From: Rubrivivax sp.
GTDB taxonomy: Bacteria > Pseudomonadota > Gammaproteobacteria > Burkholderiales > Burkholderiaceae_C
NCBI GenBank assembly: GCA_020852865.1
Contig: JADYZZ010000027.1
Location: 1 to 64,000 of the forward strand
DNA length: 64,000 nt
Direction: 5' to 3'
Shown here piece by piece: positions 1 to 64,000 of this stretch. Below the pieces are notes generated by a model. That model worked only from the letters and a program-made list of their open reading frames with translations, was not told where the DNA came from and made no database searches. The stretch's first letter is position 1, and every line of letters begins with the position of its first letter. A program made the position numbers and the translations under genes.

Positions 1-815
1 ATGAGCCTGGGCGACGGCTTGCCCGGTATCATCGCGGTGGTGATGATGATGTCGGCGTCACTGGCCTGCTCGGCGTACATCTTGCGCTGCGCGGCCTGGA
101 AGCCCTCGCTCATGACCTTGGCGTAGCCGCCGCCGCCCGCGCCTTCTTCCTCGTAAGCGACCTTGACGAACTCGCCGCCCAGCGACACCACCTGGTCGGC
201 GACTTCGGCGCGCGTGTCGTTGGCGCGCACGATCGCGCCCATGTTGGCGGCCGTGCCGATCGCCGCCAGGCCCGCGACGCCGGCACCGGCGATGAAGACC
301 TTGGCCGGCGGGATCTTGCCGGCGGCGGTGACCTGGCCGTTGAACAGCCGCCCGAAGGCGTTGGCCGCCTCGATCACCGCGCGGTAGCCGCTCACGCCGG
401 CCATCGAGGTGAGCGCGTCCATCTTCTGCGCACGGCTCAACTGCCGCGGCAGCGAGTCGATGGCGAGCACGGTGGCCTTGCGCGCCGCCAGCTGCTGCAT
501 CAGCTCGGGGTTCTGCGCCGGCCAGACGAAGCCGATCAGCGTGCCGCCTTCGCGCAGCAGCGCCACCTCGTCCGCCGTCGGCGGGCGCACCTTGAAGACG
601 ATGTCCGAGCGCGCCCACAGCTCGGCCGCTGCCGGCAGCACCTCGGCGCCGGCGGCGCGGTAGCTGTCGTCGCCGAAGTTGGCCGCTTCGCCGGCGCCGC
701 TCTCGACGGCGACCGCGAAGCCCAGCTTGACGAGCTTCTCGACCACCTCGGGTACGGTGGCGACGCGCTTCTCGCCGGCGGCGATCTCCCTCGGCACTCC
801 GATACGCAAAGCCAT
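1..815 (-). CDS. pntA: NAD(P) transhydrogenase subunit alpha, N-terminal part (partial, runs off left edge)
   Basis: Proton-translocating transhydrogenase alpha subunit, which transfers hydride between NAD(H) and NADP(H) at the inner membrane together with the beta subunit. The visible 271 residues begin MALRIGVPREIAAGEKRVAT and contain the glycine-rich NAD-binding motif GAGVAGLAA at about residues 177-185, followed by the ANDTR segment typical of the family. The start is the ATG at 815, preceded by GAGGAG eight bases upstream. No stop codon is seen before the left edge, so the C-terminus is missing and it cannot be told whether this is the split form (PntAA, about 370 residues) or the full-length alpha subunit. 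Confidence 0.93.
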   Translation of the reverse strand, partial: MALRIGVPREIAAGEKRVATVPEVVEKLVKLGFAVAVESGAGEAANFGDDSYRAAGAEVLPAAAELWARSDIVFKVRPPTADEVALLREGGTLIGFVWPAQNPELMQQLAARKATVLAIDSLPRQLSRAQKMDALTSMAGVSGYRAVIEAANAFGRLFNGQVTAAGKIPPAKVFIAGAGVAGLAAIGTAANMGAIVRANDTRAEVADQVVSLGGEFVKVAYEEEGAGGGGYAKVMSEGFQAAQRKMYAEQASDADIIITTAMIPGKPSPRL

Positions 816-1118
816 GGATTCGACTCCTCAGGTTGTTCGTCGGGGCTGCAGCGCCTGCGGCGGCGGTCGGCACGGCGCCGGGGCGTCCGCCTTCGGCGGA
901 CGCTCGCGCCGACGCCGTGACGCGCGGCGCCCGGCTGCAGCACGCCGTCCGGCGAAAGCTCGCCCTTCGGCCAAAGGAGTGAAGCTACCACAGCGGCCGC
1001 CTGCCGCGACGCGGCCGCAGCGCCGGCGCCCACGAAGAAGCGCCCGGCCCGAGCGCGCCGGCGCCGGCGGCGTCCTGCGCCAACGGAATCCGGCGCGCGG
1101 CGCCCGCGCCGCGCGCCG
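816..1118. other. Intergenic region with one GC-rich hairpin
   Basis: About 300 bases between two minus-strand genes. The only structure seen is a perfect 9-bp inverted repeat (883-891 with 895-903, loop TTC). It could terminate transcription of the upstream 60-residue gene, but no T-run follows on the minus strand. No convincing gene was found here. Confidence 0.4.
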
Positions 1119-1301
1119 TCAGCGCTCGCCCTTTCCGCGCGACTTCAGCCTTGCCTGCGCCAGCCCGGCAGCCAGCGCACCGGCGGCCATGGCGATCCAG
1201 ACACGGTATTCGCCGCCGATCTGCAGGGCATTGAGCAGCAGCACGAGGGGAATCGAGACAACGAGGAACGCCGCCGCCGGCACCCAGTGGCGCGGACTCA
1301 T
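1119..1301 (-). CDS. Small hydrophobic membrane protein, unknown function
   Basis: A 60-residue protein starting MSPRHWVPAAAFLVVSIPLV. It has two hydrophobic stretches, at about residues 7-22 and 32-46, with a basic C-terminus (RLKSRGKGER), so it is probably a two-helix inner-membrane protein. The reading frame continues upstream of this ATG, but the upstream part is arginine-rich and composition-driven. The internal ATG at 1301 was chosen because the hydrophobic protein begins there and a GCGGAG sequence lies just upstream. No family was recognised. Confidence 0.55.
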   Translation of the reverse strand: MSPRHWVPAAAFLVVSIPLVLLLNALQIGGEYRVWIAMAAGALAAGLAQARLKSRGKGER

Positions 1302-1566
1302 CGCCGGACTCCGCTCGCGGCACGCAGTGCCGAGCCGGCTCGCGCCGTCACCGGGATCCGCGCGCGCGCCATGCAGGCGCGCCCCGCGCTGTCGAGTCGG
1401 CACCTCATCGCGTGGGCCCCCTTCCGTCCAAGTCTGCGCGCGCCGACCCGGGCTGGGGCGGCTGCGCCGCGCACCGCTGCCGCAGCACCCGCTCGCGTCG
1501 GCAGCCGGCGCGGGTTGAGAAAGCTACCACAGCCGGCACGCGCCCCCGCCATTACCATCGGCGCCC

Positions 1567-3120
1567 ATGCCGCACAACCCACGCCGCTGGAGCCCGAGCG
1601 TCACGGTGGCCGCGGTCATCGAGGAGGGCGGCCGCTTCCTGCTCGTCGAAGAGCACACGCCCGAAGGCCTGCGGCTGAACCAGCCGGCCGGCCACCTCGA
1701 GCCGGGCGAGACCCCCGAGCAGGGCGTGGTGCGCGAGGTGCTCGAGGAGACCGCACGCCCCTTCGAGCCCGAGTCGCTGCTCGGCGTGTACCTGTCGCGC
1801 TTCGTGCGCCCGGCCGGCGGCGAGGACGTGACCTACCTGCGCCTGGCCTATCGCGGCCGCGTCGGCGCCGCGCTCGAAGGGCGCGCGCTCGACCAGGGCG
1901 TCGTGCGCACGCTCTGGCTCTCACCCGGGGAGATCCGCGCCGAGCGCGCGCGCCACCGCAGTCCGCTCGTGATGCGCTGCATCGACGACTACCTGAGCGG
2001 CCGCGCGCATCCGCTGGCCACCGTCGCCGCCGACGCATCGCTCGTGCAACCCGTGGTGCTGCTGCGCGACGCGCGGAGCGGGCGCGGCGATCCTGCGGGC
2101 GATCCTGCGGGCGATCACGCGGGCGATCACCCCGACGATCACCCCGACGATCACGCCGACGATCACGCCGACAATCACGCCGACGATCACGCCGACGATC
2201 ACGGCTTCGATCGTGACGACGATCCGGCCGCCCACCAGGCCGACGCCGAAGCGGCGGGGCAGGGCGGCGGTCTCGGCGACGGGCCGGGACGCGAAGACCC
2301 GCATGCCGAAGCCGGACCGCCCGCGCTGCCGACGGCAGCCGGCGACGCGATGCCGCGCGCGGCGCCGCCCGCGGCCCGCGAGCCGACGCTCGCGCAGACC
2401 GCCGCCGCACTCGCCGAGCGCTTCCCCGCGCTGTTCGCCGCCGGCGCGGCCAGGCCCGTCAAGCTTCGCATCCACGCCGACATCCAGCAGCGCGCGCCGG
2501 GTGTCTTCACGCGCCGGCAACTCGCCGTGTTCCTGCACCGGCACACGACGAGCACGGTCTACCTGCGCGCGCTGGCCGCCTCGGCGCAGCGCTTCGACCT
2601 GGACGGCGCGCCCGCCGGCGAAGTGGCGGCCGAACACCGCGAAGCGGCCGCCGTTGAAGTCGAGCGACGCCACCGGATCGCGCTCGAGCGTCGTGCCGCC
2701 GAACGCGCGGCCCGCGGCGGCGGCGAGCGCAACACCCCACACCGGCGGCGCTCGCAGGCCCGCGACGACCGCAGCGCCGGGGGGCCCGGGCGCACCGGCG
2801 GGCCCGGGCGCCCGGTTGGGCCCGCGCGCACCGATCGGCACGAGCCGCGCCGGCAGCCGCCAGGCCCCGCGCGCACGGACCCGAGTCGGCACCGACACGA
2901 ACCACCCCGACCGGGCGCCGCCATGCAGGAGCTCGCCGCGCCGCCGCCCGACGACCCGGCGAAGCGTGAACGCGCTCTGCTGCTGCGCGCCTGGGAAGGC
3001 TCGTCGCTCACGCAGGCCAACTTCTGCGCGCTCAAGGGCCTCGATGCTGCGCAGTTCGACGCGCAGATCGAACTGGCCCGCCGCGAACGCGCCGAACGAC
3101 AGGCGGCGCGCCCAGGCTGA
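1567..3120 (+). CDS. Nudix hydrolase fused to a FinO/ProQ RNA-binding domain through an Asp/His-rich repeat linker
   Basis: One 517-residue open frame with two unrelated parts. Residues 1-160 form a NudJ/YmfB-like Nudix hydrolase; the Nudix box runs from G42 to A63 with E48, R56-E57 and E60-E61 in place, and only the final Gly is replaced by Ala. Residues 175-214 are a linker encoded by a 12-bp repeat (units such as DHAD and DHPD). Residues about 273-375 are a FinO/ProQ domain (AERFPALF, PVKLRIHADI, RRQLAVFLHRHTTSTVYL, RFDLDGAPAGEV). A basic, Arg/Pro-rich tract follows. The last 65 residues contain LTQANFCALKGLDAAQFD, which I believe is the usual C-terminal module of Burkholderiales ProQ proteins. 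Nudix and ProQ are normally separate genes, so this is either a true fusion or two genes joined by repeat growth. An internal ATG at 2350 could start a separate ProQ protein. thpR follows after 6 bp. Confidence 0.8.
   Translation: MPHNPRRWSPSVTVAAVIEEGGRFLLVEEHTPEGLRLNQPAGHLEPGETPEQGVVREVLEETARPFEPESLLGVYLSRFVRPAGGEDVTYLRLAYRGRVGAALEGRALDQGVVRTLWLSPGEIRAERARHRSPLVMRCIDDYLSGRAHPLATVAADASLVQPVVLLRDARSGRGDPAGDPAGDHAGDHPDDHPDDHADDHADNHADDHADDHGFDRDDDPAAHQADAEAAGQGGGLGDGPGREDPHAEAGPPALPTAAGDAMPRAAPPAAREPTLAQTAAALAERFPALFAAGAARPVKLRIHADIQQRAPGVFTRRQLAVFLHRHTTSTVYLRALAASAQRFDLDGAPAGEVAAEHREAAAVEVERRHRIALERRAAERAARGGGERNTPHRRRSQARDDRSAGGPGRTGGPGRPVGPARTDRHEPRRQPPGPARTDPSRHRHEPPRPGAAMQELAAPPPDDPAKRERALLLRAWEGSSLTQANFCALKGLDAAQFDAQIELARRERAERQAARPG
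2089..2208 (+). repeat. 12-bp tandem repeat inside the Nudix-ProQ gene
   Basis: Ten consecutive 12-bp units, most of the form GATCACGCCGAC with variants GATCCTGCGGGC and GATCACCCCGAC. The unit length is a multiple of three, so changes in copy number keep the frame. Nine of the ten units contain GATC. On the sense strand they encode DPAG, DHAG, DHPD and DHAD tetrapeptides, giving a strongly acidic, histidine-rich linker. Confidence 0.95.
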
Positions 3121-3126
3121 GAGCCC

Positions 3127-3750
3127 GTGGGCGCCGTGCCCGCAGCGCAGCCGACGGCACGCCTGTTCGTCGCCGTCTGGCCGCCGGCGGGCGCGCGAGC
3201 CGCGCTCGCCGCGTGGCTGCGGCAATGGCAATGGGGCCCCGGTGCGGCCGTGGTGGCGCCGGCCCGTGTGCACCTGACCCTGCACTTCCTCGGCCAGGTG
3301 CCGCTCGCGCGGCTCGGTGCGCTGCAGGCGGCGCTGCCCGTGGCGGTGGCCGCGAGCGCCGCGTTCGAGCTCGAGTTCGGGCGCGTCGAGCGCTGGCCGC
3401 AGGGTCTCGTCGTGCTCGTCGCCGACGCACCCCCGGCGCCGCTGTTGCGGCTGCACGCCGCTCTCGCGGCCGTGCTGCGGGGCCTGGGGCTGGCGGTCGA
3501 GACGCGGCCCTACCGGCCGCATGTCACGCTGGCGCGCCGCGCCGCGGGCGCGCTTGCGCCCGTCACGACGCCCGCCCTGCGCTGGCGCGTCGACCACATC
3601 GCGCTGGTGCGCTCCGAGCGGGGCTACAGCGAGCTGCTGCGCTGCCCCTTGGGCGCAGCGAGTGCGGTGTCGGCTCGCGGCGACCCCTGCCAGCCGCCCC
3701 GCGGCAACGGCTGCGCGCCGGGGCAGCGGCTCAGGAGCCCACGAAGTTGA
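3127..3750 (+). CDS. thpR: RNA 2',3'-cyclic phosphodiesterase (2H family)
   Basis: A 2H phosphoesterase that hydrolyses 2',3'-cyclic phosphate ends of RNA (LigT/ThpR family). Both catalytic HxTx motifs are present: HLTL at about residues 49-52 and HVTL at 132-135. The start is a GTG at 3127, six bases after the stop of the upstream Nudix-ProQ gene, so the two genes are probably cotranscribed, which would put two RNA-related activities together. The last 35 residues after the conserved LLRCPLG are a non-conserved tail, and the final 20 bases overlap the 3' end of the convergent dockerin gene. Confidence 0.9.
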   Translation: MGAVPAAQPTARLFVAVWPPAGARAALAAWLRQWQWGPGAAVVAPARVHLTLHFLGQVPLARLGALQAALPVAVAASAAFELEFGRVERWPQGLVVLVADAPPAPLLRLHAALAAVLRGLGLAVETRPYRPHVTLARRAAGALAPVTTPALRWRVDHIALVRSERGYSELLRCPLGAASAVSARGDPCQPPRGNGCAPGQRLRSPRS

Positions 3751-5542
3751 AGATCCCCGAACCGAATTGGGGATTCTGCGGCGAGCGCGCCCGCACGAGG
3801 ATGATCACCGGTTCGAGCTTGATCGGGCCGCCCGAGCCGACGTAGTTGAATCCGTTGTCGTAGACCAGCTCGACGCAGGCGTCGGCGAGGCTGCTCAGGC
3901 ACCCACCGTCCCAGAAGCTGGTGGCGAAGGCCGAGTCCGGCTGCTGATGCGCATCCGCGTACGCTTTGCCTGCGGACTGGAGCGCGTCGAGCATGCCCTT
4001 GTAGAAATCGAACACCTGTCTGATGCTGGAGATCTGACCGAGCGAGCGGAACTGGTTGATCAGGCCGCTCACGGCGTTGACGGCAGCCCCACCGATCAGA
4101 AACACGTTAGCCGTCTGCGCGTCGGCCAGCGTCACCCCGGTCACCTCGATGACGCTGCCGGGCATGTGATAGGCATGAAAGCTCTGCGACGCGCCCGTAA
4201 TCAGCCCACCCACTCCGGCGGTCTGGCTCAGATACTGGTTCAGCAGCCCTTGTGCCGCGAGCAGGATCGCCATCTTCTGGACCTGATCGAGGTAGTCCCC
4301 GTATATCCTCTGGATCAGCCCGCCGATGTTGCCCGCGTAGCCCAGCAGTCCGGTGAGCAGGAACGTCGGCTGTCGCGGCGCGGGATAGGGCAGGCGAGAC
4401 GGCCTCGCCCGCGGCCCGGCTGCGGCGGGCAACGCGGCGGCGGCCACGAGGCCGTTTTGCTGCAGATCCGCGTTCACGCGTGCCGCCACCGACTTCAGGA
4501 CTGTCGGCATGTCCTGCGCCAGCAGATCATTGACGGCCAGCGAGTTGCTCGTCAGCCCGTACACGCTCGGCCGGTTCGCGGCCGCCTGCGACTGCGCCCA
4601 CAGCGCCTCGAGGTCTGCCGCGTACTGCCCCAGGGCCGCCGTGTCGGCCGCCGCATTGCCGCTGGGTTGGTCGAGCAGTTGCCGGATCTGCGCGAGCTTG
4701 GCGCGCAGCTGGCTGTTGAGGGCGGCGAAGTTCGCATCCGCCTGCGTCGGCGGAAATCCGCGGCTCGCCGCCTCGCTGCCGGTCGGCACGAAGCCGCTGT
4801 CCGGTTCGTACGGCGTGCTCAACGACATTGCATTCGCGTTCACGCCGGCTGCGGCCGCCGCCAGAGCGTTGCTCGCGGCCTGCACCGCGGCACTGTCGCC
4901 TCTTTGCAGGGCGGCCTGGATGGCGCCGACGTTGCTCACCAGCGAGGCCTGCGCCCCGGACAGATTGACGTACAGCCCCGAATTGGCCGATTGCGTGGCG
5001 TTCTGCAGCACCGTGAAGACGGCCTTGGTACTGATGCCGGTGCCGCGCACGCTGGCTTCGACGGTGAAGCTGCCGCGCGTGCTGCTGCCGGTGCTGACCT
5101 GGGTGCCGCCGAGCACGGGAGCCGCCCCGGAAGTCGTGTTCGGCGCCGGTGTCGCCAGCTTCAGGATGACGATCGGCGCCGGGCTGATCGCCTGGCCCGT
5201 GTTATCGAGCACCTTGGGCGTGAGCGTGACGGCGCTGCCCGCCCCCACCACGAGCTGGGGCAACGACAGCTGCATAGACGCCGGAAGCGTCGACGCCGCG
5301 CACCCCGCGTAGGTGCAGACGGTGGCGCAGCTGCGCGCGTCGGCAACGGTGATCTTGCCGTCGCCGTTGGCGTCGCGCGGATCGTTCGGGCCGCTCGCGT
5401 TCTGGCCGAGTGCACTCATGATGAGCGTGGCGTCGCGCGAATCGACCATCCCGTCGCCGTTGACATCGCAGCGCGCAGCGGCGCCGGCCTGCCCGGCGCC
5501 GAAGCCGAGTGCGAGCGCGATGACCAGGGCCTGGAGCTTCAT
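3731..5542 (-). CDS. Secreted protein with N-terminal dockerin domain
   Basis: A 603-residue exported protein. A signal peptide (MKLQALVIALALGFGAGQAG) is followed at about residues 24-70 by two dockerin/EF-hand calcium loops, DVNGDGMVDSRD and DANGDGKITVAD, each with the canonical D-x-N-x-D-G pattern. Next comes an Ig-like stretch (about residues 80-165), then an Ala/Gln-rich helical section and a hydrophobic Gly-rich region around residues 390-490; none of these was assigned to a family. The start is supported by AGGAGGAAC upstream. It lies 43 bp downstream of a cohesin-like PEP-CTERM gene on the same strand and is probably cotranscribed with it. Its GC content is visibly lower than that of its neighbours. 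The 3' end overlaps thpR by 20 bp in convergent orientation. Confidence 0.8.
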   Translation of the reverse strand: MKLQALVIALALGFGAGQAGAAARCDVNGDGMVDSRDATLIMSALGQNASGPNDPRDANGDGKITVADARSCATVCTYAGCAASTLPASMQLSLPQLVVGAGSAVTLTPKVLDNTGQAISPAPIVILKLATPAPNTTSGAAPVLGGTQVSTGSSTRGSFTVEASVRGTGISTKAVFTVLQNATQSANSGLYVNLSGAQASLVSNVGAIQAALQRGDSAAVQAASNALAAAAAGVNANAMSLSTPYEPDSGFVPTGSEAASRGFPPTQADANFAALNSQLRAKLAQIRQLLDQPSGNAAADTAALGQYAADLEALWAQSQAAANRPSVYGLTSNSLAVNDLLAQDMPTVLKSVAARVNADLQQNGLVAAAALPAAAGPRARPSRLPYPAPRQPTFLLTGLLGYAGNIGGLIQRIYGDYLDQVQKMAILLAAQGLLNQYLSQTAGVGGLITGASQSFHAYHMPGSVIEVTGVTLADAQTANVFLIGGAAVNAVSGLINQFRSLGQISSIRQVFDFYKGMLDALQSAGKAYADAHQQPDSAFATSFWDGGCLSSLADACVELVYDNGFNYVGSGGPIKLEPVIILVRARSPQNPQFGSGIFNFVGS

Positions 5543-5585
5543 CGTCGGTTCCTCCTGAACGGGTCTGCCCGGATGTGCCGGGGTC

Positions 5586-6182
5586 CTACTCCGCGCTGCG
5601 GCGACGCACGGCGGCGCCGACCACAGCCAGCCCGCCGAGCAAGCTGAGCAGGGTGGCCGGCTCGGGCACCGCGCTCACGGTGACGGCGGCTCCTGCGGGA
5701 AGGCCGGCTGCCAGGAGGCTGCCTGCGGCATCGGCCAGGTCCAGCTTCGTGACCGAAATCGCTGACGTGCCGACGCCGATTGCCTTGTAGGAAACCGTGG
5801 CCAGCGTGAAGCTCGCCGACTCCAGGTTGACGAGATCCGCCGGTTCTTCGAACGACAGATCGCTCAGCTCGAGCTGACCCGGCGCGGAGACCTTGGCCGA
5901 GAGCCCCCAAGTCACTCCCGGCAGATGCGAGACGGCCGAGGCGAAGTCGAGGATCGACGGGTCGAACGCCAATGTGATGCTGTAGGCCCCGAGCCCGGCC
6001 GGCAGGACGTCGCCGACGACGATGTCGAGCTGCGCGGTCTGGTCCTGAACGACCGATTGCGTCGCCGGCGCCAGCGTTACCGTCAGTGCGTTCGCGTCGG
6101 CGACGGCCAAACCTCCGAGCAGTGCGGCCAGCCCGCCCCAGCGAACCAGGCGGGCGAGTTTCATCGTTCGGATCAGCGGCAT
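5586..6182 (-). CDS. Cohesin-like domain protein with PEP-CTERM sorting signal
   Basis: A 198-residue exported protein. After the signal peptide (ending near ADANA), the mature part from LTVTLAPATQ has the alternating beta pattern of a cohesin domain (VVGDVLPAGLGAYSITLAFD, then VSYKAIGVGTSAISV). The C-terminus is a textbook PEP-CTERM tail: VPEP, a hydrophobic helix (LLSLLGGLAVVGAA) and RRRS. Exosortase would recognise and process this tail at the cell envelope. The start at 6182 was chosen because GGAGG stands six bases upstream. With the dockerin protein encoded next, it forms a potential calcium-dependent docking pair. The cohesin assignment is by pattern only. Confidence 0.85.
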   Translation of the reverse strand: MPLIRTMKLARLVRWGGLAALLGGLAVADANALTVTLAPATQSVVQDQTAQLDIVVGDVLPAGLGAYSITLAFDPSILDFASAVSHLPGVTWGLSAKVSAPGQLELSDLSFEEPADLVNLESASFTLATVSYKAIGVGTSAISVTKLDLADAAGSLLAAGLPAGAAVTVSAVPEPATLLSLLGGLAVVGAAVRRRSAE

Positions 6183-6343
6183 CGGTTTCCTCCACTTCGG
6201 GCCCGGATGGGCGGGCGAGCGACCCGGGGCATTTCGCCTCAACGCGGCCCCGGCACGCAACCCTCGATTCAAGGGGGGTGGCCGAGGTACAGCCGGCCGA
6301 GATCCACCTTCCGAAGCAATGTGTCGGCCATGCGGCGGCCGCG

Positions 6344-6766
6344 TCAGACTGCGGGCTTGGGCGTCCCGGCGGCCGGCAGCGGCTGCAGTGCTGCGCTCGG
6401 GCCGGCGGCAAGCGGCACTCCGGGTCGCGGCAGGCGATAGACGATGTCGTTGAGGTGCCGCGCCACCTCCTGCACGTCGGCGTCGCTCCAGCCCAGATGG
6501 GCACGGTCCTGCCAGCGTCGCACTTCGCGCACCAGGCCATCCCAGTCCTGCACGATGCGCTGGTCGCGCCAGTGCATCTGCGAGTTATGGCAGGCGACGC
6601 AATGGGTTTCGTAGAGGAGCCGGCCGCGCGCCGGCGAGCCCGGCGTCGGCTGGCTCTGCGCCGCGGCGCCCGACGCCGCCCATGCAGCCAGCAGCGCCGC
6701 GCAGCCAGCGGCGCAGCATGCGGCCCATCGATGCACCCGCGCTCGTTGCGGCAAGGTCCCGACCAT
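6344..6766 (-). CDS. Small secreted c-type cytochrome
   Basis: A roughly 140-residue exported cytochrome c. A hydrophobic Ala-rich signal segment (WAACCAAGCAALLAAWAA) precedes a single heme-attachment motif CVACH, followed by NSQMHWRDQRIVQDWDGLVREVRRWQ-type sequence and VARHLNDIVYRLP. This layout matches small class I cytochromes found in many betaproteobacteria, which carry electrons in the periplasm. The C-terminal 30 residues are Pro/Ala-rich. The start was placed at the ATG at 6766; an ATG further upstream would add only an Arg-rich leader. No partner oxidase is adjacent. Confidence 0.8.
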   Translation of the reverse strand: MVGTLPQRARVHRWAACCAAGCAALLAAWAASGAAAQSQPTPGSPARGRLLYETHCVACHNSQMHWRDQRIVQDWDGLVREVRRWQDRAHLGWSDADVQEVARHLNDIVYRLPRPGVPLAAGPSAALQPLPAAGTPKPAV

Positions 6767-7079
6767 GCCCCGACTTGTACCGCCGCGCCGCGGCGGCGGC
6801 AACCGCGTTCGTCATGGACGTTGGGCGCGCCACGCAGGTGTGGCGCGGCACTGCGTTCGCCCATCCGGGCAGGTCCTCGACAAAGGCCTCGCTGCGGTAG
6901 GGGGCGACGACGTCCGGGGCGTCCATGGCGGTTGTAAGGCCTTCGATGCCTGGCGGCAGGCGGCGGCGACGCCCGGCGTCCGTGTCGCCGCGCGTCACGC
7001 CCGCGCTTTCATCGCTGCGCGTCGGGGATCCGAGCCTGTGAAGATATGAGCCGCGCCCGCGATGGCTGTCTGCACAGGC
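6767..7079. other. Intergenic region without a recognised gene
   Basis: About 310 bases upstream of the cytochrome gene and downstream of a small minus-strand gene. Its only clear feature is a copy of the dispersed GAGCCTGTG element at its right end (annotated separately). Confidence 0.4.
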
Positions 7080-7082
7080 TCA
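7032..7082 (-). repeat. REP-like dispersed element, palindromic copy
   Basis: GAGCCTGTG (7032-7040) and its exact inverse CACAGGCTC (7073-7081) bracket about 32 bases. Read on either strand the copy resembles the elements at 18740, 22098, 37652 and 57966: on the minus strand TGAGCCTGTG is followed by ATCGCGGGCG, and on the plus strand GAGCCTGTGAA is followed by ATGA and CGCG. On the minus strand its TGA is the stop codon of the small gene at 7080-7217. Confidence 0.65.
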
Positions 7083-7217
7083 GGCGCACGCCGATGCGGC
7101 CTGTGCCAGCAGCGCAGGCGCCGACTCGACCTGCGCGAGGTGGTCGATGGCGCCGAGCACGACGAGCGTGAGCAAGGCGGCGCAGACGGCAGAGAACAGG
7201 CGGTGCGGGGTGTTCAT
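7080..7217 (-). CDS. Small exported or membrane peptide, unknown function
   Basis: A 45-residue protein beginning MNTPHRLFSAVCAALLTLVV and ending LLAQAASACA. It has one hydrophobic segment (residues 8-23) that reads as a signal peptide or single membrane helix. A GAGGATCCTC sequence precedes the ATG. The stop codon is formed by the REP-like element at 7032-7082. No family was recognised. Confidence 0.5.
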   Translation of the reverse strand: MNTPHRLFSAVCAALLTLVVLGAIDHLAQVESAPALLAQAASACA

Positions 7218-7367
7218 GAGGATCCTCGTCGGGCTGGGTTTGTCGTTCGATGGCTGCACTGTCGGCCGGCACGCGGCGGCGAGCGAGCGCTTTGCGACGA
7301 GGCCGGCCGCCGGGCCGACGGACGGCCGCTGGCGGCGACGAGCCGAGCCGGGCCGAGCCGGGCCGGG

Positions 7368-7477
<110 letters not shown>

Positions 7478-7490
7478 ATACTGCCGGCCC

Positions 7491-8765
7491 ATGCCCGGAC
7501 CGAACGCGCCCGCCGCCCCGCCGCGCGGCGTCCGGCGCCTGGACCCCGCGCTCGTCGTCATGCTCGGCGGCGTGTGTGCCGCGCTGCACGTGGGCAAGCT
7601 GCCGCCGGCGCTGCACACGCTGCAGCAGGCGTTCGGCCTGACGCTGGTGCAGGCGGGCTTCCTGCTGTCGCTGGTGCAGCTGGCCGGCATGACCGCCGGC
7701 GTGGCCTTCGGCGCGCTGGCCGACGGCATCGGGCTCAGGCGCAGCATGCTCGCCGGCCTCGTGCTGCTGGCCCTGGCCACCGCGGCCGGCGGCAGCGCCG
7801 ACGGCGTGCCGATGCTGATGCTGCTGCGTGCCTGCGAAGGCTGCGGCTTCCTGCTTGCCGTGCTGCCCGCGCCTGCGCTCCTGCGCCGCCTCGTGCCGGT
7901 CGAGCGCGTCAGCCTGATGTTCGGGCTGTGGGGCGCCTACATGCCGCTGGCGACGGCGCTCGTGCTGCTGCTCGGGCCGCTGGCGATCGCCGCCTTCGGC
8001 TGGCGCGCCTGGTGGTTCGGGCTCGGGGCGCTGACCGCGGCGATGGCCCTGTGGCTGGCGCGCGCGGTGCCGGCCGAGCCGCCGCCGCAGGCAGCGGCAG
8101 CCGGCGCCGCCGCGCGCGGCGCTGCAGCCGCCTGGACCTCGAGGCTGGCGTGCACGCTCGCCGCACCCGGGCCGTGGCTGGTCGCCGCCACGTTCGCGGC
8201 CTATTCGGCGCAGTGGCTGGCGATCGTCGGATTTCTGCCGGTCATCTACACCGAGGCCGGCTTCGGCGCCGCCACCACCGGCGCGCTGACGGCGGCGGTG
8301 GCGGCGGTCAACATGATCGGCAACGTCGGCGCCGGGCAGTTGCTGCACCGCGGCTGGCCGGCGCCGCGGCTGCTCGTGATCGGCTTCGTGACGATGGCGC
8401 TGGCCGGTGCGGCCACCTTCGCGGCCACGGCGAGCGGCCCGCTGCTGCCGCATCCGGCGCGCTACGCAGCGGTGCTGCTTCTGTCGGCGGTCGGCGGCCT
8501 GATTCCGGCGACGCTGTTCGCGCTGGCGGTGCGCCTGGCGCCGGGCGAGGCGATGATCAGCAGCACCGTGGGCTGGATGCAGCAGTGGTCCTCGCTCGGG
8601 CAGTTCGTCGGCCCGCCGCTGGTGGCGGCCGTGACCAGCGCCGCCGGCGGCTGGCAGCGCACCTGGCTCGTGACCGGCGCCTGTTGCCTGGGCGGCCTGG
8701 CGCTCAGCGCGCGGCTGGCGGTGCGGCTGCGGCAACCGGCGAGGGCAGCCTGCGGCCATGGCTGA
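7491..8765 (+). CDS. Major facilitator superfamily transporter
   Basis: A 424-residue inner-membrane protein with about twelve hydrophobic segments. The N-terminal half contains the MFS loop GALADGIGLRRSMLAG (equivalent to the G-x-L-a-D-r-x-G-r-k signature between helices 2 and 3). The C-terminal half shows the GWMQQWSSLGQFVGPPL pattern. The family is closest in style to CynX/NimT-like transporters; the substrate is not evident. The start is the ATG at 7491, just after the heptanucleotide array. The array therefore occupies its promoter or leader and could affect expression. Its stop overlaps the start of the next small gene by 8 bases. Confidence 0.85.
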   Translation: MPGPNAPAAPPRGVRRLDPALVVMLGGVCAALHVGKLPPALHTLQQAFGLTLVQAGFLLSLVQLAGMTAGVAFGALADGIGLRRSMLAGLVLLALATAAGGSADGVPMLMLLRACEGCGFLLAVLPAPALLRRLVPVERVSLMFGLWGAYMPLATALVLLLGPLAIAAFGWRAWWFGLGALTAAMALWLARAVPAEPPPQAAAAGAAARGAAAAWTSRLACTLAAPGPWLVAATFAAYSAQWLAIVGFLPVIYTEAGFGAATTGALTAAVAAVNMIGNVGAGQLLHRGWPAPRLLVIGFVTMALAGAATFAATASGPLLPHPARYAAVLLLSAVGGLIPATLFALAVRLAPGEAMISSTVGWMQQWSSLGQFVGPPLVAAVTSAAGGWQRTWLVTGACCLGGLALSARLAVRLRQPARAACGHG

Positions 8766-9015
8766 ACGCCCGGGCGCGCCGCGCGTGCCACGCTACCGGC
8801 CGCGCCGCCGGCGGCTGTTGCTCATGGCGCTGGCCGTCGCCACCACGGTGACGGTGACGATGCTTATGCTCGACCCGCCGGGAGGCGTGCCGCGCAGGCG
8901 CGCCGCACCGCCGCCCGCTGCGGCCTGCACGCCCGGCCAGAGCGACGGCTGCGTAGGCGGCAAGATCGAGGTCATCGTGCCCGGCGGCCATGCAGGCTCG
9001 GCCACGCGCCCTTGA
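8758..9015 (+). CDS. Small single-pass membrane protein
   Basis: An 85-residue protein that begins inside the stop region of the MFS gene (8-bp overlap), which suggests translational coupling. An Arg-rich N-terminus (RYRPRRRR) is followed by one transmembrane helix (LLLMALAVATTVTVTMLML), then a short periplasmic domain with two cysteines in CTPGQSDGCVGGKIEVIV. The Cys pair and the GGKIEVIV ending look conserved rather than random, but no named family was recognised. Confidence 0.65.
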   Translation: MAERPGAPRVPRYRPRRRRLLLMALAVATTVTVTMLMLDPPGGVPRRRAAPPPAAACTPGQSDGCVGGKIEVIVPGGHAGSATRP

Positions 9016-9132
9016 GCCCCCTCAATCGACCGCCTTGGCTGGATGCGGGTCGCCGGACCCACAGGCGCGCGCTCTTCGGGATCGTGCAGCAGGGCGGCAT
9101 GGGGGCATGTCGCGCGACCAGGGGAGGAAGAC

Positions 9133-9807
9133 GTGAACACACTCACCAAGCTCGCACTCGGCCTCATCGGCCAGTGGCCGACGCGCGCGGCCGTCGGCGA
9201 CGCTGCGCCGACGATCGTGCTGCCGCCGCCGGACAGGCAGGGCGGCAAGCCGCTGATGCAGGCGCTTGCGCAACGGCAGTCGCGACGTGCGTTCGCTCCG
9301 CAGGCTCTAAAGCCGGCGCAGCTCTCCGCCCTGCTGTGGGCCGCGGCCGGCATCAACCGCGACAAGCTCGGCGGCCGCACGGCACCGAGCGCGCTCAACG
9401 CACAGGAGGTGCAGCTGTACGTGGCGCTGCCCGAAGGCCTGCACCTGTACGACCCGAGCGCGCATCTGCTGCGCCAGGTGCTGCACGAGGACGTGCGCCG
9501 CGTCACCGGTTATCAGGACTTCGTCGACAGCGCGCCGCTCGATCTGATCTACGTCGCCGACCACGCGCGCATGAAGCTCGTGCCGGCAGCGCGGCGCGAG
9601 GCCTATGCCCACGCCGCCGCCGGCGCGATGGCGCAGAACGTCTACCTGTACTGCGCCTCCGCAGGGCTGGCGACGGTGATCCGGGCCTGGTTCGACGCCG
9701 ACGCGCTGGCCCGGGCGATGCGGCTGGACGCGGATCAGCAGCTGCTGCTGGCGCAGACGGTCGGCCGGCCGGCACGCGGCGGGGGCGGCACGCGGCGCAG
9801 CGTGTAG
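9133..9807 (+). CDS. Nitroreductase family flavoprotein
   Basis: A 224-residue FMN-dependent oxidoreductase of the nitroreductase/SagB-like family. Supporting segments are QRQSRRAFAPQALKPAQLSA near the N-terminus (the conserved R-S-x-R FMN phosphate contact), LLWAAAGINRD, PSALNAQEVQLYVALPEGL, and AHAAAGAMAQNVYLYCASAGLATV near the C-terminus. The physiological substrate is unknown. The GTG at 9133 was chosen because GGGGAGGAAG lies directly upstream. The short C-terminal tail (ARGGGGTRRSV) departs from the family. Confidence 0.88.
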   Translation: MNTLTKLALGLIGQWPTRAAVGDAAPTIVLPPPDRQGGKPLMQALAQRQSRRAFAPQALKPAQLSALLWAAAGINRDKLGGRTAPSALNAQEVQLYVALPEGLHLYDPSAHLLRQVLHEDVRRVTGYQDFVDSAPLDLIYVADHARMKLVPAARREAYAHAAAGAMAQNVYLYCASAGLATVIRAWFDADALARAMRLDADQQLLLAQTVGRPARGGGGTRRSV

Positions 9808-9913
9808 GCGGCGCGCCGGGCACCGCAGCGCGGGGAGCGCGCCGGCGGCACGATCGGCGCCGCAAGCGCCGCCGGCGTCGGCGCGGCGCCGCGTCGGGCC
9901 GCTTTCGCGGGCG

Positions 9914-10651
9914 CTATTTCGGCGTGAGCGCCGCGCCCTCCACCAGCACGGCGTAGCGGTAGCCCGAGCCGAGATCGACGTCGGTGCGCACGGTGCCGCG
10001 CGCGACGACGACGTCGCCGACGGCGGGCTTGTCCTGGGTAGTGACGAGCAGGTCGTCGCTGCCGTCGGCGGCGCTGCCCGTACCGTCGCGCAGGTGCACC
10101 CAGTTCTTGCCCATGATGCCCAGGCTCAGCTTGACGACCTGCCCGCGCACGGCCACGGGCTTGCCCGCGAGCCGGGCCCGGGTGCCGTGGACCTCGGCGA
10201 CGGTGCGGCCGTCGAGCCCCTCGGCGCGGGCCACCTTGGCCAGGGGCGCGACGGGCGCCGGTGCCGCGCCGTGCCCCGGCGCCGCCAGGGCCGGCAGCGC
10301 CGCGCGGGCCGCCGGCGCGGCGCCCTGGGCCAGCGTGCCGAACACGATGCGCTCGAAGCTGCGCCCGAGCGCCTTGCTCTGGAACTTCTCCATCACCAGC
10401 GGATTGGCGATCGACACCTGCGCTCCGCGCGCCACGCCGGCGGCCTGCACCGCAGCCCAGGTCTCGCCCTGGGCGGTCTGCAGGCGCAGATAGGTGTAGC
10501 CGCCGGCAGCCTGCACCTCGAGCACCTTCCCGGCGAGGGGCGCTGCAGGCGCTGCAGGCGCTGCGGCCAGGCCCGGGAACGTGGCCAGCAGCAGCGCGGC
10601 CGCGGCGGCGCTCCTGGCCAGGCGCAGGACAGGACAGACAGCTTGGGGCAT
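9914..10651 (-). CDS. Exported OB-fold protein, NrfJ-like
   Basis: A 245-residue exported protein with signal peptide (LARSAAAAALLLATFPGLAAA). The first domain, GGYTYLRLQTAQGETWAAVQ followed by VARGAQVSIANPLVMEKFQSKALGRSFERIVFG, resembles the small NrfJ-type domain. The second, from about residue 160 (GKPVAVRGQVVKLSLGIMGKNWVHLRDGTG), looks like an OB-fold. Its role is unknown; such proteins may assist metal or cytochrome handling in the periplasm. The start at 10651 is preceded by GGAG; an in-frame ATG 33 bases upstream is a weaker candidate. Confidence 0.7.
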   Translation of the reverse strand: MPQAVCPVLRLARSAAAAALLLATFPGLAAAPAAPAAPLAGKVLEVQAAGGYTYLRLQTAQGETWAAVQAAGVARGAQVSIANPLVMEKFQSKALGRSFERIVFGTLAQGAAPAARAALPALAAPGHGAAPAPVAPLAKVARAEGLDGRTVAEVHGTRARLAGKPVAVRGQVVKLSLGIMGKNWVHLRDGTGSAADGSDDLLVTTQDKPAVGDVVVARGTVRTDVDLGSGYRYAVLVEGAALTPK

Positions 10652-10830
10652 CGCAGGCTCCGTCAGTGATGGGCTGGGCGCCATGATCCCAGGGCACGCC
10701 CGCGCGTCGCTTGACGGGGATCCAGGAAACGGCGCAAGCCGGCGCGGCCGCGCGCGCTGCAAGCGGGTATCGTGGCGCAGCGCCCGCCCTCCGCCGCGGG
10801 GCGCCGGCACATCGACGAGGAGCAAGCACC

Positions 10831-11685
10831 ATGAAGATCGCCTTCTTCGGCGCCGGCCTGATGGGCAGCGGCTTCGTGCGCCGCCTGCGCGCCCAGGGCC
10901 ACGAAGTCGACGTATGGAACCGCAGCGCCGAAAAGGCGCGCCGGCTGCAGGACTGCGGCGCCCGCGCCTGCGACGACGCGGCGGCGGCGCTGGCCGGCGC
11001 GGCGCGCCTGCACCTCTCGCTGGCCGACGACGCCTCGGTCGACGCCGTGCTCGAGCCGCTGGCCGGCGCCATCGCGCCCCACACCTGGATCGTCGACCAC
11101 ACCACCAATGCGGTGCAGCCGACGGCCGCGCGCGCCGCGCGCTGGCACGCACGCGGCCGCAGCTACGTGCACGCGCCGGTGTTCATGGGACCGGCCAATG
11201 CCGTGGAGGGCACGGGCCTGATGCTGCTCTCGGGCCCCAGGGCGCAGCACGAGGCGCTGGCCGGCGCACTCGAACAGATGACCGGCAAGCTGCTCTACCT
11301 GGGCGAGGCGCCCGAGCGCGCGGCCGCCTTCAAGCTGTTCGGCAACCTGACGATCCTCGGCCTCGTCGGCGTGCTCGGCGACGTCAACCGCCTGGCCGGC
11401 GCGCTGGGCATCCCGGCCGCCGAGGCCTTCGCCCTGTTCGAGCACTTCAACCCGGGCGCGACGCTGGCCGCGCGCGCCCAGCGCGTCGTCTCGGCCGACG
11501 TCACGAAGCCCTCGTTCGAGCTGACGATGGCGCGCAAGGACCTGCGCCTGATGATCGAGGAAGCCGCGCGCGGCGGCAGCGAGCTGGTGCTGGCGCCGGC
11601 TCTGGCCGCGCTGTTCGACCAGGCCATCGCGCGCGGCGAGGGCCAGCTCGACGTGCTGGCCGCCGCCCGGCCCGTGCCGCGATGA
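10831..11685 (+). CDS. NAD(P)-dependent beta-hydroxyacid dehydrogenase (3-hydroxyisobutyrate dehydrogenase family)
   Basis: A 284-residue dehydrogenase. It begins with the Rossmann motif GAGLMGSGF at residues 7-15, followed by WNRS, the conserved substrate-binding region YVHAPVFMGP, and the catalytic lysine in AFKLFGNL. The overall length and the two-domain layout fit the beta-hydroxyacid dehydrogenase family. The exact substrate (3-hydroxyisobutyrate, tartronate semialdehyde, succinic semialdehyde or a detoxified aldehyde) cannot be read from the sequence. The start is supported by GAGGAGCAAGCACC. An OYE-type flavoenzyme follows after 58 bp. Confidence 0.88.
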   Translation: MKIAFFGAGLMGSGFVRRLRAQGHEVDVWNRSAEKARRLQDCGARACDDAAAALAGAARLHLSLADDASVDAVLEPLAGAIAPHTWIVDHTTNAVQPTAARAARWHARGRSYVHAPVFMGPANAVEGTGLMLLSGPRAQHEALAGALEQMTGKLLYLGEAPERAAAFKLFGNLTILGLVGVLGDVNRLAGALGIPAAEAFALFEHFNPGATLAARAQRVVSADVTKPSFELTMARKDLRLMIEEAARGGSELVLAPALAALFDQAIARGEGQLDVLAAARPVPR

Positions 11686-11743
11686 AAGCGCCGGGGTACT
11701 CCGGCGCGCTCGGCGCGCGCCGCGCGGCAAGGCGGGGCGGCAG

Positions 11744-12871
11744 GTGAGCGCGCTGTTCTCGCCCTACGTGCTGGGGGCGCTCGAGCTTGCCAACCGCATC
11801 GTGGTCGCTCCGATGTGCCAGTATTCCTGCGGCGAAGGCCTGGCCGGCGACTGGCACCGTATCCACCTCGGCCAGCTGGCGCTGTCGGGCGCCGGGCTGC
11901 TCATCGTCGAGGCCACGGCCGTCACGCACGAGGGCCGCATCACGCCCGGTTGCCTGGGGCTGTGGAGCGATGCCCACGAGGCGGCGCTCGCGCGCGTACT
12001 GGCGGCATTGCGCAAGTACTCGGCGATGCCGATCGGCATCCAGCTCGCGCACGCCGGGCGCAAGGGCTCGTGCGAAGCCCCCTGGCGCGGCGGCGCGCAG
12101 ATCGCGCCCGACGACGCGGCGCGCGGCGGCTGGCGCACGCTGGCGCCCTCGGCGCTGCCGCACGCCGAAGGCGAGGCGGCGCCGAGCGCGCTCGACGAGG
12201 CCGGGCTGGCGCGCATTCGTGCGGCCTTCGTCGACGCCGGGCGGCGCGCGCACCGGCTCGGGCTGGCCGCCGTCGAGCTGCACGCGGCGCACGGTTATCT
12301 GCTGCACCAGTTCCTGTCGCCGCTGGCCAATCGGCGCAGCGACGGCTACGGCGGCAGCCTCGCCAACCGCATGCGCTTTCCGCTCGAGGTGTTCGACGCC
12401 CTGCGCGCCGCGCTGCCGCCGGCGCTGCCGCTGGGCGTGCGCATCTCGGCCAGCGACTTCATGGAGCACAGCGGCTCCGCGAGCTGGACGCGCGACGAGA
12501 GCACCGTCTTCGCGCGTGCGCTGCACGAGCGCGGCGCCGCCTACATCCATGTCTCGGGCGGCGGTCTGAGCCCACTGCAGCAGAGCCCGCACGGCCCGGG
12601 CTGCCTGGTGCCCTATGCCGAGCAGGTGCGCGCCGCCACCGGCGCGCCGACGATCGCCGTGGGCCTGATCACCGAGCCCGAACAGGCCGAGGCCATCGTC
12701 GCCGAAGGCCGCGCCGACCTGGTGGCACTCGGACGCGCACTGCTGTTCAACCCGCACTGGCCATGGGCCGCCGCCGTCAAGCTCGGCGCCCGGGTGCAGG
12801 CGCCGCCGCAGTACTGGCGCGCACAGCCGAGCGGCACGAAGGATCTGTTCTTGCGCGGCGGCGCGGCATAG
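11744..12871 (+). CDS. NADH:flavin oxidoreductase, old yellow enzyme family (YqjM-like)
   Basis: A 375-residue FMN TIM-barrel ene-reductase that reduces activated C=C bonds with NAD(P)H. It has the YqjM-class N-terminus (APMCQYSC, with the active-site cysteine), the catalytic pair in VELHAAHGYLLHQFLSPLANRR, the YGGSLANRMRF signature and the phosphate-binding VALGRALLFNP. It starts with a GTG at 11744 after GGCGGGGCGG. Together with the upstream dehydrogenase it may form a small detoxification unit. Confidence 0.92.
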   Translation: MSALFSPYVLGALELANRIVVAPMCQYSCGEGLAGDWHRIHLGQLALSGAGLLIVEATAVTHEGRITPGCLGLWSDAHEAALARVLAALRKYSAMPIGIQLAHAGRKGSCEAPWRGGAQIAPDDAARGGWRTLAPSALPHAEGEAAPSALDEAGLARIRAAFVDAGRRAHRLGLAAVELHAAHGYLLHQFLSPLANRRSDGYGGSLANRMRFPLEVFDALRAALPPALPLGVRISASDFMEHSGSASWTRDESTVFARALHERGAAYIHVSGGGLSPLQQSPHGPGCLVPYAEQVRAATGAPTIAVGLITEPEQAEAIVAEGRADLVALGRALLFNPHWPWAAAVKLGARVQAPPQYWRAQPSGTKDLFLRGGAA

Positions 12872-12955
12872 CGCGGCGGCGCGACGCGGCGCAGGCCGCC
12901 GTCGCCACGCCGCGCAGCGCGCTGGCGCCGCACGGCGCCGCGCGCTCCCGGCGGC

Positions 12956-13438
12956 CTACTTGATGCCCAGCGCCTCGCGCGCCAGGCCGTCGAGCAGGGC
13001 GTCGACTTCGCGCAGGGCCGCCTGCGAGGCCGCCGAGCCGTCGGGCCGCCACGGGCGCCGGTAGGCCACGACCACGGTGTCGGGCTGCTGCACGGTGGCG
13101 TAGACGGTGATCGTGTACGGGCATTCGGCCGCGTTCGCAGGGTCGGCCTCGAGCATCCTGCGCGACAGCGCGGCGCTGCAAAAGACGAAGGACTGCGCGT
13201 CGACGAAGATCTTCTTCGTCGCGCCCAGGTCCTTGCCGGTGCGCTCGAGCATGCGGTTGAGCTGAGAGTGGTAGTCGATCACCAGGCCCCGACCCTCGAT
13301 GGCGGCGCGCAGGTCGTCGCGCACATGCTCGAACCGGGCCGGGCGGGCGTAGCTCACGATGGGCGCGGGTGCCGGGTCGGCCGCCAGGGCCGCGGCGGCC
13401 AGGCCGAGCGTGGCGGCGAGCGCGAGGGCGCGGATCAT
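12956..13438 (-). CDS. Exported DUF302 protein
   Basis: A 160-residue periplasmic protein with a clear signal peptide (MIRALALAATLGLAAAALAA) and a DUF302-type domain: FEHVRDDLRAAIEGRGLVID, then HSQLNRMLERTG and FVFCSAALSRRMLEADP. DUF302 proteins are small alpha/beta proteins of uncertain function, sometimes linked to heme or metal handling. The start at 13438 has AAGGAG at ideal spacing. Confidence 0.85.
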   Translation of the reverse strand: MIRALALAATLGLAAAALAADPAPAPIVSYARPARFEHVRDDLRAAIEGRGLVIDYHSQLNRMLERTGKDLGATKKIFVDAQSFVFCSAALSRRMLEADPANAAECPYTITVYATVQQPDTVVVAYRRPWRPDGSAASQAALREVDALLDGLAREALGIK

Positions 13439-13636
13439 GATCGTCTCCTTCGAGGATCCCGAGGGGCGCAGCATGCGCGCGCGGCGGCGGCATGGCTTGC
13501 GCGAGCGCAACGCCGCGGCACCTTCGGCACCGGGTCGATGATGGCGCAGGCCGACGCCGCTGCGGGCGCGAACCCCGGGCGGCGGCGCCGGCGCCGCGCT
13601 GTCGTGCGTGCCGCCGCGGCGCCACGCCGCGGCCGC

Positions 13637-13951
13637 TCACTCGGTCGGCCGGCGCTCGAAGGTCTGCGGTGCCGGCGGCTCGGGCGGCTCCTGCGGCACG
13701 ATCTCGACGCGCACGACGTGCGCCGCCGGCGGGCCCCGTCGCAGCCAGGCGTGCAGGCGCGTCAGCCGTTCGACACGGCCCTGCGCGAGCACCTCCACCG
13801 TGCCGTCGCTTCGGTTGCGCACCCAGCCGGCCAGGGCGAGCCGGCGCGCCTCGCGCACGCAGGCCTCGCGGTAGCCGACGCCCTGCACGCGGCCGCTCAC
13901 GCGCACGAGCCAGGTCTGGACCGGCGCGACGGGCGCGGCGGCGGGCGTCAT
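13637..13951 (-). CDS. acyP: Acylphosphatase
   Basis: A 104-residue acylphosphatase, hydrolysing acyl-phosphates such as carbamoyl phosphate or 1,3-bisphosphoglycerate in the cytoplasm. The signature VSGRVQGVGYREACVREA carries the phosphate-binding arginine, and GWVRNRSDGTVEVLAQG carries the catalytic asparagine. Its ATG overlaps the stop of the upstream NERD-helicase gene by 4 bases (ATGA), indicating translational coupling. The C-terminal 15 residues are Pro/Glu-rich and longer than usual. Confidence 0.93.
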   Translation of the reverse strand: MTPAAAPVAPVQTWLVRVSGRVQGVGYREACVREARRLALAGWVRNRSDGTVEVLAQGRVERLTRLHAWLRRGPPAAHVVRVEIVPQEPPEPPAPQTFERRPTE

Positions 13952-15894
13952 CGCGCCGGCGGGCCCCCGGCCGGCAGCCGGGTTGGACAATCCGGCCGCT
14001 CGGCGGCGAACTGGCGCGCCACGGCGGTCAGCGCCTCGTCGACGCGCCGCACCACCGGCGAGTCGCCATGCGCCGACAGCAGCAGCCGCAGCGTCGCGCG
14101 CGTCATCGCCACGTAGACCAGGCGCAGCGCGTCGTCCAGCGTGTCCTGCCCCAGCGGCATCGCCTGCAGGCCGGCCACCGCGACCCAGGCGAACTCCAGG
14201 CCCTTGGCGCCGTGCAGCGTGAGCAGCTTGACGCTCGGAGCGCACCAGTCGAAGCGCTTGAAATCCTCGTCGCCCAGGCTCTGCACCGGCAGGCCGGCGC
14301 GCCGCAGCTGCGCGGCGATGGGGCGCAGCTGTGCGCGCGTCGGGCACAGCACGGCCATCTGGTCGCACGACAGGCCCTCGGCGCGCACGGCCGCGGCGCG
14401 CTCGGCGATCCACTGCGCCTCGGCCAGCGCATGCGGCGCGCGCTGCAATACCGGCAGCGGCCCGCGCCGACCGGCGCTCTGCGGCTGCACGGTCGGCACG
14501 AACTCGTCGAGCGCGGCGGCGGCCGTCGCGTCCGCGGCCCCGGCGGCGAGCAGCGACTCGGCGCAGCGCAGCGCCAGCGTCAGCACTTCGGCCGTGTTGC
14601 GGTAGTTCAGGCGCAGCACGCTGGTGCGCCCGCGCGCGTCGATGCCAAGGGCGGCGAAGTTCAGGCGCCGCCGCCGCACGCGGTAGATGCTCTGCGCGTC
14701 GTCGTACAGCACGAGCAGGCTGTTCGTCTCCGGCGCCACCATGCGCGCGGCGATGCGCAGCCAGGCGTCCTGGAAGTCGTGCGCCTCGTCGACGAGCAGC
14801 GCATGGTACTGGCCGCCCGGAACGCGACCGAGCTCGACGGCGCGTTCGACGACACCGGCCAGCGCCTCGAAGCGCTCGTGGCCGTGCAGGCCGCCGGGCG
14901 GCTCGAGCTGGTAGCTGCGCACCATGTCCTGGCACCAGGCGTGGAAGGTGCGCACCTGCACGCGCTCGTCGACGCCGCGCAGGCGCAGCTGCGCCTCGAT
15001 GCGCCCGGCCAGGGCGCGGTTGAAGCACATCACGAGGATGGGGCGCTCGGGCCGCGCCGTGGCCGCCAGGTACTGGGCGCGGTAGATCAGGATCATGGTC
15101 TTGCCCGAGCCGGCGGCGCCGTGGATCACGCGGTGGCCCTCGCCCAGCGTGCGCGCGACCTGCTCCTGCTGCAGATCCATCACCTGCAGCAGATCGGGCA
15201 ACGCGGGCGGTGCGGCGGCGGCCGGGGCGTCGTCGAACGCGAGTTCGCCCTGCACGGGCAGGCGCAGCTCGGGAAACAGATGCCAGCGGATGCGGTCGCG
15301 CTGCGGCAGCGTCAGCGTGTGCGGGTAGCTCACGGCGAACATGCCCCAGAGGCGGTGCTGGAACGCCAGCGCATCGACCTCGGGCCCGAGATCGTCGCGC
15401 AGCAGCGTGCGCTCGGGCGGAAAGAGCGCGTCGAAATCGCTCGCCGCCGCGCCGGCTCCGACCTCGGCGCGGCGCAGCCCGCTCAGCACCGCGCCCCAGC
15501 CGTAGGGAAAGATCAGGCGGCCGGCGAACGGCCCAGCGGCGTGCACCAGCGCGCGGTCGGACTTCATCAGGTCGACGAGCTCGAGCACGACGTCGCGCGC
15601 CTGGCGCAGCGGGTGCGGCGCGGTCACCGTACCGCGCGGCGTGCGCAGCTGCACCGCGTCGCGCGTCGCCGCGCCCAGCGTGGCGCGCTTCCAGTCCTTG
15701 ACCTCCAGCAGCAGCACGCCCCAGCGCGGGCTGAGGATCACGAAGTCGGGCTGGCGGGCGCGCGGGCCGATCGGGATGTCGTGCCAGACGAGGTAGTCGT
15801 CCTCGAGACAGCGCTTGAGCTGGTGCAGCAGGCGGCGCTCGCCGCCGTTGCAGCGCGCGTCGACCGCAGCCAGCCCCTGCGGAAAGACGGCCAT
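13948..15894 (-). CDS. NERD-domain superfamily 1 DNA helicase (UvrD/Rep-like)
   Basis: A 648-residue protein with an N-terminal NERD nuclease-related domain (residues about 15-110; QPDFVILSPRWGVLLLEVKDWK provides D50, E64 and K66 of the nuclease-like core) and a C-terminal SF1 helicase. Walker A is GAAGSGKT at residues 259-266, motif II is VDEAHD at 368-373, motif III is VLYDDAQSIY, and the C-terminal motifs are LTLHGAKGLEF and RLVYVAMTRA. It probably unwinds DNA in repair; NERD-helicases also occur in some defence and plasmid systems. The genomic partner is an acylphosphatase, which gives no clue. The start at 15894 was chosen because the NERD domain begins shortly after it. Confidence 0.88.
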   Translation of the reverse strand: MAVFPQGLAAVDARCNGGERRLLHQLKRCLEDDYLVWHDIPIGPRARQPDFVILSPRWGVLLLEVKDWKRATLGAATRDAVQLRTPRGTVTAPHPLRQARDVVLELVDLMKSDRALVHAAGPFAGRLIFPYGWGAVLSGLRRAEVGAGAAASDFDALFPPERTLLRDDLGPEVDALAFQHRLWGMFAVSYPHTLTLPQRDRIRWHLFPELRLPVQGELAFDDAPAAAAPPALPDLLQVMDLQQEQVARTLGEGHRVIHGAAGSGKTMILIYRAQYLAATARPERPILVMCFNRALAGRIEAQLRLRGVDERVQVRTFHAWCQDMVRSYQLEPPGGLHGHERFEALAGVVERAVELGRVPGGQYHALLVDEAHDFQDAWLRIAARMVAPETNSLLVLYDDAQSIYRVRRRRLNFAALGIDARGRTSVLRLNYRNTAEVLTLALRCAESLLAAGAADATAAAALDEFVPTVQPQSAGRRGPLPVLQRAPHALAEAQWIAERAAAVRAEGLSCDQMAVLCPTRAQLRPIAAQLRRAGLPVQSLGDEDFKRFDWCAPSVKLLTLHGAKGLEFAWVAVAGLQAMPLGQDTLDDALRLVYVAMTRATLRLLLSAHGDSPVVRRVDEALTAVARQFAAERPDCPTRLPAGGPPAR

Positions 15895-15935
15895 CGTCGC
15901 CCCTGCGCGCTGCGCTGCCGCTGCGCGCGGCTTGC

Positions 15936-16649
15936 TCAGAACAGGGTCGCGGCGAGGAAGGCCGTGGCGCGCCCGTGCGCCAGTGCCGCGCTCGGCGCGT
16001 GGTACGAGGCGCGCGCCCAGCAGTTGAAGCCGTGCGTCGCGCCCGCATAGACATGCAGCTCGGCCGCGGCGGCACCGGCGCGCGCCGCCATCGCCTGGCG
16101 CACCTGCTCCACCGCCGCGAGCGGGATGTGCTCGTCGCGCTCGGCATAGTGGAACTGCACCGGGCAGCGGATCGCCGCCGCGCGCTCGAGCTGCTGGTGG
16201 ATGCCGCCGCCGTAGAACGCCACCGCGGCGTCGACGTCGGTGCCGGCCGCCGCCAGATAGGCCATGCGCCCGCCCATGCAGTAGCCGAGCGCGCCCACCC
16301 TGGCACCGCCCACCTCGGGCCGTGCGCGCAGCGCGGCCACGGCAGCGGCGATGTCGGCGCTCGCCTGCGCCGGCGTGTAGGCCTGCATCAAGGCGAACGC
16401 GCGCTGGCGGTCGGCGCCCTCGTAGCCGAGGTCGACGCGCGGCGCCTGGCGCCAGAAGATGTCGGGCGCCAGCACCACGAAGCCGTCGAGCGCGTACTGC
16501 TCGGCCACGGCGCGGATGTGCGCGTTGACGCCGAAGATCTCCTGGAACAGGACGATCCCCGGGCCCCGCCCGGCCGGCGGCAGCGCGAGGCAGCCGGCGC
16601 AGCCGGGGGCGATGTCGATCCACTGGCTGCGAACGGGCGATGGCGTCAT
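15936..16649 (-). CDS. Dienelactone hydrolase family protein
   Basis: A 237-residue alpha/beta hydrolase. The catalytic triad is visible: Cys in GYCMGGR, Asp in HYAERDEHIP and His in GATHGFNCW. The N-terminal GIVLFQEIFGVNAHIR is typical of dienelactone hydrolases, which open lactone rings in aromatic catabolism. No other aromatic-pathway genes are adjacent, so the natural substrate is open. The gene ends 41 bp before the helicase gene on the same strand. Confidence 0.9.
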   Translation of the reverse strand: MTPSPVRSQWIDIAPGCAGCLALPPAGRGPGIVLFQEIFGVNAHIRAVAEQYALDGFVVLAPDIFWRQAPRVDLGYEGADRQRAFALMQAYTPAQASADIAAAVAALRARPEVGGARVGALGYCMGGRMAYLAAAGTDVDAAVAFYGGGIHQQLERAAAIRCPVQFHYAERDEHIPLAAVEQVRQAMAARAGAAAAELHVYAGATHGFNCWARASYHAPSAALAHGRATAFLAATLF

Positions 16650-16752
16650 GGTGCGGCTCCTGCAGCGACCCGGATGCCGCGAGTGTGGCGCAGAAGGCGC
16701 ATGCCTTCGCGCGCGGCCGCGCTATCCTGCGCGGCGCGAAAAGGAGTGCCGC

Positions 16753-17355
16753 ATGCAGCCCCCGAGACCCCGGCGCCGCGCGCCATCCGCCGCCTTGTCC
16801 GTCCTGCCGGCGCTGGCCTGCGCGCTCGCCGCCGTGCCGGCCGCGGCACAGAAGGCCGTGGCCGACGGCTACCTGTGCTGCAACCTGCGCGTCAACGGCG
16901 GCTGGGCGAGCGACCTCAACGACCCGCGCTCGGGCGGCCGCGTGCTGCCGCTGGGCAGCAAGGTCGTCGGCCTGACCTACGGCACGGCGCAGGTCGACGT
17001 CGAGATCGACGGCGCCAAGGTCTCGCTGGGCAACGACTACAGCCGCAACCTGCCGATGGAGCAGTTCGCCGCGCGCTGGATCGTCGCCAGGGACCCGACG
17101 CCCGAGATGCGCGGCTGGTCGTCGAAGATGCAGCAGGCGGTCAAGGGCGGGCGCCTGATGCGCGGCATGGAGCGCCGGCAGGTGCTGATGGCAGTGGGCT
17201 GGCCGACGCTGCGCAACACGCCCAACATCGAGGATCCCGTGTGGAGCTACCCGGCCGCCAACGGCTACACGTACAAGGTGGTGTTCGACGAGCACTGGCG
17301 CGTCAAGGCCATCGACGCCAGCGAGGAGACCAAGGCGCTGGTGATGATGCCCTGA
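16753..17355 (+). CDS. Exported protein with BamE/SmpA-like C-terminal region, unknown function
   Basis: A 200-residue exported protein with signal peptide (LPALACALAAVPAAAQ). The mature part starts KAVADGYLCCNLRVNGGWAS. Residues about 135-190 (RGMERRQVLMAVGWPTLRNT, then VWSYPAANGYTYKVVFDEHWRVKAID) resemble the small BamE/SmpA fold in which a short helix pair is followed by a three-stranded sheet. The role is unknown. The start has AAAAGGAG upstream. It is transcribed divergently from the dienelactone hydrolase gene. Confidence 0.7.
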   Translation: MQPPRPRRRAPSAALSVLPALACALAAVPAAAQKAVADGYLCCNLRVNGGWASDLNDPRSGGRVLPLGSKVVGLTYGTAQVDVEIDGAKVSLGNDYSRNLPMEQFAARWIVARDPTPEMRGWSSKMQQAVKGGRLMRGMERRQVLMAVGWPTLRNTPNIEDPVWSYPAANGYTYKVVFDEHWRVKAIDASEETKALVMMP

Positions 17356-17446
17356 GCCTCGATCGGCGGCATCGCCGGCGTGGTCGCGGTGCGCGCCGTG
17401 CGGGCACGACGGCCGGCTCCGCGGCGGGCACGCCCGCCGGCACAAT

Positions 17447-17495
17447 GACCGCCGCACACGACCGCCGCACACGACCGCCGCACACGACCGCCGCC
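17447..17495 (+). repeat. 13-bp tandem repeat
   Basis: Three exact copies of GACCGCCGCACAC followed by a partial fourth, in the intergenic space just upstream of the thioesterase gene. Confidence 0.9.
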
Positions 17496-17518
17496 ATCCC
17501 GCCCGCGAGCCGCCCACG

Positions 17519-17962
17519 ATGCCCTGGGACCGCCCCCGCCCCTTCACGCTGGCGGTCGCACCGCGCGGCGACGACATCGACGGTCTGAACCACACCAACA
17601 ACGCCGTCTACGTGCAGTGGTGCGAGAAGGTGGCCTGGGCGCACTCGGAGTCGCTCGGCCTGGCGCTGGCCGACTACCACCGTCTCGAGCGCGCGATGGC
17701 GATCCGCCACGCGCAGTACGACTACCTCCTGCCCACCGCGCTCGGCGAGGCGCTCGTGCTCGCCACCTGGCTGGTGGCGAGCGACGGCAAGCTCACGATG
17801 CGCCGCGCGTTCCAGCTCGTGCGCGCGCGCGACGACGCCACCGTGATGCGCGGGCACTGGGAGCTGGTGTGCATCGAGCTGGCCAGCGGCCGGCCGCGGC
17901 GCATGCCGGCGGAGTTCGTGCAGGCCTACCTGGCGGCGCTGGTCGAGGCGCCGGCGCCGTAG
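17519..17962 (+). CDS. Acyl-CoA thioesterase, hotdog fold (YbgC/FadM-like)
   Basis: A 147-residue 4-hydroxybenzoyl-CoA thioesterase-like protein. The diagnostic active-site segment is present near the N-terminus: GDDIDGLNHTNNAVYVQWCE (Asp and the NHxNN motif). Members hydrolyse short- or long-chain acyl-CoA; the chain preference cannot be read here. The 13-bp repeat array lies immediately upstream. Confidence 0.85.
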   Translation: MPWDRPRPFTLAVAPRGDDIDGLNHTNNAVYVQWCEKVAWAHSESLGLALADYHRLERAMAIRHAQYDYLLPTALGEALVLATWLVASDGKLTMRRAFQLVRARDDATVMRGHWELVCIELASGRPRRMPAEFVQAYLAALVEAPAP

Positions 17963-17999
17963 CGGGCGGCGGCGCAGGTTCGGCGTTCGGCGTCGCCGT

Positions 18000-18641
18000 T
18001 CAGCGCTGCGCCGCGTCCGCGCCGTCCGGATCCTCGGCATGGCGCCCGAGATAGAGCGCCTGCGCGACGACGAAGACGAACATCAGCCCCATGCCTCCGA
18101 ACAGCTTGAAGTTCACCCAGGCGTCGGTGCTGAAGCGGTACGCCACCCAGATGTTCAGCAGCCCCATCGCGGCGAAGAACAGCACCCAGGCGATGTTGAG
18201 CCGGCTCCAGACCGGCGCCGGCAGCCGCATCTGCGCGCCCAGCAGCGTCTGCATGAGGTTGCGCCCGGTCACCAGCGGCGCCAGCGCGAGCACGGCCGCC
18301 ATCACCCAGTACAGCACGGTGGGTTTCCACTTGATGAAGGTCTCGTTCTGGAACCAGATCGTCAGGCTGCCGAGCACGACGACGAGCGCCAGACTCACCC
18401 ACAGCATCTTGTCGACCGGGCGGCGCCGCGCCTTCAGCCACAGCACCTGCGCCAGCGTGGCCGCGATCACCACCAGCGTGGCCAACATCACCGGCGCCTG
18501 ATCGGGGCCAACCCGGCCGCCGGCGACGAGGAAGCCGAAATGCCCGCTCGCGAACTCGGCCGCCCACGCCTTGCTCCCTTCCGCCACCTTGAAGGTGGCG
18601 AAGAACAACACGATCGGCAGGAAGTCGAAGAGCAGCTTCAC
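18000..18641 (-). CDS. yciB: Inner membrane spanning protein YciB (septation protein A family)
   Basis: A 213-residue polytopic membrane protein, starting MKLLFDFLPIVLFFATFKVA, the characteristic N-terminus of YciB/IspZ. The middle carries SLTIWFQNETFIKWKPTVLYW, the family's best-conserved stretch, and the end carries WVNFKLFGGMGLMFVFVVAQ. It has five to six hydrophobic helices. The family affects cell envelope synthesis and septation. The start codon is GTG. The following 17 residues after ALYLGRH are a hydrophilic tail. Confidence 0.93.
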   Translation of the reverse strand: MKLLFDFLPIVLFFATFKVAEGSKAWAAEFASGHFGFLVAGGRVGPDQAPVMLATLVVIAATLAQVLWLKARRRPVDKMLWVSLALVVVLGSLTIWFQNETFIKWKPTVLYWVMAAVLALAPLVTGRNLMQTLLGAQMRLPAPVWSRLNIAWVLFFAAMGLLNIWVAYRFSTDAWVNFKLFGGMGLMFVFVVAQALYLGRHAEDPDGADAAQR

Positions 18642-18739
18642 GCGGCGCGGATGGTACCGAGATGGCGCCGCCCCCTGGCGCCGCGCGGGGTGGTGCGGCG
18701 TCAGGGGCGTGACGGATTGCGTGGCGCGCGCCCTGCGCG

Positions 18740-18771
18740 GCCGCGCCTCGATTCAGGCCTGCACAGGCTCA
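18740..18771 (-). repeat. REP-like dispersed element
   Basis: On the minus strand the copy begins TGAGCCTGTGCAGG and continues with TGAATCG. The TGA is the stop codon of the thioredoxin-like gene at 18769. It matches the copies at 7032, 22098 and 37652. Confidence 0.6.
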
Positions 18772-19443
18772 GCGCCGTGCCGGCGCGGCGAAGGCGCGCC
18801 GCACCAGCGCCTGCGACTCGGCGCTGTCCCAAGCGCGCGCGCCGTACACGCGCTGCACGACGCGGCCCTGGGCGTCGACGAGCACGGTGAGCGGGATCTG
18901 GCGCGCGCCGAGCAGGGTCTCGAGCTGCACATCGTGATCGATGAAGTGCGACAGCGTCGCGCGGCTCGCCTGCAGCCAGCGCAGCGCGCGCTCGCGGTGG
19001 TCGTCGGTCGAGATGCCGATGATCGCGAACGGCTCCTGGGTCGGCAGCCAGGCCAGCCGCTCGAGCGAGGCCGTCTCGGCGCGGCACGGCCCGCACCAGC
19101 TCGCCCAGACGTTGACCACGAGCGGCCGACCGCGCCAGCTGCCCAGGCGCCGCGCCGGGCCGTTCAGGCCGTCCATCGCCACGTCGGGCAGCACGCTGCC
19201 CAACGGCACTGCGGCGTCCGGCGGCCGGGCGCCGGACGGCGCCGCCCGCGCCGTTGCCGCGAGCGCGGCCAGGCAGGCGACGAGCGTGCGGCGCGAACGA
19301 AAAGCAAGCCGAGGCGTCCGCGCAGCGGTCGACAGCGCGACGCCCGCTCGCGACGCGGCACCGACCGCGGCACCATCGGCCGGATCGCCAAGCCGCGCCG
19401 CGTGCGCTGCGCCCGTCCGGGACCGTGCGTCGCCGTGCTGCAC
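18769..19443 (-). CDS. TlpA-type thioredoxin-like protein
   Basis: A 224-residue thiol-disulfide oxidoreductase with the active site WCGPC (C117 and C120) in NVWASWCGPCRAE, followed by FAIIGISTDD and the cis-proline segment ARQIPLTVLVDAQGRVV. A hydrophobic segment at residues 53-68 (TLVACLAALAATARA) is a probable signal peptide or anchor. It is preceded by an unusually long polar leader of about 50 residues, so the true start may lie further in, although no good internal ATG or GTG was found. It probably reduces periplasmic disulfides, for example in cytochrome c maturation. Its stop is 1.1 kb from yciB's start region. Confidence 0.82.
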   Translation of the reverse strand: MQHGDARSRTGAAHAARLGDPADGAAVGAASRAGVALSTAARTPRLAFRSRRTLVACLAALAATARAAPSGARPPDAAVPLGSVLPDVAMDGLNGPARRLGSWRGRPLVVNVWASWCGPCRAETASLERLAWLPTQEPFAIIGISTDDHRERALRWLQASRATLSHFIDHDVQLETLLGARQIPLTVLVDAQGRVVQRVYGARAWDSAESQALVRRAFAAPARR

Positions 19444-19470
19444 CGTTAGCTCCGTGACGGCCGGGGTCGC

Positions 19471-22126
<2,656 letters not shown>

Positions 22127-22129
<3 letters not shown>

Positions 22130-23236
22130 GATCCGCATCGGCATGACGACGTACTTGAAGCCGGGCAGGTCGGGCACCGTGAACAGGGCGCTGGCCGAGG
22201 AATCCTGCAGCTCGATGCGCAGCGTCTCCTGCGTGAGGTTGGCCAGCGCGTCGATCAGATAGGTGACGTTGAAGCCCATGTCGATCGGCTCGCCGGCGTA
22301 GTCGACCTCGAGCTCGTCGTTGGCCTCCTCCTGCTCGGAGTTGCTGGCGGCGATGCGCAGCACGCCCGGCTCGACGTTCACGCGCACGCCCTTGAACTTG
22401 TCGCTGGTGAGGATGGCGGCGCGCTGCAGCGCCGCCAGCAGCGGCGCGCGGCCGAGCGCGACGATGTTCTTGTGGTTCCGTGGAATCACCCGGTTGAAGT
22501 CGGGAAACTTGCCTTCGACGAGCTTGGTGACGAACTGCATGCCCGAGAACTCGAAGCGCGCCTGGTTCGCCGCGAAGCGCATCTCGATCGGCGTGTCCTC
22601 GTCGCGCAGCAGCCGCTGCAGCTCGAGCACGGTCTTGCGCGGCAGGATCACTTCCTGGCGGCTCGGCACCTCGGCCGCCAGCGCTGCCTGCGCCAGCGCC
22701 AGGCGGTGGCCGTCGGTGGCCACCAGCGTCAGCGTCCTGCCCTCGGCGATGAAGAGGATGCCGTTGAGGTAGTAGCGGATGTCGTGCACCGCCATCGCGA
22801 AGTGCACCTGCTGCACCAGCGCGCGCAACGTCTTCTGCGGCACGGCGAACACCGGCCCGAACTCCACGCTCTCGTTGACGAGCGGGAAGTCCTCGGCCGC
22901 GAGCGTCTGCAGCGTGAAGCGGCTGCGCCCGGCCTGCAGCACGAGCTTGCCCTGCGCCGACGTGAGCGTGACCTGCTGGTCGGTCGGCAAGGCGCGCAGG
23001 ATGTCGATCAGCTTGCGCGCGCCCACCGTGGTGCGCAGTTCGCCCTCGTCGCCGCCGAGCTCGACCGTCGTGCGCACCTGGATTTCCAGATCGCTCGCCG
23101 TGAACTCCACCAGCGGCCCGTTCTTGCGCAACAGCACGTTGGCCAGGATCGGCAGCGTATGCCGCCGCTCGACGACGCCCGCCACCGACTGCAGGGCGTC
23201 GAGCAGCCTGGACTGCGGCGCTTTGAGAACGATCAT
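22127..23236 (-). CDS. dnaN: DNA polymerase III subunit beta (sliding clamp)
   Basis: A 369-residue clamp that tethers DNA polymerase III to DNA. It begins MIVLKAPQSRLLDALQSVAG and has the three repeated domains, the VEFTASDLEIQVRTTVELGG region and the conserved end FTVPDLPGFKYVVMPMRI. The start at 23236 is preceded by GAGAAAGAC. The length equals that of other proteobacterial clamps. A candidate promoter lies about 20-50 bases upstream. Confidence 0.98.
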
Positions 23237-23264
23237 GTCTTTCTCTTTCAAGGGTGGTGGCCGT

Positions 23265-23292
23265 AGTAGAGGCACGCCAAGTCTGGGGACAA
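23265..23292 (-). promoter_or_regulatory. Candidate sigma-70 promoter for dnaN
   Basis: On the minus strand, TTGTCC (23292-23287) and TCTACT (23270-23265) are separated by 16 bases, about 29 bases before the dnaN start codon. The -35 element lies inside the 13-bp GGGGACAAACGCG repeat. This is inferred from sequence only. Confidence 0.4.
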
Positions 23293-23386
23293 ACGCGATT
23301 TTGCCTTGTCCATCAGGCGCTTAGCCTCCGGAAAAGCCTGTGCGCCGGGCCCGGGACGGGCGCTTCCGGGAACGGGGACAAACGCG
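23285..23386 (+). repeat. 13-bp direct repeat in the dnaA-dnaN spacer
   Basis: GGGGACAAACGCG occurs exactly at 23285-23297 and 23374-23386, 89 bases apart. The related string GTTTGTCCC (its reverse complement core) also precedes rpmH at 25084-25092, where it supplies the -35 element. Confidence 0.8.
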
Positions 23387-23402
23387 CCGCCGGATCGCGC
23401 GC

Positions 23403-23425
23403 TGTGCACAAGCCGGTGCTTGTGC
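23403..23425 (+). promoter_or_regulatory. DnaA-box-like site and 8-bp inverted repeat
   Basis: TGTGCACAA at 23403-23411 is, on the minus strand, TTGTGCACA, one mismatch from the DnaA-box consensus TTATNCACA. It overlaps a perfect inverted repeat GCACAAGC (23406-23413) / GCTTGTGC (23418-23425). The site may contribute to DnaA autoregulation or to the origin. Confidence 0.45.
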
Positions 23426-23486
23426 GAAAACGCTCCACAGCCTTGTCGCGGAGCCCGGCGCGGCAGCGGGCATGGGCCGGGCCGCC

Positions 23487-24938
23487 TCAGCCCTTGAGCG
23501 TCTGCTCGAGCACGTGCAGCTGCTGATTGAGCTCGCCGTTGCGCTGGCGCTCGGCGCCGATCTTGCGCACCGCGTGCAGCACGGTGGTGTGGTCGCGCCC
23601 GCCGAAGAGCTCGCCGATCTCGGGCAGGCTCTTCTTGGTCATGTCCTTGGCCAGGTACATCGCGATCTGGCGCGGGCGCGCGATCGAGGCCGGACGCTTC
23701 TTGCTGTACATGTCGGCGACCTTGATCTTGTAGAAGTCGGCCACCGTCTTCTGGATGTTCTCGACCGAGATCTGGCGGTTCTGGATCGACAGCAGATCCT
23801 TCAGGGCTTCGCGCGCCAGGCCGATCGCGATCTCCTTGTGGCTGAAGCGGCTGTACGCCAGCACCTTGCGCAGCGCGCCTTCGAGCTCGCGCACATTGGC
23901 ACGCACGTTCTTGGCGATGAAGAAGGCCACGTCCTCGGGCATCTCGGTGGCCTCGGCGCGGGCCTTGGCGATCAGGATGGCCACGCGCATCTCGAGCTCG
24001 GGCGGCTCGATGGCGACGCTGAGGCCGCTGTCGAAGCGGCTGGTGAGCCGTTCGTCGATGTCCACCAGCCCCTTCGGGTAGGTGTCGCAGGTCATGATGA
24101 TGTGCGCGCGCTTGGCCAGCAGGGCCTCGAAGGCGTTGAAGAACTCCTCCTGCGTGCGGTCCTTGCCGGCGAAGAACTGCACGTCGTCGATCAGCAGCAA
24201 GTCCAGGCCGTGGTACTTGGCCTTGAGCTCGTCGAACGTCTTGCGCTGGTAGTTCTTGACGACGTCGCTGATGAACTGCTCGGCGTTGAGGTAGAGCACG
24301 CGCGCCTCGGGCCGCTCGGCCAGAAGCGCGTTGCCGACGGCATGCACGAGGTGCGTCTTGCCCAGGCCGACGCCGCCGTAGATGAAGAGCGGGTTGTAGG
24401 TGGCGCCGGGCGCTGCCGCCACGTGCAGCGCGGCGGTGCGGGCGATGGAGTTGGCGCGGCCGGCCACCAGCGTGTCGAAGGTGAGCGAGGCGTTGAGGCG
24501 ATGCGAAGTGGCCGCCGGCGGCAGCGCGCGCGGCGCATTCGCGCCCACGCCCACGCCCGAGGGCATGCCGGGCGGCAGCGCCAGCGCCGCCGCCGCATGC
24601 TGTGTGCCGCCGTGGCGCAGCGTTGCCGGCGCGGCAGAGGCCGGCGCGCCGGCGGGCGCGCTCTCGGCGCGCGGCAGGAGCGCCAGCTCGAGGCGCACCG
24701 GCTTTCCCGCCACTTCGGCCAGCGCCGCTTCGATGCGTCCGGCGTACTGCGAGCGGATCCAGTCGAGCTTGAAGCGGTTGGCCACGCGCACCGTCAGGAC
24801 CTCGGGCACGCTGTCTTCGGACGCGTCGTCCGTCCCGGCATCGTGCACGACGAGCGGCCGGATCCAGGTGTTGAACTGGTGCTCGGGCAGATCGACGGCC
24901 AGCCGCTCGCAGCTGCGGCGCCAGAGTACAGGGTTCAT
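23487..24938 (-). CDS. dnaA: Chromosomal replication initiator protein DnaA
   Basis: A 483-residue AAA+ initiator that binds DnaA boxes and opens the origin. Domain I is at the N-terminus ([20 protein letters not shown]). An Ala/Pro-rich domain II linker spans about residues 92-145. Domain III has Walker [11 protein letters not shown] at 188-197, Walker [14 protein letters not shown] and sensor [18 protein letters not shown]. Domain IV ends with the box-binding helix [14 protein letters not shown]. The first ATG giving a domain I is at 24938. The gene is transcribed away from the intergenic region with the perfect DnaA box. Confidence 0.98.
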
Positions 24939-24999
24939 TGTGGAAATCTTGTCCCGGTGAGCGCCGGACGAGAACTCCTCCAGCCTCGGCGATCGCAGG

Positions 25000-25008
25000 T
25001 TATCCACA
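25000..25008 (+). promoter_or_regulatory. Perfect DnaA box
   Basis: TTATCCACA, an exact match to the DnaA-box consensus, 62 bases upstream of the dnaA start codon. Confidence 0.85.
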
Positions 25009-25085
25009 GTTTCGGCTTCGCCGTCAAGTGCTGCCGACGCGGGACCTGACCGGCGATGGCGCGCCGCCACAGCGGCCGGTACGGT

Positions 25086-25114
25086 TTGTCCCAATGGGCT
25101 CGCTATGCTCTAAT
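25086..25114 (+). promoter_or_regulatory. Sigma-70 promoter for rpmH-rnpA
   Basis: TTGTCC (25086-25091) and TCTAAT (25109-25114) with a 17-base spacer, about 130 bases upstream of rpmH. The T-rich stretch that follows (GGTTTTTCC) is unusual in this GC-rich DNA. Confidence 0.55.
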
Positions 25115-25243
25115 CGCAGGTTTTTCCGCGTGCGCCAGGCTGGCCCCGTCGGCGGTCGTCGCATGCGGCCTTCGCGCTCGCAGCCCGCACTGCAGCTTCC
25201 CCTGCAGCCATTCCTGCAGTCACACGCCTTCTCAGGACGTTCC

Positions 25244-25378
25244 ATGAAACGCACCTATCAACCCTCGAAGACCCGTCGCGCCCGCACCCACGGGTTCCTC
25301 GTGCGCATGAAGACTCGCGGCGGCCGCGCCGTCATCAATGCGCGGCGTGCGAAGGGGCGCAAACGCCTGGCCGTCTGA
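25244..25378 (+). CDS. rpmH: 50S ribosomal protein L34
   Basis: The 44-residue ribosomal protein L34: [20 protein letters not shown] and then [20 protein letters not shown], ending RLAV, which is the full-length canonical sequence. It is the first gene of the rightward rpmH-rnpA-yidD-yidC-mnmE group. Confidence 0.99.
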
Positions 25379-25443
25379 GGCCGGACGAGCGATGCAACGG
25401 CCGTCGCCGCGACGGTCGCCACAGGCCCCGCCAACGTCGGTCG

Positions 25444-25932
25444 ATGCTGGGACGTCTTGTGCACCGGGCCGAGTTCGAGCGCTTGCTCGCCGTGCCTGCG
25501 CTGTCGCGTAGTGCTCACTTCGCGCTGCATCACGTGGCCGCATCATCGGATCTCCGGGAGATGGCCGAAAGTCAACCGCGACCAGATAAGTTATCAACAA
25601 CCGGATCAGATAACTGTCAAGGTCCTGTGGACAAGACTCATTCGACGATCCGTTTCGGGATTCTCGTACCCAAGCGCCACGCGCGCCGCGCGGTCACCCG
25701 GAACCTCGTCAAGCGCCTGGGACGCGAGGCCATGCGGGCACACGCGCAGACGCTGCCAGCCGGTCTGTGGCTGCTGCGCCTGCGCGCCGGCCTGACGCTG
25801 GGCCAATTCGTCTCGGCGCGCTCGGCGGCACTGGCTGCGGCCCTGAGGCTCGAACTCGACCGGCTGTTGCGCGGCGCGCGCGAGCGCTGCGCTTCTGCGC
25901 AGCCTGCGATGCGCGCCGGAGCCCATACGTGA
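25444..25932 (+). CDS. rnpA: Ribonuclease P protein component with insertion
   Basis: Protein subunit of RNase P, which matures tRNA 5' ends. The 162-residue protein has the normal N-terminus (LVHRAEFERLLAVPALSRSAHFALHHV) and the RNR motif KRHARRAVTRNLVKRLGREA at residues 77-96. Between them, at about residues 33-67, lies an insertion (LREMAESQPRPDKLSTTGSD and onwards) absent from the compact enterobacterial protein. The DNA of this insertion is AT-rich and holds two DnaA-box-like sequences. The stop overlaps the yidD GTG start. Confidence 0.95.
   Translation: MLGRLVHRAEFERLLAVPALSRSAHFALHHVAASSDLREMAESQPRPDKLSTTGSDNCQGPVDKTHSTIRFGILVPKRHARRAVTRNLVKRLGREAMRAHAQTLPAGLWLLRLRAGLTLGQFVSARSAALAAALRLELDRLLRGARERCASAQPAMRAGAHT
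25584..25634 (+). promoter_or_regulatory. AT-rich island with two DnaA-box-like sites inside rnpA
   Basis: TTATCAACA (25591-25599) and TGTGGACAA (25626-25634, read TTGTCCACA on the minus strand) each differ by one base from TTATCCACA. The stretch from 25584 to 25620 is markedly AT-rich for this genome and contains the near-palindrome GATAAGTTATC. It could be an unwinding element or accessory DnaA binding region. Confidence 0.5.
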
Positions 25933-26285
25933 GTGCATACCTTCGTGAATACGCGCTGTCGGCATGGTCGTGGGTCGTATCGCTGCCCAGACGCTTGCTG
26001 ATCGCACTGGTGCTTGGCTACCGCTATCTGCTCAAGCCCTGGCTCGGCAATGCGTGCCGTTTCGAGCCCAGCTGTTCGGCCTACACGCTCGAGGCGCTGC
26101 GCCGCCACGGGGCGCTGCGCGGCGCTGCACTCGGTGCGTGGCGGCTCGCGCGCTGCCACCCCTGGTGTGCCGGCGGCATGGATCCCGTTCCCGCGCCGGG
26201 CGCGGGCCTGTTCACTCGTCTTCTTGATCGTCCAGCGGGTGCGGCCGACGCCGCCGACACCCGCACGACCTCTGCCCGCCCATGA
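25929..26285 (+). CDS. yidD: Membrane protein insertion efficiency factor YidD
   Basis: A 118-residue YidD, a small membrane-associated protein that aids YidC. It carries the family signature LLKPWLGNACRFEPSCSAYT, then EALRRHGALRGAALGAWRLA and RCHPWCAGGMDPVP. The N-terminal 30 residues and the C-terminal tail are extensions of the 85-residue core. The GTG start at 25929 overlaps the rnpA stop, and the stop overlaps the yidC start by 4 bases, so rnpA, yidD and yidC are translationally coupled. Confidence 0.95.
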   Translation: MSAYLREYALSAWSWVVSLPRRLLIALVLGYRYLLKPWLGNACRFEPSCSAYTLEALRRHGALRGAALGAWRLARCHPWCAGGMDPVPAPGAGLFTRLLDRPAGAADAADTRTTSARP

Positions 26286-28030
26286 CCGATATGCGCCGCA
26301 CCCTGCTGTGGGTGGTCTTCGTGATGTCGCTCGTCCTGCTGTGGGACGCCTGGAACCGACACAACGGGCAGCCGACGCTGTTCGGCGGCACGGGGCGCCC
26401 GACGGCCACCGCGGCCAGCGGCGCGGCGCCGGGCGCAGGGGCGGCATCGACGGCCGGCGTACCCGCTGCAGTGCCCGCAGCGTCGGCGGCAGCAACAACG
26501 GCCGCCGGCGCCGCGCCGGCCGCCGCGGCAGCGCCGGCGGCTGGCGTTTCGGGCGAGAAGGTCACGATCACTACCGATCTGGTCAAGGCCACCTTCGACA
26601 GCGTCGGCGGCACGCTGGTGCGGCTGGAACTGCTCGCCTACAAGGATCTGGTCGATCCGACGCAGCCCGTGGTGCTGTTCGACCGCAGCGCCGCGCGCGT
26701 GTACCTGGCGCAGACCGGCCTCGTCACGGACCGGGGCGGCGCTGTGCTGCCCAACCACCTGACGCCGATGCGCGTGACGAGCGGCGAGCGCGCGCTCGGC
26801 CCCGGCCACGACACGCTGGCGCTGCGCTTCGAATCGGCCGGCGCGGGCGGCGTCAAGCTCGTCAAGACCTACACCTTCAGGCGCGGCCAGTACACCGTCG
26901 GCGTGCGCCACGAGATCGTCAACGAAGGCAGCGCGCCGGTGGTGCCGCAGCTGTACCTGCAACTGGCGCGCGACGGCAGCAAGCCCGAGGGCGAATCGAG
27001 CTACTACTTCACCTTCACCGGGCCGGCCATGTACACCGAGGCCGGGAAGTATCACAAGTTCGACTTCAAGGACCTGGCCAAGGCCGGCGTCGAGGCGCAC
27101 GGCAGCGGCGACAACGGCTGGGTCGCGATGGTGCAGCACTACTTCGTCTCGGCCTGGCTGCTCGCGCCGCCGGCTCAGCGCGAGTTCCGCACCGGCGTGG
27201 TGGCGGCCGCCGCCGGCACGCCCGAGTACTTCACGATCGCGATGGTCGAGCCGCTGGGCGCGATCGCACCCGGCGCCAGCCGCACCGTCGACGCCACGCT
27301 GATGGCCGGCCCGCAGGAGGAATACAAGCTCGCCGCGCTGGCGCCGGGCCTCGATCTGGTGAAGGACTACGGCTGGCTCACGCCGCTGGCCAAGCCCTTG
27401 TTCTGGCTGCTCGACAAGCTGCACAAGGTGTTCGGCAACTGGGGCTGGGCCATCGTCGGTCTGGTGGTGCTGCTGAAGATCGCCTTCTACTGGCTCAACG
27501 CCAGCGCCTACCGCAGCATGGCCAAGATGAAGGCGGTGGCGCCGCGCGTGACCGAGCTGCGCGAGCGCTACAAGGACAAGCCCCAGCAGATGCAGCAGGA
27601 GATGATGCGCATCTATCGCGAGGAGAAGGTCAACCCGCTCGGCGGCTGCCTGCCCATCGTCGTGCAGATGCCGTTCTTCATCGCGCTGTACTGGGTGCTG
27701 CTGTCGACGGTCGAGATGCGCCAGGCCTCGTGGTTCTACATCTCCGATCTGGCGCAGCCCGACAAGCTGTTCGGCGTGCTGCCGCTGCTGCACATGCCGC
27801 TCGGACCGCTGCCGCTGCTGATGACGGCCAGCTCGCTGTTCCAGGTCTGGCTCAACCCGACGCCGCCCGATCCGATGCAGGCCAAGATGATGTGGCTGAT
27901 GCCGCTCGCCTTCAGCTTCATGTTCTTCTTCTTCCCGGCCGGGCTGGTGCTGTACTGGCTGACGAACAACATCCTGTCGATCGCGCAGCAGTGGTTCATC
28001 AACAAGAAGCTCGGCGTCGCCGGCAAATAG
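26282..28030 (+). CDS. yidC: Membrane protein insertase YidC
   Basis: A 582-residue insertase (Oxa1 family) that inserts and folds inner-membrane proteins. It has an N-terminal helix (MRRTLLWVVFVMSLVLLWDAW), a long Ala/Pro-rich linker, the large periplasmic beta domain (EKVTITTDLVKATFDSVGGT and onwards) and the C-terminal five-helix core with NPLGGCLPIVVQMPFFIALY and the final TNNILSIAQQWFINKKLG. The hydrophilic-groove arginine region YREEKVNPLGG is present. It starts on ATG at 26282, overlapping yidD. Confidence 0.98.
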   Translation: MTDMRRTLLWVVFVMSLVLLWDAWNRHNGQPTLFGGTGRPTATAASGAAPGAGAASTAGVPAAVPAASAAATTAAGAAPAAAAAPAAGVSGEKVTITTDLVKATFDSVGGTLVRLELLAYKDLVDPTQPVVLFDRSAARVYLAQTGLVTDRGGAVLPNHLTPMRVTSGERALGPGHDTLALRFESAGAGGVKLVKTYTFRRGQYTVGVRHEIVNEGSAPVVPQLYLQLARDGSKPEGESSYYFTFTGPAMYTEAGKYHKFDFKDLAKAGVEAHGSGDNGWVAMVQHYFVSAWLLAPPAQREFRTGVVAAAAGTPEYFTIAMVEPLGAIAPGASRTVDATLMAGPQEEYKLAALAPGLDLVKDYGWLTPLAKPLFWLLDKLHKVFGNWGWAIVGLVVLLKIAFYWLNASAYRSMAKMKAVAPRVTELRERYKDKPQQMQQEMMRIYREEKVNPLGGCLPIVVQMPFFIALYWVLLSTVEMRQASWFYISDLAQPDKLFGVLPLLHMPLGPLPLLMTASSLFQVWLNPTPPDPMQAKMMWLMPLAFSFMFFFFPAGLVLYWLTNNILSIAQQWFINKKLGVAGK

Positions 28031-28301
28031 TGCGGCGCAACAAGCGTGACGGCTCGTACGGCGCCGGCTTCGCCTCGTGCGCCGCATCACGGCGCGGCGG
28101 GCAAACCCCCCCTGATCCGGGGTTGAGAAACGGCCGCGGCGTGCCGACATTAGCCGCATGCGGGATGACCCGGCCCTGACCGGCCGGCTCGGGAGCATCC
28201 AGCGGACGCAGGGCAGCACCTCCGGGCCACTGCCCCACGCCTGCCGCTCCACCCGCGCCATCTTCGCGGATGGCGGCGGCGCGCCAGAATCGAGCCACAA
28301 C

Positions 28302-29708
28302 ATGCGCGCCGCCATCCTGCCGGGCCGCTCGGCCGATCCGATCGTCGCCATTGCCAGCGCGCCCGGGCGCGCTGCGGTCGGCATCGTGCGCGCCTCGGGG
28401 CGCGATCTGGCGCCGCTCGTCGCTGCCGTCTGCGGCCGCCCGCTCGAGCCGCGCCGCGCGACCCTCGTCGCGCTGCGCGCGGCCGACGGCCAGCCGCTGG
28501 ACCGGGCCATCGCGATCCATTTCCCGGCGCCGCATTCGTACACCGGCGAAGAAGTACTCGAGCTGCAGGCGCACGGCGGTCCGGTGCTGCTGCAGCTGCT
28601 GCTCGCGCGCTGCCTCCAAGCGCTGCAGGCGGCGTACCCCGATGCCCGGCTGGCGCGGCCGGGCGAGTTCACCGAACGCGCCTTCCTCAACGACAAGCTC
28701 GACCTCGCCCAGGCCGAGGCGGCAGCCGACCTGATCGACGCCAGCACCGAAGCCGCGGCGCGTTCGGCCGCGCGCTCGCTCGTCGGCGCCTTCTCGCGCG
28801 AGATCGAAGCGCTGGCGCAGCAGACCATTGAGCTGCGCACGCTGGTCGAGGCCACGCTAGATTTCCCGGACGAGGAGATCGAGTTCCTCGATCGGGCGCA
28901 AGCTCACGAGCGCCTGGCCGCGCTCGAAGCCGCGGTGCAGCTCGCGCTGGCGCGCGCTCGCCAGGGCGCGCTGCTGCGCGACGGACTCGACGTCGTGCTC
29001 GCCGGCCAGCCCAACGTCGGCAAGAGCTCGCTGCTCAATGCGCTGGCTGGCGCCGAACTGGCCATCGTGACATCGATCCCCGGAACGACGCGCGACCGCA
29101 TCGGCCAGACGATCCAGATCGAGGGCGTGCCGCTGCACGTCGTCGACACCGCCGGGCTGCGCGCCGACGAACAGGCCGTCGACGAGGTCGAGCGCATCGG
29201 CATCGAGCGCAGCTGGCAGGCCATCGGCGGCGCCGACGCCGTGATCTTCCTGCACGACCTGACACGGCTGCACGAGGGGGGATACGCCGCCGCCGATGCC
29301 GCCGTCGCCGCGCGGCTGCCCGCCGGCGTGCCGGTGCTGCAGGTGTTCAACAAAGTCGACGCCGCGTCGCCCGAGGCGCTGGCGGCGCTGCCGCCCGACG
29401 CCCTCGCGCTCTCGGCACGCACCGGCGCCGGGCTGGAGGCGTTGCGCGGCGCGCTGCTGCGCGAAGCGGGCTGGAGCGCCGCGCCCGAAGGCGTGACGAT
29501 CGCGCGCGCGCGCCACGTCGACGCCCTGCGCCGCACGCGGCAGCACCTGGCAGCCGCGCGCGCGCACGCCGCGCAGCGCGACGCCGCGCTCGAACTGCTG
29601 GCCGAGGAACTGCGCCTGGCGCACCGCGCGCTCGGCGAGATCACCGGCGAGTTCGGCAGCGAGGACCTGCTGGGCGAGATCTTCGGACGCTTTTGCCTGG
29701 GCAAGTGA
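28302..29708 (+). CDS. mnmE: tRNA uridine-5-carboxymethylaminomethyl modification GTPase MnmE
   Basis: A 468-residue tRNA-modifying GTPase that works with MnmG at wobble uridine 34. The N-terminal folate-binding domain begins [22 protein letters not shown]. The G domain contains [16 protein letters not shown] starting at residue 235, the switch [14 protein letters not shown] and FNKVD. The C-terminus ends [11 protein letters not shown] with the essential cysteine. The start at 28302 was chosen because the conserved domain begins a few residues later. It lies 271 bp from yidC in the usual order. Confidence 0.97.
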
Positions 29709-29738
29709 ACCCGGCGTGCTGCCGGCACGCGCCTGCGC

Positions 29739-30149
29739 TCAGGGCCGCAGCGACACCAGCCAGGCGAGTACGTCGGCCTTTTCCTGCACCGTGCATTCGC
29801 GGCCGACGACGTCGCGGCAGTTGAGGCGGAACATGTGGTCGACCCGGGCGCGGTCGGTGAAGCGCCGCGGGTCGGCTGCCGGCGCGAGCGGCGCGATCGG
29901 CTTGTCGGTGACCTGGTCCTTGCCGCTGCGCGTGGGCTGATCCCCGTGGCAGGAGGCGCAGCTGAAGCCGAGCGCCTTGCCGAAGTTGGTGGTGAAGAAC
30001 TTCTGTCCGCGCTCGACCGACACCGCTCCCGCGGCCTGGGTGTACTCGGCCAGCAATTCGGCCGCGGAGAGGGCGCGCGCCGGCGTCGCCAGCGCGAACA
30101 GGGCCAAGCCGGCCCAGAGGGCACCCGGCGTCCAGCGTGGGTACGTCAT
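29739..30149 (-). CDS. Exported monoheme cytochrome, DUF1924/SHP-like
   Basis: A 136-residue periplasmic cytochrome with signal peptide (WAGLALFALATPARA) and heme motif CASCH in ALGFSCASCHGDQPTRSGKD. A second cysteine pair, NCRDVVGREC, follows near the C-terminus and may form a disulfide. This layout fits the Rhodobacter sphaeroides heme protein (SHP)/DUF1924 group, in which such a cytochrome often accompanies a diheme partner and a cytochrome b; none is adjacent here. The start at 30149 has AAGGAGGAG upstream. Confidence 0.8.
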   Translation of the reverse strand: MTYPRWTPGALWAGLALFALATPARALSAAELLAEYTQAAGAVSVERGQKFFTTNFGKALGFSCASCHGDQPTRSGKDQVTDKPIAPLAPAADPRRFTDRARVDHMFRLNCRDVVGRECTVQEKADVLAWLVSLRP

Positions 30150-30330
30150 GTCTGCTCCTCCTTCGCGGCGCACCGGTCTCGTGCCTCGGCCGGGGCCGCC
30201 GCGCCGCCGGGACGGGCTCCCTTGCCTGCCGGGTCGAGTAGAACCAGGCCGATGCCAAAGCGGATTGCCGATGCGCAAGATCGGTGCGCACGCCGACGCC
30301 CCGGCCGCACGCGGGCCGGCCCGCAGGCGC

Positions 30331-30903
30331 TCAATGGCCGGCGAAGTCGACCAGCGTGAACAGCGCCAGCCCGCTTTCGCGCAGGCGGCGCGAGCCGCCC
30401 AGCTCGGGCAGGTCGACGATCGCGGCGCCCTCGACGACGGTCGCGCCCAGGCGTTCGAGCAGACGACGCCCGGCCATCATGGTGCCGCCGGTGGCGATGA
30501 GGTCGTCGATCAGGACCACGCGCTCGCCGGGGCGCACCGCGTCGGTGTGGATCTCGACGGTGGCGCTGCCGTACTCGAGCGCGTAGCTCTCGGCCTCGGT
30601 GGTGAAGGGCAGCTTGCCCTTCTTGCGGATCGGCACGAAGCCCACGCCCAGCTCGTACGCCAGCACCGAGCCGATGATGAAGCCGCGTGCGTCGAGCCCG
30701 GCCACGGCGTCGGGGCGCGGGCTGAAGTAGCGATGCACGAACTGGTCGATGAGGACGCGAAAGACGCGCGGGTTGGAAAGCAGCGGCGTGATGTCGCGGA
30801 ACATCACGCCCGGCTCGGGCCAGTCGGGCACGGTGCGGATGTGCGCGCGGATGTACTCGGCCGGCGCGTGGGCCCGGGCAGGCGGCGTCGCGGGAGCGCT
30901 CAT
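30331..30903 (-). CDS. apt: Adenine phosphoribosyltransferase
   Basis: A 190-residue purine salvage enzyme converting adenine and PRPP to AMP. Conserved segments are [50 protein letters not shown], and the PRPP-binding loop [14 protein letters not shown]. The first ten residues are a variable Ala/Pro-rich lead. It lies 40 bp downstream of the antiporter gene on the same strand. Confidence 0.97.
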
Positions 30904-30943
30904 GACGGGGATCTCACGGTGGGAATCACGGGATGTGCGGCGC

Positions 30944-32947
30944 TCAGGCGTGGCCGATCAGCCTGGCCTCGGCGCGCGCCAGCGGCTCGGGCAGGCCCGA
31001 GAGCACCAGGGTGTCGCCGCCGGCCAGCACGAGCGCGTCGTCGGCCGGCACCACGGCGCCGCCGGCGCGCCGCACCGAGAGGGCGTGCACGCCCATCGCC
31101 GGCAGCGCCAGATCGCCCACACTGCGGCCGGCCAGGCGGGCCGCCTCGGGCAGCGTCACGCTGAGCAGCCGCGCCTGGTTCAGCTCCTCGACGGTGTCGT
31201 CGTCGGCGCCGTGGAAGTAGCCGCGCAGCAGGCCGTAGCGCGCGTCGCGCGCGTCGCGCGTGATGCGGATGACGCGGCTCATCGGCACGCCCACCAGTGC
31301 CAGCGCGTGGCCGGCCAGCATCAGGCTGCCTTCGATCGCCTCGGGCACGACTTCGGTGGCGCCGGCGGCCTTGAGCTGGTCGATGTCGGCGTCGTCCATC
31401 GTGCGCACCACCACCGGCACGCTCGGCGCGTGGCCGTGCACGAGCGCGAGGATGCGCAGCGCCGAAGGCGTGTCGTGGTAGCTCACGACGACGGCGGCCG
31501 CGCGCGCCAGACCGGCGGCCATCAGTGCCGGCAGGCGCGCCGCGTCGCCGAAGACCACGCTCTGGCCGGCGGCCGCGGCCTGGCGCACGCGGTCGGGGTC
31601 GAGATCGAGCGCCATGTAAGGGATGCGCTCCTTGGCCAGCAGCCGCGCCAGGTTCTGGCCGCTGCGGCCGTAGCCGCAGATGATCACGTGGCGTTCGGTG
31701 GCGATGGTCTTGCGCGCGATCGCGGTCAGCGCTACCGACTGCATCAGCCAGTCGCTGCTGCTCAGGCGGTTGACGATGCGGTTGGCGTACTGCACGAGGA
31801 AGGGTGCGGCCAGCATCGACAGCACCATGCTCGCCAGCACCGGGCTGGTCCAGCGCGGCGCCACCAGGCCGCGCTCGGCGCCCAGCGTCAGCAGCACGAA
31901 GCCGAACTCGCCGGCCTGCGCCAGGTACAGACCCGTGCGCAGGGCCACGCCGGGCGAGGCCCGCAGCATGTGGGCCAGGCCGGCGACGAGCGCGAACTTG
32001 GCCAGCACCGGCAGCGTGGTGAGCAGCAGCACCAGGAACCAATGCTCGAGCACCGGCCGCCAGTCGAGCTTCATGCCGATGGTGATGAAGAACAGCCCCA
32101 GCAGCACGTCGTGGAAGGGCCGGATGTCGGTCTCGACCTGGTGCTTGTACTCGGTCTCGGCCACCAGCATGCCGGCGACGAAGGCACCCAGCGCGAGCGA
32201 CAGGCCCGCCTGTTCGGTGAGCCAGGCCAGGCCGAGCGTCATCAGCAGCAGGTTCAGGACGAACAGCTCCTCGCTCTTTCGTCGCGCCACGAGGGTGAGC
32301 CACCAGCGCATCGCGCGCTGGCCGCCCACCAGCAGCAGCGTGAGCAGAGCCGCCGCCTTGGCCAGCGCCAGCGCCATCTGAACGAGCAGCGCCTCGGGCG
32401 GCGAGCGCAGCGCCGGGATCAGCACCAGCAGCGGCACCACCGCGAGATCCTGGAAGAGCAGCACGCCGAGCACGCGCCGGCCGTGTTCGCTGTCGAGCTC
32501 GAGCCGCTCGGCCATCAGCTTGACGACGATCGCCGTCGAACTCATCGCCAGCGCCGCGCCGAGCACCACCGCCCCCTGCCAGTTCATCTGCCAGGCGGCG
32601 TGCGCAAAGGTCGCGGCGCCCCACACGAGCAGGAAATGGCCGGCGAGCGTGCCGGCGATCGTGAGCAGCACCTGCGCCGAGCCGAGTCCGAACACCAGCG
32701 TGCGCATGCTGCGCAGCTTGGGCAGGTTGAAGTCCAGCCCGATCACGAACATCAGGAAGACGACGCCGAACTCGGCCAGGTAGCGCACGCCGGCGCTGTC
32801 CTGCGCGAAGGCCATCGCGTTCGGACCGATGAGCACGCCGACCACCAGGTAGCCGAGCATCGGCGGCAGCCTGAGCGAGCGAAACAGCGTCACCCCGAAC
32901 ACCGCGGCGACGAGGTAAAGCAGGACCAGTTCGAGCGTGGTGGCCAA
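30944..32947 (-). CDS. Kef-type monovalent cation:proton antiporter with TrkA domains
   Basis: A 667-residue CPA2-family transporter. The N-terminal half has about twelve hydrophobic helices ([49 protein letters not shown]). It is followed by a TrkA-N nucleotide-binding domain ([17 protein letters not shown]) and a TrkA-C domain ending [18 protein letters not shown]. Such proteins exchange K+ or Na+ for protons, often in the electrophile response, as in KefB/KefC. The start is a TTG at 32947, chosen because family members begin with exactly this sequence. It is divergent from kdsD. Confidence 0.9.
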
Positions 32948-32985
32948 GATGCGGACGCCAGCGTGGCCGCGGCGCGGCGCTTACC

Positions 32986-32991
32986 TAGAAT
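32986..32991 (+). promoter_or_regulatory. Possible -10 element for kdsD
   Basis: TAGAAT, 20 bases before the kdsD start codon, in a 63-bp divergent spacer. No good -35 was seen, so this is a weak call. Confidence 0.3.
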
Positions 32992-33010
32992 GCCGCGATC
33001 GTAATTGCCC

Positions 33011-34012
33011 ATGGCCGACGCTCCTGCCTTCGACGCCGCACGCGCACTCGCGCTGGCGGCGCGCACCTTCGAGATCGAGGCGCGCGGCCTGCTCGAGCTG
33101 GCGGCGCGCCTGCGCGACGGCGCCGGCGCGGACTTCGCGCGCGCCGCGGCGGCGGTATTGGCCTGCCGCGGCCGCGTCGTCGTGATGGGGGTGGGCAAGA
33201 GCGGCCACGTCGGACGCAAGATCGCGGCCACGCTCGCCTCCACCGGCACGCCGGCGTTCTTCGTGCATCCGGCCGAGGCGGGCCACGGCGACCTCGGCAT
33301 GGTGCAGCCGGGCGATGTGGTCCTGGCGCTGTCCAACAGCGGCGAGAGCGACGAGCTGGTGGCCTTGTTGCCGGCGCTGCGCCGCATCGGCGTCGTCCTG
33401 ATGGCGATGACGGGCCAGTCCGGCTCGACTCTGGCGCGCCACGCCGACATCGTGCTGTCCAGCGCGGTGGCCGAGGAGGCCTGCCCGCTCAACCTGGCGC
33501 CCACCGCCAGCACGACGGCACAGCTCGCGCTCGGCGATGCGCTGGCGGTGGCGCTGCTCGACGCGCGCGGCTTCGCGGAGGCGGACTTCGCGCGCTCGCA
33601 CCCGGGCGGCGCGCTCGGCCGCAAGCTGCTGATGCACGTGGCCGACCTCATGCGCAGCGGCGAGGCGGTGCCGCGCGTGGCGCCCGACGCGGCTTTCGGC
33701 GCCTTGCTGCGCGAGATGACCGGCAAGGGCCTGGGCTTCGCGGCCGTGGCCGACGCCGCCGGGCGGCCGATCGGCATCTTCACCGACGGCGACCTGCGCC
33801 GCCTGATCGAGCGCGGCGCCGAGTTGCGCGGCCTGAACGCCGAACAGGTGATGCACCGCGCGCCGCGCAGCATCCGTGCCGACGCGCTCGCGGTGGACGC
33901 CGCCGCGCTGATGGAGCAGCACCGCATCACGAGCGTGCTGGTGGTCGACGCCGCGGGGCTGCTGGTGGGCGCGCTCAACAGCAACGATCTGATGCGCGCG
34001 AAGGTCATCTGA
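33011..34012 (+). CDS. kdsD: D-arabinose 5-phosphate isomerase
   Basis: A 333-residue enzyme that makes D-arabinose 5-phosphate from ribulose 5-phosphate, the first step of Kdo synthesis. The SIS domain has VVVMGVGKSGHVGRKIAATL, GDLGMVQPGDVVLALSNSGES and CPLNLAPTASTTA, and a pair of CBS domains follows (GIFTDGDLRRLIERG and TSVLVVDAAGLLVGALN). The start is the ATG at 33011; a TTG six bases earlier was rejected. kdsC follows after 10 bp. Confidence 0.97.
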   Translation: MADAPAFDAARALALAARTFEIEARGLLELAARLRDGAGADFARAAAAVLACRGRVVVMGVGKSGHVGRKIAATLASTGTPAFFVHPAEAGHGDLGMVQPGDVVLALSNSGESDELVALLPALRRIGVVLMAMTGQSGSTLARHADIVLSSAVAEEACPLNLAPTASTTAQLALGDALAVALLDARGFAEADFARSHPGGALGRKLLMHVADLMRSGEAVPRVAPDAAFGALLREMTGKGLGFAAVADAAGRPIGIFTDGDLRRLIERGAELRGLNAEQVMHRAPRSIRADALAVDAAALMEQHRITSVLVVDAAGLLVGALNSNDLMRAKVI

Positions 34013-34022
34013 GAGCGGGGCG

Positions 34023-34607
34023 ATGGCGCCGTCGCTGAGCTTCGCGCCCGAATTGCTGCTGCGCGCGCAGGGCGCGGGGCTGGGCATGAAGGCGGCGATC
34101 TTCGACGTCGACGGCGTGCTGACCGACGGCACGCTGTGGATCGGCGAGCGCGGCGAGCGGTTCAAGCCGTTCTCGGTGCTCGACGGATATGGGCTGAAGC
34201 TGCTCGCCCAGGGCGGGATCGAGCCGCTCGTGATCACCGGGCGCGACTCGGCGGCGGTGCGCCGGCGCCTGGCCGACCTCGGGGTCGGGCGCGCGCGCTT
34301 CGGCGCGCAGGACAAGCTCGCGGCGGCAGCGCAGCTGCTGGCCGAGGCGCGGCTGGACTGGAGCGAAGTGGCCGCGATCGGCGACGACTGGCCCGATCTG
34401 CCGCTGCTCGGCCGCGTCGGCTTCGCGGCCGCGCCTCCGGGCGCGCACGCCGAGGTGCGCGCGGCGGTGCACTACGTGACGGCCGCGCGCGCCGGTGCGG
34501 GCGCCGCGCGCGAGTTCTGCGATCTGCTGCTGATGGCCAACGGCCGCTACGCCGCGCTGCTCGACGCGCAGCGCGGCGGCAGCGGCGGCACGCTGGACGC
34601 GCGCTGA
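34023..34607 (+). CDS. kdsC: 3-deoxy-D-manno-octulosonate 8-phosphate phosphatase
   Basis: A 194-residue HAD-family phosphatase releasing Kdo from Kdo-8-phosphate. The catalytic DxD motif is AIFDVDGVLTDG; further motifs are FSVLDGYGLKLL, VITGRDSAAV and IGDDWPDLPLLG. The C-terminus (AREFCDLLLMANGRYAALLD) is typical. It is next to kdsD and lptC in the expected lipopolysaccharide cluster. Confidence 0.97.
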   Translation: MAPSLSFAPELLLRAQGAGLGMKAAIFDVDGVLTDGTLWIGERGERFKPFSVLDGYGLKLLAQGGIEPLVITGRDSAAVRRRLADLGVGRARFGAQDKLAAAAQLLAEARLDWSEVAAIGDDWPDLPLLGRVGFAAAPPGAHAEVRAAVHYVTAARAGAGAAREFCDLLLMANGRYAALLDAQRGGSGGTLDAR

Positions 34608-34618
34608 GCGGCGCGCCG

Positions 34619-35305
34619 ATGGGCATGAGCGTCGAGCTGCATCTGCCCGATCTGCCCGAGGTGCCGATCTCGCTCGGTCCGGCAGCGCCGCGCCCGCTGC
34701 GCCGCCCCCCCTGGGGCCTGCGTCTGCGCGAGGCGCTCGCGGCGTACCTACCGCTGCTGCTGATGCTGGCGCTCGCGCTGGCCACCTGGTGGCTGGTGAA
34801 GAACACGCCCTTGCCCGCGGCACCGTCGGCCGAGCGCCGGCCCGGCAGCGAGCCCGACTACGAGATGCGGCATTTCGCGCTCGAGCGCTTCGACGCGAGC
34901 GGACGCCTGGTGCTGCGCATCGAGGGCGAGCGGCTGCAGCACGACCCGGCGAACGATCGCGTGCGCATCGACAAGGCGCAGATCCGCGCCGTGGCCGCCG
35001 ACGGCCGCATCACGCTCGCGCACGCCGAGCATGCGCTGGGCAACGGCGACGGCTCGGAGCTGCAGCTGCAAGGCGGCGCCGAGGTCTCGAGCACCGACGC
35101 CGACGGCACGCCGCTGCGCATGAGGAGCGAGTTCCTGCATCTTTTCCTCGTGCGCGAACGCGTGCGAACGCACCTGCCGGTGACGGTGCGCCTGGGCAGC
35201 TCGCAGATCGCGGCGGCGGGGCTGGCTTACGACCACGCGCAGCGCCGGCTCGAGCTCGCGGGGCCGATGCGCGGCGTCTTCGTGCCGGCGGGCCGGGCGC
35301 GATGA
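34619..35305 (+). CDS. lptC: Lipopolysaccharide export system protein LptC
   Basis: A 228-residue LptC-family protein, which bridges LptBFG and LptA in lipopolysaccharide transport. It has one N-terminal membrane helix (YLPLLLMLALALATWWLVKNT) and a beta-jellyroll region (DYEMRHFALERFDASGRLVLRI, then EVSSTDADGTPLRMRSEFLH). The start is at 34619, 11 bases after kdsC. The expected next genes lptA and lptB are not present; a short-chain dehydrogenase overlaps its stop instead. Confidence 0.92.
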   Translation: MGMSVELHLPDLPEVPISLGPAAPRPLRRPPWGLRLREALAAYLPLLLMLALALATWWLVKNTPLPAAPSAERRPGSEPDYEMRHFALERFDASGRLVLRIEGERLQHDPANDRVRIDKAQIRAVAADGRITLAHAEHALGNGDGSELQLQGGAEVSSTDADGTPLRMRSEFLHLFLVRERVRTHLPVTVRLGSSQIAAAGLAYDHAQRRLELAGPMRGVFVPAGRAR

Positions 35306-36150
35306 GCCGGGCGCTGTCGACCGCTGCCGCCGATGCCGCCGGCGGGGTCGGTGCAAGCGGGGCAGCCGGCGCGGCCGACGCCCCGCTCGTGTTCATCACC
35401 GGCGCGTCGAGCGGCATCGGCCAGGCACTGGCTGCGGGCTATGCGCGCGCCGGCTGGCGGCTCGCGCTCGTGGCGCGGCGCGCGGCCGAAACGAGCGCCT
35501 GGGCCGAGGCGCAGGGCCTGCAGGGCGGGCGCTGCGCCGTCTACGCTGCCGACGTGGCGCAGGTCGATTCGATCGTCGCGGCCGCCCGGTGCTGCCTGGC
35601 GCAGCAGGGCCTGCCCGACGTGGTCATCGCCAACGCCGGCATCAGCGTCGGCATCGACAGCGCCGAGCGCGCCGACCTCGAGGTGCTGCGCGATACCTTC
35701 GCCACCAACAACCTCGGTATGGCCGCAACCTTCCATCCCTTCATCGAGGCGATGCGCGCGCGGCGCGCGGGCACTCTGGTGGGCATCGCCAGCGTCGCGG
35801 CGATCCGCGGCCTGCCCGGACACGGCGCCTATTGCGCGAGCAAGGCGGCCGTCGTGGCCTATTGCGAGAGCCTGCGCGGCGAACTGCGCGCCAGCGGCGT
35901 GGCCGTGGTGACGCTGCTGCCCGGCTACGTGGCCACGCCGCTGACGGCGCGCAACCCGTATCCGATGCCCTTCCTGCTGACGCCCGAGCAGTTCGCCGCG
36001 CGTGCGATCAACGCGATCGGCGCGCGCCGCAGCTACGCGGTCATTCCCTGGCCGATGGCGATCGCGGCCAGGCTGCTGCGTTTGCTGCCCAATGCCCTGT
36101 TCGACCGGATCTTCGCGGGCCGGCCGCGCAAGCCGCGGCGCAGAAGATGA
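35302..36150 (+). CDS. Short-chain dehydrogenase/reductase
   Basis: A 282-residue SDR. It shows the coenzyme motif TGASSGIGQ after an Ala-rich leader, NAG in VVIANAGISVG, and the catalytic YCASK after IASVAAIRGLPGHGA. The C-terminal extension (PWPMAIAARLLRLLPNALFD and a basic end) resembles SDRs that act on membrane lipids or ketone groups; the substrate is unknown. Its ATG overlaps the lptC stop (ATGA), so it is coupled to the kdsD-kdsC-lptC operon. Confidence 0.9.
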   Translation: MSRALSTAAADAAGGVGASGAAGAADAPLVFITGASSGIGQALAAGYARAGWRLALVARRAAETSAWAEAQGLQGGRCAVYAADVAQVDSIVAAARCCLAQQGLPDVVIANAGISVGIDSAERADLEVLRDTFATNNLGMAATFHPFIEAMRARRAGTLVGIASVAAIRGLPGHGAYCASKAAVVAYCESLRGELRASGVAVVTLLPGYVATPLTARNPYPMPFLLTPEQFAARAINAIGARRSYAVIPWPMAIAARLLRLLPNALFDRIFAGRPRKPRRRR

Positions 36151-36307
36151 ACCGGTGCGACACGAGCGACGTCCGCTGCGCAACCGGCCGGCACGGGCGC
36201 TGCCGTGTGCCGGGTGCGCAGGACGTTACCTGTGCAAGCGCGGCTCTGCCGCCTTGCCGGCTCCCCCATGGGGAGGCGGGCCGGGTGCAGCCCGGCCCTG
36301 CGAGCGC

Positions 36308-36772
36308 TCAGTAACCGCCGCCGCGGTTGCCGCCGCCGTAGCCGCCGCCGCTGCCGCCGCTGCCGCCACGCCCGCCGCCGCCGTAGGGGCTGCGCCCGCC
36401 GCCGCCGTAGGGGCTGCGCCCGCCGCCGCCGCCGTAGCCACCACCACCGGCGCCGCCGCCGTAGCCGCCGCCACCACCACCGCCGTAGCCGCCGCCGCCA
36501 CTGCGGTAGCCGCCGGGGCGGTCTTCGCGCGGGCGCGCTTCGTTCACGACGAGCGGGCGGCCTTCGAGCGGCTGCCCGTTCATGCCGTTGATCGCGGCCT
36601 GCGCTTCCGCGTCCGAGCCCATCTCCACGAAGCCGAAGCCCTTGGAGCGGCCGGTTTCACGGTCCATCATCACCTTGGCCGAGGTGACGGTGCCGAATTG
36701 CGCGAACGCCTGCTGCAGCGAGTCGTCACGCACCGAGTAGGCCAGATTGCCGACGTACAGTTTGTTTCCCAC
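36308..36772 (-). CDS. Glycine-rich RNA-binding protein (RRM)
   Basis: A 154-residue protein with one RRM domain (residues 1-80): RNP2 is KLYVGNLAYSV and RNP1 is SKGFGFVEM. The C-terminal half is a Gly/Tyr-rich tail (repeats of GGGGY and GGGGRSPY). Bacterial members of this family are often cold-induced and bind RNA. It starts with a GTG at 36772 preceded by GAGGG. The tail-encoding DNA is a run of imperfect CCGCCG-type repeats. Confidence 0.93.
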   Translation of the reverse strand: MGNKLYVGNLAYSVRDDSLQQAFAQFGTVTSAKVMMDRETGRSKGFGFVEMGSDAEAQAAINGMNGQPLEGRPLVVNEARPREDRPGGYRSGGGGYGGGGGGGYGGGAGGGGYGGGGGRSPYGGGGRSPYGGGGRGGSGGSGGGYGGGNRGGGY

Positions 36773-37012
36773 AGGGAGCCCTCAAAAAAACACAAGAACC
36801 ATGCGGAGCTCAACCCGGCAACAAAACCAGAGGCGCGGCTGCCCGACACAGACTCCCCTGTACTGTCAACCCAGCGGGCGCGTGTGTAAAGCGCTGCAAC
36901 CGGTGGGTGTTGTTTTCATGTCAGCGGGAAAACCCGAGGCCCCGCTGCCGCACGCGCGATGCGGTCGCCCGGTCCTGCCGCGGGCACGCGTTCGCCGCCT
37001 ACCATCGTGTCC

Positions 37013-37654
37013 GTGGATCTGCTCAAGCCCCTGGTCGCCTTGCTGGCGATCGTCAATCCGATCGGGGCCGTGCCCTTCTTCATCCACTTCACCGAGGCCT
37101 TCGATGCCGCGCAGCGTGCGCGCACGATCCGCATCGCCGCCCTCGGCGCGTTCACCGTGATCGCAGTCAGCGCGCTGGCGGGGCTGAAGATCATTCACTT
37201 CTTCGGCATTTCGCTCGCGTCGTTCCGGGTCGGCGGCGGCATGCTGCTGTTGCTGAGCGCACTGGCAATGCTCGACGCCCGACCGGCCGAAACACGGCCG
37301 GGCGACGTCGACGAGGGCGACCGGAAGGTCGATGCCGGCGCCAGCATCGCCGTCGTGCCGCTGACGATCCCGCTGCTCACCGGCCCGGCGACGATCTCGA
37401 CGATGATGATCTACGCGGAGAAGACGCGTCACCTCTGGGAGCTCGGGATGCTGGTCGGCTACGGCGTCGTGATCGGGGCGGCGACCTACCTCACGCTGTC
37501 GGCCTCCGGGCGCATCGCCAAGGTGCTCGGGCACACCGGCATCAACGTGATGACGCGGCTGATGGGGCTGGTCCTGGCCGCGATGGCGGTGGAGCTGCTC
37601 GCCGACGGCCTGACGGGGTTGTTCCCGGTGCTGGCTTCCGTGCCGCCGCGCTGA
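37013..37654 (+). CDS. MarC family integral membrane protein
   Basis: A roughly 213-residue inner-membrane protein with six hydrophobic helices. It opens DLLKPLVALLAIVNPIGAVP and has VPLTIPLLTGPATISTMMI and VMTRLMGLVLAAMAVELLADG, all characteristic of MarC/SNARE-like proteins. The substrate is unknown. The GTG at 37013 was chosen because the family begins M-x-L-L-K-x-L; a GTG six bases earlier and an ATG far upstream are alternatives. Its stop codon is part of a REP-like element. Confidence 0.88.
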   Translation: MDLLKPLVALLAIVNPIGAVPFFIHFTEAFDAAQRARTIRIAALGAFTVIAVSALAGLKIIHFFGISLASFRVGGGMLLLLSALAMLDARPAETRPGDVDEGDRKVDAGASIAVVPLTIPLLTGPATISTMMIYAEKTRHLWELGMLVGYGVVIGAATYLTLSASGRIAKVLGHTGINVMTRLMGLVLAAMAVELLADGLTGLFPVLASVPPR

Positions 37655-37691
37655 GCCTGTGAAAACATGAATCGCGGGCGTGATGGGGATC
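37652..37691 (+). repeat. REP-like dispersed element at the marC-type gene stop
   Basis: It begins TGAGCCTGTGAAAACATGAA and continues TCGCGGGCG. The first three bases are the stop codon of the MarC gene. This is the best-preserved plus-strand copy and it fills the 67-bp gap to the GMC oxidoreductase gene. Confidence 0.65.
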
Positions 37692-37721
37692 TTCGCCGAC
37701 CCTGAGCGGTCCGAGCGCACG

Positions 37722-39368
37722 ATGAACGGCGAAGAGGACCCCGTCTACGACTATGTGATCGTCGGCGCCGGCACCGCCGGCTGTCTGCTCGCCAACCGCC
37801 TGTCGGCGGACCGGCGCTGCCGCGTCCTGTTGCTCGAGGCCGGGCCGCGCGACGACTACCTCTGGGTGCATGTGCCGGTGGGCTACCTGTACTGCATCGG
37901 CAACCCGCGCACCGACTGGCTCTATGCCACCGAACCCGAGCCCGGGCTCAACGGCCGCGTGCTGCGCTATCCGCGCGGCAAGGTGCTGGGCGGCTGTTCG
38001 AGCATCAACGGCATGATCTACATGCGCGGCCAGGCGCGCGACTACGACGGCTGGGCGCGGCAGCTCGGCGACGCCGCCTGGAGCTGGGACGCCTGCCTGC
38101 CCTATTTCATGCGCCACGAGGATCACTGGCGCGGCGCCGAGCGCGGCTTCGCGCCGTACCACGGCGCGGGCGGCGAGTGGCGCGTCGAGCGCCAGCGCCT
38201 GTCGTGGGAGATCCTCGACGCCTTCGCCGCCGCGGCGCGCGAGGCGGGCATCCCGGCCAGCGAGGACTTCAACCGCGGCGACAACGAAGGCGTGGGCTAC
38301 TTCGAGGTCAACCAGCGCGCCGGCTGGCGCTGGAACGCCGTCAAGGCCTTCCTGCGCCCGGTGCGGCGGCGGCCGAATCTCGTCGTGCAGACCGGCGCGC
38401 AGGTGGCTCGACTGCTGCTCGAGCCGACGCCCGACGGTCTGCGCGCGGTCGGCATCGAGCTGTGCCCCGCACCCGGCGCACCGCCACGCGTGCGCGCCGC
38501 GCGCGAGGTGGTGCTGGCGGCCGGCGCGATCGGCACGCCGCAGATCCTGCAGTTGTCGGGCGTCGGGCCGGCGCCGCTGCTGCACGCGCACGGCATCGCG
38601 CCGCGCCACGCGCTGGCCGGCGTCGGCGCCAACTTGCAGGACCACCTCCAGATCCGGGCCGTGTTCGGCGTCGCCGGCGCGCGCACGTTGAACGGCATCG
38701 TGCGCAGCTGGCACGGCAAGGCCGGCATCGCGCTGCAGTACCTGTTCACGCGCCGCGGGCCGATGAGCATGTCGCCCTCGCAGCTGGGCGCCTTCACGCG
38801 CAGCGCGCCCGAGCAGCCATGGCCGAACATCGAGTTCCACGTGCAGCCGCTCAGCCTGGACGCCTTCGGCGAGCCGCTGCACCGCACCGACGCCTTCACC
38901 GCCAGCGTGTGCAACCTCAACCCGGGCGCGCGCGGCCACGTGCGGATTCGCTCGGCGCGGCCCGAGGACGCACCGTGCATCCAGCCCAACTACCTGAGCA
39001 CCGACGAGGACCGCAAGGTGGCCGCCGACTCACTGCGCCTGACGCGCCGCATCGCGGCGATGCCGGCGCTGGCGAGGTACCGCCCGCAGGAACTGAAGCC
39101 GGGCATGCAGTACTGCAGCGACGAGGATCTGGCGCGCCTGGCCGGCGACATCGGCACGACGATCTTCCACCCGGTGGGCACGTGCCGCATGGGTGCGGCC
39201 GGCGATGCCGGCGCGGTGGTCGATGCGCGCCTGCGCGTGCACGGCATCGCTGCGCTGCGCGTGGCCGACGCCAGCGTCATGCCCACCATTACCAGCGGCA
39301 ACACCAATGCGCCGACGCTGATGATCGCCGAGCGAGCGGCCGCGTGGATCGTTGCGGCGCCGGGTTGA
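37722..39368 (+). CDS. GMC family FAD-dependent oxidoreductase (choline dehydrogenase-like)
   Basis: A roughly 548-residue flavoprotein. It has the FAD-binding motif YVIVGAGTAGCLLANRLSAD at the N-terminus, followed by LLLEAGPRD, the GMC signature GKVLGGCSSINGMIYMRG, NLQDHLQIRAVFG and the C-terminal HPVGTCRMG and VADASVMPTITSGNTNAP, which carry the catalytic His and Asn. The alcohol substrate is unknown. The start at 37722 was preferred to the GTG at 37680, which lies inside the REP-like element. Confidence 0.92.
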   Translation: MNGEEDPVYDYVIVGAGTAGCLLANRLSADRRCRVLLLEAGPRDDYLWVHVPVGYLYCIGNPRTDWLYATEPEPGLNGRVLRYPRGKVLGGCSSINGMIYMRGQARDYDGWARQLGDAAWSWDACLPYFMRHEDHWRGAERGFAPYHGAGGEWRVERQRLSWEILDAFAAAAREAGIPASEDFNRGDNEGVGYFEVNQRAGWRWNAVKAFLRPVRRRPNLVVQTGAQVARLLLEPTPDGLRAVGIELCPAPGAPPRVRAAREVVLAAGAIGTPQILQLSGVGPAPLLHAHGIAPRHALAGVGANLQDHLQIRAVFGVAGARTLNGIVRSWHGKAGIALQYLFTRRGPMSMSPSQLGAFTRSAPEQPWPNIEFHVQPLSLDAFGEPLHRTDAFTASVCNLNPGARGHVRIRSARPEDAPCIQPNYLSTDEDRKVAADSLRLTRRIAAMPALARYRPQELKPGMQYCSDEDLARLAGDIGTTIFHPVGTCRMGAAGDAGAVVDARLRVHGIAALRVADASVMPTITSGNTNAPTLMIAERAAAWIVAAPG

Positions 39369-39767
39369 CCCCGATGCCGGCGCGCGCCCCGGCTCGCTAC
39401 ATTGCGCGCACTTGCGGTGCCGCGCTTCGCGGCATCCGGGCGGGGGCCGAGGAGACGACGAAGCGCTGCCGACGCAGCCAAGCCATACAAAGAACTCCAT
39501 TCCTGCCGCCGGCGTCTGCTGCCGGAGGCCTTAGAGGCGCCGCGGGTCGGCGCCTCCTTGCTGTCAGGCGCCGCGGGTCGGCGCCTCCTTGCCTGGTGCG
39601 CCCGGCGTGGCCGGCGACCGGGCCGACAGCCGCGCCGCTGACCAGGGCCAGGCCGGCGCAGGAGCCGCGGCGCAGCATTGGCCGGTGAATCCCGCCCAGT
39701 TGTCGGCGCTGCGCGACGGCCGGCGGCGCTACGCTCGGCTCCCGTCGCCCGCCCTGCCCATGCCGCC
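39369..39767. other. Intergenic region with tandem duplicated hairpin
   Basis: About 400 bases between the GMC gene and an HDOD gene. Its centre is occupied by two exact 26-bp copies of a hairpin-forming sequence (annotated separately). No gene with convincing coding character was found in the rest. Confidence 0.4.
39535..39591 (+). repeat. Two tandem 26-bp hairpin repeats, terminator-like
   Basis: AGGCGCCGCGGGTCGGCGCC plus TCCTTG occurs at 39535-39560 and again at 39566-39591. Each copy folds into a 7-bp stem (AGGCGCC/GGCGCCT) with a 7-base loop. No T-run of length follows, so termination would be weak; the exact duplication is the notable feature. Confidence 0.75.
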
Positions 39768-40595
39768 ATGTCCGTGAACCCCGAGCTGCGCTCGCTCGAC
39801 ATCGACATCCCCGCGCAGCCCGAGGCGCTGGTCAAGCTGTCGCTGCTGCTGGCCGAAGACGAGATCAACCTGGCCGCGGCGGCCGAGTTGATCGAGTCGG
39901 ACATGGCTCTGGCCGCCGCGGTGATGAAGGCGGTGAACTCGTCGCTCTACGGCCTCAAGGGCCGGGTGCAGAGCGTGCAGCAGGCCATCACCTACCTCGG
40001 CATGCGCGAGGTTGCCGCCATCACCTTCGAGATGGGTCTGCGCGCGGCGTTTCCGCCGGCCGTCGAGCTCGAGCCGCTGTGGCAGCGCGCCGCGCTGCGC
40101 GGTCTGCTGATGGGGCGGCTCGGGCAGCGCCTGGCGCTCGACGCCTGGGCCGCACATTCGGCCGGCCTGTTCGAGGAATGCGGCAAGGCGGTGCTGTTCC
40201 GGCATGCGCCGGACCATTACCGCGCGATGCTGCGTGCCGCCGAGACCGACACCGAGCTGGCGATGCTCGAGCGCGCCGGCTTCGGCGTCAGCCACGACGC
40301 GCTGGGCGGCGCGCTGTGCGAGAGCTGGGGCCTCGCGCTGGCGGCCGCGGCCAGTGTGCGCCAGCACGTGCTGGCACAGGCCGGCGGGCCGCTGCCGTCG
40401 CAGCCCGATCGGCGCAGCGTGTGCGCGCTGTCGGTGCTGGCGCATGCGCTGATGCAGGCGCCCGACACGCTCGACGGTTGCGCCGAGCGCGTGGCCGCCG
40501 AGGCCGGCCTCGAGCCGACGCTCGTGCTGCGTGCGGCGCGCCAGGCGCAGGAGCAGCTCGACGACGCGCTGCAGCACGGCCGGCGCCAGCCGTAG
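39768..40595 (+). CDS. HDOD domain protein
   Basis: A 275-residue protein with an HDOD domain over most of its length: LVKLSLLLAEDEINLAAAAE, VMKAVNSSLYGLKGRVQSVQ, ITYLGMREVAAITFEMGL and AAHSAGLFEECGKAVL. HDOD proteins are HD-related regulators without nucleotide hydrolase residues, often found in signalling. The start at 39768 has no strong ribosome site. A second HDOD protein is encoded at 59259. Confidence 0.85.
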   Translation: MSVNPELRSLDIDIPAQPEALVKLSLLLAEDEINLAAAAELIESDMALAAAVMKAVNSSLYGLKGRVQSVQQAITYLGMREVAAITFEMGLRAAFPPAVELEPLWQRAALRGLLMGRLGQRLALDAWAAHSAGLFEECGKAVLFRHAPDHYRAMLRAAETDTELAMLERAGFGVSHDALGGALCESWGLALAAAASVRQHVLAQAGGPLPSQPDRRSVCALSVLAHALMQAPDTLDGCAERVAAEAGLEPTLVLRAARQAQEQLDDALQHGRRQP

Positions 40596-40628
40596 CGCCG
40601 CGACCTCGCGGCGCGCGGCCGCCACCCT

Positions 40629-41084
40629 CTATCGGGGCGCCGATGCCGTGGCCGACGCTGCCGGCGCTGCCGCCGGCGCCGCCGGCGCTGTCGGCAGCAC
40701 CACGCCCGGGCCGAGCGGGATGTCCTCGGCTTCGCTCACGTCGGTGACGAAGGAGCGCGTCTCGCCGAAGCAGGTGGTCGGCAGGCCCACCTTCTCCTCG
40801 TAGTGCAGCGCGACGCGCTTGCCCATCAGCCGCGTGATGCGCGCGGCCACCGCGTCGTCGTGCACCGTGAAGAAGAACTTCTCGGTCGTCGAGCCGGGCA
40901 GCGAGACGAGCGCGAGCTCGCCCTCCCAGGTCTTGCAGATCCAGCCGCGCTTGCTGAACTGCTGCACCCAGCCGGCGCGCTCGCCCGAGGAGTAGCTCCA
41001 ACTCCAGGCCAGCCACAGCCAGGTCGCGACCAGCGCCGCCAGCACGGTCAGCGGCAGCAGCAGGTACTTGACGAGCGGGCCCAT
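40629..41084 (-). CDS. Conserved membrane-anchored protein, unknown function
   Basis: A 151-residue protein with an N-terminal membrane helix (YLLLPLTVLAALVATWLWLAW) and a periplasmic domain: SYSSGERAGWVQQFSKRGWI, CKTWEGELALVSLPG, EKFFFTVHDDAVAARITRLMGKRVALHYEEK and LPTTCFGETRSFVT. I recognise this as a conserved family in beta- and gammaproteobacteria but know no function. The two cysteines (in WICKTWEG and PTTCFGE) are conserved in style. The C-terminal 30 residues are Ala/Pro-rich. It is 6 bp downstream of the polyamine-binding protein gene and probably cotranscribed. Confidence 0.75.
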   Translation of the reverse strand: MGPLVKYLLLPLTVLAALVATWLWLAWSWSYSSGERAGWVQQFSKRGWICKTWEGELALVSLPGSTTEKFFFTVHDDAVAARITRLMGKRVALHYEEKVGLPTTCFGETRSFVTDVSEAEDIPLGPGVVLPTAPAAPAAAPAASATASAPR

Positions 41085-41090
41085 CGCGCG

Positions 41091-42206
41091 CTATCGGGTG
41101 TTGGTCTTGAAGTTGGTGAACACGCGCGTCTGCACGCGGCGAGCATCGTTGGGCAGGGTCTGCGGCATCGCCATCTTCGCGAGGTCGACCGCGCTCGGGA
41201 AGACCACCGGGTTGTTCGCGATCGAGGGTTTGACGTAGGGCTTGGAGAAGGCGTTCGGGTTGCCGTAGAAGACCTGGTTGGTGAGTGCGGCGTGCACCTG
41301 CGGGCGCAGGATGTAATCGATGAAGAGGTAGGCGTTCTTCACGTGCTTGGCGTCCTTGGGGATCGCCATCGTGTCGAAGAACAGCGTCGCGCCGCGCGGC
41401 GGGATCAGGGCCTCGAAGCGCTGCCCGGTCTTGCCGTCGAGCGCGCGCTGGTTGCCGATCAGGAAGTCGCCCGAGTAGCCCAGCGAGACGCACAGCGAGC
41501 CGTTGGTGTAGTCGCTGATCGGCCCGGGCGAGGAGATGCGGGTGACGTAGGGGCGCGCCTTCATCAGCAACTCCTGCGCCGCCTCGTAGTCCTTGGGGTT
41601 GGTGCTGTAGCCGGGTTTGCCGGCGTAGAGCATCGCCACCGGCACCACCTCGCTGGCCGAGTCGAGCACGTGCACGCCGCAGCTCTTGAGCTTGGCCGCG
41701 TATTCGGGCTTGAAGATCAGGTCGAGCGGGTTGTCGGGCATCGGCATGCCGCCCAGCGCGGACTTGACCTTGTCGGGGTTGATGCCCACGGTGACGAAGC
41801 CCCACATCCAGTCGACCAGGTACTTGTTGCCCGGATCGACCTCGGCGAGCTTGGCCAGCAACGCGGGATCGAGGTTCTTCCAGTTCGGGATCTGCGCGCG
41901 GTCGAGCGGCAGGAACAGCCCGGCCTCGATCTGGCGCTTGGCGAAATGGGCCGAGGGCACGACGATGTCGTAGCCGGTCTTGCCGGCTACCAGGCGCGCG
42001 TGCAGCGTCTCGTTGGCATCGAACAGGTCGTAGCGCACCTTGATCCCGGTCTCCTTCTCGAAGTTGGGGATCGTGTCGGGCGCGATGTAGTCGGCCCAGT
42101 TGAGGATGTTGAGGACCTTGGCGTCGTCCTGCGCCGGGGCCGCGGCGGGCGCCAGCAAGGCGGCGCCGACCAAGGCGGCAAGGGCGGCGAGGCGGCGGCA
42201 GGCCAT
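41091..42206 (-). CDS. Polyamine ABC transporter substrate-binding protein (PotF/PotD-like)
   Basis: A 371-residue periplasmic binding protein for spermidine or putrescine. After a signal peptide (LAALAALVGAALLAPAAAPA) come VLNILNWADYIAPDTIPNFE, YDIVVPSAHFAKRQIEAGLF, YLVDWMWGFVTVGIN, and DYTNGSLCVSLGYSGDFLIG, all matching the PotF layout with the substrate-contacting Trp and Asp residues. The permease and ATPase genes are not adjacent, so it is an orphan binding protein. The start at 42206 has AAAGGA upstream. Confidence 0.92.
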   Translation of the reverse strand: MACRRLAALAALVGAALLAPAAAPAQDDAKVLNILNWADYIAPDTIPNFEKETGIKVRYDLFDANETLHARLVAGKTGYDIVVPSAHFAKRQIEAGLFLPLDRAQIPNWKNLDPALLAKLAEVDPGNKYLVDWMWGFVTVGINPDKVKSALGGMPMPDNPLDLIFKPEYAAKLKSCGVHVLDSASEVVPVAMLYAGKPGYSTNPKDYEAAQELLMKARPYVTRISSPGPISDYTNGSLCVSLGYSGDFLIGNQRALDGKTGQRFEALIPPRGATLFFDTMAIPKDAKHVKNAYLFIDYILRPQVHAALTNQVFYGNPNAFSKPYVKPSIANNPVVFPSAVDLAKMAMPQTLPNDARRVQTRVFTNFKTNTR

Positions 42207-42249
42207 GGCGGGGCGTCCTTTCGGCGGGGGCGGTGTGGCGGTCAACGAG

Positions 42250-42741
42250 TCAGCGCGCATTTTGGCCGACGCCCTCGTCGGCCGGACGGCGGCCGAAGAT
42301 GCTCCAGCCCTCCATCACCAGTACGGCCTTGCCGTGCTGGTTGCGCAGCGTGCAGCGCGAGCGCACCAGGCCGGCGCCGGGCCGGCTGGCCATCGGGCGC
42401 GCCTCCAGCACTTCGAGCCTGCCGTCGAGCCGGTCGCCGACGTACACCGGAGCCAGCCAGCGCAACTGCTCCATGCCCGGCGAACCGAGGCTCGCGGTGT
42501 CGCGCAGGTAGGCGTCCCACATCATGCGCATCGCCAGCGACGCGGTGTGCCAGCCGCTCGCGCACAGGGCGCCGAAGATCGAGGCGCGCGCCGCCTCCTC
42601 GTCGAGGTGGAAGGGCTGCGGGTCGAACTGGCGCGCGAACTCGACGATCGCCTCGCGCGTGAGCTCGATGCCGCCGAACTCGCGCGTTGTGCCGACCGGG
42701 AAGTCCTCCCAGTACCAGCGCTTGTGGTCTGCGTTGCCCAT
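42250..42741 (-). CDS. MaoC family dehydratase
   Basis: A 163-residue hotdog-fold enoyl-CoA hydratase-like protein. The signature is FARQFDPQPFHLDEEAARAS followed by FGALCASGWHTASLAMRMM (the D-x-x-P-x-H hydratase motif). The start YWEDFPVGTTREFGG is typical. The substrate is an acyl-CoA of unknown type. It precedes the binding-protein gene on the minus strand with a 43-bp gap. Confidence 0.9.
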   Translation of the reverse strand: MGNADHKRWYWEDFPVGTTREFGGIELTREAIVEFARQFDPQPFHLDEEAARASIFGALCASGWHTASLAMRMMWDAYLRDTASLGSPGMEQLRWLAPVYVGDRLDGRLEVLEARPMASRPGAGLVRSRCTLRNQHGKAVLVMEGWSIFGRRPADEGVGQNAR

Positions 42742-42817
42742 ACATCAAGCATAGCCGGCACCCGCTGCCCGGGACGACTACGATGCTCTTGCTTCCGCTT
42801 GCACACCGCATCCCGCC

Positions 42818-43399
42818 ATGACCCTGATGCTGCTCGGCCTCGTGATCTTCCTGGGCGCGCACGCCGCGCGCATCGTCGCCGAACCCTGGCGCCGGCGCAC
42901 GATCGGGCGGCTGGGCCTGCCTCGCTGGAAGGCGCTGCATTCGCTCGTCAGCCTGGCCGGCCTGGCGCTCGTGGTCTGGGGCTTCGCGGCGGCGCGCGCG
43001 CAGCCGCTGGCGCTGTGGCAGCCGCCGCTGTGGACGCGCCACCTTGCGGCACTGATCATGCTGCCGTCGCTCGTGCTCTGCGTCGCCGCGTACGTGCCGG
43101 GCAATCGGCTGAAGGCCCGGTTGCACCACCCGATGCTGCTGGGCGTCGAGTTGTGGGCCGCGGCGCACCTGCTGGCCAACGGCCGGCTGCACGACGCGGT
43201 GCTGTTCGGCGCCTTCCTGCTCTGGGCCCTGCTCGATCACCGCGCCGCGCTGGTGCGCGACCGCGCGGCGGCCATCGCCTGCGCGCCCGGGCGCTGGCGG
43301 CCGACGGCGCTGGCGCTCGCCGTCGGTGCGGCGGCCTGGGCCGCGCTCGCGTTCTGGGGCCACCGGCTGCTGTTCGGCGTCGCGCCGCTGGGTGTCTGA
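42818..43399 (+). CDS. NnrU family membrane protein
   Basis: A 193-residue polytopic membrane protein of the NnrU family, found near denitrification and isoprenoid genes. It contains LVIFLGAHAARIVAEPWRR, the charged LPRWKALHSLVSLAGLALVVWGF segment and VELWAAAHLLANGRLHDAVLFGAFLLWALL. There are about six hydrophobic helices. The substrate is unknown and no nitrogen-metabolism genes are nearby. Confidence 0.9.
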   Translation: MTLMLLGLVIFLGAHAARIVAEPWRRRTIGRLGLPRWKALHSLVSLAGLALVVWGFAAARAQPLALWQPPLWTRHLAALIMLPSLVLCVAAYVPGNRLKARLHHPMLLGVELWAAAHLLANGRLHDAVLFGAFLLWALLDHRAALVRDRAAAIACAPGRWRPTALALAVGAAAWAALAFWGHRLLFGVAPLGV

Positions 43400-43502
43400 G
43401 CGCCCCGGCGCCGGGTTCGCCCGCGGAGACTCGCGCGCGGCCCCTCGGGCCCGGCGCCCGGGACGGCCCGATGCATGCCGCCACCGGGATGCCCGGAGGT
43501 GC

Positions 43503-44183
43503 TCAGCGTGCGGGATCGAGCGGCGTCACCAACACCTCGCCTTCCGTGCTGCTGCGGTTGACCGCGCGCGACACCGGCCAGGCCTGCAGCGTCTCGGGCG
43601 GCGGCGGCGCCAGCAGCGGCGCGATCGCAGCCGGGTCCTGCGCGTCGCGCGCCAGCCATTGCGGCCAGTGCGGCGTCGCCACGAGCACCGGCATGCGGTC
43701 GTGCACCGGCGCCATCAGGGCATTGGCCTCGGTGGTGACGATGCAGCAGCTGAGCAGCCAGTCGTCGTCGGGCGCGGCGCGCCAGGCCTCGAACAGGCCG
43801 GCCAGCGCGAGCAGCGAGCCGTCGCGCGCGCTGAAGTACCAGGGCTGCTTGCCGCCGGCCGCGGCCTGCCATTCGTAGAAACCGCTGGCCGGCAGCAGGC
43901 AGCGCCGCCGGCGGATGGCCTGGCGGAACGAGGGCTTGTCGAACACGCCCTCGCTGCGCGCGTTGGCGAGCTTCGCGCCGATGGCGGGCTCCCTGGCCCA
44001 CGAGGGCACGAGACCCCAGCGCATCAGCTCGGCCACGCGCTCGCCGGCGCGCGTCTCGTAGACCACCGGCACCGGCGACTGCGGCGTGACGTTCCAGCGC
44101 TTGGGGAAGGGTGGCGCACGCAGCAGCGAGAAGCCCGCCACCAGCGTGGCCGGGTCGTAGGCGACGACGTAGCGCCCGCACAT
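43503..44183 (-). CDS. SOS response-associated peptidase (SRAP/YedK family)
   Basis: A 226-residue protein of the HMCES/YedK family, which protects abasic sites in single-stranded DNA by forming a covalent link through Cys2. The start MCGRYVV exposes the catalytic cysteine. Further conserved residues are in AKLANARSEGVFDKPSFRQA, LLPASGFYEWQ (catalytic Glu) and MAPVHDRMPVL (catalytic His). The ATG at 44183 is fixed by the need for Cys at position 2. Confidence 0.96.
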   Translation of the reverse strand: MCGRYVVAYDPATLVAGFSLLRAPPFPKRWNVTPQSPVPVVYETRAGERVAELMRWGLVPSWAREPAIGAKLANARSEGVFDKPSFRQAIRRRRCLLPASGFYEWQAAAGGKQPWYFSARDGSLLALAGLFEAWRAAPDDDWLLSCCIVTTEANALMAPVHDRMPVLVATPHWPQWLARDAQDPAAIAPLLAPPPPETLQAWPVSRAVNRSSTEGEVLVTPLDPAR

Positions 44184-44375
44184 CGGGCCGATGGTAGCGG
44201 CCGGCGTCCCCGGCCGATGGCGCCTGCGGCCGGCGGCGCAAGGTGGGGCCCCCGGAAGGGGTGGGCGGCTGGCGGCAGCAGGGGGCCCCCGGAGCTCCGA
44301 CCAGCGGGCGATGGCGCGCTCGCGGCCGCCGGACGACGATGCGCCGCACCACAACTGCCGCACGAGGAGGCTGGC

Positions 44376-44651
44376 ATGTTCGACTGGTTGCTGCAGCGCC
44401 TGGCGCCCGCGCGCGCCGAGCCGCGCGCCTTCAACGCCCCGTTCAGCGCGACCCTGCCGCCGCTCGATGCGCTCGACGACGCCGCGGCCGAGCCGATCCT
44501 CGGCTGCGGCTGGTTCGACTCGAGCCACGACCTGCGCCAGGGCCTCGTGGTGCAGGAACACGCCAGCGCCGACATGGTGTCCGAAGCGCTCGGCGTTGCG
44601 GCCTGGCTCGAGCTGCACCTGCGCGAGTGGCGCGGCGCGGTTGCGGCATGA
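44376..44651 (+). CDS. Small conserved protein, unknown function
   Basis: A 91-residue soluble protein: MFDWLLQRLAPARAEPRAFN, then a core GCGWFDSSHDLRQGLVVQEH and EALGVAAWLELHLREW. It has a compact acidic composition without membrane segments. The start has a strong GAGGAGGC site 6 bases upstream. I know of no function. It precedes the DUF4397 lipoprotein gene by 32 bp. Confidence 0.75.
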   Translation: MFDWLLQRLAPARAEPRAFNAPFSATLPPLDALDDAAAEPILGCGWFDSSHDLRQGLVVQEHASADMVSEALGVAAWLELHLREWRGAVAA

Positions 44652-44683
44652 TGCCGGCAGCGCAAGTTACACGGGAGCCGTTC

Positions 44684-45967
44684 ATGACGCAGCTCGGGCG
44701 CCGCATGCTGCTCGCCGCCCTCGTCGCCTTCGGTCTGCTGGCCGGCTGCGGCGGCGGCACCGACCGCACGAAGGCGCATCTGCGCCTGGTCAACGCCAGC
44801 GCCGGCTACGCCCGGCTCGACGTGAACCAGGGCGGCACGCCGCGGCAGACCGCGCTGGGCTACGGTCAGGGCGCCGCCTATGCCGACTTCGACCGCGGCA
44901 GCGACACCGATCTGACCGTGCTCGCCACCGGCTCGCCCACCGCGGTGGTGACGCTGCGCCCGGCGCTGGCCAAGGACCAGTACTACACGCTGCTGGCCTA
45001 CGGCGGCGCCGGCGCCCTGGCCACCCTGATGCTCGACGACAACGTCGGCACTCCGGCGAGCGGGCAGACGTTGCTGCGCGTGGTCAACGCCGCGCCCGAT
45101 GCCGGCGCGCTCGATGTCTACGTCACCGCCGCGAGCGATGCGCTTGCTGCAGCGGTGCCGGTGCAGGCCGGTGCGGCCTACGGCGTGCTCGGCAGCTGCG
45201 CCACGCTGGCCAGCGGAAGCTGGCGGCTGCGCGTGACTGCAGCCGGCAGCAAGAACGACCTGCGGCTCGACGTCGCCGACCTCGCGCTCGGCAGCCAGCA
45301 GCTCATGACCCTGGTCGTCACGCCGGGCGCGGGCGGCGTACTCGTCAACGCGCTGGCGCTGGTGCAGCGCGGCGACGTCGCACGGCTCGACGGCCGACAG
45401 GCACGCGTGCGTGCGGTGGCCGGCGTCACCGCCGGCGGCGCAGTCAGCGCCAGCGTGGGCGGCGCGGCGCTGCTGGCCGGCATCGGCGCGCCGGCCGTGG
45501 GGGCCTACCAGCTCGTCGCCGCCGGCGCGGCCGCGCCGGCGCTGACCGTGGACGGCGTCGGATTCACGACACCGGCCGCGACGCTTGCGGCCGGCGCCGA
45601 CTACACGCTGCTCGTGTACGGCGACGCGGCCTCACCGCGGGCGGCATGGGCCGCCGACGACAACCGCCTGCCGGCCATCGCGAGCCAGGTGCGCATCCGT
45701 CTCGTCAACGGCGTGACGGGTGCGAGCGGTCCGCTCGCGCTCGCTCTGGACTACCTGCCGATCGCCGGCGGGCTCGTCGCCGGCTCGGCCTCGGACTACG
45801 CGCTCACCGATGCCAGCACGACCGCGCAGCTCACGGTTTCGGCCAGCGGCACGGCGCAGCCGCTGTACAGCGCTGCCGGCCAGACCCTCGCCGCGGGCTC
45901 GGTGTACAGCCTGTTCGTGCTTGGCGACGCGGCCGCGCCGACCGGCGTGCTGCGCAGGGATCGCTGA
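44684..45967 (+). CDS. DUF4397 domain lipoprotein
   Basis: A 427-residue predicted lipoprotein. The signal peptide ends with a lipobox (LLAGC). The mature part is built of repeated DUF4397-like beta domains: KAHLRLVNASAGYARLDVNQ, TLLRVVNAAPDAGALDVYVT and IRLVNGVTGASGPLALALDY, with YTLLAYGG-like and YTLLVYGD-like segments between them. DUF4397 proteins are extracytoplasmic with unknown ligand. The start at 44684 is the first ATG next to the signal peptide; a further ATG 36 bases earlier is possible. Confidence 0.85.
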   Translation: MTQLGRRMLLAALVAFGLLAGCGGGTDRTKAHLRLVNASAGYARLDVNQGGTPRQTALGYGQGAAYADFDRGSDTDLTVLATGSPTAVVTLRPALAKDQYYTLLAYGGAGALATLMLDDNVGTPASGQTLLRVVNAAPDAGALDVYVTAASDALAAAVPVQAGAAYGVLGSCATLASGSWRLRVTAAGSKNDLRLDVADLALGSQQLMTLVVTPGAGGVLVNALALVQRGDVARLDGRQARVRAVAGVTAGGAVSASVGGAALLAGIGAPAVGAYQLVAAGAAAPALTVDGVGFTTPAATLAAGADYTLLVYGDAASPRAAWAADDNRLPAIASQVRIRLVNGVTGASGPLALALDYLPIAGGLVAGSASDYALTDASTTAQLTVSASGTAQPLYSAAGQTLAAGSVYSLFVLGDAAAPTGVLRRDR

Positions 45968-46099
45968 GCGGGCCGCGCGGGGCTTGCGGTCGGCCGTGCG
46001 CGTTCGCCCTGCTTGACCGCGCGCAGGTGCGCGCGCACACTTTTCGCGCCGGCCCAACGCGCACCCGTTTCGCGTGCGGGTGCGACGGGGAGAAGCACG

Positions 46100-46501
46100 A
46101 TGCCCAGCGCGCAGTCCCTGAGGAAGATCGTCCTGGCCAGCGCCGCGGCAGCGGCCGCGATGACGGCCGGTGCGGCCGAAACATGGACCTATGTGCACTT
46201 CACGCCGGGCGGCTTGGCGCTGGGGACGGGAGTGCTCGAGCTCGAAGAGGCGCAGGGCAAGGGCACCGTCAGCATGTTCAGCTATCACGAATACGCCGAC
46301 GGCTGCTACGCCAAGCGCAAGATGGACGCGACGGTCACGCGCGACGCCGAGTTCACCGTCATCACGACCCAGGACATGATGCGCGGCTGTGCGCCGCTGC
46401 GCATCACGATCCGCAACGACGGGACCGGCGGCCGCCAGGAGGCGCTGGTCGGCGGCGCATGGGTGCCGGACCAGCGCGACCACGGCTTGCGCCGCAAGTG
46501 A
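46100..46501 (+). CDS. Small exported protein, unknown function
   Basis: A 133-residue exported protein. The signal peptide (LRKIVLASAAAAAAMTAGAAE) is followed by WTYVHFTPGGLALGTGVLEL and the cysteine-containing DGCYAKRKMDATVTRD and MMRGCAPLRITIRNDG segments. Two cysteines probably form a disulfide. The start is supported by GGGGAGAAGCACG. No family was recognised. Confidence 0.7.
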   Translation: MPSAQSLRKIVLASAAAAAAMTAGAAETWTYVHFTPGGLALGTGVLELEEAQGKGTVSMFSYHEYADGCYAKRKMDATVTRDAEFTVITTQDMMRGCAPLRITIRNDGTGGRQEALVGGAWVPDQRDHGLRRK

Positions 46502-47017
46502 TGCGCGGGCCGGGCATGCCGGCCCGGCCCTGCGCGCGCGGGACGCCGACGCTCAGAGCATTCCGAGCCCGCCAGCGGCCCGGTGTTCTTGAAGGAACCG
46601 CCGCCTTCCGCTTTGTCGTGGGCGTTTGATGTTCCTGTTCCCCGAGAGCCCGGTTTGCCGGCACGCCGAGCGCGTCGGCCGCATGCTCGCACGCGTGGCC
46701 GGCAGCCACGCGGCCGAGCTCGGCGCGGCGCCGCCGCGCAGCGGGCGCGCAGGCGCCTGAGAACGCGCGGCCCGGCGACGGGCCCTCCGGCCGCACCTCA
46801 CCGGCCGCACCCCACCGGCAGTCGCGTGAACCTCCCGAGGTCATCCCGAGCGGCTCAGGCGAATGTGCCGGCGGTCACCCGCATCGGTGACCGCCGGCAC
46901 TTTCGCGGAGTCGAGGCCGTGCGGATCATCGCCGCATTGCCCGACGCGTCGGCTGAACAGGAGACGAACGGCCATCGACGGGCATCGACGCAGGACATCC
47001 GAGCCAAGGAGCAGATC
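46502..47017. other. Intergenic region with a long perfect inverted repeat
   Basis: About 515 bases between two exported-protein genes. It holds a 15-bp perfect hairpin at 46865-46900 (annotated separately). A possible 43-residue reading frame at 46629-46760 (MFLFPESPVCRHAERVGRML and onwards) has no good ribosome site and was not accepted as a gene. Confidence 0.4.
46865..46900 (+). terminator. Perfect 15-bp hairpin, terminator or operator
   Basis: GTGCCGGCGGTCACC (46865-46879) and its exact inverse (46886-46900) with a CGCATC loop, followed by TTT. It is the longest perfect inverted repeat seen in the window. It lies 364 bp after the preceding gene and 117 bp before the next, so it may be an orphan terminator or a protein-binding site upstream of the gene at 47018. 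Confidence 0.5.
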
Positions 47018-47533
47018 ATGGGATTCCATCGCCACCTGAGCACCGCCGCACTGGCCGCCGCTGCCGCGCTGACGCTGGGCGCCGCCGGCGCCTGGGCGCA
47101 GGTCAGCCCTACGCAGGAGGACCGCAGCCAGCTCGCGGCCGACCGCGCCGCGCTGGCCCGCGAGCGCGCCGGCGCGGCCGCCGACGAGGCGCGGCTGCGG
47201 CGCGACAAGGCCGAAGGCCGCATGGCCGCCGAGTCGAAGGACTCGATGCGCGTCTACCGTGACCAGCGCGCCATCACCGGGATCAAGAAGGACCTCGCGC
47301 ACGACCGCCCGGGCACGCTGCAGGACAAGACCGACCGCGCCTTCCTCGCCGGGGAGCACAAGGCTCTGGCGAGCGACACGAAGCGCCTCGAGCGCAACCG
47401 TGCGCAGGGCCGGATGGAAGCGACCTCGCCCGATGCCGCACGCGTTCAGCAGGACCGGCGCGCGATCGCCGGCCAGGAGAAGGCCATCGCCGAGGACAAG
47501 GCCGACCTGCGTGCCGATCAGCGCAAGAAGTGA
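47018..47533 (+). CDS. Exported charged, repeat-containing helical protein
   Basis: A 171-residue exported protein. After the signal peptide (ALAAAAALTLGAAGAWAQ) the mature part is highly charged and helical (RSQLAADRAALARERAGAAA and onwards). It contains an internal duplication: residues around EGRMAAESKDSMRVYRDQRA correspond to QGRMEATSPDAARVQQDRRA. Such proteins often form periplasmic coiled coils or act in stress protection; no family was recognised. The start is supported by AAGGAGCAGATC. It precedes the gene at 47619 on the same strand. Confidence 0.75.
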   Translation: MGFHRHLSTAALAAAAALTLGAAGAWAQVSPTQEDRSQLAADRAALARERAGAAADEARLRRDKAEGRMAAESKDSMRVYRDQRAITGIKKDLAHDRPGTLQDKTDRAFLAGEHKALASDTKRLERNRAQGRMEATSPDAARVQQDRRAIAGQEKAIAEDKADLRADQRKK

Positions 47534-47618
47534 ATCCCGCCGGCCTCGCGGCCGAGCCCTGACCCGCGGATGGCCGCAGCCTCCTGCGCCCACTGCACCG
47601 AAATTCCCGGAGACTCCC

Positions 47619-48170
47619 GTGAGCAGCACAAGCAGACCGCCCGCATTGGGCGACCACATCGTGATGGCCTTGTTCGGCACCTACGGCGGCGCCGACGGGG
47701 CCGTGCGCCAGCTCGGCGCGGCCGGCGTGCCGCTTTCGGCGATCTCGGTCGTCGCCCGCAACTACCACAGCGAGGACCAGCCGGTGGGCTACTTCAACGC
47801 CGGCGAGCGCGCGCGCTTCTACGGCAAGCTGGGCGCCTTCTGGGGCGGGCTGGCCGGCCTGCTGCTGGGCTCGGGCTTCTTCTTCCTGCCCGTGATCGGG
47901 CCGATGGTGGTGCTGGGGCCGCTCACTTCGGTCATCGTCGGCGGGATCGAAGGTGCGATTCTGGGCGGCGGGGCGTCGGCGCTGGTCGGCGCGCTCATGG
48001 CGATCGGCGTGCCCAGGAACTCCGTCGTGCGCTACGAGAGCGCGATCAAGGCCGACAAGTTCCTTGTCACCGTCCATGCGGGCAAGAACGAAACGGCGCG
48101 CATCCAGAAGCTGCTCGGGGAGGCCGGCGGCAGTGCGCTCGAGGTCCATGATCTGAGCGCGGCCGGCTGA
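47619..48170 (+). CDS. Membrane protein with GSP17M/YflT-like N-terminus
   Basis: A 183-residue protein. Residues about 15-55 (IVMALFGTYGGADGAVRQLG, then AAGVPLSAISVVARN) match the alternating pattern of the general stress protein 17M/YflT domain. The central part has glycine-rich membrane helices (GGLAGLLLGSGFFFLPVIGP, VVLGPLTSVIVGGIEGAILG). The C-terminus returns to a soluble alpha/beta ending (DKFLVTVHAGKNETARIQKLLG). It may be a stress-related membrane protein. It starts with a GTG at 47619 preceded by CCCGGAG. Confidence 0.75.
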   Translation: MSSTSRPPALGDHIVMALFGTYGGADGAVRQLGAAGVPLSAISVVARNYHSEDQPVGYFNAGERARFYGKLGAFWGGLAGLLLGSGFFFLPVIGPMVVLGPLTSVIVGGIEGAILGGGASALVGALMAIGVPRNSVVRYESAIKADKFLVTVHAGKNETARIQKLLGEAGGSALEVHDLSAAG

Positions 48171-48288
48171 GCGACGCGGCGCGCGCGCGTGACGGCCGAC
48201 AGCGGACATCGCTTCCGATCCCGCAGCGCAGCGCACCGGAGTGGACCGGACTGCACCGCGTCGCAGTGCATCGAACGGCGAACGCATC

Positions 48289-49512
48289 ATGCCGGCCAAG
48301 CCATCCGCAGCAGCCGCGCGCGGCGGCGACGCGCCGACGGCGCTGGTGCTGCAAGGCGGCGGCGCACTGGGCGCCTACCAGGCCGGCGCCTACGAGGCGC
48401 TGGCGCTGCAAGGCGAGCGCGTGTCCTGGGTCGTGGGCATCTCGATCGGTGCGATCAATGCCGCGCTGATCGCGGGCAACCGGTGCGAGCGCCGGGTCGA
48501 GCGCCTGCGTGCGTTCTGGGAGCGCGTGAGCGTCGCGCTGCTGCCGTCGGCCACGCTTGGCGCGTGGTTCGCTCCGATGCGTCGATGGTGGGACGACGGC
48601 ATGGCGATGCTCGGCGCCTGGCAGGGCATCGAAGGCTTCTTTCGCCCGCGCCCGCCCTGGGCCTGGTGGCCGCGGGCGCCGGTGAGCGTGTACGACACGG
48701 CGCCGTTGCGCGAGACACTGCGCGAGCTGGTCGACTTCGATCTGCTCGACAACGGACCGGTCCGCCTGTCGGTCGGCGCGGTCGACGTCGAGAGCGGCAA
48801 CTTCATCTACTTCGACAACCGGCAGCAGGCGATCGGCGCCGAGCACATCATGGCCAGCGGGGCGCTGCCGCCGGGCTTGCCGCCGGTGCGCGTGGGCGAG
48901 CGCTGGTACCGGGACGGCGGCATCGTCTCCAACACGCCGCTGGCGCATGTACTCGCGACGCTGGAGACGGGCCCGGATGCGCCCGTCACCATCTTCCAGG
49001 TCGACCTGTTCAATGCCCGCGGCGCGCTGCCGCAAACAATCCTCGATGCCGCCGAGCGCGAGAAGGACATCCGCTTCTCGAGCCGCACGCGCATGGTGAG
49101 CGATCGGCTGCGCGAGCGCCACCAGTTGCGTCGCCGCCTGCGCGAGCTGGCCGCCTGGCTGCCGCAGACCAAGCGAACGAGCCCGGCGGTGCGCAGTCTG
49201 CTCGCCGAGACCGCGGATCCGCCGATCACGCTGGTTCACGTCATCCATCGACACAAACCCTACGAGACCCAGACCAAGGACTACGAGTTCTCGCGCCTGT
49301 CGATGTGCGAGCACTGGGCCGCCGGCGTCGCCGACATGGCCGCGTCGCTGCAACTGCTGCAGCGCCAGCCCGCGATCGGACCGGGCGAGTTCCGCGTGCT
49401 CGATCGGCAGGCTGACACGCCGCCGCGCGCATACCGGCGCGCCGATCCGGGGGCCCCGGACGACAGGACGAACGCGGCCGGCGCGCGCCGCACCTTCGAG
49501 ACGGAGAGGTGA
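48289..49512 (+). CDS. Patatin-like phospholipase with DUF3734
   Basis: A 407-residue patatin-family hydrolase. The oxyanion loop [11 protein letters not shown], the nucleophile elbow GISIGA (Ser) and the catalytic Asp motif [11 protein letters not shown] are intact. The C-terminal [20 protein letters not shown] and [12 protein letters not shown] is the DUF3734 extension. It probably cleaves lipid or polyhydroxybutyrate ester bonds. It lies 5 bp upstream of a 3-hydroxybutyrate dehydrogenase gene and is surely cotranscribed with it. Confidence 0.92.
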
Positions 49513-49517
49513 CTCCC

Positions 49518-50342
49518 ATGAGCGTCATCGACCCGAGCGTGGTACACGGCACGACCCGGCTCAGCCTGGCCGGCAAGACGGCGCTCGTCACCGGCTCGGC
49601 CAGCGGCCTGGGCCGGCGCATCGCCGAAGTGTTCGCCGAGGCGGGCGCCGCCGTGGTGATCGCCGACCTGCGGCTGGCTGAGGCGCAGGCCTGCGCCGAC
49701 GCGATCGCGTGCCAGGGGGCGCGCAGTCTGGCGCTGGCGATGGACGTCACCGACGAGGCCGCGGTCGAGGCCGGCTTCGCGCGCGTGCGCGGCCAACCGG
49801 GCGCGCTCGACATCCTGGTGAGCAACGCGGGCATCCAGATCGTCGCGCCGATCCAGGACTTCGGGTTCGCGGAGTGGAAGAAGCCGCTGGCGGTGCACCT
49901 GGACGGAGGCTTTCTCACGGCGCGCGCGGCGGTGCGCCAGATGATGGCCTCGGGCCGCGGCGGCAGCATCATCGTCATGGGCGCGGTGCACTCCAAGCAT
50001 TCGTCCAGGCTCAAGGCCCCTTACGTGGCGGCCAAGCACGGCCTGGAAGGCCTGGCCAAGGTGATCGCCAAGGAAGGCGCGCCCCACAACATCCGCAGCA
50101 ACGTCATCTGCCCGGGCTTCGTGCGCACGCCTTTGGTGGAGAAGCAGATCCCGCAGCAGGCACAGGAGCCGGGCATCAGCGAGTCAGACGTGATCGAGAA
50201 CGTCATGCTCGAGGACACCGTGGATGGCCGGTTCACCACCGTGGACGACGTCGCGCAGGCCGCGCTGACGTTTGCCGCCTGGCCGAGCAACGCCCTCACC
50301 GGGCAGTCGCTGGTCGTCAGTCACGGCTGGTTCATGCAGTGA
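49518..50342 (+). CDS. 3-hydroxybutyrate dehydrogenase
   Basis: A 274-residue SDR that interconverts 3-hydroxybutyrate and acetoacetate. It has [28 protein letters not shown], catalytic YVAAKHG and the HBDH-specific end [36 protein letters not shown] and [10 protein letters not shown]. The patatin gene directly upstream suggests a role in using stored polyhydroxybutyrate or other hydroxyalkanoate. The start at 49518 has GGAGAGG in front. Confidence 0.9.
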
Positions 50343-50470
50343 GGGCAGAGCGGTGATGCCGTGGTGTGCCGACGTCAGGCAACCCATCGACCCGCCGATG
50401 GCGCCCGCGACACGGCACCCCGGCGCACTGTGCCGATATCCATCCACAGAGCTTCACGCAGGAGACGAAC

Positions 50471-51745
50471 ATGGCAATGCAGAGAAAGCAAGTCCTGATC
50501 CTCGGCGGCAACTTCGCCGGCCTCGGTGCGGCGCAGAAGATCCGCGACTACGCCGGCAAGGACGTCGACATCACGCTCATCGACCGCAAGGCCTATCTCG
50601 ACTACATCCCGAACATCCCGCTCGAGATGTTCGAGGGACGTGACCCCGCCAGCACGATGCACATGGACCTGATCGGGCCGCTCGCGCACGAACAGGTGGC
50701 GTTTCGCCAGGCCGAGGTGCTGGGCATCGATGTGCCCGGGCGGCGCGTGCGCGTGCGGCCCAGCGAGCGGCCCGGCGCGGTGGAGTACTGGGTCGGCTAC
50801 GACTGGCTCGTGATCGCACTCGGGGCGCGCCTGGCCTACGACGAGATCGAGGGCTTCGCCGCACACGGGCATTCGGTGTCCGACGCCTTCCTCGCCAACC
50901 GCCTGATGGATTACCTGAAGCACGATTACAAGGGCGGCCCGATCGCGGTGGGCTCGGCGCGCTTCGAGCAGGGCAGCAAGGGTCGTCCGGCCTGGCTCAA
51001 GACCGCGCTCGCAGCCTGCGAAGGGCCGCCCGTGGAGGTGTCGCTGGCGCTGGCGCATTGGCTGCAGACCAACGGCAAGGGCGGCCCGAGGAACATCACG
51101 CTGTTCACGCCGGCTCCGATGATCGCCGAGGACGCCGGCGAGAAGGTGGTCGGCCAGCTCCTCGAAGCGGCCTCGAAGATGGGCTTCGGCTACGTCAACA
51201 ACACGCAGGGCATCCGGCGCCTGACCGCCGAGGGCGTCGAGTTCGCCGACGGACGCAAGCTCGCTGCCGAACTCGCGATCGTGTTCCCGAACTGGCGGCC
51301 GCACGAGTTCCTGCGTGGGCTGCCGATCGCCGACGAGGTGGGCTTCATCGTCACCGACACGCTGATGCGCAACCCCGAGCACCCCGAGATCCTGGCCTGC
51401 GGCGACGCGGCCGCGCTCACGGTGCCCAAGCTCGGCGCGATCGGGCACCAGCAGACCGACATCGTCGGACGCCAGATCGCGCGCGATCTGGGCCGCATGA
51501 GCCCCGCGAAGGCCGACACGCCGCTCAAGCCGGTCGTCGTGTGCATCGGCGACATGGGCGGCGGCAAGGCCTTCTATATCCATGCCGACGCGTGGTACGG
51601 CGGTCCGATGCAGGAACTGCGCATGGGGCGGCTGCCCTACCTGCAGAAGGTGGCCTACAAGGAGATGTTCTTCAAGTCCGGCGGCCGCGTGCCGGGCTGG
51701 GCCCTGCCGGCAGCCGAGTGGATGTCGGAGAAATGGGCCGGGTAG
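50471..51745 (+). CDS. Sulfide:quinone reductase-like flavoprotein
   Basis: A 424-residue FAD-dependent oxidoreductase. It begins with QVLILGGNFAGLGAAQKIRD (dinucleotide fold), followed by DITLIDRK, LVIALGARLAYDEIEG, ILACGDAAALTVPKLGAIGHQQ and PVVVCIGDMGGGKAFYI. The FAD fold and the Cys residues in AACEGPPVEV, ILACGD and VVVCIGD resemble sulfide:quinone reductases, but the cysteine spacing could also fit an NDH-2-like enzyme, so its electron donor is uncertain. The start at 50471 has CAGGAGACG upstream. It is about 128 bp downstream of the 3-hydroxybutyrate dehydrogenase gene. Confidence 0.85.
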   Translation: MAMQRKQVLILGGNFAGLGAAQKIRDYAGKDVDITLIDRKAYLDYIPNIPLEMFEGRDPASTMHMDLIGPLAHEQVAFRQAEVLGIDVPGRRVRVRPSERPGAVEYWVGYDWLVIALGARLAYDEIEGFAAHGHSVSDAFLANRLMDYLKHDYKGGPIAVGSARFEQGSKGRPAWLKTALAACEGPPVEVSLALAHWLQTNGKGGPRNITLFTPAPMIAEDAGEKVVGQLLEAASKMGFGYVNNTQGIRRLTAEGVEFADGRKLAAELAIVFPNWRPHEFLRGLPIADEVGFIVTDTLMRNPEHPEILACGDAAALTVPKLGAIGHQQTDIVGRQIARDLGRMSPAKADTPLKPVVVCIGDMGGGKAFYIHADAWYGGPMQELRMGRLPYLQKVAYKEMFFKSGGRVPGWALPAAEWMSEKWAG

Positions 51746-51818
51746 CGCCGGGAGCCCTGGCGCGCGCCGCGCGCGAGCCGCCGCTGTGCGTGCACCGCGC
51801 CACGGCGCCGGTTGCCGT

Positions 51819-52556
51819 TCAGCCGCGCCGCTCGATCGCGCGCACCGCGAGCTCGGTGCGGCTGTGTGCGTGCAGCTTGTCCATGATGCGGCTGACGTAG
51901 TTCTTCACCGTGCCTTCGGCCAGGAAGACCGTGGCCGCGATCTGCTTGTTGCTCTTGCCCTGCGCGATCAGCTCGACGATGCGCTCTTCCTTGTCGGTGA
52001 GCGGTTCGGCCAGCGGGTCGGCCGCGGCCGGCTTCCGGTTGGCGGCGGCGGTGCTCGGGCCGGCGTCGTCGGCGGCGGCGGATTGCGGACTCTCGGGCCG
52101 GCGGCCGGCCCACAGCGTGCGGAACTGCTCCATCACCTTGCGCGCGATCGAAGGCGACAGGCGCGACTCGCCGCGATGCACCGCGCGCACCGTATCGAGC
52201 ACCTCGAGCTCGGAGGCGTCCTTCAGCAAGTAGGCGTGCGCGCCGGCGCGGATCGCGTCGAAGACGAGTTCGTCGTGGTCGTACGTGGTGAGTACGACGA
52301 TGCGCGTGGCCGGCAGCCGCGCGGTGATCTCGCGCGTGGCGACGACGCCGCTGGCGCGCGGCATCTGCAAGTCCATGACGATGACGTCGGGCCGCGCCGC
52401 GAGCGCCGTCTGCACCGCCGCCAGCCCGTCGGCCGCCTCGCCGACGATCTCGATTCCGGGCTCGGTGCCGAGCATCAGCGTGAGCGCGCGCCGGATGAGC
52501 GGCTGGTCGTCGACGATCATCAGGCGCAGCGGCGGCGCCGCGGTCGGATCGTTCAT
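51819..52556 (-). CDS. NarL/LuxR-family response regulator
   Basis: A 245-residue response regulator. The receiver domain has the acidic pair D16-D17, the phospho-acceptor D62 in VIVMDLQMP, and the conserved Lys in AYLLKDAS. The C-terminal HTH is LTDKEERIVELIAQGKSNKQ and IAATVFLAEGTVKNYVSRIM. An unusually long Ala/Pro-rich linker (about residues 150-180) joins them. The cognate kinase is encoded divergently at 52838. The start overlaps the stop of the small gene upstream (ATGA), so the two are coupled. Confidence 0.95.
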   Translation of the reverse strand: MNDPTAAPPLRLMIVDDQPLIRRALTLMLGTEPGIEIVGEAADGLAAVQTALAARPDVIVMDLQMPRASGVVATREITARLPATRIVVLTTYDHDELVFDAIRAGAHAYLLKDASELEVLDTVRAVHRGESRLSPSIARKVMEQFRTLWAGRRPESPQSAAADDAGPSTAAANRKPAAADPLAEPLTDKEERIVELIAQGKSNKQIAATVFLAEGTVKNYVSRIMDKLHAHSRTELAVRAIERRG

Positions 52557-52792
52557 GGCGCGGAACCTGCAGGCGGGGCAGGCGGAGCGGGTGGCGCAGA
52601 CGGAGCCGGCGCCGCCGGCGCGCCCGGCGGCGCCTCGCCGGCCCGGCGGCCCAGCCGCACGTGCAGCTCGCCGACCAGCGCCGAGGGCATGCGCGCGGTG
52701 AAGAAGCGCAACATCGCGGCCACGGCGAGCGCGGCCTGCTCGGCCGTCAGGCCGGCACCCCTGGAAACGGCGAGCACCAGTTCGTCGAACAT
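52553..52792 (-). CDS. Small protein with helical N-terminus and Pro/Ala-rich tail
   Basis: A 79-residue protein. The first 50 residues (MFDELVLAVSRGAGLTAEQA, ALAVAAMLRFFTARMPSALV, GELHVRL) form a predicted helical bundle that looks conserved in Burkholderiales. The last 25 residues are an Ala/Pro-rich tail. Its stop overlaps the response-regulator start by 4 bases. It has no known function but may be part of the signalling unit. Confidence 0.65.
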   Translation of the reverse strand: MFDELVLAVSRGAGLTAEQAALAVAAMLRFFTARMPSALVGELHVRLGRRAGEAPPGAPAAPAPSAPPAPPAPPAGSAP

Positions 52793-52837
52793 CGCGGCGG
52801 CCCGCGCGCGCCAGCGCGCTGCGGGGACAATTCGAAG

Positions 52838-54715
52838 ATGCCCGACAGCGTAGCCGATCCCCAGCGCGCGACAACAGTGCCGACCGGCACTATCGAGCGC
52901 AACGAAGAGGCGACCGCAGCCCGGGCACCGCGCTGGCACATCCGCCTTGATCCGCGCCGGCATCTGGCGGCGGCCATCGGCTGGGCCATGTTCGCCGTAA
53001 TCGTGGTGGCATCGCTGGTGGCCGCGAACCTGGCGGCGACGGCAGCCGAGCGCCGCGGGCGGGCCGACTCGCAACGTCTGCTCGAGCAGTTCGCCGCGCA
53101 GATGCACCACGCGCTGGTGACGAACATCGAGACCCGGCTGACGATCATGCGCGCGACGGCGGCGCAGGTCGCGGTCTCCGGCGACCACGGCAAAGCCGCG
53201 CTGCGCCGGCATCTCGAAGCAGTGCAGGAGCAGTTTCCCGAATTCGCCTGGATCGGCGTGGCCGATGTCGAAGGGCTGGTCGTGGCCGCGACGCACGGCG
53301 TGTTCGAGGCGCGGAGCGTGGCCGATCGGCCCTGGTTCCAGGCGGCGAGTGCCGGGCCCTTCGTCGGTGAGGTGCGCCTGCACCGGCGCCTCGAAGCCCT
53401 GCTGGCGCAGGCCGCCGACGCCGGCCCGCAGCGCTACATCGACGCGGCCGCGCCGATCGTCGACGCCCGGGAGACCGCCGTCGGCGTGATCGGCGGCTAC
53501 ATGGCGTGGAGCTGGGTCGAGCAGCTGCAGCGCGAGCTGCTGGGCGCTCTGGACTCCGGCGCTCGGCTCGAGCTGGTCTTGCTGGGCGGCGACGGCCGCG
53601 TGATCGGCGGGCCCGCAGACTGGATCGGCAAACCCTTCGCCGAGCGCGACGCAAGCGTCGGCGGGCGCTACCTCGTTGCCAGGCACGATCCGCACCTGCG
53701 GGCCCGCACCGCGCTGCCCTGGAGCGTGGTCCTGCGCCAGCCCGCTGCGCTGGCGCTCGCGCCGGCGCAACTGGCCGCGCGGTCGGTCTTCCTCGGGGTG
53801 CTGGGCGCGGGGCTGCTGGCGGCGCTGGCCGCCGTGCTGCTCACGCAGGCGCTCACGCGCCGTCTGGGGGCGCTGGCCACGGCGATCGGCAGCGTGCGCC
53901 GCGGCGAGCGCAGCGCGCTGGTGCTGCCTGCCGGGCGCGACGAGGTCGGGCAGATCGGCATCGTGCTGGCCGCACTCGTCGACCAGCTGCAGCGCGAGAA
54001 GGGCGCGCTTGCGCAGCTCAACCGCGAACTCGACCAGCGCGTCGCCGAGCGCTCGGCGCGCATCGAGCGGCTGGCCGAGGAAGGCCGGGCGGCGGCGGTC
54101 ACGCGCGAGCGGCTGAGGCTGGCGCGCGAGCTGCACGACACGCTCGCGCATTCGCTGATGGCGCTGCTCGCGCAGATCCGGCTGATGCGCAAGCTGCATC
54201 GGCGCCTGGGCGAGGAGGAACTCGACGCCGAGCTCGGCCGCGCCGAGGAAGTGGCGGCGAGCGGACTGGCCGAGGCGCGCGCGGCCATCATGCAGATGCG
54301 CGACGGCGGCGTGCAGGAGGTCGGGCTCGGCGCGGCGCTGCGCGAGCTGCTCGCGCGCTTCACGCAGCGCAGCGGCATTGCCGCGGAACTGCATGCCGAC
54401 GCCGCCGCCGGGGCGATGTCGGACGAGCGCGCCCAGACGCTGTACCGCATTGCCGAGGAGGCGCTGCGCAACGTCGAGCGGCATGCCGGGGCGCAGCGGG
54501 TGACGGTCGAGCTGCGCGAGAGCGGCGAGCCCGTCGCGCCGCGCCGCCTGCTGTGCATCGCCGACGACGGCGCGGGCTTCGATCCGGGCGCTGCCGTGCC
54601 GGGCCATTACGGGCTGCGCGGCATGCGCGAGCAGGCCGTGCTGATCGAGGCCGCACTGCGCGTGCACAGCGCCCCGGGCGCGGGAACGCGCATCGAGCTC
54701 GAATTCGCGGCCTGA
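52838..54715 (+). CDS. NarL-partner sensor histidine kinase with Cache sensor
   Basis: A 625-residue membrane sensor kinase. A first helix (IGWAMFAVIVVASLVAANLA) is followed by a periplasmic double-Cache-like region of about 250 residues (FAWIGVADVEGLVVAATHGV, RYIDAAAPIVDARETAVGVI), then a second helix (FLGVLGAGLLAALAAVLLTQ), a HAMP-like and coiled-coil stretch, the HisKA_3 box ARELHDTLAHSLMALLAQIR with H433, and an ATPase ending HYGLRGMREQAVLIEAALRV. It is transcribed away from the regulator at 51819. The input signal is unknown. Confidence 0.93.
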   Translation: MPDSVADPQRATTVPTGTIERNEEATAARAPRWHIRLDPRRHLAAAIGWAMFAVIVVASLVAANLAATAAERRGRADSQRLLEQFAAQMHHALVTNIETRLTIMRATAAQVAVSGDHGKAALRRHLEAVQEQFPEFAWIGVADVEGLVVAATHGVFEARSVADRPWFQAASAGPFVGEVRLHRRLEALLAQAADAGPQRYIDAAAPIVDARETAVGVIGGYMAWSWVEQLQRELLGALDSGARLELVLLGGDGRVIGGPADWIGKPFAERDASVGGRYLVARHDPHLRARTALPWSVVLRQPAALALAPAQLAARSVFLGVLGAGLLAALAAVLLTQALTRRLGALATAIGSVRRGERSALVLPAGRDEVGQIGIVLAALVDQLQREKGALAQLNRELDQRVAERSARIERLAEEGRAAAVTRERLRLARELHDTLAHSLMALLAQIRLMRKLHRRLGEEELDAELGRAEEVAASGLAEARAAIMQMRDGGVQEVGLGAALRELLARFTQRSGIAAELHADAAAGAMSDERAQTLYRIAEEALRNVERHAGAQRVTVELRESGEPVAPRRLLCIADDGAGFDPGAAVPGHYGLRGMREQAVLIEAALRVHSAPGAGTRIELEFAA

Positions 54716-55050
54716 GCGCAGGGTCCGGGCGTTCCGGACCTGCCTTCGCGCGGGGGCCGGCGCGCGGCGTCTTCTCGAATCCGTCGCCGACTTGCAGGAC
54801 CTGCCGCCGCGGGGGACCGGCGCGCCGCAGCGCAAGCAAGCCGGCGCGCCCATCGCCGTCGTGCCTGCCGGCGGCGTCGGCGTCGTGCCGCCGGTCATGC
54901 GCAGGTCGTGACCGGCGTCGGTGCCCGGCGGTGACGCCCGGCACTGCACCACAGCGCGCGCGCTGCCTACAGTGCTCGGCCACGGGGGGCGGCCGGGCAA
55001 GGCCCGGCGCCCGGACCCCGGATCCGCACCGCAGCAAGAGGAGCCTCACC
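54716..55050. other. Intergenic region with terminator-like hairpin
   Basis: About 335 bases between the sensor kinase and an exported-protein gene. It contains a 7-bp hairpin near the kinase stop (annotated separately); no other structure or gene was recognised. Confidence 0.4.
54722..54740 (+). terminator. Terminator-like hairpin after the sensor kinase gene
   Basis: GGTCCGG (54722-54728) and CCGGACC (54734-54740) form a perfect 7-bp stem with a 5-base loop, 9 bp after the kinase stop and followed by TGCCTT. Confidence 0.45.
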
Positions 55051-55533
55051 ATGGATTCGATCGCGCTCTCGCGGCGCGCGGCGCTCGGCGCCGCCGCTGC
55101 CGTCGTACTGGCCGCCGGCGTCGCCCGGCCGGCGCACGCCCAAAACGAACTCATCCTTCTCGAGGCCGCGCGCACGGCGCCGTTCATCAACGGCGGCATC
55201 GGCAAGGACGACGAAGCCTATATGCGCAAGATCGCCAGGGACTGGCCGCTGCGCATGGCGTTCTCGGAGCGCGGCGACAACGAATTCGTCGCCGATGTCG
55301 ACCTGCTGGTTTCCGACCACAGGGGCGCGCCGATGCTTGCGCTGCCCAAGGCCGGCCCGCTGACGTACGTGATGCTGCCGCCCGGCAAGTACCGCATCAC
55401 GGCCCGCGTCAACGGCAAGACCGAGGCGCGCGAGGTGACGCTCGACGGTAAGAACGGCGTCGATGTAGCCTTCCACTGGAAGGGCAAACCGAAGGTCGAT
55501 CCATGGGACGGCAAGCTGATCGGGGCGAAGTAG
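55051..55533 (+). CDS. Exported protein with [30 protein letters not shown] fold
   Basis: A 160-residue exported protein. The signal is twin-arginine-like (LSRRAALGAAAAVVLAAGVA). The mature part (DWPLRMAFSERGDNEFVADV, DLLVSDHRGAPMLAL, TYVMLPPGKYRITARVNGKT) reads like a transthyretin-type beta sandwich common in outer surface proteins. No catalytic residues were seen. The start has AGAGGAGCC upstream. Confidence 0.75.
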   Translation: MDSIALSRRAALGAAAAVVLAAGVARPAHAQNELILLEAARTAPFINGGIGKDDEAYMRKIARDWPLRMAFSERGDNEFVADVDLLVSDHRGAPMLALPKAGPLTYVMLPPGKYRITARVNGKTEAREVTLDGKNGVDVAFHWKGKPKVDPWDGKLIGAK

Positions 55534-55588
55534 GCTCGGCGCGCGCCGGCGCGCCGCCTCGCACGGCAGGCGTGCGCCCCGCTGCGCG

Positions 55589-56938
55589 ATGGTTGCCGCG
55601 CGCCGCCTGATCCGCCCTGTGTTGCGCCGCTTGCGGCGTGCGCTGGGGCCTTTGTCGGGGCCCTGGCTCGGCCTGGTGCTGGCCGCCGCCGTCGGCGTGC
55701 TGGGTGCGCTGGCGGTCGCCGGCTTTCGCGCCTTGCTGTTCGGCACCGAGTCGCTGCTGGTGCAGGCCAGCGGCGGGCATCTGGTGGCGGCGGCCGACCG
55801 CCTGCCGCCGGTGCACCGCCTGCTGGCGCCGGCCTTCGGCGCGCTCGCCGCCGGCCTGCTGCTGTGGCTGGCGCGGCGCGCGCCGGTCGTGCCGGGCGGC
55901 CCGCCGGTGCGGCATCAGGGCGATTACATCGAGGCCGTCGCGATCGGCGACGGGCGCCTCGATGCCCGTGCCGGCCCGCTCAAGGCGGGCGCTTCGCTGC
56001 TGGTCGTGAGCACCGGCGGCGCCGTGGGCCGCGAAGGCGCGATGGTGCTCCTGGCCGCGCTGCTGGCCTCGGGCATCGGGCGCCTGCTGGGGCCGGTGAC
56101 GGATCTTCGTCTCCTGGTGAGCAGCGGTGCCGCGGCCGGGCTGGCGGCGGCCTACCACGCGCCGCTGGCCGGTGCGATGTTCGTCGCCGAGATCCTGCTC
56201 GGCTCGCTCGCGCTGGCGCGGCTCGGGCCGGTCGTCGTGGCCGCGGTCATGGCGCACGCGACGACGATCGCCCTGGGCGGCAGCGCCACGCTCTACACGG
56301 TGCCGCCGCTCGCGCTGCCGGGCGCGGCGCAGGCCGCGCCGCTGGTCGTGCTCGGGCTCGCCGGCGGACTGCTCGGCGCCGGATTGCTGCGCTGGCTCGA
56401 AGCGGCGCGCGGCCTGTTCATCGCTTCGCGCCTGCCCTTGCCGCTGGCCTTCCTGCTCGGTGGCCTGGTGGTCGGCGCGTTGTCGCTGGCCCGGCCCGAA
56501 GTCTGGGGCAACGGCTACAGCAGCATCCAGCAGCAGCTCGAGACGACCCCGGCCTGGCAGTGGCTGGCCGCCGTGCTGGCATTCAAGCTCGTCGCCGTCG
56601 CGGCCACCACCGGATCGGGCGCGCCGGGCGGCGTGTTTACGCCCACGCTGTTCGTCGGCGCCGCGGTGGGTGGGTTGGCCGCGGCGGCCGCGGCGGGGAT
56701 CGGGCTGCCAGCGGCTGCCGCGCCCGTGTACACGCTGGTCGGAATGGCCGTGCTGCTGGCCGGAACGACCCACGCACCGGTGATGGCGGCGCTGATGGTG
56801 TTCGAGATCAGCGGCCAGTACGCGCTGCTTCCCGTGCTGCTCGCGGCCTGCGTGCTCGCGACGCTGGTGTCGCGCCGGCTGCATCCGCGCTCGGTGTACG
56901 GGGTCGAGGCCGCCGAAGCTCCGGATCCGCGGCCCTGA
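55589..56938 (+). CDS. ClC-type chloride channel/transporter
   Basis: A 449-residue ClC-family membrane protein with about ten hydrophobic helices. The gating-glutamate loop is GGAVGREGAMVLLAALLAS and the second conserved motif is GSGAPGGVFTPTLFVGAAVG. The gating motif has Ala where most members have Pro (GREGA rather than GREGP). It may move Cl- in exchange for H+, or passively. The end (LVSRRLHPRSVYGVE) is typical. Confidence 0.92.
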   Translation: MVAARRLIRPVLRRLRRALGPLSGPWLGLVLAAAVGVLGALAVAGFRALLFGTESLLVQASGGHLVAAADRLPPVHRLLAPAFGALAAGLLLWLARRAPVVPGGPPVRHQGDYIEAVAIGDGRLDARAGPLKAGASLLVVSTGGAVGREGAMVLLAALLASGIGRLLGPVTDLRLLVSSGAAAGLAAAYHAPLAGAMFVAEILLGSLALARLGPVVVAAVMAHATTIALGGSATLYTVPPLALPGAAQAAPLVVLGLAGGLLGAGLLRWLEAARGLFIASRLPLPLAFLLGGLVVGALSLARPEVWGNGYSSIQQQLETTPAWQWLAAVLAFKLVAVAATTGSGAPGGVFTPTLFVGAAVGGLAAAAAAGIGLPAAAAPVYTLVGMAVLLAGTTHAPVMAALMVFEISGQYALLPVLLAACVLATLVSRRLHPRSVYGVEAAEAPDPRP

Positions 56939-57232
56939 ACACGCCGTGCGCGTGCCCGACCGCCGGGCCGATGACCAAGCGCACGGCGCGTCGCCGCCGG
57001 AGATGACCCGGCGGTGACGCGCAGCACTGGGCACGGGTGCGCGCGCCCCCTAGATTGTTGCAACCGACGACTCGCTCGTTCGGCCGGGCGCAGGTCGGCG
57101 CCGCGTGGCAGGCGATGCTGCCTGAGCCTTCGGCGCACTCGGCAACGGAGCGGGCCGGGCTGGCCGATCGATCGGTGCAAGGAGCCAGGCGTCGCCGGCG
57201 GAAATGGGGCATGGAGCCCCGAGGAGCCCGAA

Positions 57233-57730
57233 ATGAAAGCGATTCACCCGATCCGCACCGGCCTCGCGCTGGCGACTTTGCTGACGCTGGCGGCCTGCGC
57301 CAGCAGCGGCATGGGCGGCGGCGAGTTATCGCGCCGGGGCAAGGCCGAGGAGCCGGTGCTGTTCTCGTGGCAGAGCACCGACGGCGGCATCACCGGCACG
57401 ATGGCCGCGACGCTCCCTGGCGCCACCTATCAAGGCCGGTTCTTCCAGATCACCGAGCAGACCCAGAAGCTGACGATCGCCCCGCTATGGGACGGCTGGG
57501 AGCCGGGCTGGCGCGACTGGCCCTACTGGGGCTATGGCGCGCTCGGCCCCTACGACGTGACGCAGTTCGTCACTCGCTATACGGGCAAGGTGGTGGCCAA
57601 TCTGCGCAGCGACGCGGGCAAGCGCATGCGCTGCCGGCTGCACCTGGCGGCACCTGCGCGCGGCATGGCCGGCGGCGGCGAGGGCGAGTGCCAGATCCAG
57701 GGCGGCGGCGTAGTACACGCCAGATTCTGA
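57233..57730 (+). CDS. Lipoprotein, unknown function
   Basis: A 165-residue predicted lipoprotein. The signal peptide ends in a lipobox (LAACAS). The mature part has beta-rich conserved-looking segments: PVLFSWQSTDGGITGTMAAT, YQGRFFQITEQTQKLTIAPL, aromatic WDGWEPGWRDWPYWGYGALG and ANLRSDAGKRMRCRLHLAAP. Proteins with this pattern occur in several Burkholderiales but have no assigned function. The start has GAGGAGCCCGAA upstream. Confidence 0.8.
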   Translation: MKAIHPIRTGLALATLLTLAACASSGMGGGELSRRGKAEEPVLFSWQSTDGGITGTMAATLPGATYQGRFFQITEQTQKLTIAPLWDGWEPGWRDWPYWGYGALGPYDVTQFVTRYTGKVVANLRSDAGKRMRCRLHLAAPARGMAGGGEGECQIQGGGVVHARF

Positions 57731-57965
57731 CGCCGCCCATGGGCCGGGGTGGCGTATGAACCGCAGGCGACCGCATCGGGCAACGGGGCCGGCCCGCACT
57801 GGCTCGTGCGTGCCGGAGCACCGGGTCGCGGCGGGGGGTTGCTTGCGGCGCTGGGGCTGGCGGCGCGGCAGGCGCACTCGCCTGCGCGCGCGTGGCCGGC
57901 CGCGTGCGTGCGGCTTGGCAGCGGCTGCGCGCCGGCGGCGCAGGCTATGCCTGCGAAGGCGTGGG

Positions 57966-57998
57966 CGCAGCCCCGATCCGGATCTTCACAGGCGCTCA
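57966..57998 (-). repeat. REP-like dispersed element at the pirin stop
   Basis: On the minus strand it reads TGAGC, two extra bases, CTGTGAAGATC and then GGATCGGGGC. The TGA is the pirin stop codon. It is a more divergent copy than those at 7032 and 37652. Confidence 0.5.
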
Positions 57999-58934
57999 GG
58001 CCAGGCGTCCGGCGTTGTAGTCCTGCACGGCCTGGTGGATCTGCTCGCGCGTGTTCATCACGAAAGGTCCGTACTGCGCGATCGGCTCGCCGAGCGGCCG
58101 GCCGGCGACGAGCAGCGCGCGCGCGCCTTGCGCGCCGGCCGTGAGGCGCACGCCGTCGCTGCCCGCGTCGTTGGCGAGGATCGCCATGTGGCGTAGCGCG
58201 ACGCTCGCGTCACCGACGGCGAGCGTGCCGCGGTAGACGTAGACGAAGGCGTTGTGCGTTGCCGGCAGCGGTTGCTCGAACGCGGCTGCCGGGTCGAGGT
58301 GGAGGTCGAGGTACAGCGGCTCGGTATCGGCGCGCTGCACGGCGCCGGCGACGCCTTGCGCGGCGCCGGCAATCACGCGTGCGACGACACCGGGACCGCG
58401 CCACTCGGGGATCTGCTCTGGCGGGATGTCGCGATACCAGGGCGCGATCATCTTGCGCGCCGCCGGCAGGTTGAGCCAGAGCTGGAAGCCCTCGAGCAGA
58501 CCGTCTTGCTGCTCGGGCATCTCGCTGTGGATGACGCCGCGCCCGGCGGTCATCCACTGAACCGCGGCCGGCGTGAGCATGCCCTCGTGGCCGGCGCTGT
58601 CGCGGTGGCGCATCCGGCCGGCGAGCATGTAGGTCACGGTCTCGAAGCCGCGGTGCGGATGATCGGGAAAGCCGCCGACGTAGTCGCCCGGGCGGTCGGT
58701 GGCGAAGACGTCGAGCAGCAAGAACGGGTCGAGCCGGCGCTGCAGCTCGTGCGTGAGCACGCGCGTGAGCTTGACGCCGGCGCCGTCGCTCGTCGCCTGG
58801 CCCTGGATGAGCCGCTCGATGCGGCGCGCGTTTTGCACCGCGGTCGACGCGCCGGACGCAGCGGACGTGGTCGGCCCGTTGGCGCTGGTGGTGGCGACGA
58901 TGCTGCTGGTGGTGGGGGCGGGGATCGCGTTCAT
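57996..58934 (-). CDS. Pirin family protein
   Basis: A 312-residue bicupin metal protein. The N-terminal cupin has DPFLLLDVFATDRPGDYVGG, FPDHPHRGFETVTYMLAGRM and HRDSAGHEG (metal-binding His residues), followed by VQWMTAGRGVIHSEMPE. Pirins are metal-dependent dioxygenase-like proteins, including quercetinases. The N-terminal 30 residues are a Ser/Thr/Ala-rich extension before ARRIERLIQ. The start at 58934 is the only good ATG. Confidence 0.93.
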   Translation of the reverse strand: MNAIPAPTTSSIVATTSANGPTTSAASGASTAVQNARRIERLIQGQATSDGAGVKLTRVLTHELQRRLDPFLLLDVFATDRPGDYVGGFPDHPHRGFETVTYMLAGRMRHRDSAGHEGMLTPAAVQWMTAGRGVIHSEMPEQQDGLLEGFQLWLNLPAARKMIAPWYRDIPPEQIPEWRGPGVVARVIAGAAQGVAGAVQRADTEPLYLDLHLDPAAAFEQPLPATHNAFVYVYRGTLAVGDASVALRHMAILANDAGSDGVRLTAGAQGARALLVAGRPLGEPIAQYGPFVMNTREQIHQAVQDYNAGRLA

Positions 58935-59258
58935 GCGGCACTGTAGGCCCTGGCGCGCCGCACGGCGTTGCGGCGTCTTGCACGGAGCGTTCGTCTGTCG
59001 TCCGGCTGCAGATCCGCGTTGTTGCGGCTCGTCGCCGGCGGCGGTTGGCGCTAAGCTGCGGACGCGGCGGGCCCGTCGCGGCGTGCGACGCGCCGGCGGG
59101 CAGCAGCGCAGAACCCGGCCCGACCGTGACCCTTCCGCCGATCCAACGCCGCCAGCACGAAATCCGTGGCCGTGCCGGCCGTCCCCGCGGCGGCGCCGGC
59201 GACTCCACACGACGGGCGCGGCCGGCTGCACACGGGCGGCCGGCGTAGGCGCGGCATC
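58935..59258. other. Intergenic region without a recognised gene
   Basis: About 320 bases between divergent pirin and HDOD genes. No coding stretch, repeat or strong promoter was recognised. An in-frame GTG at 59166 would extend the HDOD protein into this space. Confidence 0.35.
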
Positions 59259-60602
59259 GTGGCGGACGGCCTCGTGCGCTGGCTGCTCGGGCTCTTCGCC
59301 CGCGGCCGCCCTCGTTCACCCGCCGCGTCGGCCGGTACCCGCGCGGCCGCGCCTGCGCGCCCGCCAGCCGCTGCCGCGGCGGGCAGACCGCCGGCAACGG
59401 CCTTCGGCCAGCGCGTGCCGCTCGTCGACCGCAAGGGGCGTGTGGCCGGGTTCGAGCTGCGCGCGCCGACAGCCTGGCGCGGGAGGGGCGGCAGCGCGCC
59501 GGAGTCCGGCGTCGCGCAGGCCGCGGCGATCGTGGCCGCTGCGCGGCTGGCGGCCGGCGAAGGCAGGAAGATCCTCGTCGAGCTGGCCGCTGTGCTGCTC
59601 GAGCATGCGGCCGTGCAGGCGCAGGCCGGTGCCGGCGTGATGCTGTGCTGGTCGGGTGCGCCGGTCGCCGCAGCGGCCGCGCAGGCATTGCGCGCGCGTG
59701 GCGCGCTCGTCGGCGCGCCCGACGGGCCGCCCGAGCGGCTGGCCGGTGCCGGTGCAGAGGTGGCGCGGCCCGACTTCGTCGTGCTGCGCGCAGCCGCCGG
59801 CGGCGTGGAGACGCTGCTGCTTTCGGCCCAGCGCTGGCGCGAGGCGCTGCCGCAGGTGCCGCTGGTGGCCTGCGGACTGGCGGGTGTCGGCGAGGTCGAG
59901 CGGCTGCTGCAGGCGGGCTTCACGCTTGCCGGCGGGCAGCTCGACCGGCGCGGCGAAGCGCATGCGGCGCGTCCGCTCGGCGCTGCCGCGCACCGCATCT
60001 GCGAGCTGATGAACCACCTGGCGCTGGACCGCGACACCGCCGTGATTGCCCAAGCCGTGCGCGCCGACGTGGCGCTGAGCTATCGCTTGCTGCGCTACGC
60101 CAACAGCCCGGCGATCGGCCTGGCGCGCGGCGTCGATTCGGTCGAAGCCGCCGTGGCGCTGCTCGGGCGCAACGAGCTGCAGCGCTGGCTCGCCGTGCTG
60201 CTGCTCGGCGCTGCGCAGGCGCGTCCCGCCGCTGCAGCCCTGCAGGAGCATGCGCTGGCGCGCGGCCGCCTGTTCGAGGCGCTGGCGCGGCGGCGCGGCG
60301 AGTCGCGGCCGCAGGCCCTGTTCACGTTGGGCGTGATGTCCCGGCTCGATCTGCTGCTGCGCGTGCCGCTGGCCGCGGCGCTGGAGCCGCTGCGCCTGCC
60401 CGAGGTCGCGCGCGCGGCGCTGCTGCAGCGGCGCGGCGACTGGGCGGCCTACCTGGAACTGGCTGATGCGCTGGAAGGTGAAGATCAGGTCGCGCTGGAG
60501 GCCGCGGCAACGCCCTACGGCGACCTCGCCGCCGTGTGGGCCGAGGCCGAAGGGGCATGGGCCTGGGCGGCGCAGGTGATGCACACCGATGCACGCCGAT
60601 GA
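59259..60602 (+). CDS. EAL-HDOD signalling protein with degenerate EAL
   Basis: A roughly 447-residue protein of the YuxH (EAL-HDOD) type. The N-terminal region (QRVPLVDRKGRVAGFELRAP, then KILVELAAVLLEHAAVQAQA) resembles an EAL fold but lacks the E-A-L catalytic motif, so it probably does not cleave c-di-GMP. The HDOD domain follows with ICELMNHLALDRDTAVIAQA, SYRLLRYANSPAIGLARGVD and AVALLGRNELQRWLAVLLLG. The first 65 residues are Arg/Pro-rich and poorly conserved, so the exact start (GTG 59259 or 59166) is uncertain. Confidence 0.8.
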   Translation: MADGLVRWLLGLFARGRPRSPAASAGTRAAAPARPPAAAAAGRPPATAFGQRVPLVDRKGRVAGFELRAPTAWRGRGGSAPESGVAQAAAIVAAARLAAGEGRKILVELAAVLLEHAAVQAQAGAGVMLCWSGAPVAAAAAQALRARGALVGAPDGPPERLAGAGAEVARPDFVVLRAAAGGVETLLLSAQRWREALPQVPLVACGLAGVGEVERLLQAGFTLAGGQLDRRGEAHAARPLGAAAHRICELMNHLALDRDTAVIAQAVRADVALSYRLLRYANSPAIGLARGVDSVEAAVALLGRNELQRWLAVLLLGAAQARPAAAALQEHALARGRLFEALARRRGESRPQALFTLGVMSRLDLLLRVPLAAALEPLRLPEVARAALLQRRGDWAAYLELADALEGEDQVALEAAATPYGDLAAVWAEAEGAWAWAAQVMHTDARR

Positions 60603-60636
60603 TCGCGCCGGGCACTTGCGCCGCCTGCAGGAGCGC

Positions 60637-60661
60637 GAACGCCCGACGGTGGCGGGCGTTC
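60637..60661. terminator. Bidirectional terminator, first hairpin
   Basis: GAACGCCCG (60637-60645) and CGGGCGTTC (60653-60661), a perfect 9-bp stem with a 7-base loop, between the convergent HDOD and PEP-CTERM genes. Confidence 0.6.
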
Positions 60662-60669
60662 ATCGGCCG

Positions 60670-60687
60670 GCCCGCCTGTGGGCGGGC
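60670..60687. terminator. Bidirectional terminator, second hairpin
   Basis: GCCCGCC (60670-60676) and GGCGGGC (60681-60687) with a TGTG loop, just before the stop of the minus-strand PEP-CTERM gene. Confidence 0.5.
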
Positions 60688-60700
60688 GGGGCGGCGCAGC

Positions 60701-61552
60701 CTAACCGCCGCGGCGTGCGCGGCGCACGCCGAAGAGGCCGGCGAGGGCCAGGCCGGCCAGCGCCAGCGAGCCCGGCTCGGGCGCCGGATTGCCCTGAGGG
60801 ACGTACTTGCTGCCCGCCACGGCGTAGACCTTGAAGTAGTCGTTGCCCTGGTTCACGCTGCCTGTGGTTGCCGCGCCATACGAGTTGTTGTAGGCGCTGA
60901 TGAGCCACCAGCTCGAAGCCTGGTTGCCGGCGTTGACGGGGTTGTACGGCTGGACCGTGTCGATCGCCAGATCGCCGTAGTTGCCCACGAGCGCCCAGCC
61001 TGCGCTGGTCATGTCCGCGAGCGTCGCCCCGGCGCCGGCCAGGGTCGGCGCGCTGGAGCCCGTGTAGCGGAACAAGGAGATGTCGGCGTCGTTTTCCTTC
61101 CAGCCGATGCCGATGCTCGACAGCACGACGCTGCTGTCGAAGCTCAGCAGCAGGCTCTCGGTGTTGCCGACCCCGGTGACGTAGCCGGAGGAGTTTGTCT
61201 TGGGGCCGTTGTCGAAGGCGTGGTTCGGCGAGTTGCTGCCGTCGGAGCCAGAGCCGAGGCCGCCGCTGTAGGACGAGAGCGTGGCGCTGGCCCATTTAGC
61301 GCCGGACGCGAAGCCGGTGCCGCCGCAGGCGGAATATCCCGTGCCGCTGATCGTCTTGGTTCCGTTCCCGCAAGCACCGCTGGTGTACGTGCCACCGTTG
61401 CCAGCACTGAATGCGGAAGTCGTGGCTTTGATCCCGGTGACGGGGTCGGTGATCTGGCCGGTGCTCGAGAACGTCCAGCCGGCCTGGGCGCCGGTGAGCA
61501 CTCCCAGGCCGAGGAGCAAGCCGCCCAACCATTTGCCTGTACGGACCTTCAT
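60701..61552 (-). CDS. PEP-CTERM protein, unknown passenger domain
   Basis: A 283-residue exported protein with signal peptide (WLGGLLLGLGVLTGAQA), a Gly/Ser-rich beta-type passenger domain (WTFSSTGQITDPVTGIKATT, FDSSVVLSSIGIGWKENDAD, SWWLISAYNNSYGAATTGSV) and a C-terminal PEP-CTERM signal: PAPEP, hydrophobic LALAGLALAGLFGV and the basic end RRARR. Exosortase processes such tails. The passenger has a lower GC content than neighbouring genes. With the PrsT gene beside it, it is part of an exosortase-linked surface or biofilm system. Confidence 0.9.
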   Translation of the reverse strand: MKVRTGKWLGGLLLGLGVLTGAQAGWTFSSTGQITDPVTGIKATTSAFSAGNGGTYTSGACGNGTKTISGTGYSACGGTGFASGAKWASATLSSYSGGLGSGSDGSNSPNHAFDNGPKTNSSGYVTGVGNTESLLLSFDSSVVLSSIGIGWKENDADISLFRYTGSSAPTLAGAGATLADMTSAGWALVGNYGDLAIDTVQPYNPVNAGNQASSWWLISAYNNSYGAATTGSVNQGNDYFKVYAVAGSKYVPQGNPAPEPGSLALAGLALAGLFGVRRARRGG

Positions 61553-61726
61553 GACGACCCTTCACTCCCGAGAGGCTGTTGCGCCAATGGCGCGTCGCGT
61601 GAGTTGACGCAAGTACCGCGCCAAAGAGGGAACTCCGATCGGAATCAGGCACTTGACAGGGGACGCGGAGCCCGGACGTGACCAAGTGTAAGGTTGCCCG
61701 ACGCTGCCAACGGTTCTCGCACCCGC

Positions 61727-64000
61727 CTACCTCAGGGTTGCCATCAGCGCTTCGGCGCCGGGACGGTCGTCGAAAGCGAGTCTGGAGTCCAGCACATAGG
61801 CCAGCTCTTCGCGTGCTTCGGTCCGGCGCCCCGCCTTGGCCAGTGCCGAGGCGAGGTGGTAGCGGACGACCAGATTCCCGGGTTCACGCAGGCGCGCGTC
61901 GCGCAGCAACTGCAACGCGCGCTCGGTCTTGCCGCTCTGCAGCGCGATCCAGCCGGCGGTGTCGATCACGTTCACGTTGGTCGGAGCCAAAGTGAGGGCT
62001 TGCTCGGCAACGGGACCTGCCTGCGCGTCGCCGACACGCAACAGTACGTTGGCCAGGTCGTTCAGCACGCCGACGTCGCCGGGCGTCTGCCGGCGCAGCA
62101 GCTCGTACTCGACGCGCGCAGCCGCCATGTCGCCGCGCCTCACGAGCAGCTCGGCGAGCTGGCGCCGCGACGCCGGATCGTCCGGATGCCCGGCGAGCCA
62201 TTTCCTGGCCAGCGCCTCGGCGCCCGCTGCATCGTGCGGCGCCAGGCTGCGCAACAGGCGCCCCAGGGTGTCGGCAGAAGGCTCGATCTGGTGCGCGTGC
62301 CGGTACATCTCGAGCGCGCGCTGCGGGTCGCCGCGTGCCAGAGCGATGTCGCCGAGCAGGCTGGAGCCGATCGCGCGCCGGGGCTCGCGCCGCAGGATCT
62401 GCTGTGCGCGGGCCTGCGCCTTGTCGAGCTCGCCGCGGCGCATCTCGACCTCGGTCAACAGGGCCTGAGCCCGCAGATCGTCGGGCCGGGCCGCCAGCGC
62501 CTTGTCGAGGCTGTAGGCCGCGCCGCTCAGGTCGGCGGCGGCGAGCTGCAGCAGCGCGATCTCCACATGCACGCCGGCATCGTACGGCGCCGCTCGCCCT
62601 GCCGCCGTGAGCGAAGCGCGCGCGCCGGCTGCATCGGCGCCGCGAAGCTGCACGCGCGCCAGCGCCAGCAGCACCGGCAGGCTGTCGGGCGCCGCGGCGG
62701 CGAGCGATTTCGCGGCCGCAAGGGCGTCGGGCAGCCTGTCGTGCCGCAACTCGTAGTCGACGAGCGCAAGGCTGGCGCGCAGGTCCTTGACGCCGGCGAC
62801 GTCATGGGCCTTTTGCAGCCAGCGCAAGGTCTCCTCGGGCCTGCCGCGGCGCTCGGCGAGCGCTGCCTGCTCGAGCATGGCGTCGGTGTTGTCGGGCTGC
62901 GCCTTCAGCACCTCGTCGAACAGCGCGGCCGCGCGCTCCGGCGCGCCGCCGGCCAGCTCGGTGCGCGCGAGATGGATGCGGGCCTGCTGCAGGCCCGCGT
63001 CGAGCTTGATCGCCTGCGCGAACGCGGCGCGTGCGCCGGCGAGATCGCGTGCCTGCGCCTTGGCCATCCCGAGCAGGTTCTGGAAGCCGGCGTTCTTCGG
63101 CTGCTGCCGACACAGCGTTTCGGCGAGCGCAAGCGCCTTGGCAGTCCGGCCGGAACGCAGATACAGCGGCACCAGGGCTGCGGCGGCCTGGGTCTGCTTC
63201 GGGTTCTTGCGGTAGGCCGTCTCGAGCTGCGCGAGTGCATCGCTCGCCTGTCCGCTGCCCAGAAGGGCGAGGCCGTAGGCGGTGCGCGCGTCGGCGTCGT
63301 CACGCGAGCGCAACACCCGCTCCATCAGCTCGGCGGCGCGCCCGCTGTGCCCCTTGCTCATGTAGGCCGATGCCAGCAACGCGATCGCCTGGGCGTCGTT
63401 CGGTGCCGCGCGCAAGTACTGCTCGAGGGTCTCGATCGCGCGCTCGGCGTTGCCCTGGCCGGTGTAGATCGTGGCCAGGATCTTGGCCACCGGCGTGCCG
63501 CCCTGCGCGTTCTGGAAGGCCTCGAAGTACGGCAGCGCCTTCTCGGGCTCGCCGAGCCCGAAATGCGCCTGCCCGTTGACCATGAGCAGCTGCGGCCGGT
63601 AGCGGATCACGCCGATCGGCACCGGATCGATCAGTGCCGTGATCCGGCTGTACGCCGCGCGCACCGCCTGTGCATTGCCCGTGCGCTGCGCGAGCAGCGC
63701 CGACAGGTACCAGCCGCGCGGCTCGACGGCCTCGTCGCGCGTGAGCGCCGCCACCGCCTTGGCCGCTTCGTCCTGGCGCCCGAGATCGATCAGCAGGCCG
63801 GCGCGCGCGACCTGCGCGTCGACCGCGCGCGGGTCGGCGCGCACCACGCTCTCGTAAGCCTGCAATGCGGCCGGCAGATTGCCCTGGGCATGCAGCAGTG
63901 AGGCGCTCTGGAGCTGGACGCCGGCCGCCTCCGGGTCGAGCCGGCGCGCCTGCTCGAGCGCCGCGTTCGCTTCTTTGAACTGGCGCAGGCGGATGCGCAG
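61727..64000 (-). CDS. prsT: PEP-CTERM system TPR-repeat protein PrsT (partial, runs off right edge)
   Basis: At least 757 residues of a tetratricopeptide-repeat protein; the frame stays open to the window end, so the N-terminus and signal peptide lie outside. More than fifteen TPR units are visible, for example ILATIYTGQGNAERAIETLE, LASAYMSKGHSGRAAELMER, LLGMAKAQARDLAGARAAFA and VLNDLANVLLRVGDAQAGPV. Length and layout fit PrsT, the lipoprotein encoded beside exosortase in PEP-CTERM systems. The neighbouring PEP-CTERM gene supports this. A generic TPR secretory protein is the alternative. Confidence 0.85.
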   Translation of the reverse strand: MRIRLRQFKEANAALEQARRLDPEAAGVQLQSASLLHAQGNLPAALQAYESVVRADPRAVDAQVARAGLLIDLGRQDEAAKAVAALTRDEAVEPRGWYLSALLAQRTGNAQAVRAAYSRITALIDPVPIGVIRYRPQLLMVNGQAHFGLGEPEKALPYFEAFQNAQGGTPVAKILATIYTGQGNAERAIETLEQYLRAAPNDAQAIALLASAYMSKGHSGRAAELMERVLRSRDDADARTAYGLALLGSGQASDALAQLETAYRKNPKQTQAAAALVPLYLRSGRTAKALALAETLCRQQPKNAGFQNLLGMAKAQARDLAGARAAFAQAIKLDAGLQQARIHLARTELAGGAPERAAALFDEVLKAQPDNTDAMLEQAALAERRGRPEETLRWLQKAHDVAGVKDLRASLALVDYELRHDRLPDALAAAKSLAAAAPDSLPVLLALARVQLRGADAAGARASLTAAGRAAPYDAGVHVEIALLQLAAADLSGAAYSLDKALAARPDDLRAQALLTEVEMRRGELDKAQARAQQILRREPRRAIGSSLLGDIALARGDPQRALEMYRHAHQIEPSADTLGRLLRSLAPHDAAGAEALARKWLAGHPDDPASRRQLAELLVRRGDMAAARVEYELLRRQTPGDVGVLNDLANVLLRVGDAQAGPVAEQALTLAPTNVNVIDTAGWIALQSGKTERALQLLRDARLREPGNLVVRYHLASALAKAGRRTEAREELAYVLDSRLAFDDRPGAEALMATLR

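Follow-up and report, generated by a model that had tools for sequence, protein, structure and literature searches.

Is the RNA-binding protein ProQ made in this Rubrivivax genome as a protein of its own, or as the second half of a Nudix hydrolase? The question is raised by the first 64 kb of contig C27 in a genome of 4.19 Mb and 102 contigs (the window, i.e. the whole stretch of 64,000 nucleotides that was analysed and to which the coordinates refer), where an open frame of 517 codons plus TGA runs on the forward strand from an ATG at 1567 to position 3120 without any internal stop. A sequence-only reading of this DNA had described a single 517-codon frame joining a Nudix hydrolase to a FinO/ProQ domain, and this was confirmed, the frame being open and both Pfam domains being found in it. 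In the predicted protein, a NudJ-like Nudix domain is connected to a FinO/ProQ domain by a low-complexity linker, whose DNA contains 12-bp repeats; a basic linker then leads to a helical C-terminus that is conserved. Openness alone is little proof, as open frames are cheap at a GC content of 72.8%: stops are expected at 1.6% of random codons, and a stretch of 62 codons would stay open by chance with a probability of 0.37. The support for a fusion therefore comes from the comparison with relatives, in which the frame is also open, rather than from the open frame itself. From this comparison, a genuine fusion appears likely, in which a NudJ-type phosphohydrolase would be tethered to the only ProQ domain detected in the genome within one 517-residue chain, the two genes probably being made as one protein.

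Domains of the predicted protein

The NudJ-like Nudix domain is encoded at 1579-2061 (approximately residues 5-165) and is modelled with pLDDT values mostly above 90. Its residues 11-130 match Pfam NUDIX (PF00293) with 52.1 bits for a cut-off of 21.1 and, among solved structures, the whole domain is related in sequence to 2b0v (4.2e-39), a Nudix protein from Nitrosomonas europaea, and to E. coli NudJ, also called YmfB or Orf153 (3dku, 2e-14). The same two proteins are the top Foldseek matches, NudJ being the closest named relative by both sequence and fold, second after the unnamed 2b0v. The likeness extends over approximately residues 5-165, but the NudJ and 2b0v chains are about 150 residues long with nothing attached, whereas the fused Nudix domain carries ProQ. 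These matches, together with that to Pfam ProQ, bear out the earlier claim that a NudJ-like enzyme and ProQ share one frame. The Nudix box lies at 1690-1758 (residues 42-64) and was read against GX5EX7REUXEEXGU, which we take to be the complete motif. Residues G42, E48, R56, E57, E60 and E61 are present, while the late glycine is replaced by Ala63, followed by Arg, as in the relatives G487 and G472; G009 has a glycine at this place. The box previously called intact is thus so with respect to G42 and the charged catalytic residues, but not to the late glycine.

The FinO/ProQ RNA-binding domain follows at 2380-2727 (residues 272-387, pLDDT mostly above 90). In agreement with the FinO/ProQ core noticed beforehand, residues 277-377 match Pfam ProQ (PF04352) with 85.9 bits for a cut-off of 27, and the nearest solved structure is that of E. 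coli ProQ (5nb9, 2.3e-13). The score against NCBIfam NF003434, the RNA chaperone ProQ equivalog, is 54.2 bits for a cut-off of 127, so that the domain is placed in the FinO/ProQ family and not in that equivalog. The RNA-binding residues of E. coli ProQ, as given with their numbering in the accessible part of PMC7192607, are K35, K54, R58, Y70, L71 and R80. Four of these six positions are identical here in the alignment (K35, Y70, L71 and R80), K54 being replaced by Arg and R58 by Ala. While the FinO domain is shared with E. coli ProQ (5nb9) and with the minimal ProQ of Neisseria (NMB1681, 3mw6), the present protein differs from both by the enzyme at its N-terminus and by its helical C-terminus, which falls outside the NCBIfam ProQ match. 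Since a single ProQ match is found in the genome, the fusion frame is the only detected source of ProQ there.

In the AlphaFold model of the 517-residue protein, three confident units (Nudix, FinO and the C-terminal helices) are separated by two linkers with pLDDT values mostly below 50, the first predicted to be disordered (2101-2343, residues 179-259) and the second disordered and rich in Arg, Pro and Gly (2737-2913, residues 391-449). Given these low values and a pTM of 0.43, no fixed arrangement of the three units is predicted. The C-terminal helical segment (2947-3111, residues 461-515) is under codon constraint and is present in many ProQs of the genus according to tblastn; it has no match in Pfam or PHROGs, despite its conservation and the confident fold predicted for it. 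Besides, the NCBIfam ProQ model is matched only over positions 15-136 of 205, and an identity of this segment with the Tudor domain of E. coli ProQ is therefore unsupported. The "ProQ-type C-terminal tail" of the sequence-only reading accordingly stands as a segment common among the ProQs of the genus, without coverage by Pfam, PHROGs or NCBIfam.

The Nudix-proQ tandem in the genus

The systematic search for fusions covered the genomes of the genus, i.e. 81 genomes, many of them draft assemblies of hundreds of contigs; at least 76 of the 81 gave a match at an E value of 1e-9 or lower. Among the matches listed, Nudix and ProQ are neighbours on one strand in nine of the 81: G000 (the window's genome), G001, G009, G012, G465, G466, G472, G481 and G487. 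In the remaining genomes, again among the matches listed, the two are far apart or on separate contigs, or one of them is undetected; in G471, for instance, about 13 kb separate them. The apparent full-length matches of G024 and G457 contain several stops and have no FinO beside Nudix, their ProQ lying elsewhere, and were left out of the tandem count. A wider scan of named genomes, based on patterns from the Nudix part alone and including 14 loci shorter than 5,500 bases, revealed a FinO domain in one (L072) among the 80 loci listed, and thus sets no limit to the distribution of the fusion.

Both domains in one frame, which were to be sought in other species, were found: the frame is open from Nudix to FinO in six of the nine tandem genomes (G000, G001, G009, G472, G481 and G487). 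The other three do not read through and were counted against the fusion: a single stop interrupts an otherwise continuous frame in G012, and both a stop and a change of frame separate the two parts in G465 and G466. A stop between the two parts, which the sequence-only reading had named as evidence against its proposal, is therefore present in three of the nine tandem genomes and absent from the other three members of the window's subclade. By comparison, all 110 distinct non-tandem Nudix genes end 7-32 residues past residue 150 (median 16). The stop is thus read through in 6/9 tandem versus 0/110 non-tandem Nudix genes, a difference whose Fisher value of 2.4e-8 is a description rather than a clean probability, the nine tandem genomes being related.

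In a species tree of 30 genomes based on AlaS, LepA and RpoB, the nine tandem genomes form one clade (support 99), within which G472, G000, G001 and G487 form a subclade (support 100) with fused genes in all four. In the other half of the clade, two of the five genomes are fused and two inner nodes are weak (51 and 53). On that tree, simple parsimony needs two changes starting from a fused ancestor of the clade and three starting from a split one. It can be proposed from this distribution that, in the ancestor of one Rubrivivax clade, proQ came directly behind the Nudix gene, and that the Nudix stop would then have been lost in frame, leading ribosomes to read through into ProQ.

An assembly or binning artefact is a very improbable source of the joined frame. 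It is true that the repeats in the linker span about 139 bases and are difficult to resolve with short reads, that the contig of G001 ends within its fusion gene and that, in G481 (L054 5619-7132), the C-terminal part is not in the same frame as FinO, reflecting a frameshift or an assembly error. The gene order is nevertheless identical in nine genomes, and the frame is open in the three other genomes of the subclade, including G472, an assembly of about 50 contigs that is 99% complete with a contamination of 0.

The codon positions at which the window differs from G487, G472 and G009 indicate what has been maintained. In the Nudix domain, the FinO domain and the C-terminus, third-position changes are 1.6-3.5 times those at the first and second positions, and in the basic linker the third position changes more too. 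The first linker is very variable in both sequence and length; its three codon positions change about equally in comparison with G487 and G472, the third being somewhat higher in comparison with G009. This pattern suggests that the domains have been maintained as proteins, and that in the first linker it is mainly the frame that has been kept. At the junction, i.e. the codons located around and past the usual position of the Nudix stop as judged from relatives, 5' of the repeats (2053-2085), a codon-position bias may be present, but it is weak: for the short junctions, GC3 minus GC2 is 0.10, a value that 109 of 5000 shuffles attain; in the window's subclade, GC3 of the junction codons is below GC1.

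These observations also bear on a narrower form of the fusion reading, compatible with it, according to which one long protein is made but its halves work independently, the joining only saving a stop and a promoter or fixing the ratio of the two. The chances of this are about even. A first linker that is long, predicted to be disordered and very variable would suit it, as would the pTM of 0.43 with no fixed contact and the side-by-side but split genes of two lineages; on the other hand, the frame is kept in 4/4 genomes of the window's subclade, and a tether can matter without a conserved sequence.

The 12-bp repeats and the inner proQ start

The Asp/His-rich linker had been described as built of 12-bp repeats, whose expansion was suggested to have removed the stop and start between the two genes. 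The repeats are real, TRF reporting an array at 2086-2224 with rows at 2086-2128 and 2112-2203, but the causal part of the claim fails. Repeats were ruled out as the cause of the fusion, since the fused relatives G487, G472, G001, G009 and G481 lack them and the whole subclade has lost the Nudix stop. They appear to occupy about the place of proQ's own ATG in relatives. In the window's genome, they may thus have overwritten the inner proQ start at a later stage, in which case a single chain of 517 residues would be expected as the main product.

No in-frame ATG, GTG or TTG is found at 2059-2349 of the window, GTG codons being located just before, at 2053 and 2056. Between the Nudix domain and FinO, ATG occurs in frame just once, as the codon of Met262 (2350-2352), a possible start of a separate ProQ. 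A start there leaves the whole FinO domain, which was counted against the fusion as main product. This raises an alternative in which two proteins share one frame: ProQ would come mainly from an inner start (ATG 2350 here, the old ATG in relatives) with a promoter of its own, and the read-through would be an accident tolerated at high GC, where, as stated above, open frames cost little. In the relatives, several observations agree with it. The proQ ATG is still in frame in G472, G001, G009 and G481 and, in three of these (G472, G001 and G481), the hexamer GACAAT lies 7-9 bases upstream, so a separate ProQ is likely made in these four genomes. More broadly, GACAAT is found 7-38 bases 5' of a plausible ATG in 16 of 31 proQ loci of the genus (13/22 non-tandem and 3/9 tandem) for an expectation of about 0.003 per 45-base window, several ATGs per locus being allowed, and it might be a -10 element.

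Other observations, on the window's genome and on G487, speak against it. A counterpart of Met262 was not found at the matching place in G001, G009, G472 or G487. GACAAT is present in one repeat copy (2170-2175), either as a possible -10 remnant or by chance, and this sole occurrence within 1501-3200 sits 174 bases 5' of ATG 2350, against 7-38 bases elsewhere. In addition, no TANNNT hexamer was found on the forward strand at 1901-2400, nor any Shine-Dalgarno-like stretch 5' of 2350 by eye. In G487, GCCCAT stands in the place of GACAAT, and owing to a difference of one base the old ATG is outside the FinO frame, while the frame from Nudix to FinO is itself open. The old ATG positions were compared by eye from codon listings; a MAFFT alignment of the junction DNA did not align the ATG reliably. 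That none of the 110 non-tandem Nudix genes has lost its stop also speaks against a tolerated read-through, and ProQ production mainly from an inner start is considered rather unlikely.

In two of the four genomes of the subclade, ProQ thus seems to come mainly from the fused frame, the old proQ ATG having disappeared from the window and being out of frame in G487. The clade hence displays side by side split genes, fused genes with the inner start kept and fused genes with the inner start lost, a series useful for studying how neighbouring genes become one.

Possible role of the tethered enzyme and neighbouring genes

According to the accessible part of a review (PMC9977716), complex FinO/ProQ proteins carrying extra folded domains are known and have been mined with AlphaFold. 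The present protein resembles them in having an extra folded domain on the FinO core; the word Nudix is absent from the main text of that review. Among the papers searched, none combines "FinO domain" and Nudix, and those mentioning both ProQ and Nudix, judged by title, are not about such a protein. No earlier description of a Nudix-FinO/ProQ fusion was thus found, and the protein can be regarded as a FinO/ProQ family member with a NudJ-like partner.

If the fusion is genuine, as preferred here, the NudJ-type phosphohydrolase would be followed in the full-length product by an acidic, flexible Asp/His linker leading to FinO, and then by a basic linker and the helical segment at the C-terminus. 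Such a protein would most likely work as an RNA chaperone with a loosely tethered NudJ enzyme. Tethering would provide both activities in a fixed ratio and hold the enzyme near ProQ-bound RNA, so that the two halves might be functionally linked. E. coli NudJ is a phosphohydrolase acting on nucleotides, HMP-PP and DMAPP, as stated in the accessible part of PMC12359138. In the light of these substrates, the most cautious assumption is that the fusion connects nucleotide or cofactor housekeeping with RNA-bound ProQ by having them expressed together and in the same place. With a natural ProQ that carries an enzyme, it could be asked directly whether ProQ brings a nucleotide-processing enzyme to RNA.

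The fused domain was also considered as the cell's RppH. RppH, the bacterial RNA pyrophosphohydrolase, is likewise a Nudix enzyme and has RNA 5' ends as its substrate. This candidate was ruled out, as a clear and separate RppH is encoded elsewhere in the genome (L228), with 342.1 bits against NF001935 (cut-off 259) and three of five PRK00714 models passed, whereas the fused protein has no PRK00714 match at E up to 1 and reaches 21 bits against TIGR02705 (cut-off 154.4). The two proteins share membership of the Nudix family but are different. With RppH encoded elsewhere, a direct role of the fused enzyme on RNA 5' ends, though possible, is unsupported, and processing of RNA caps by it is speculation. 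A more elaborate version, in which FinO would grip the 3' terminator hairpin of a transcript, the long acidic linker would allow the Nudix domain to reach this transcript, or an RNA paired with it, and trim its 5' phosphate or cap, and the product of the downstream thpR-like gene would handle 2',3'-cyclic decay ends, is regarded as improbable. Were it true, ProQ would decide which transcripts get marked for decay.

The thpR-like gene (3127-3750, forward strand) begins 6 bases after the stop of the fusion and encodes an RNA 2',3'-cyclic phosphodiesterase, as had been noted from the sequence; its product matches NCBIfam TIGR02258 with 86.3 bits for a cut-off of 65.7. thpR adjoins proQ in all four genomes of the subclade and in one genome outside it (G027), and the proQ-thpR pairing is therefore not confined to fused genomes. 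It was not found beside proQ in the stretches examined from the five other tandem genomes, that of G466 ending soon after proQ.

On the other side, the Nudix gene is divergent from a gene on the reverse strand (1-815) that we named pntA from its sequence, presumably for the alpha subunit of NAD(P) transhydrogenase. A pntA-like gene adjoins the Nudix gene in all nine tandem genomes, and the Nudix-adjoining pntA genes of the genus are of two kinds, about 86-87% (L034, L054, L055 and L061) or about 45% (L032, L052, L053 and L056) identical to that of the window. In two genomes from other families of the order (L030 and L031), the neighbour of the Nudix gene is what we take to be mnmA, in contrast to the present locus, where it adjoins pntA and is joined to ProQ. 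The divergent region between pntA and the Nudix gene contains two copies of the element AAGCTACCACAG (982-993 and 1521-1532), and similar elements occur 5' of the Nudix gene in G487, G001 and G465; they are possibly promoter parts.

An Rfam search of positions 1-6000 gave no match at E 0.5. Further downstream, the protein encoded on the reverse strand at 3731-5542 has an N-terminal repeat (DVNGDGMVDSRD, DANGDGKITVAD) that we assume to be dockerin- or EF-hand-like, and a small secreted-looking protein, encoded on the same strand at 5586-6272, ends in what we take to be a PEP-CTERM-like motif. Finally, a 7-bp repeat, CCGCGAA, occurs in about 16 copies at 7368-7478.
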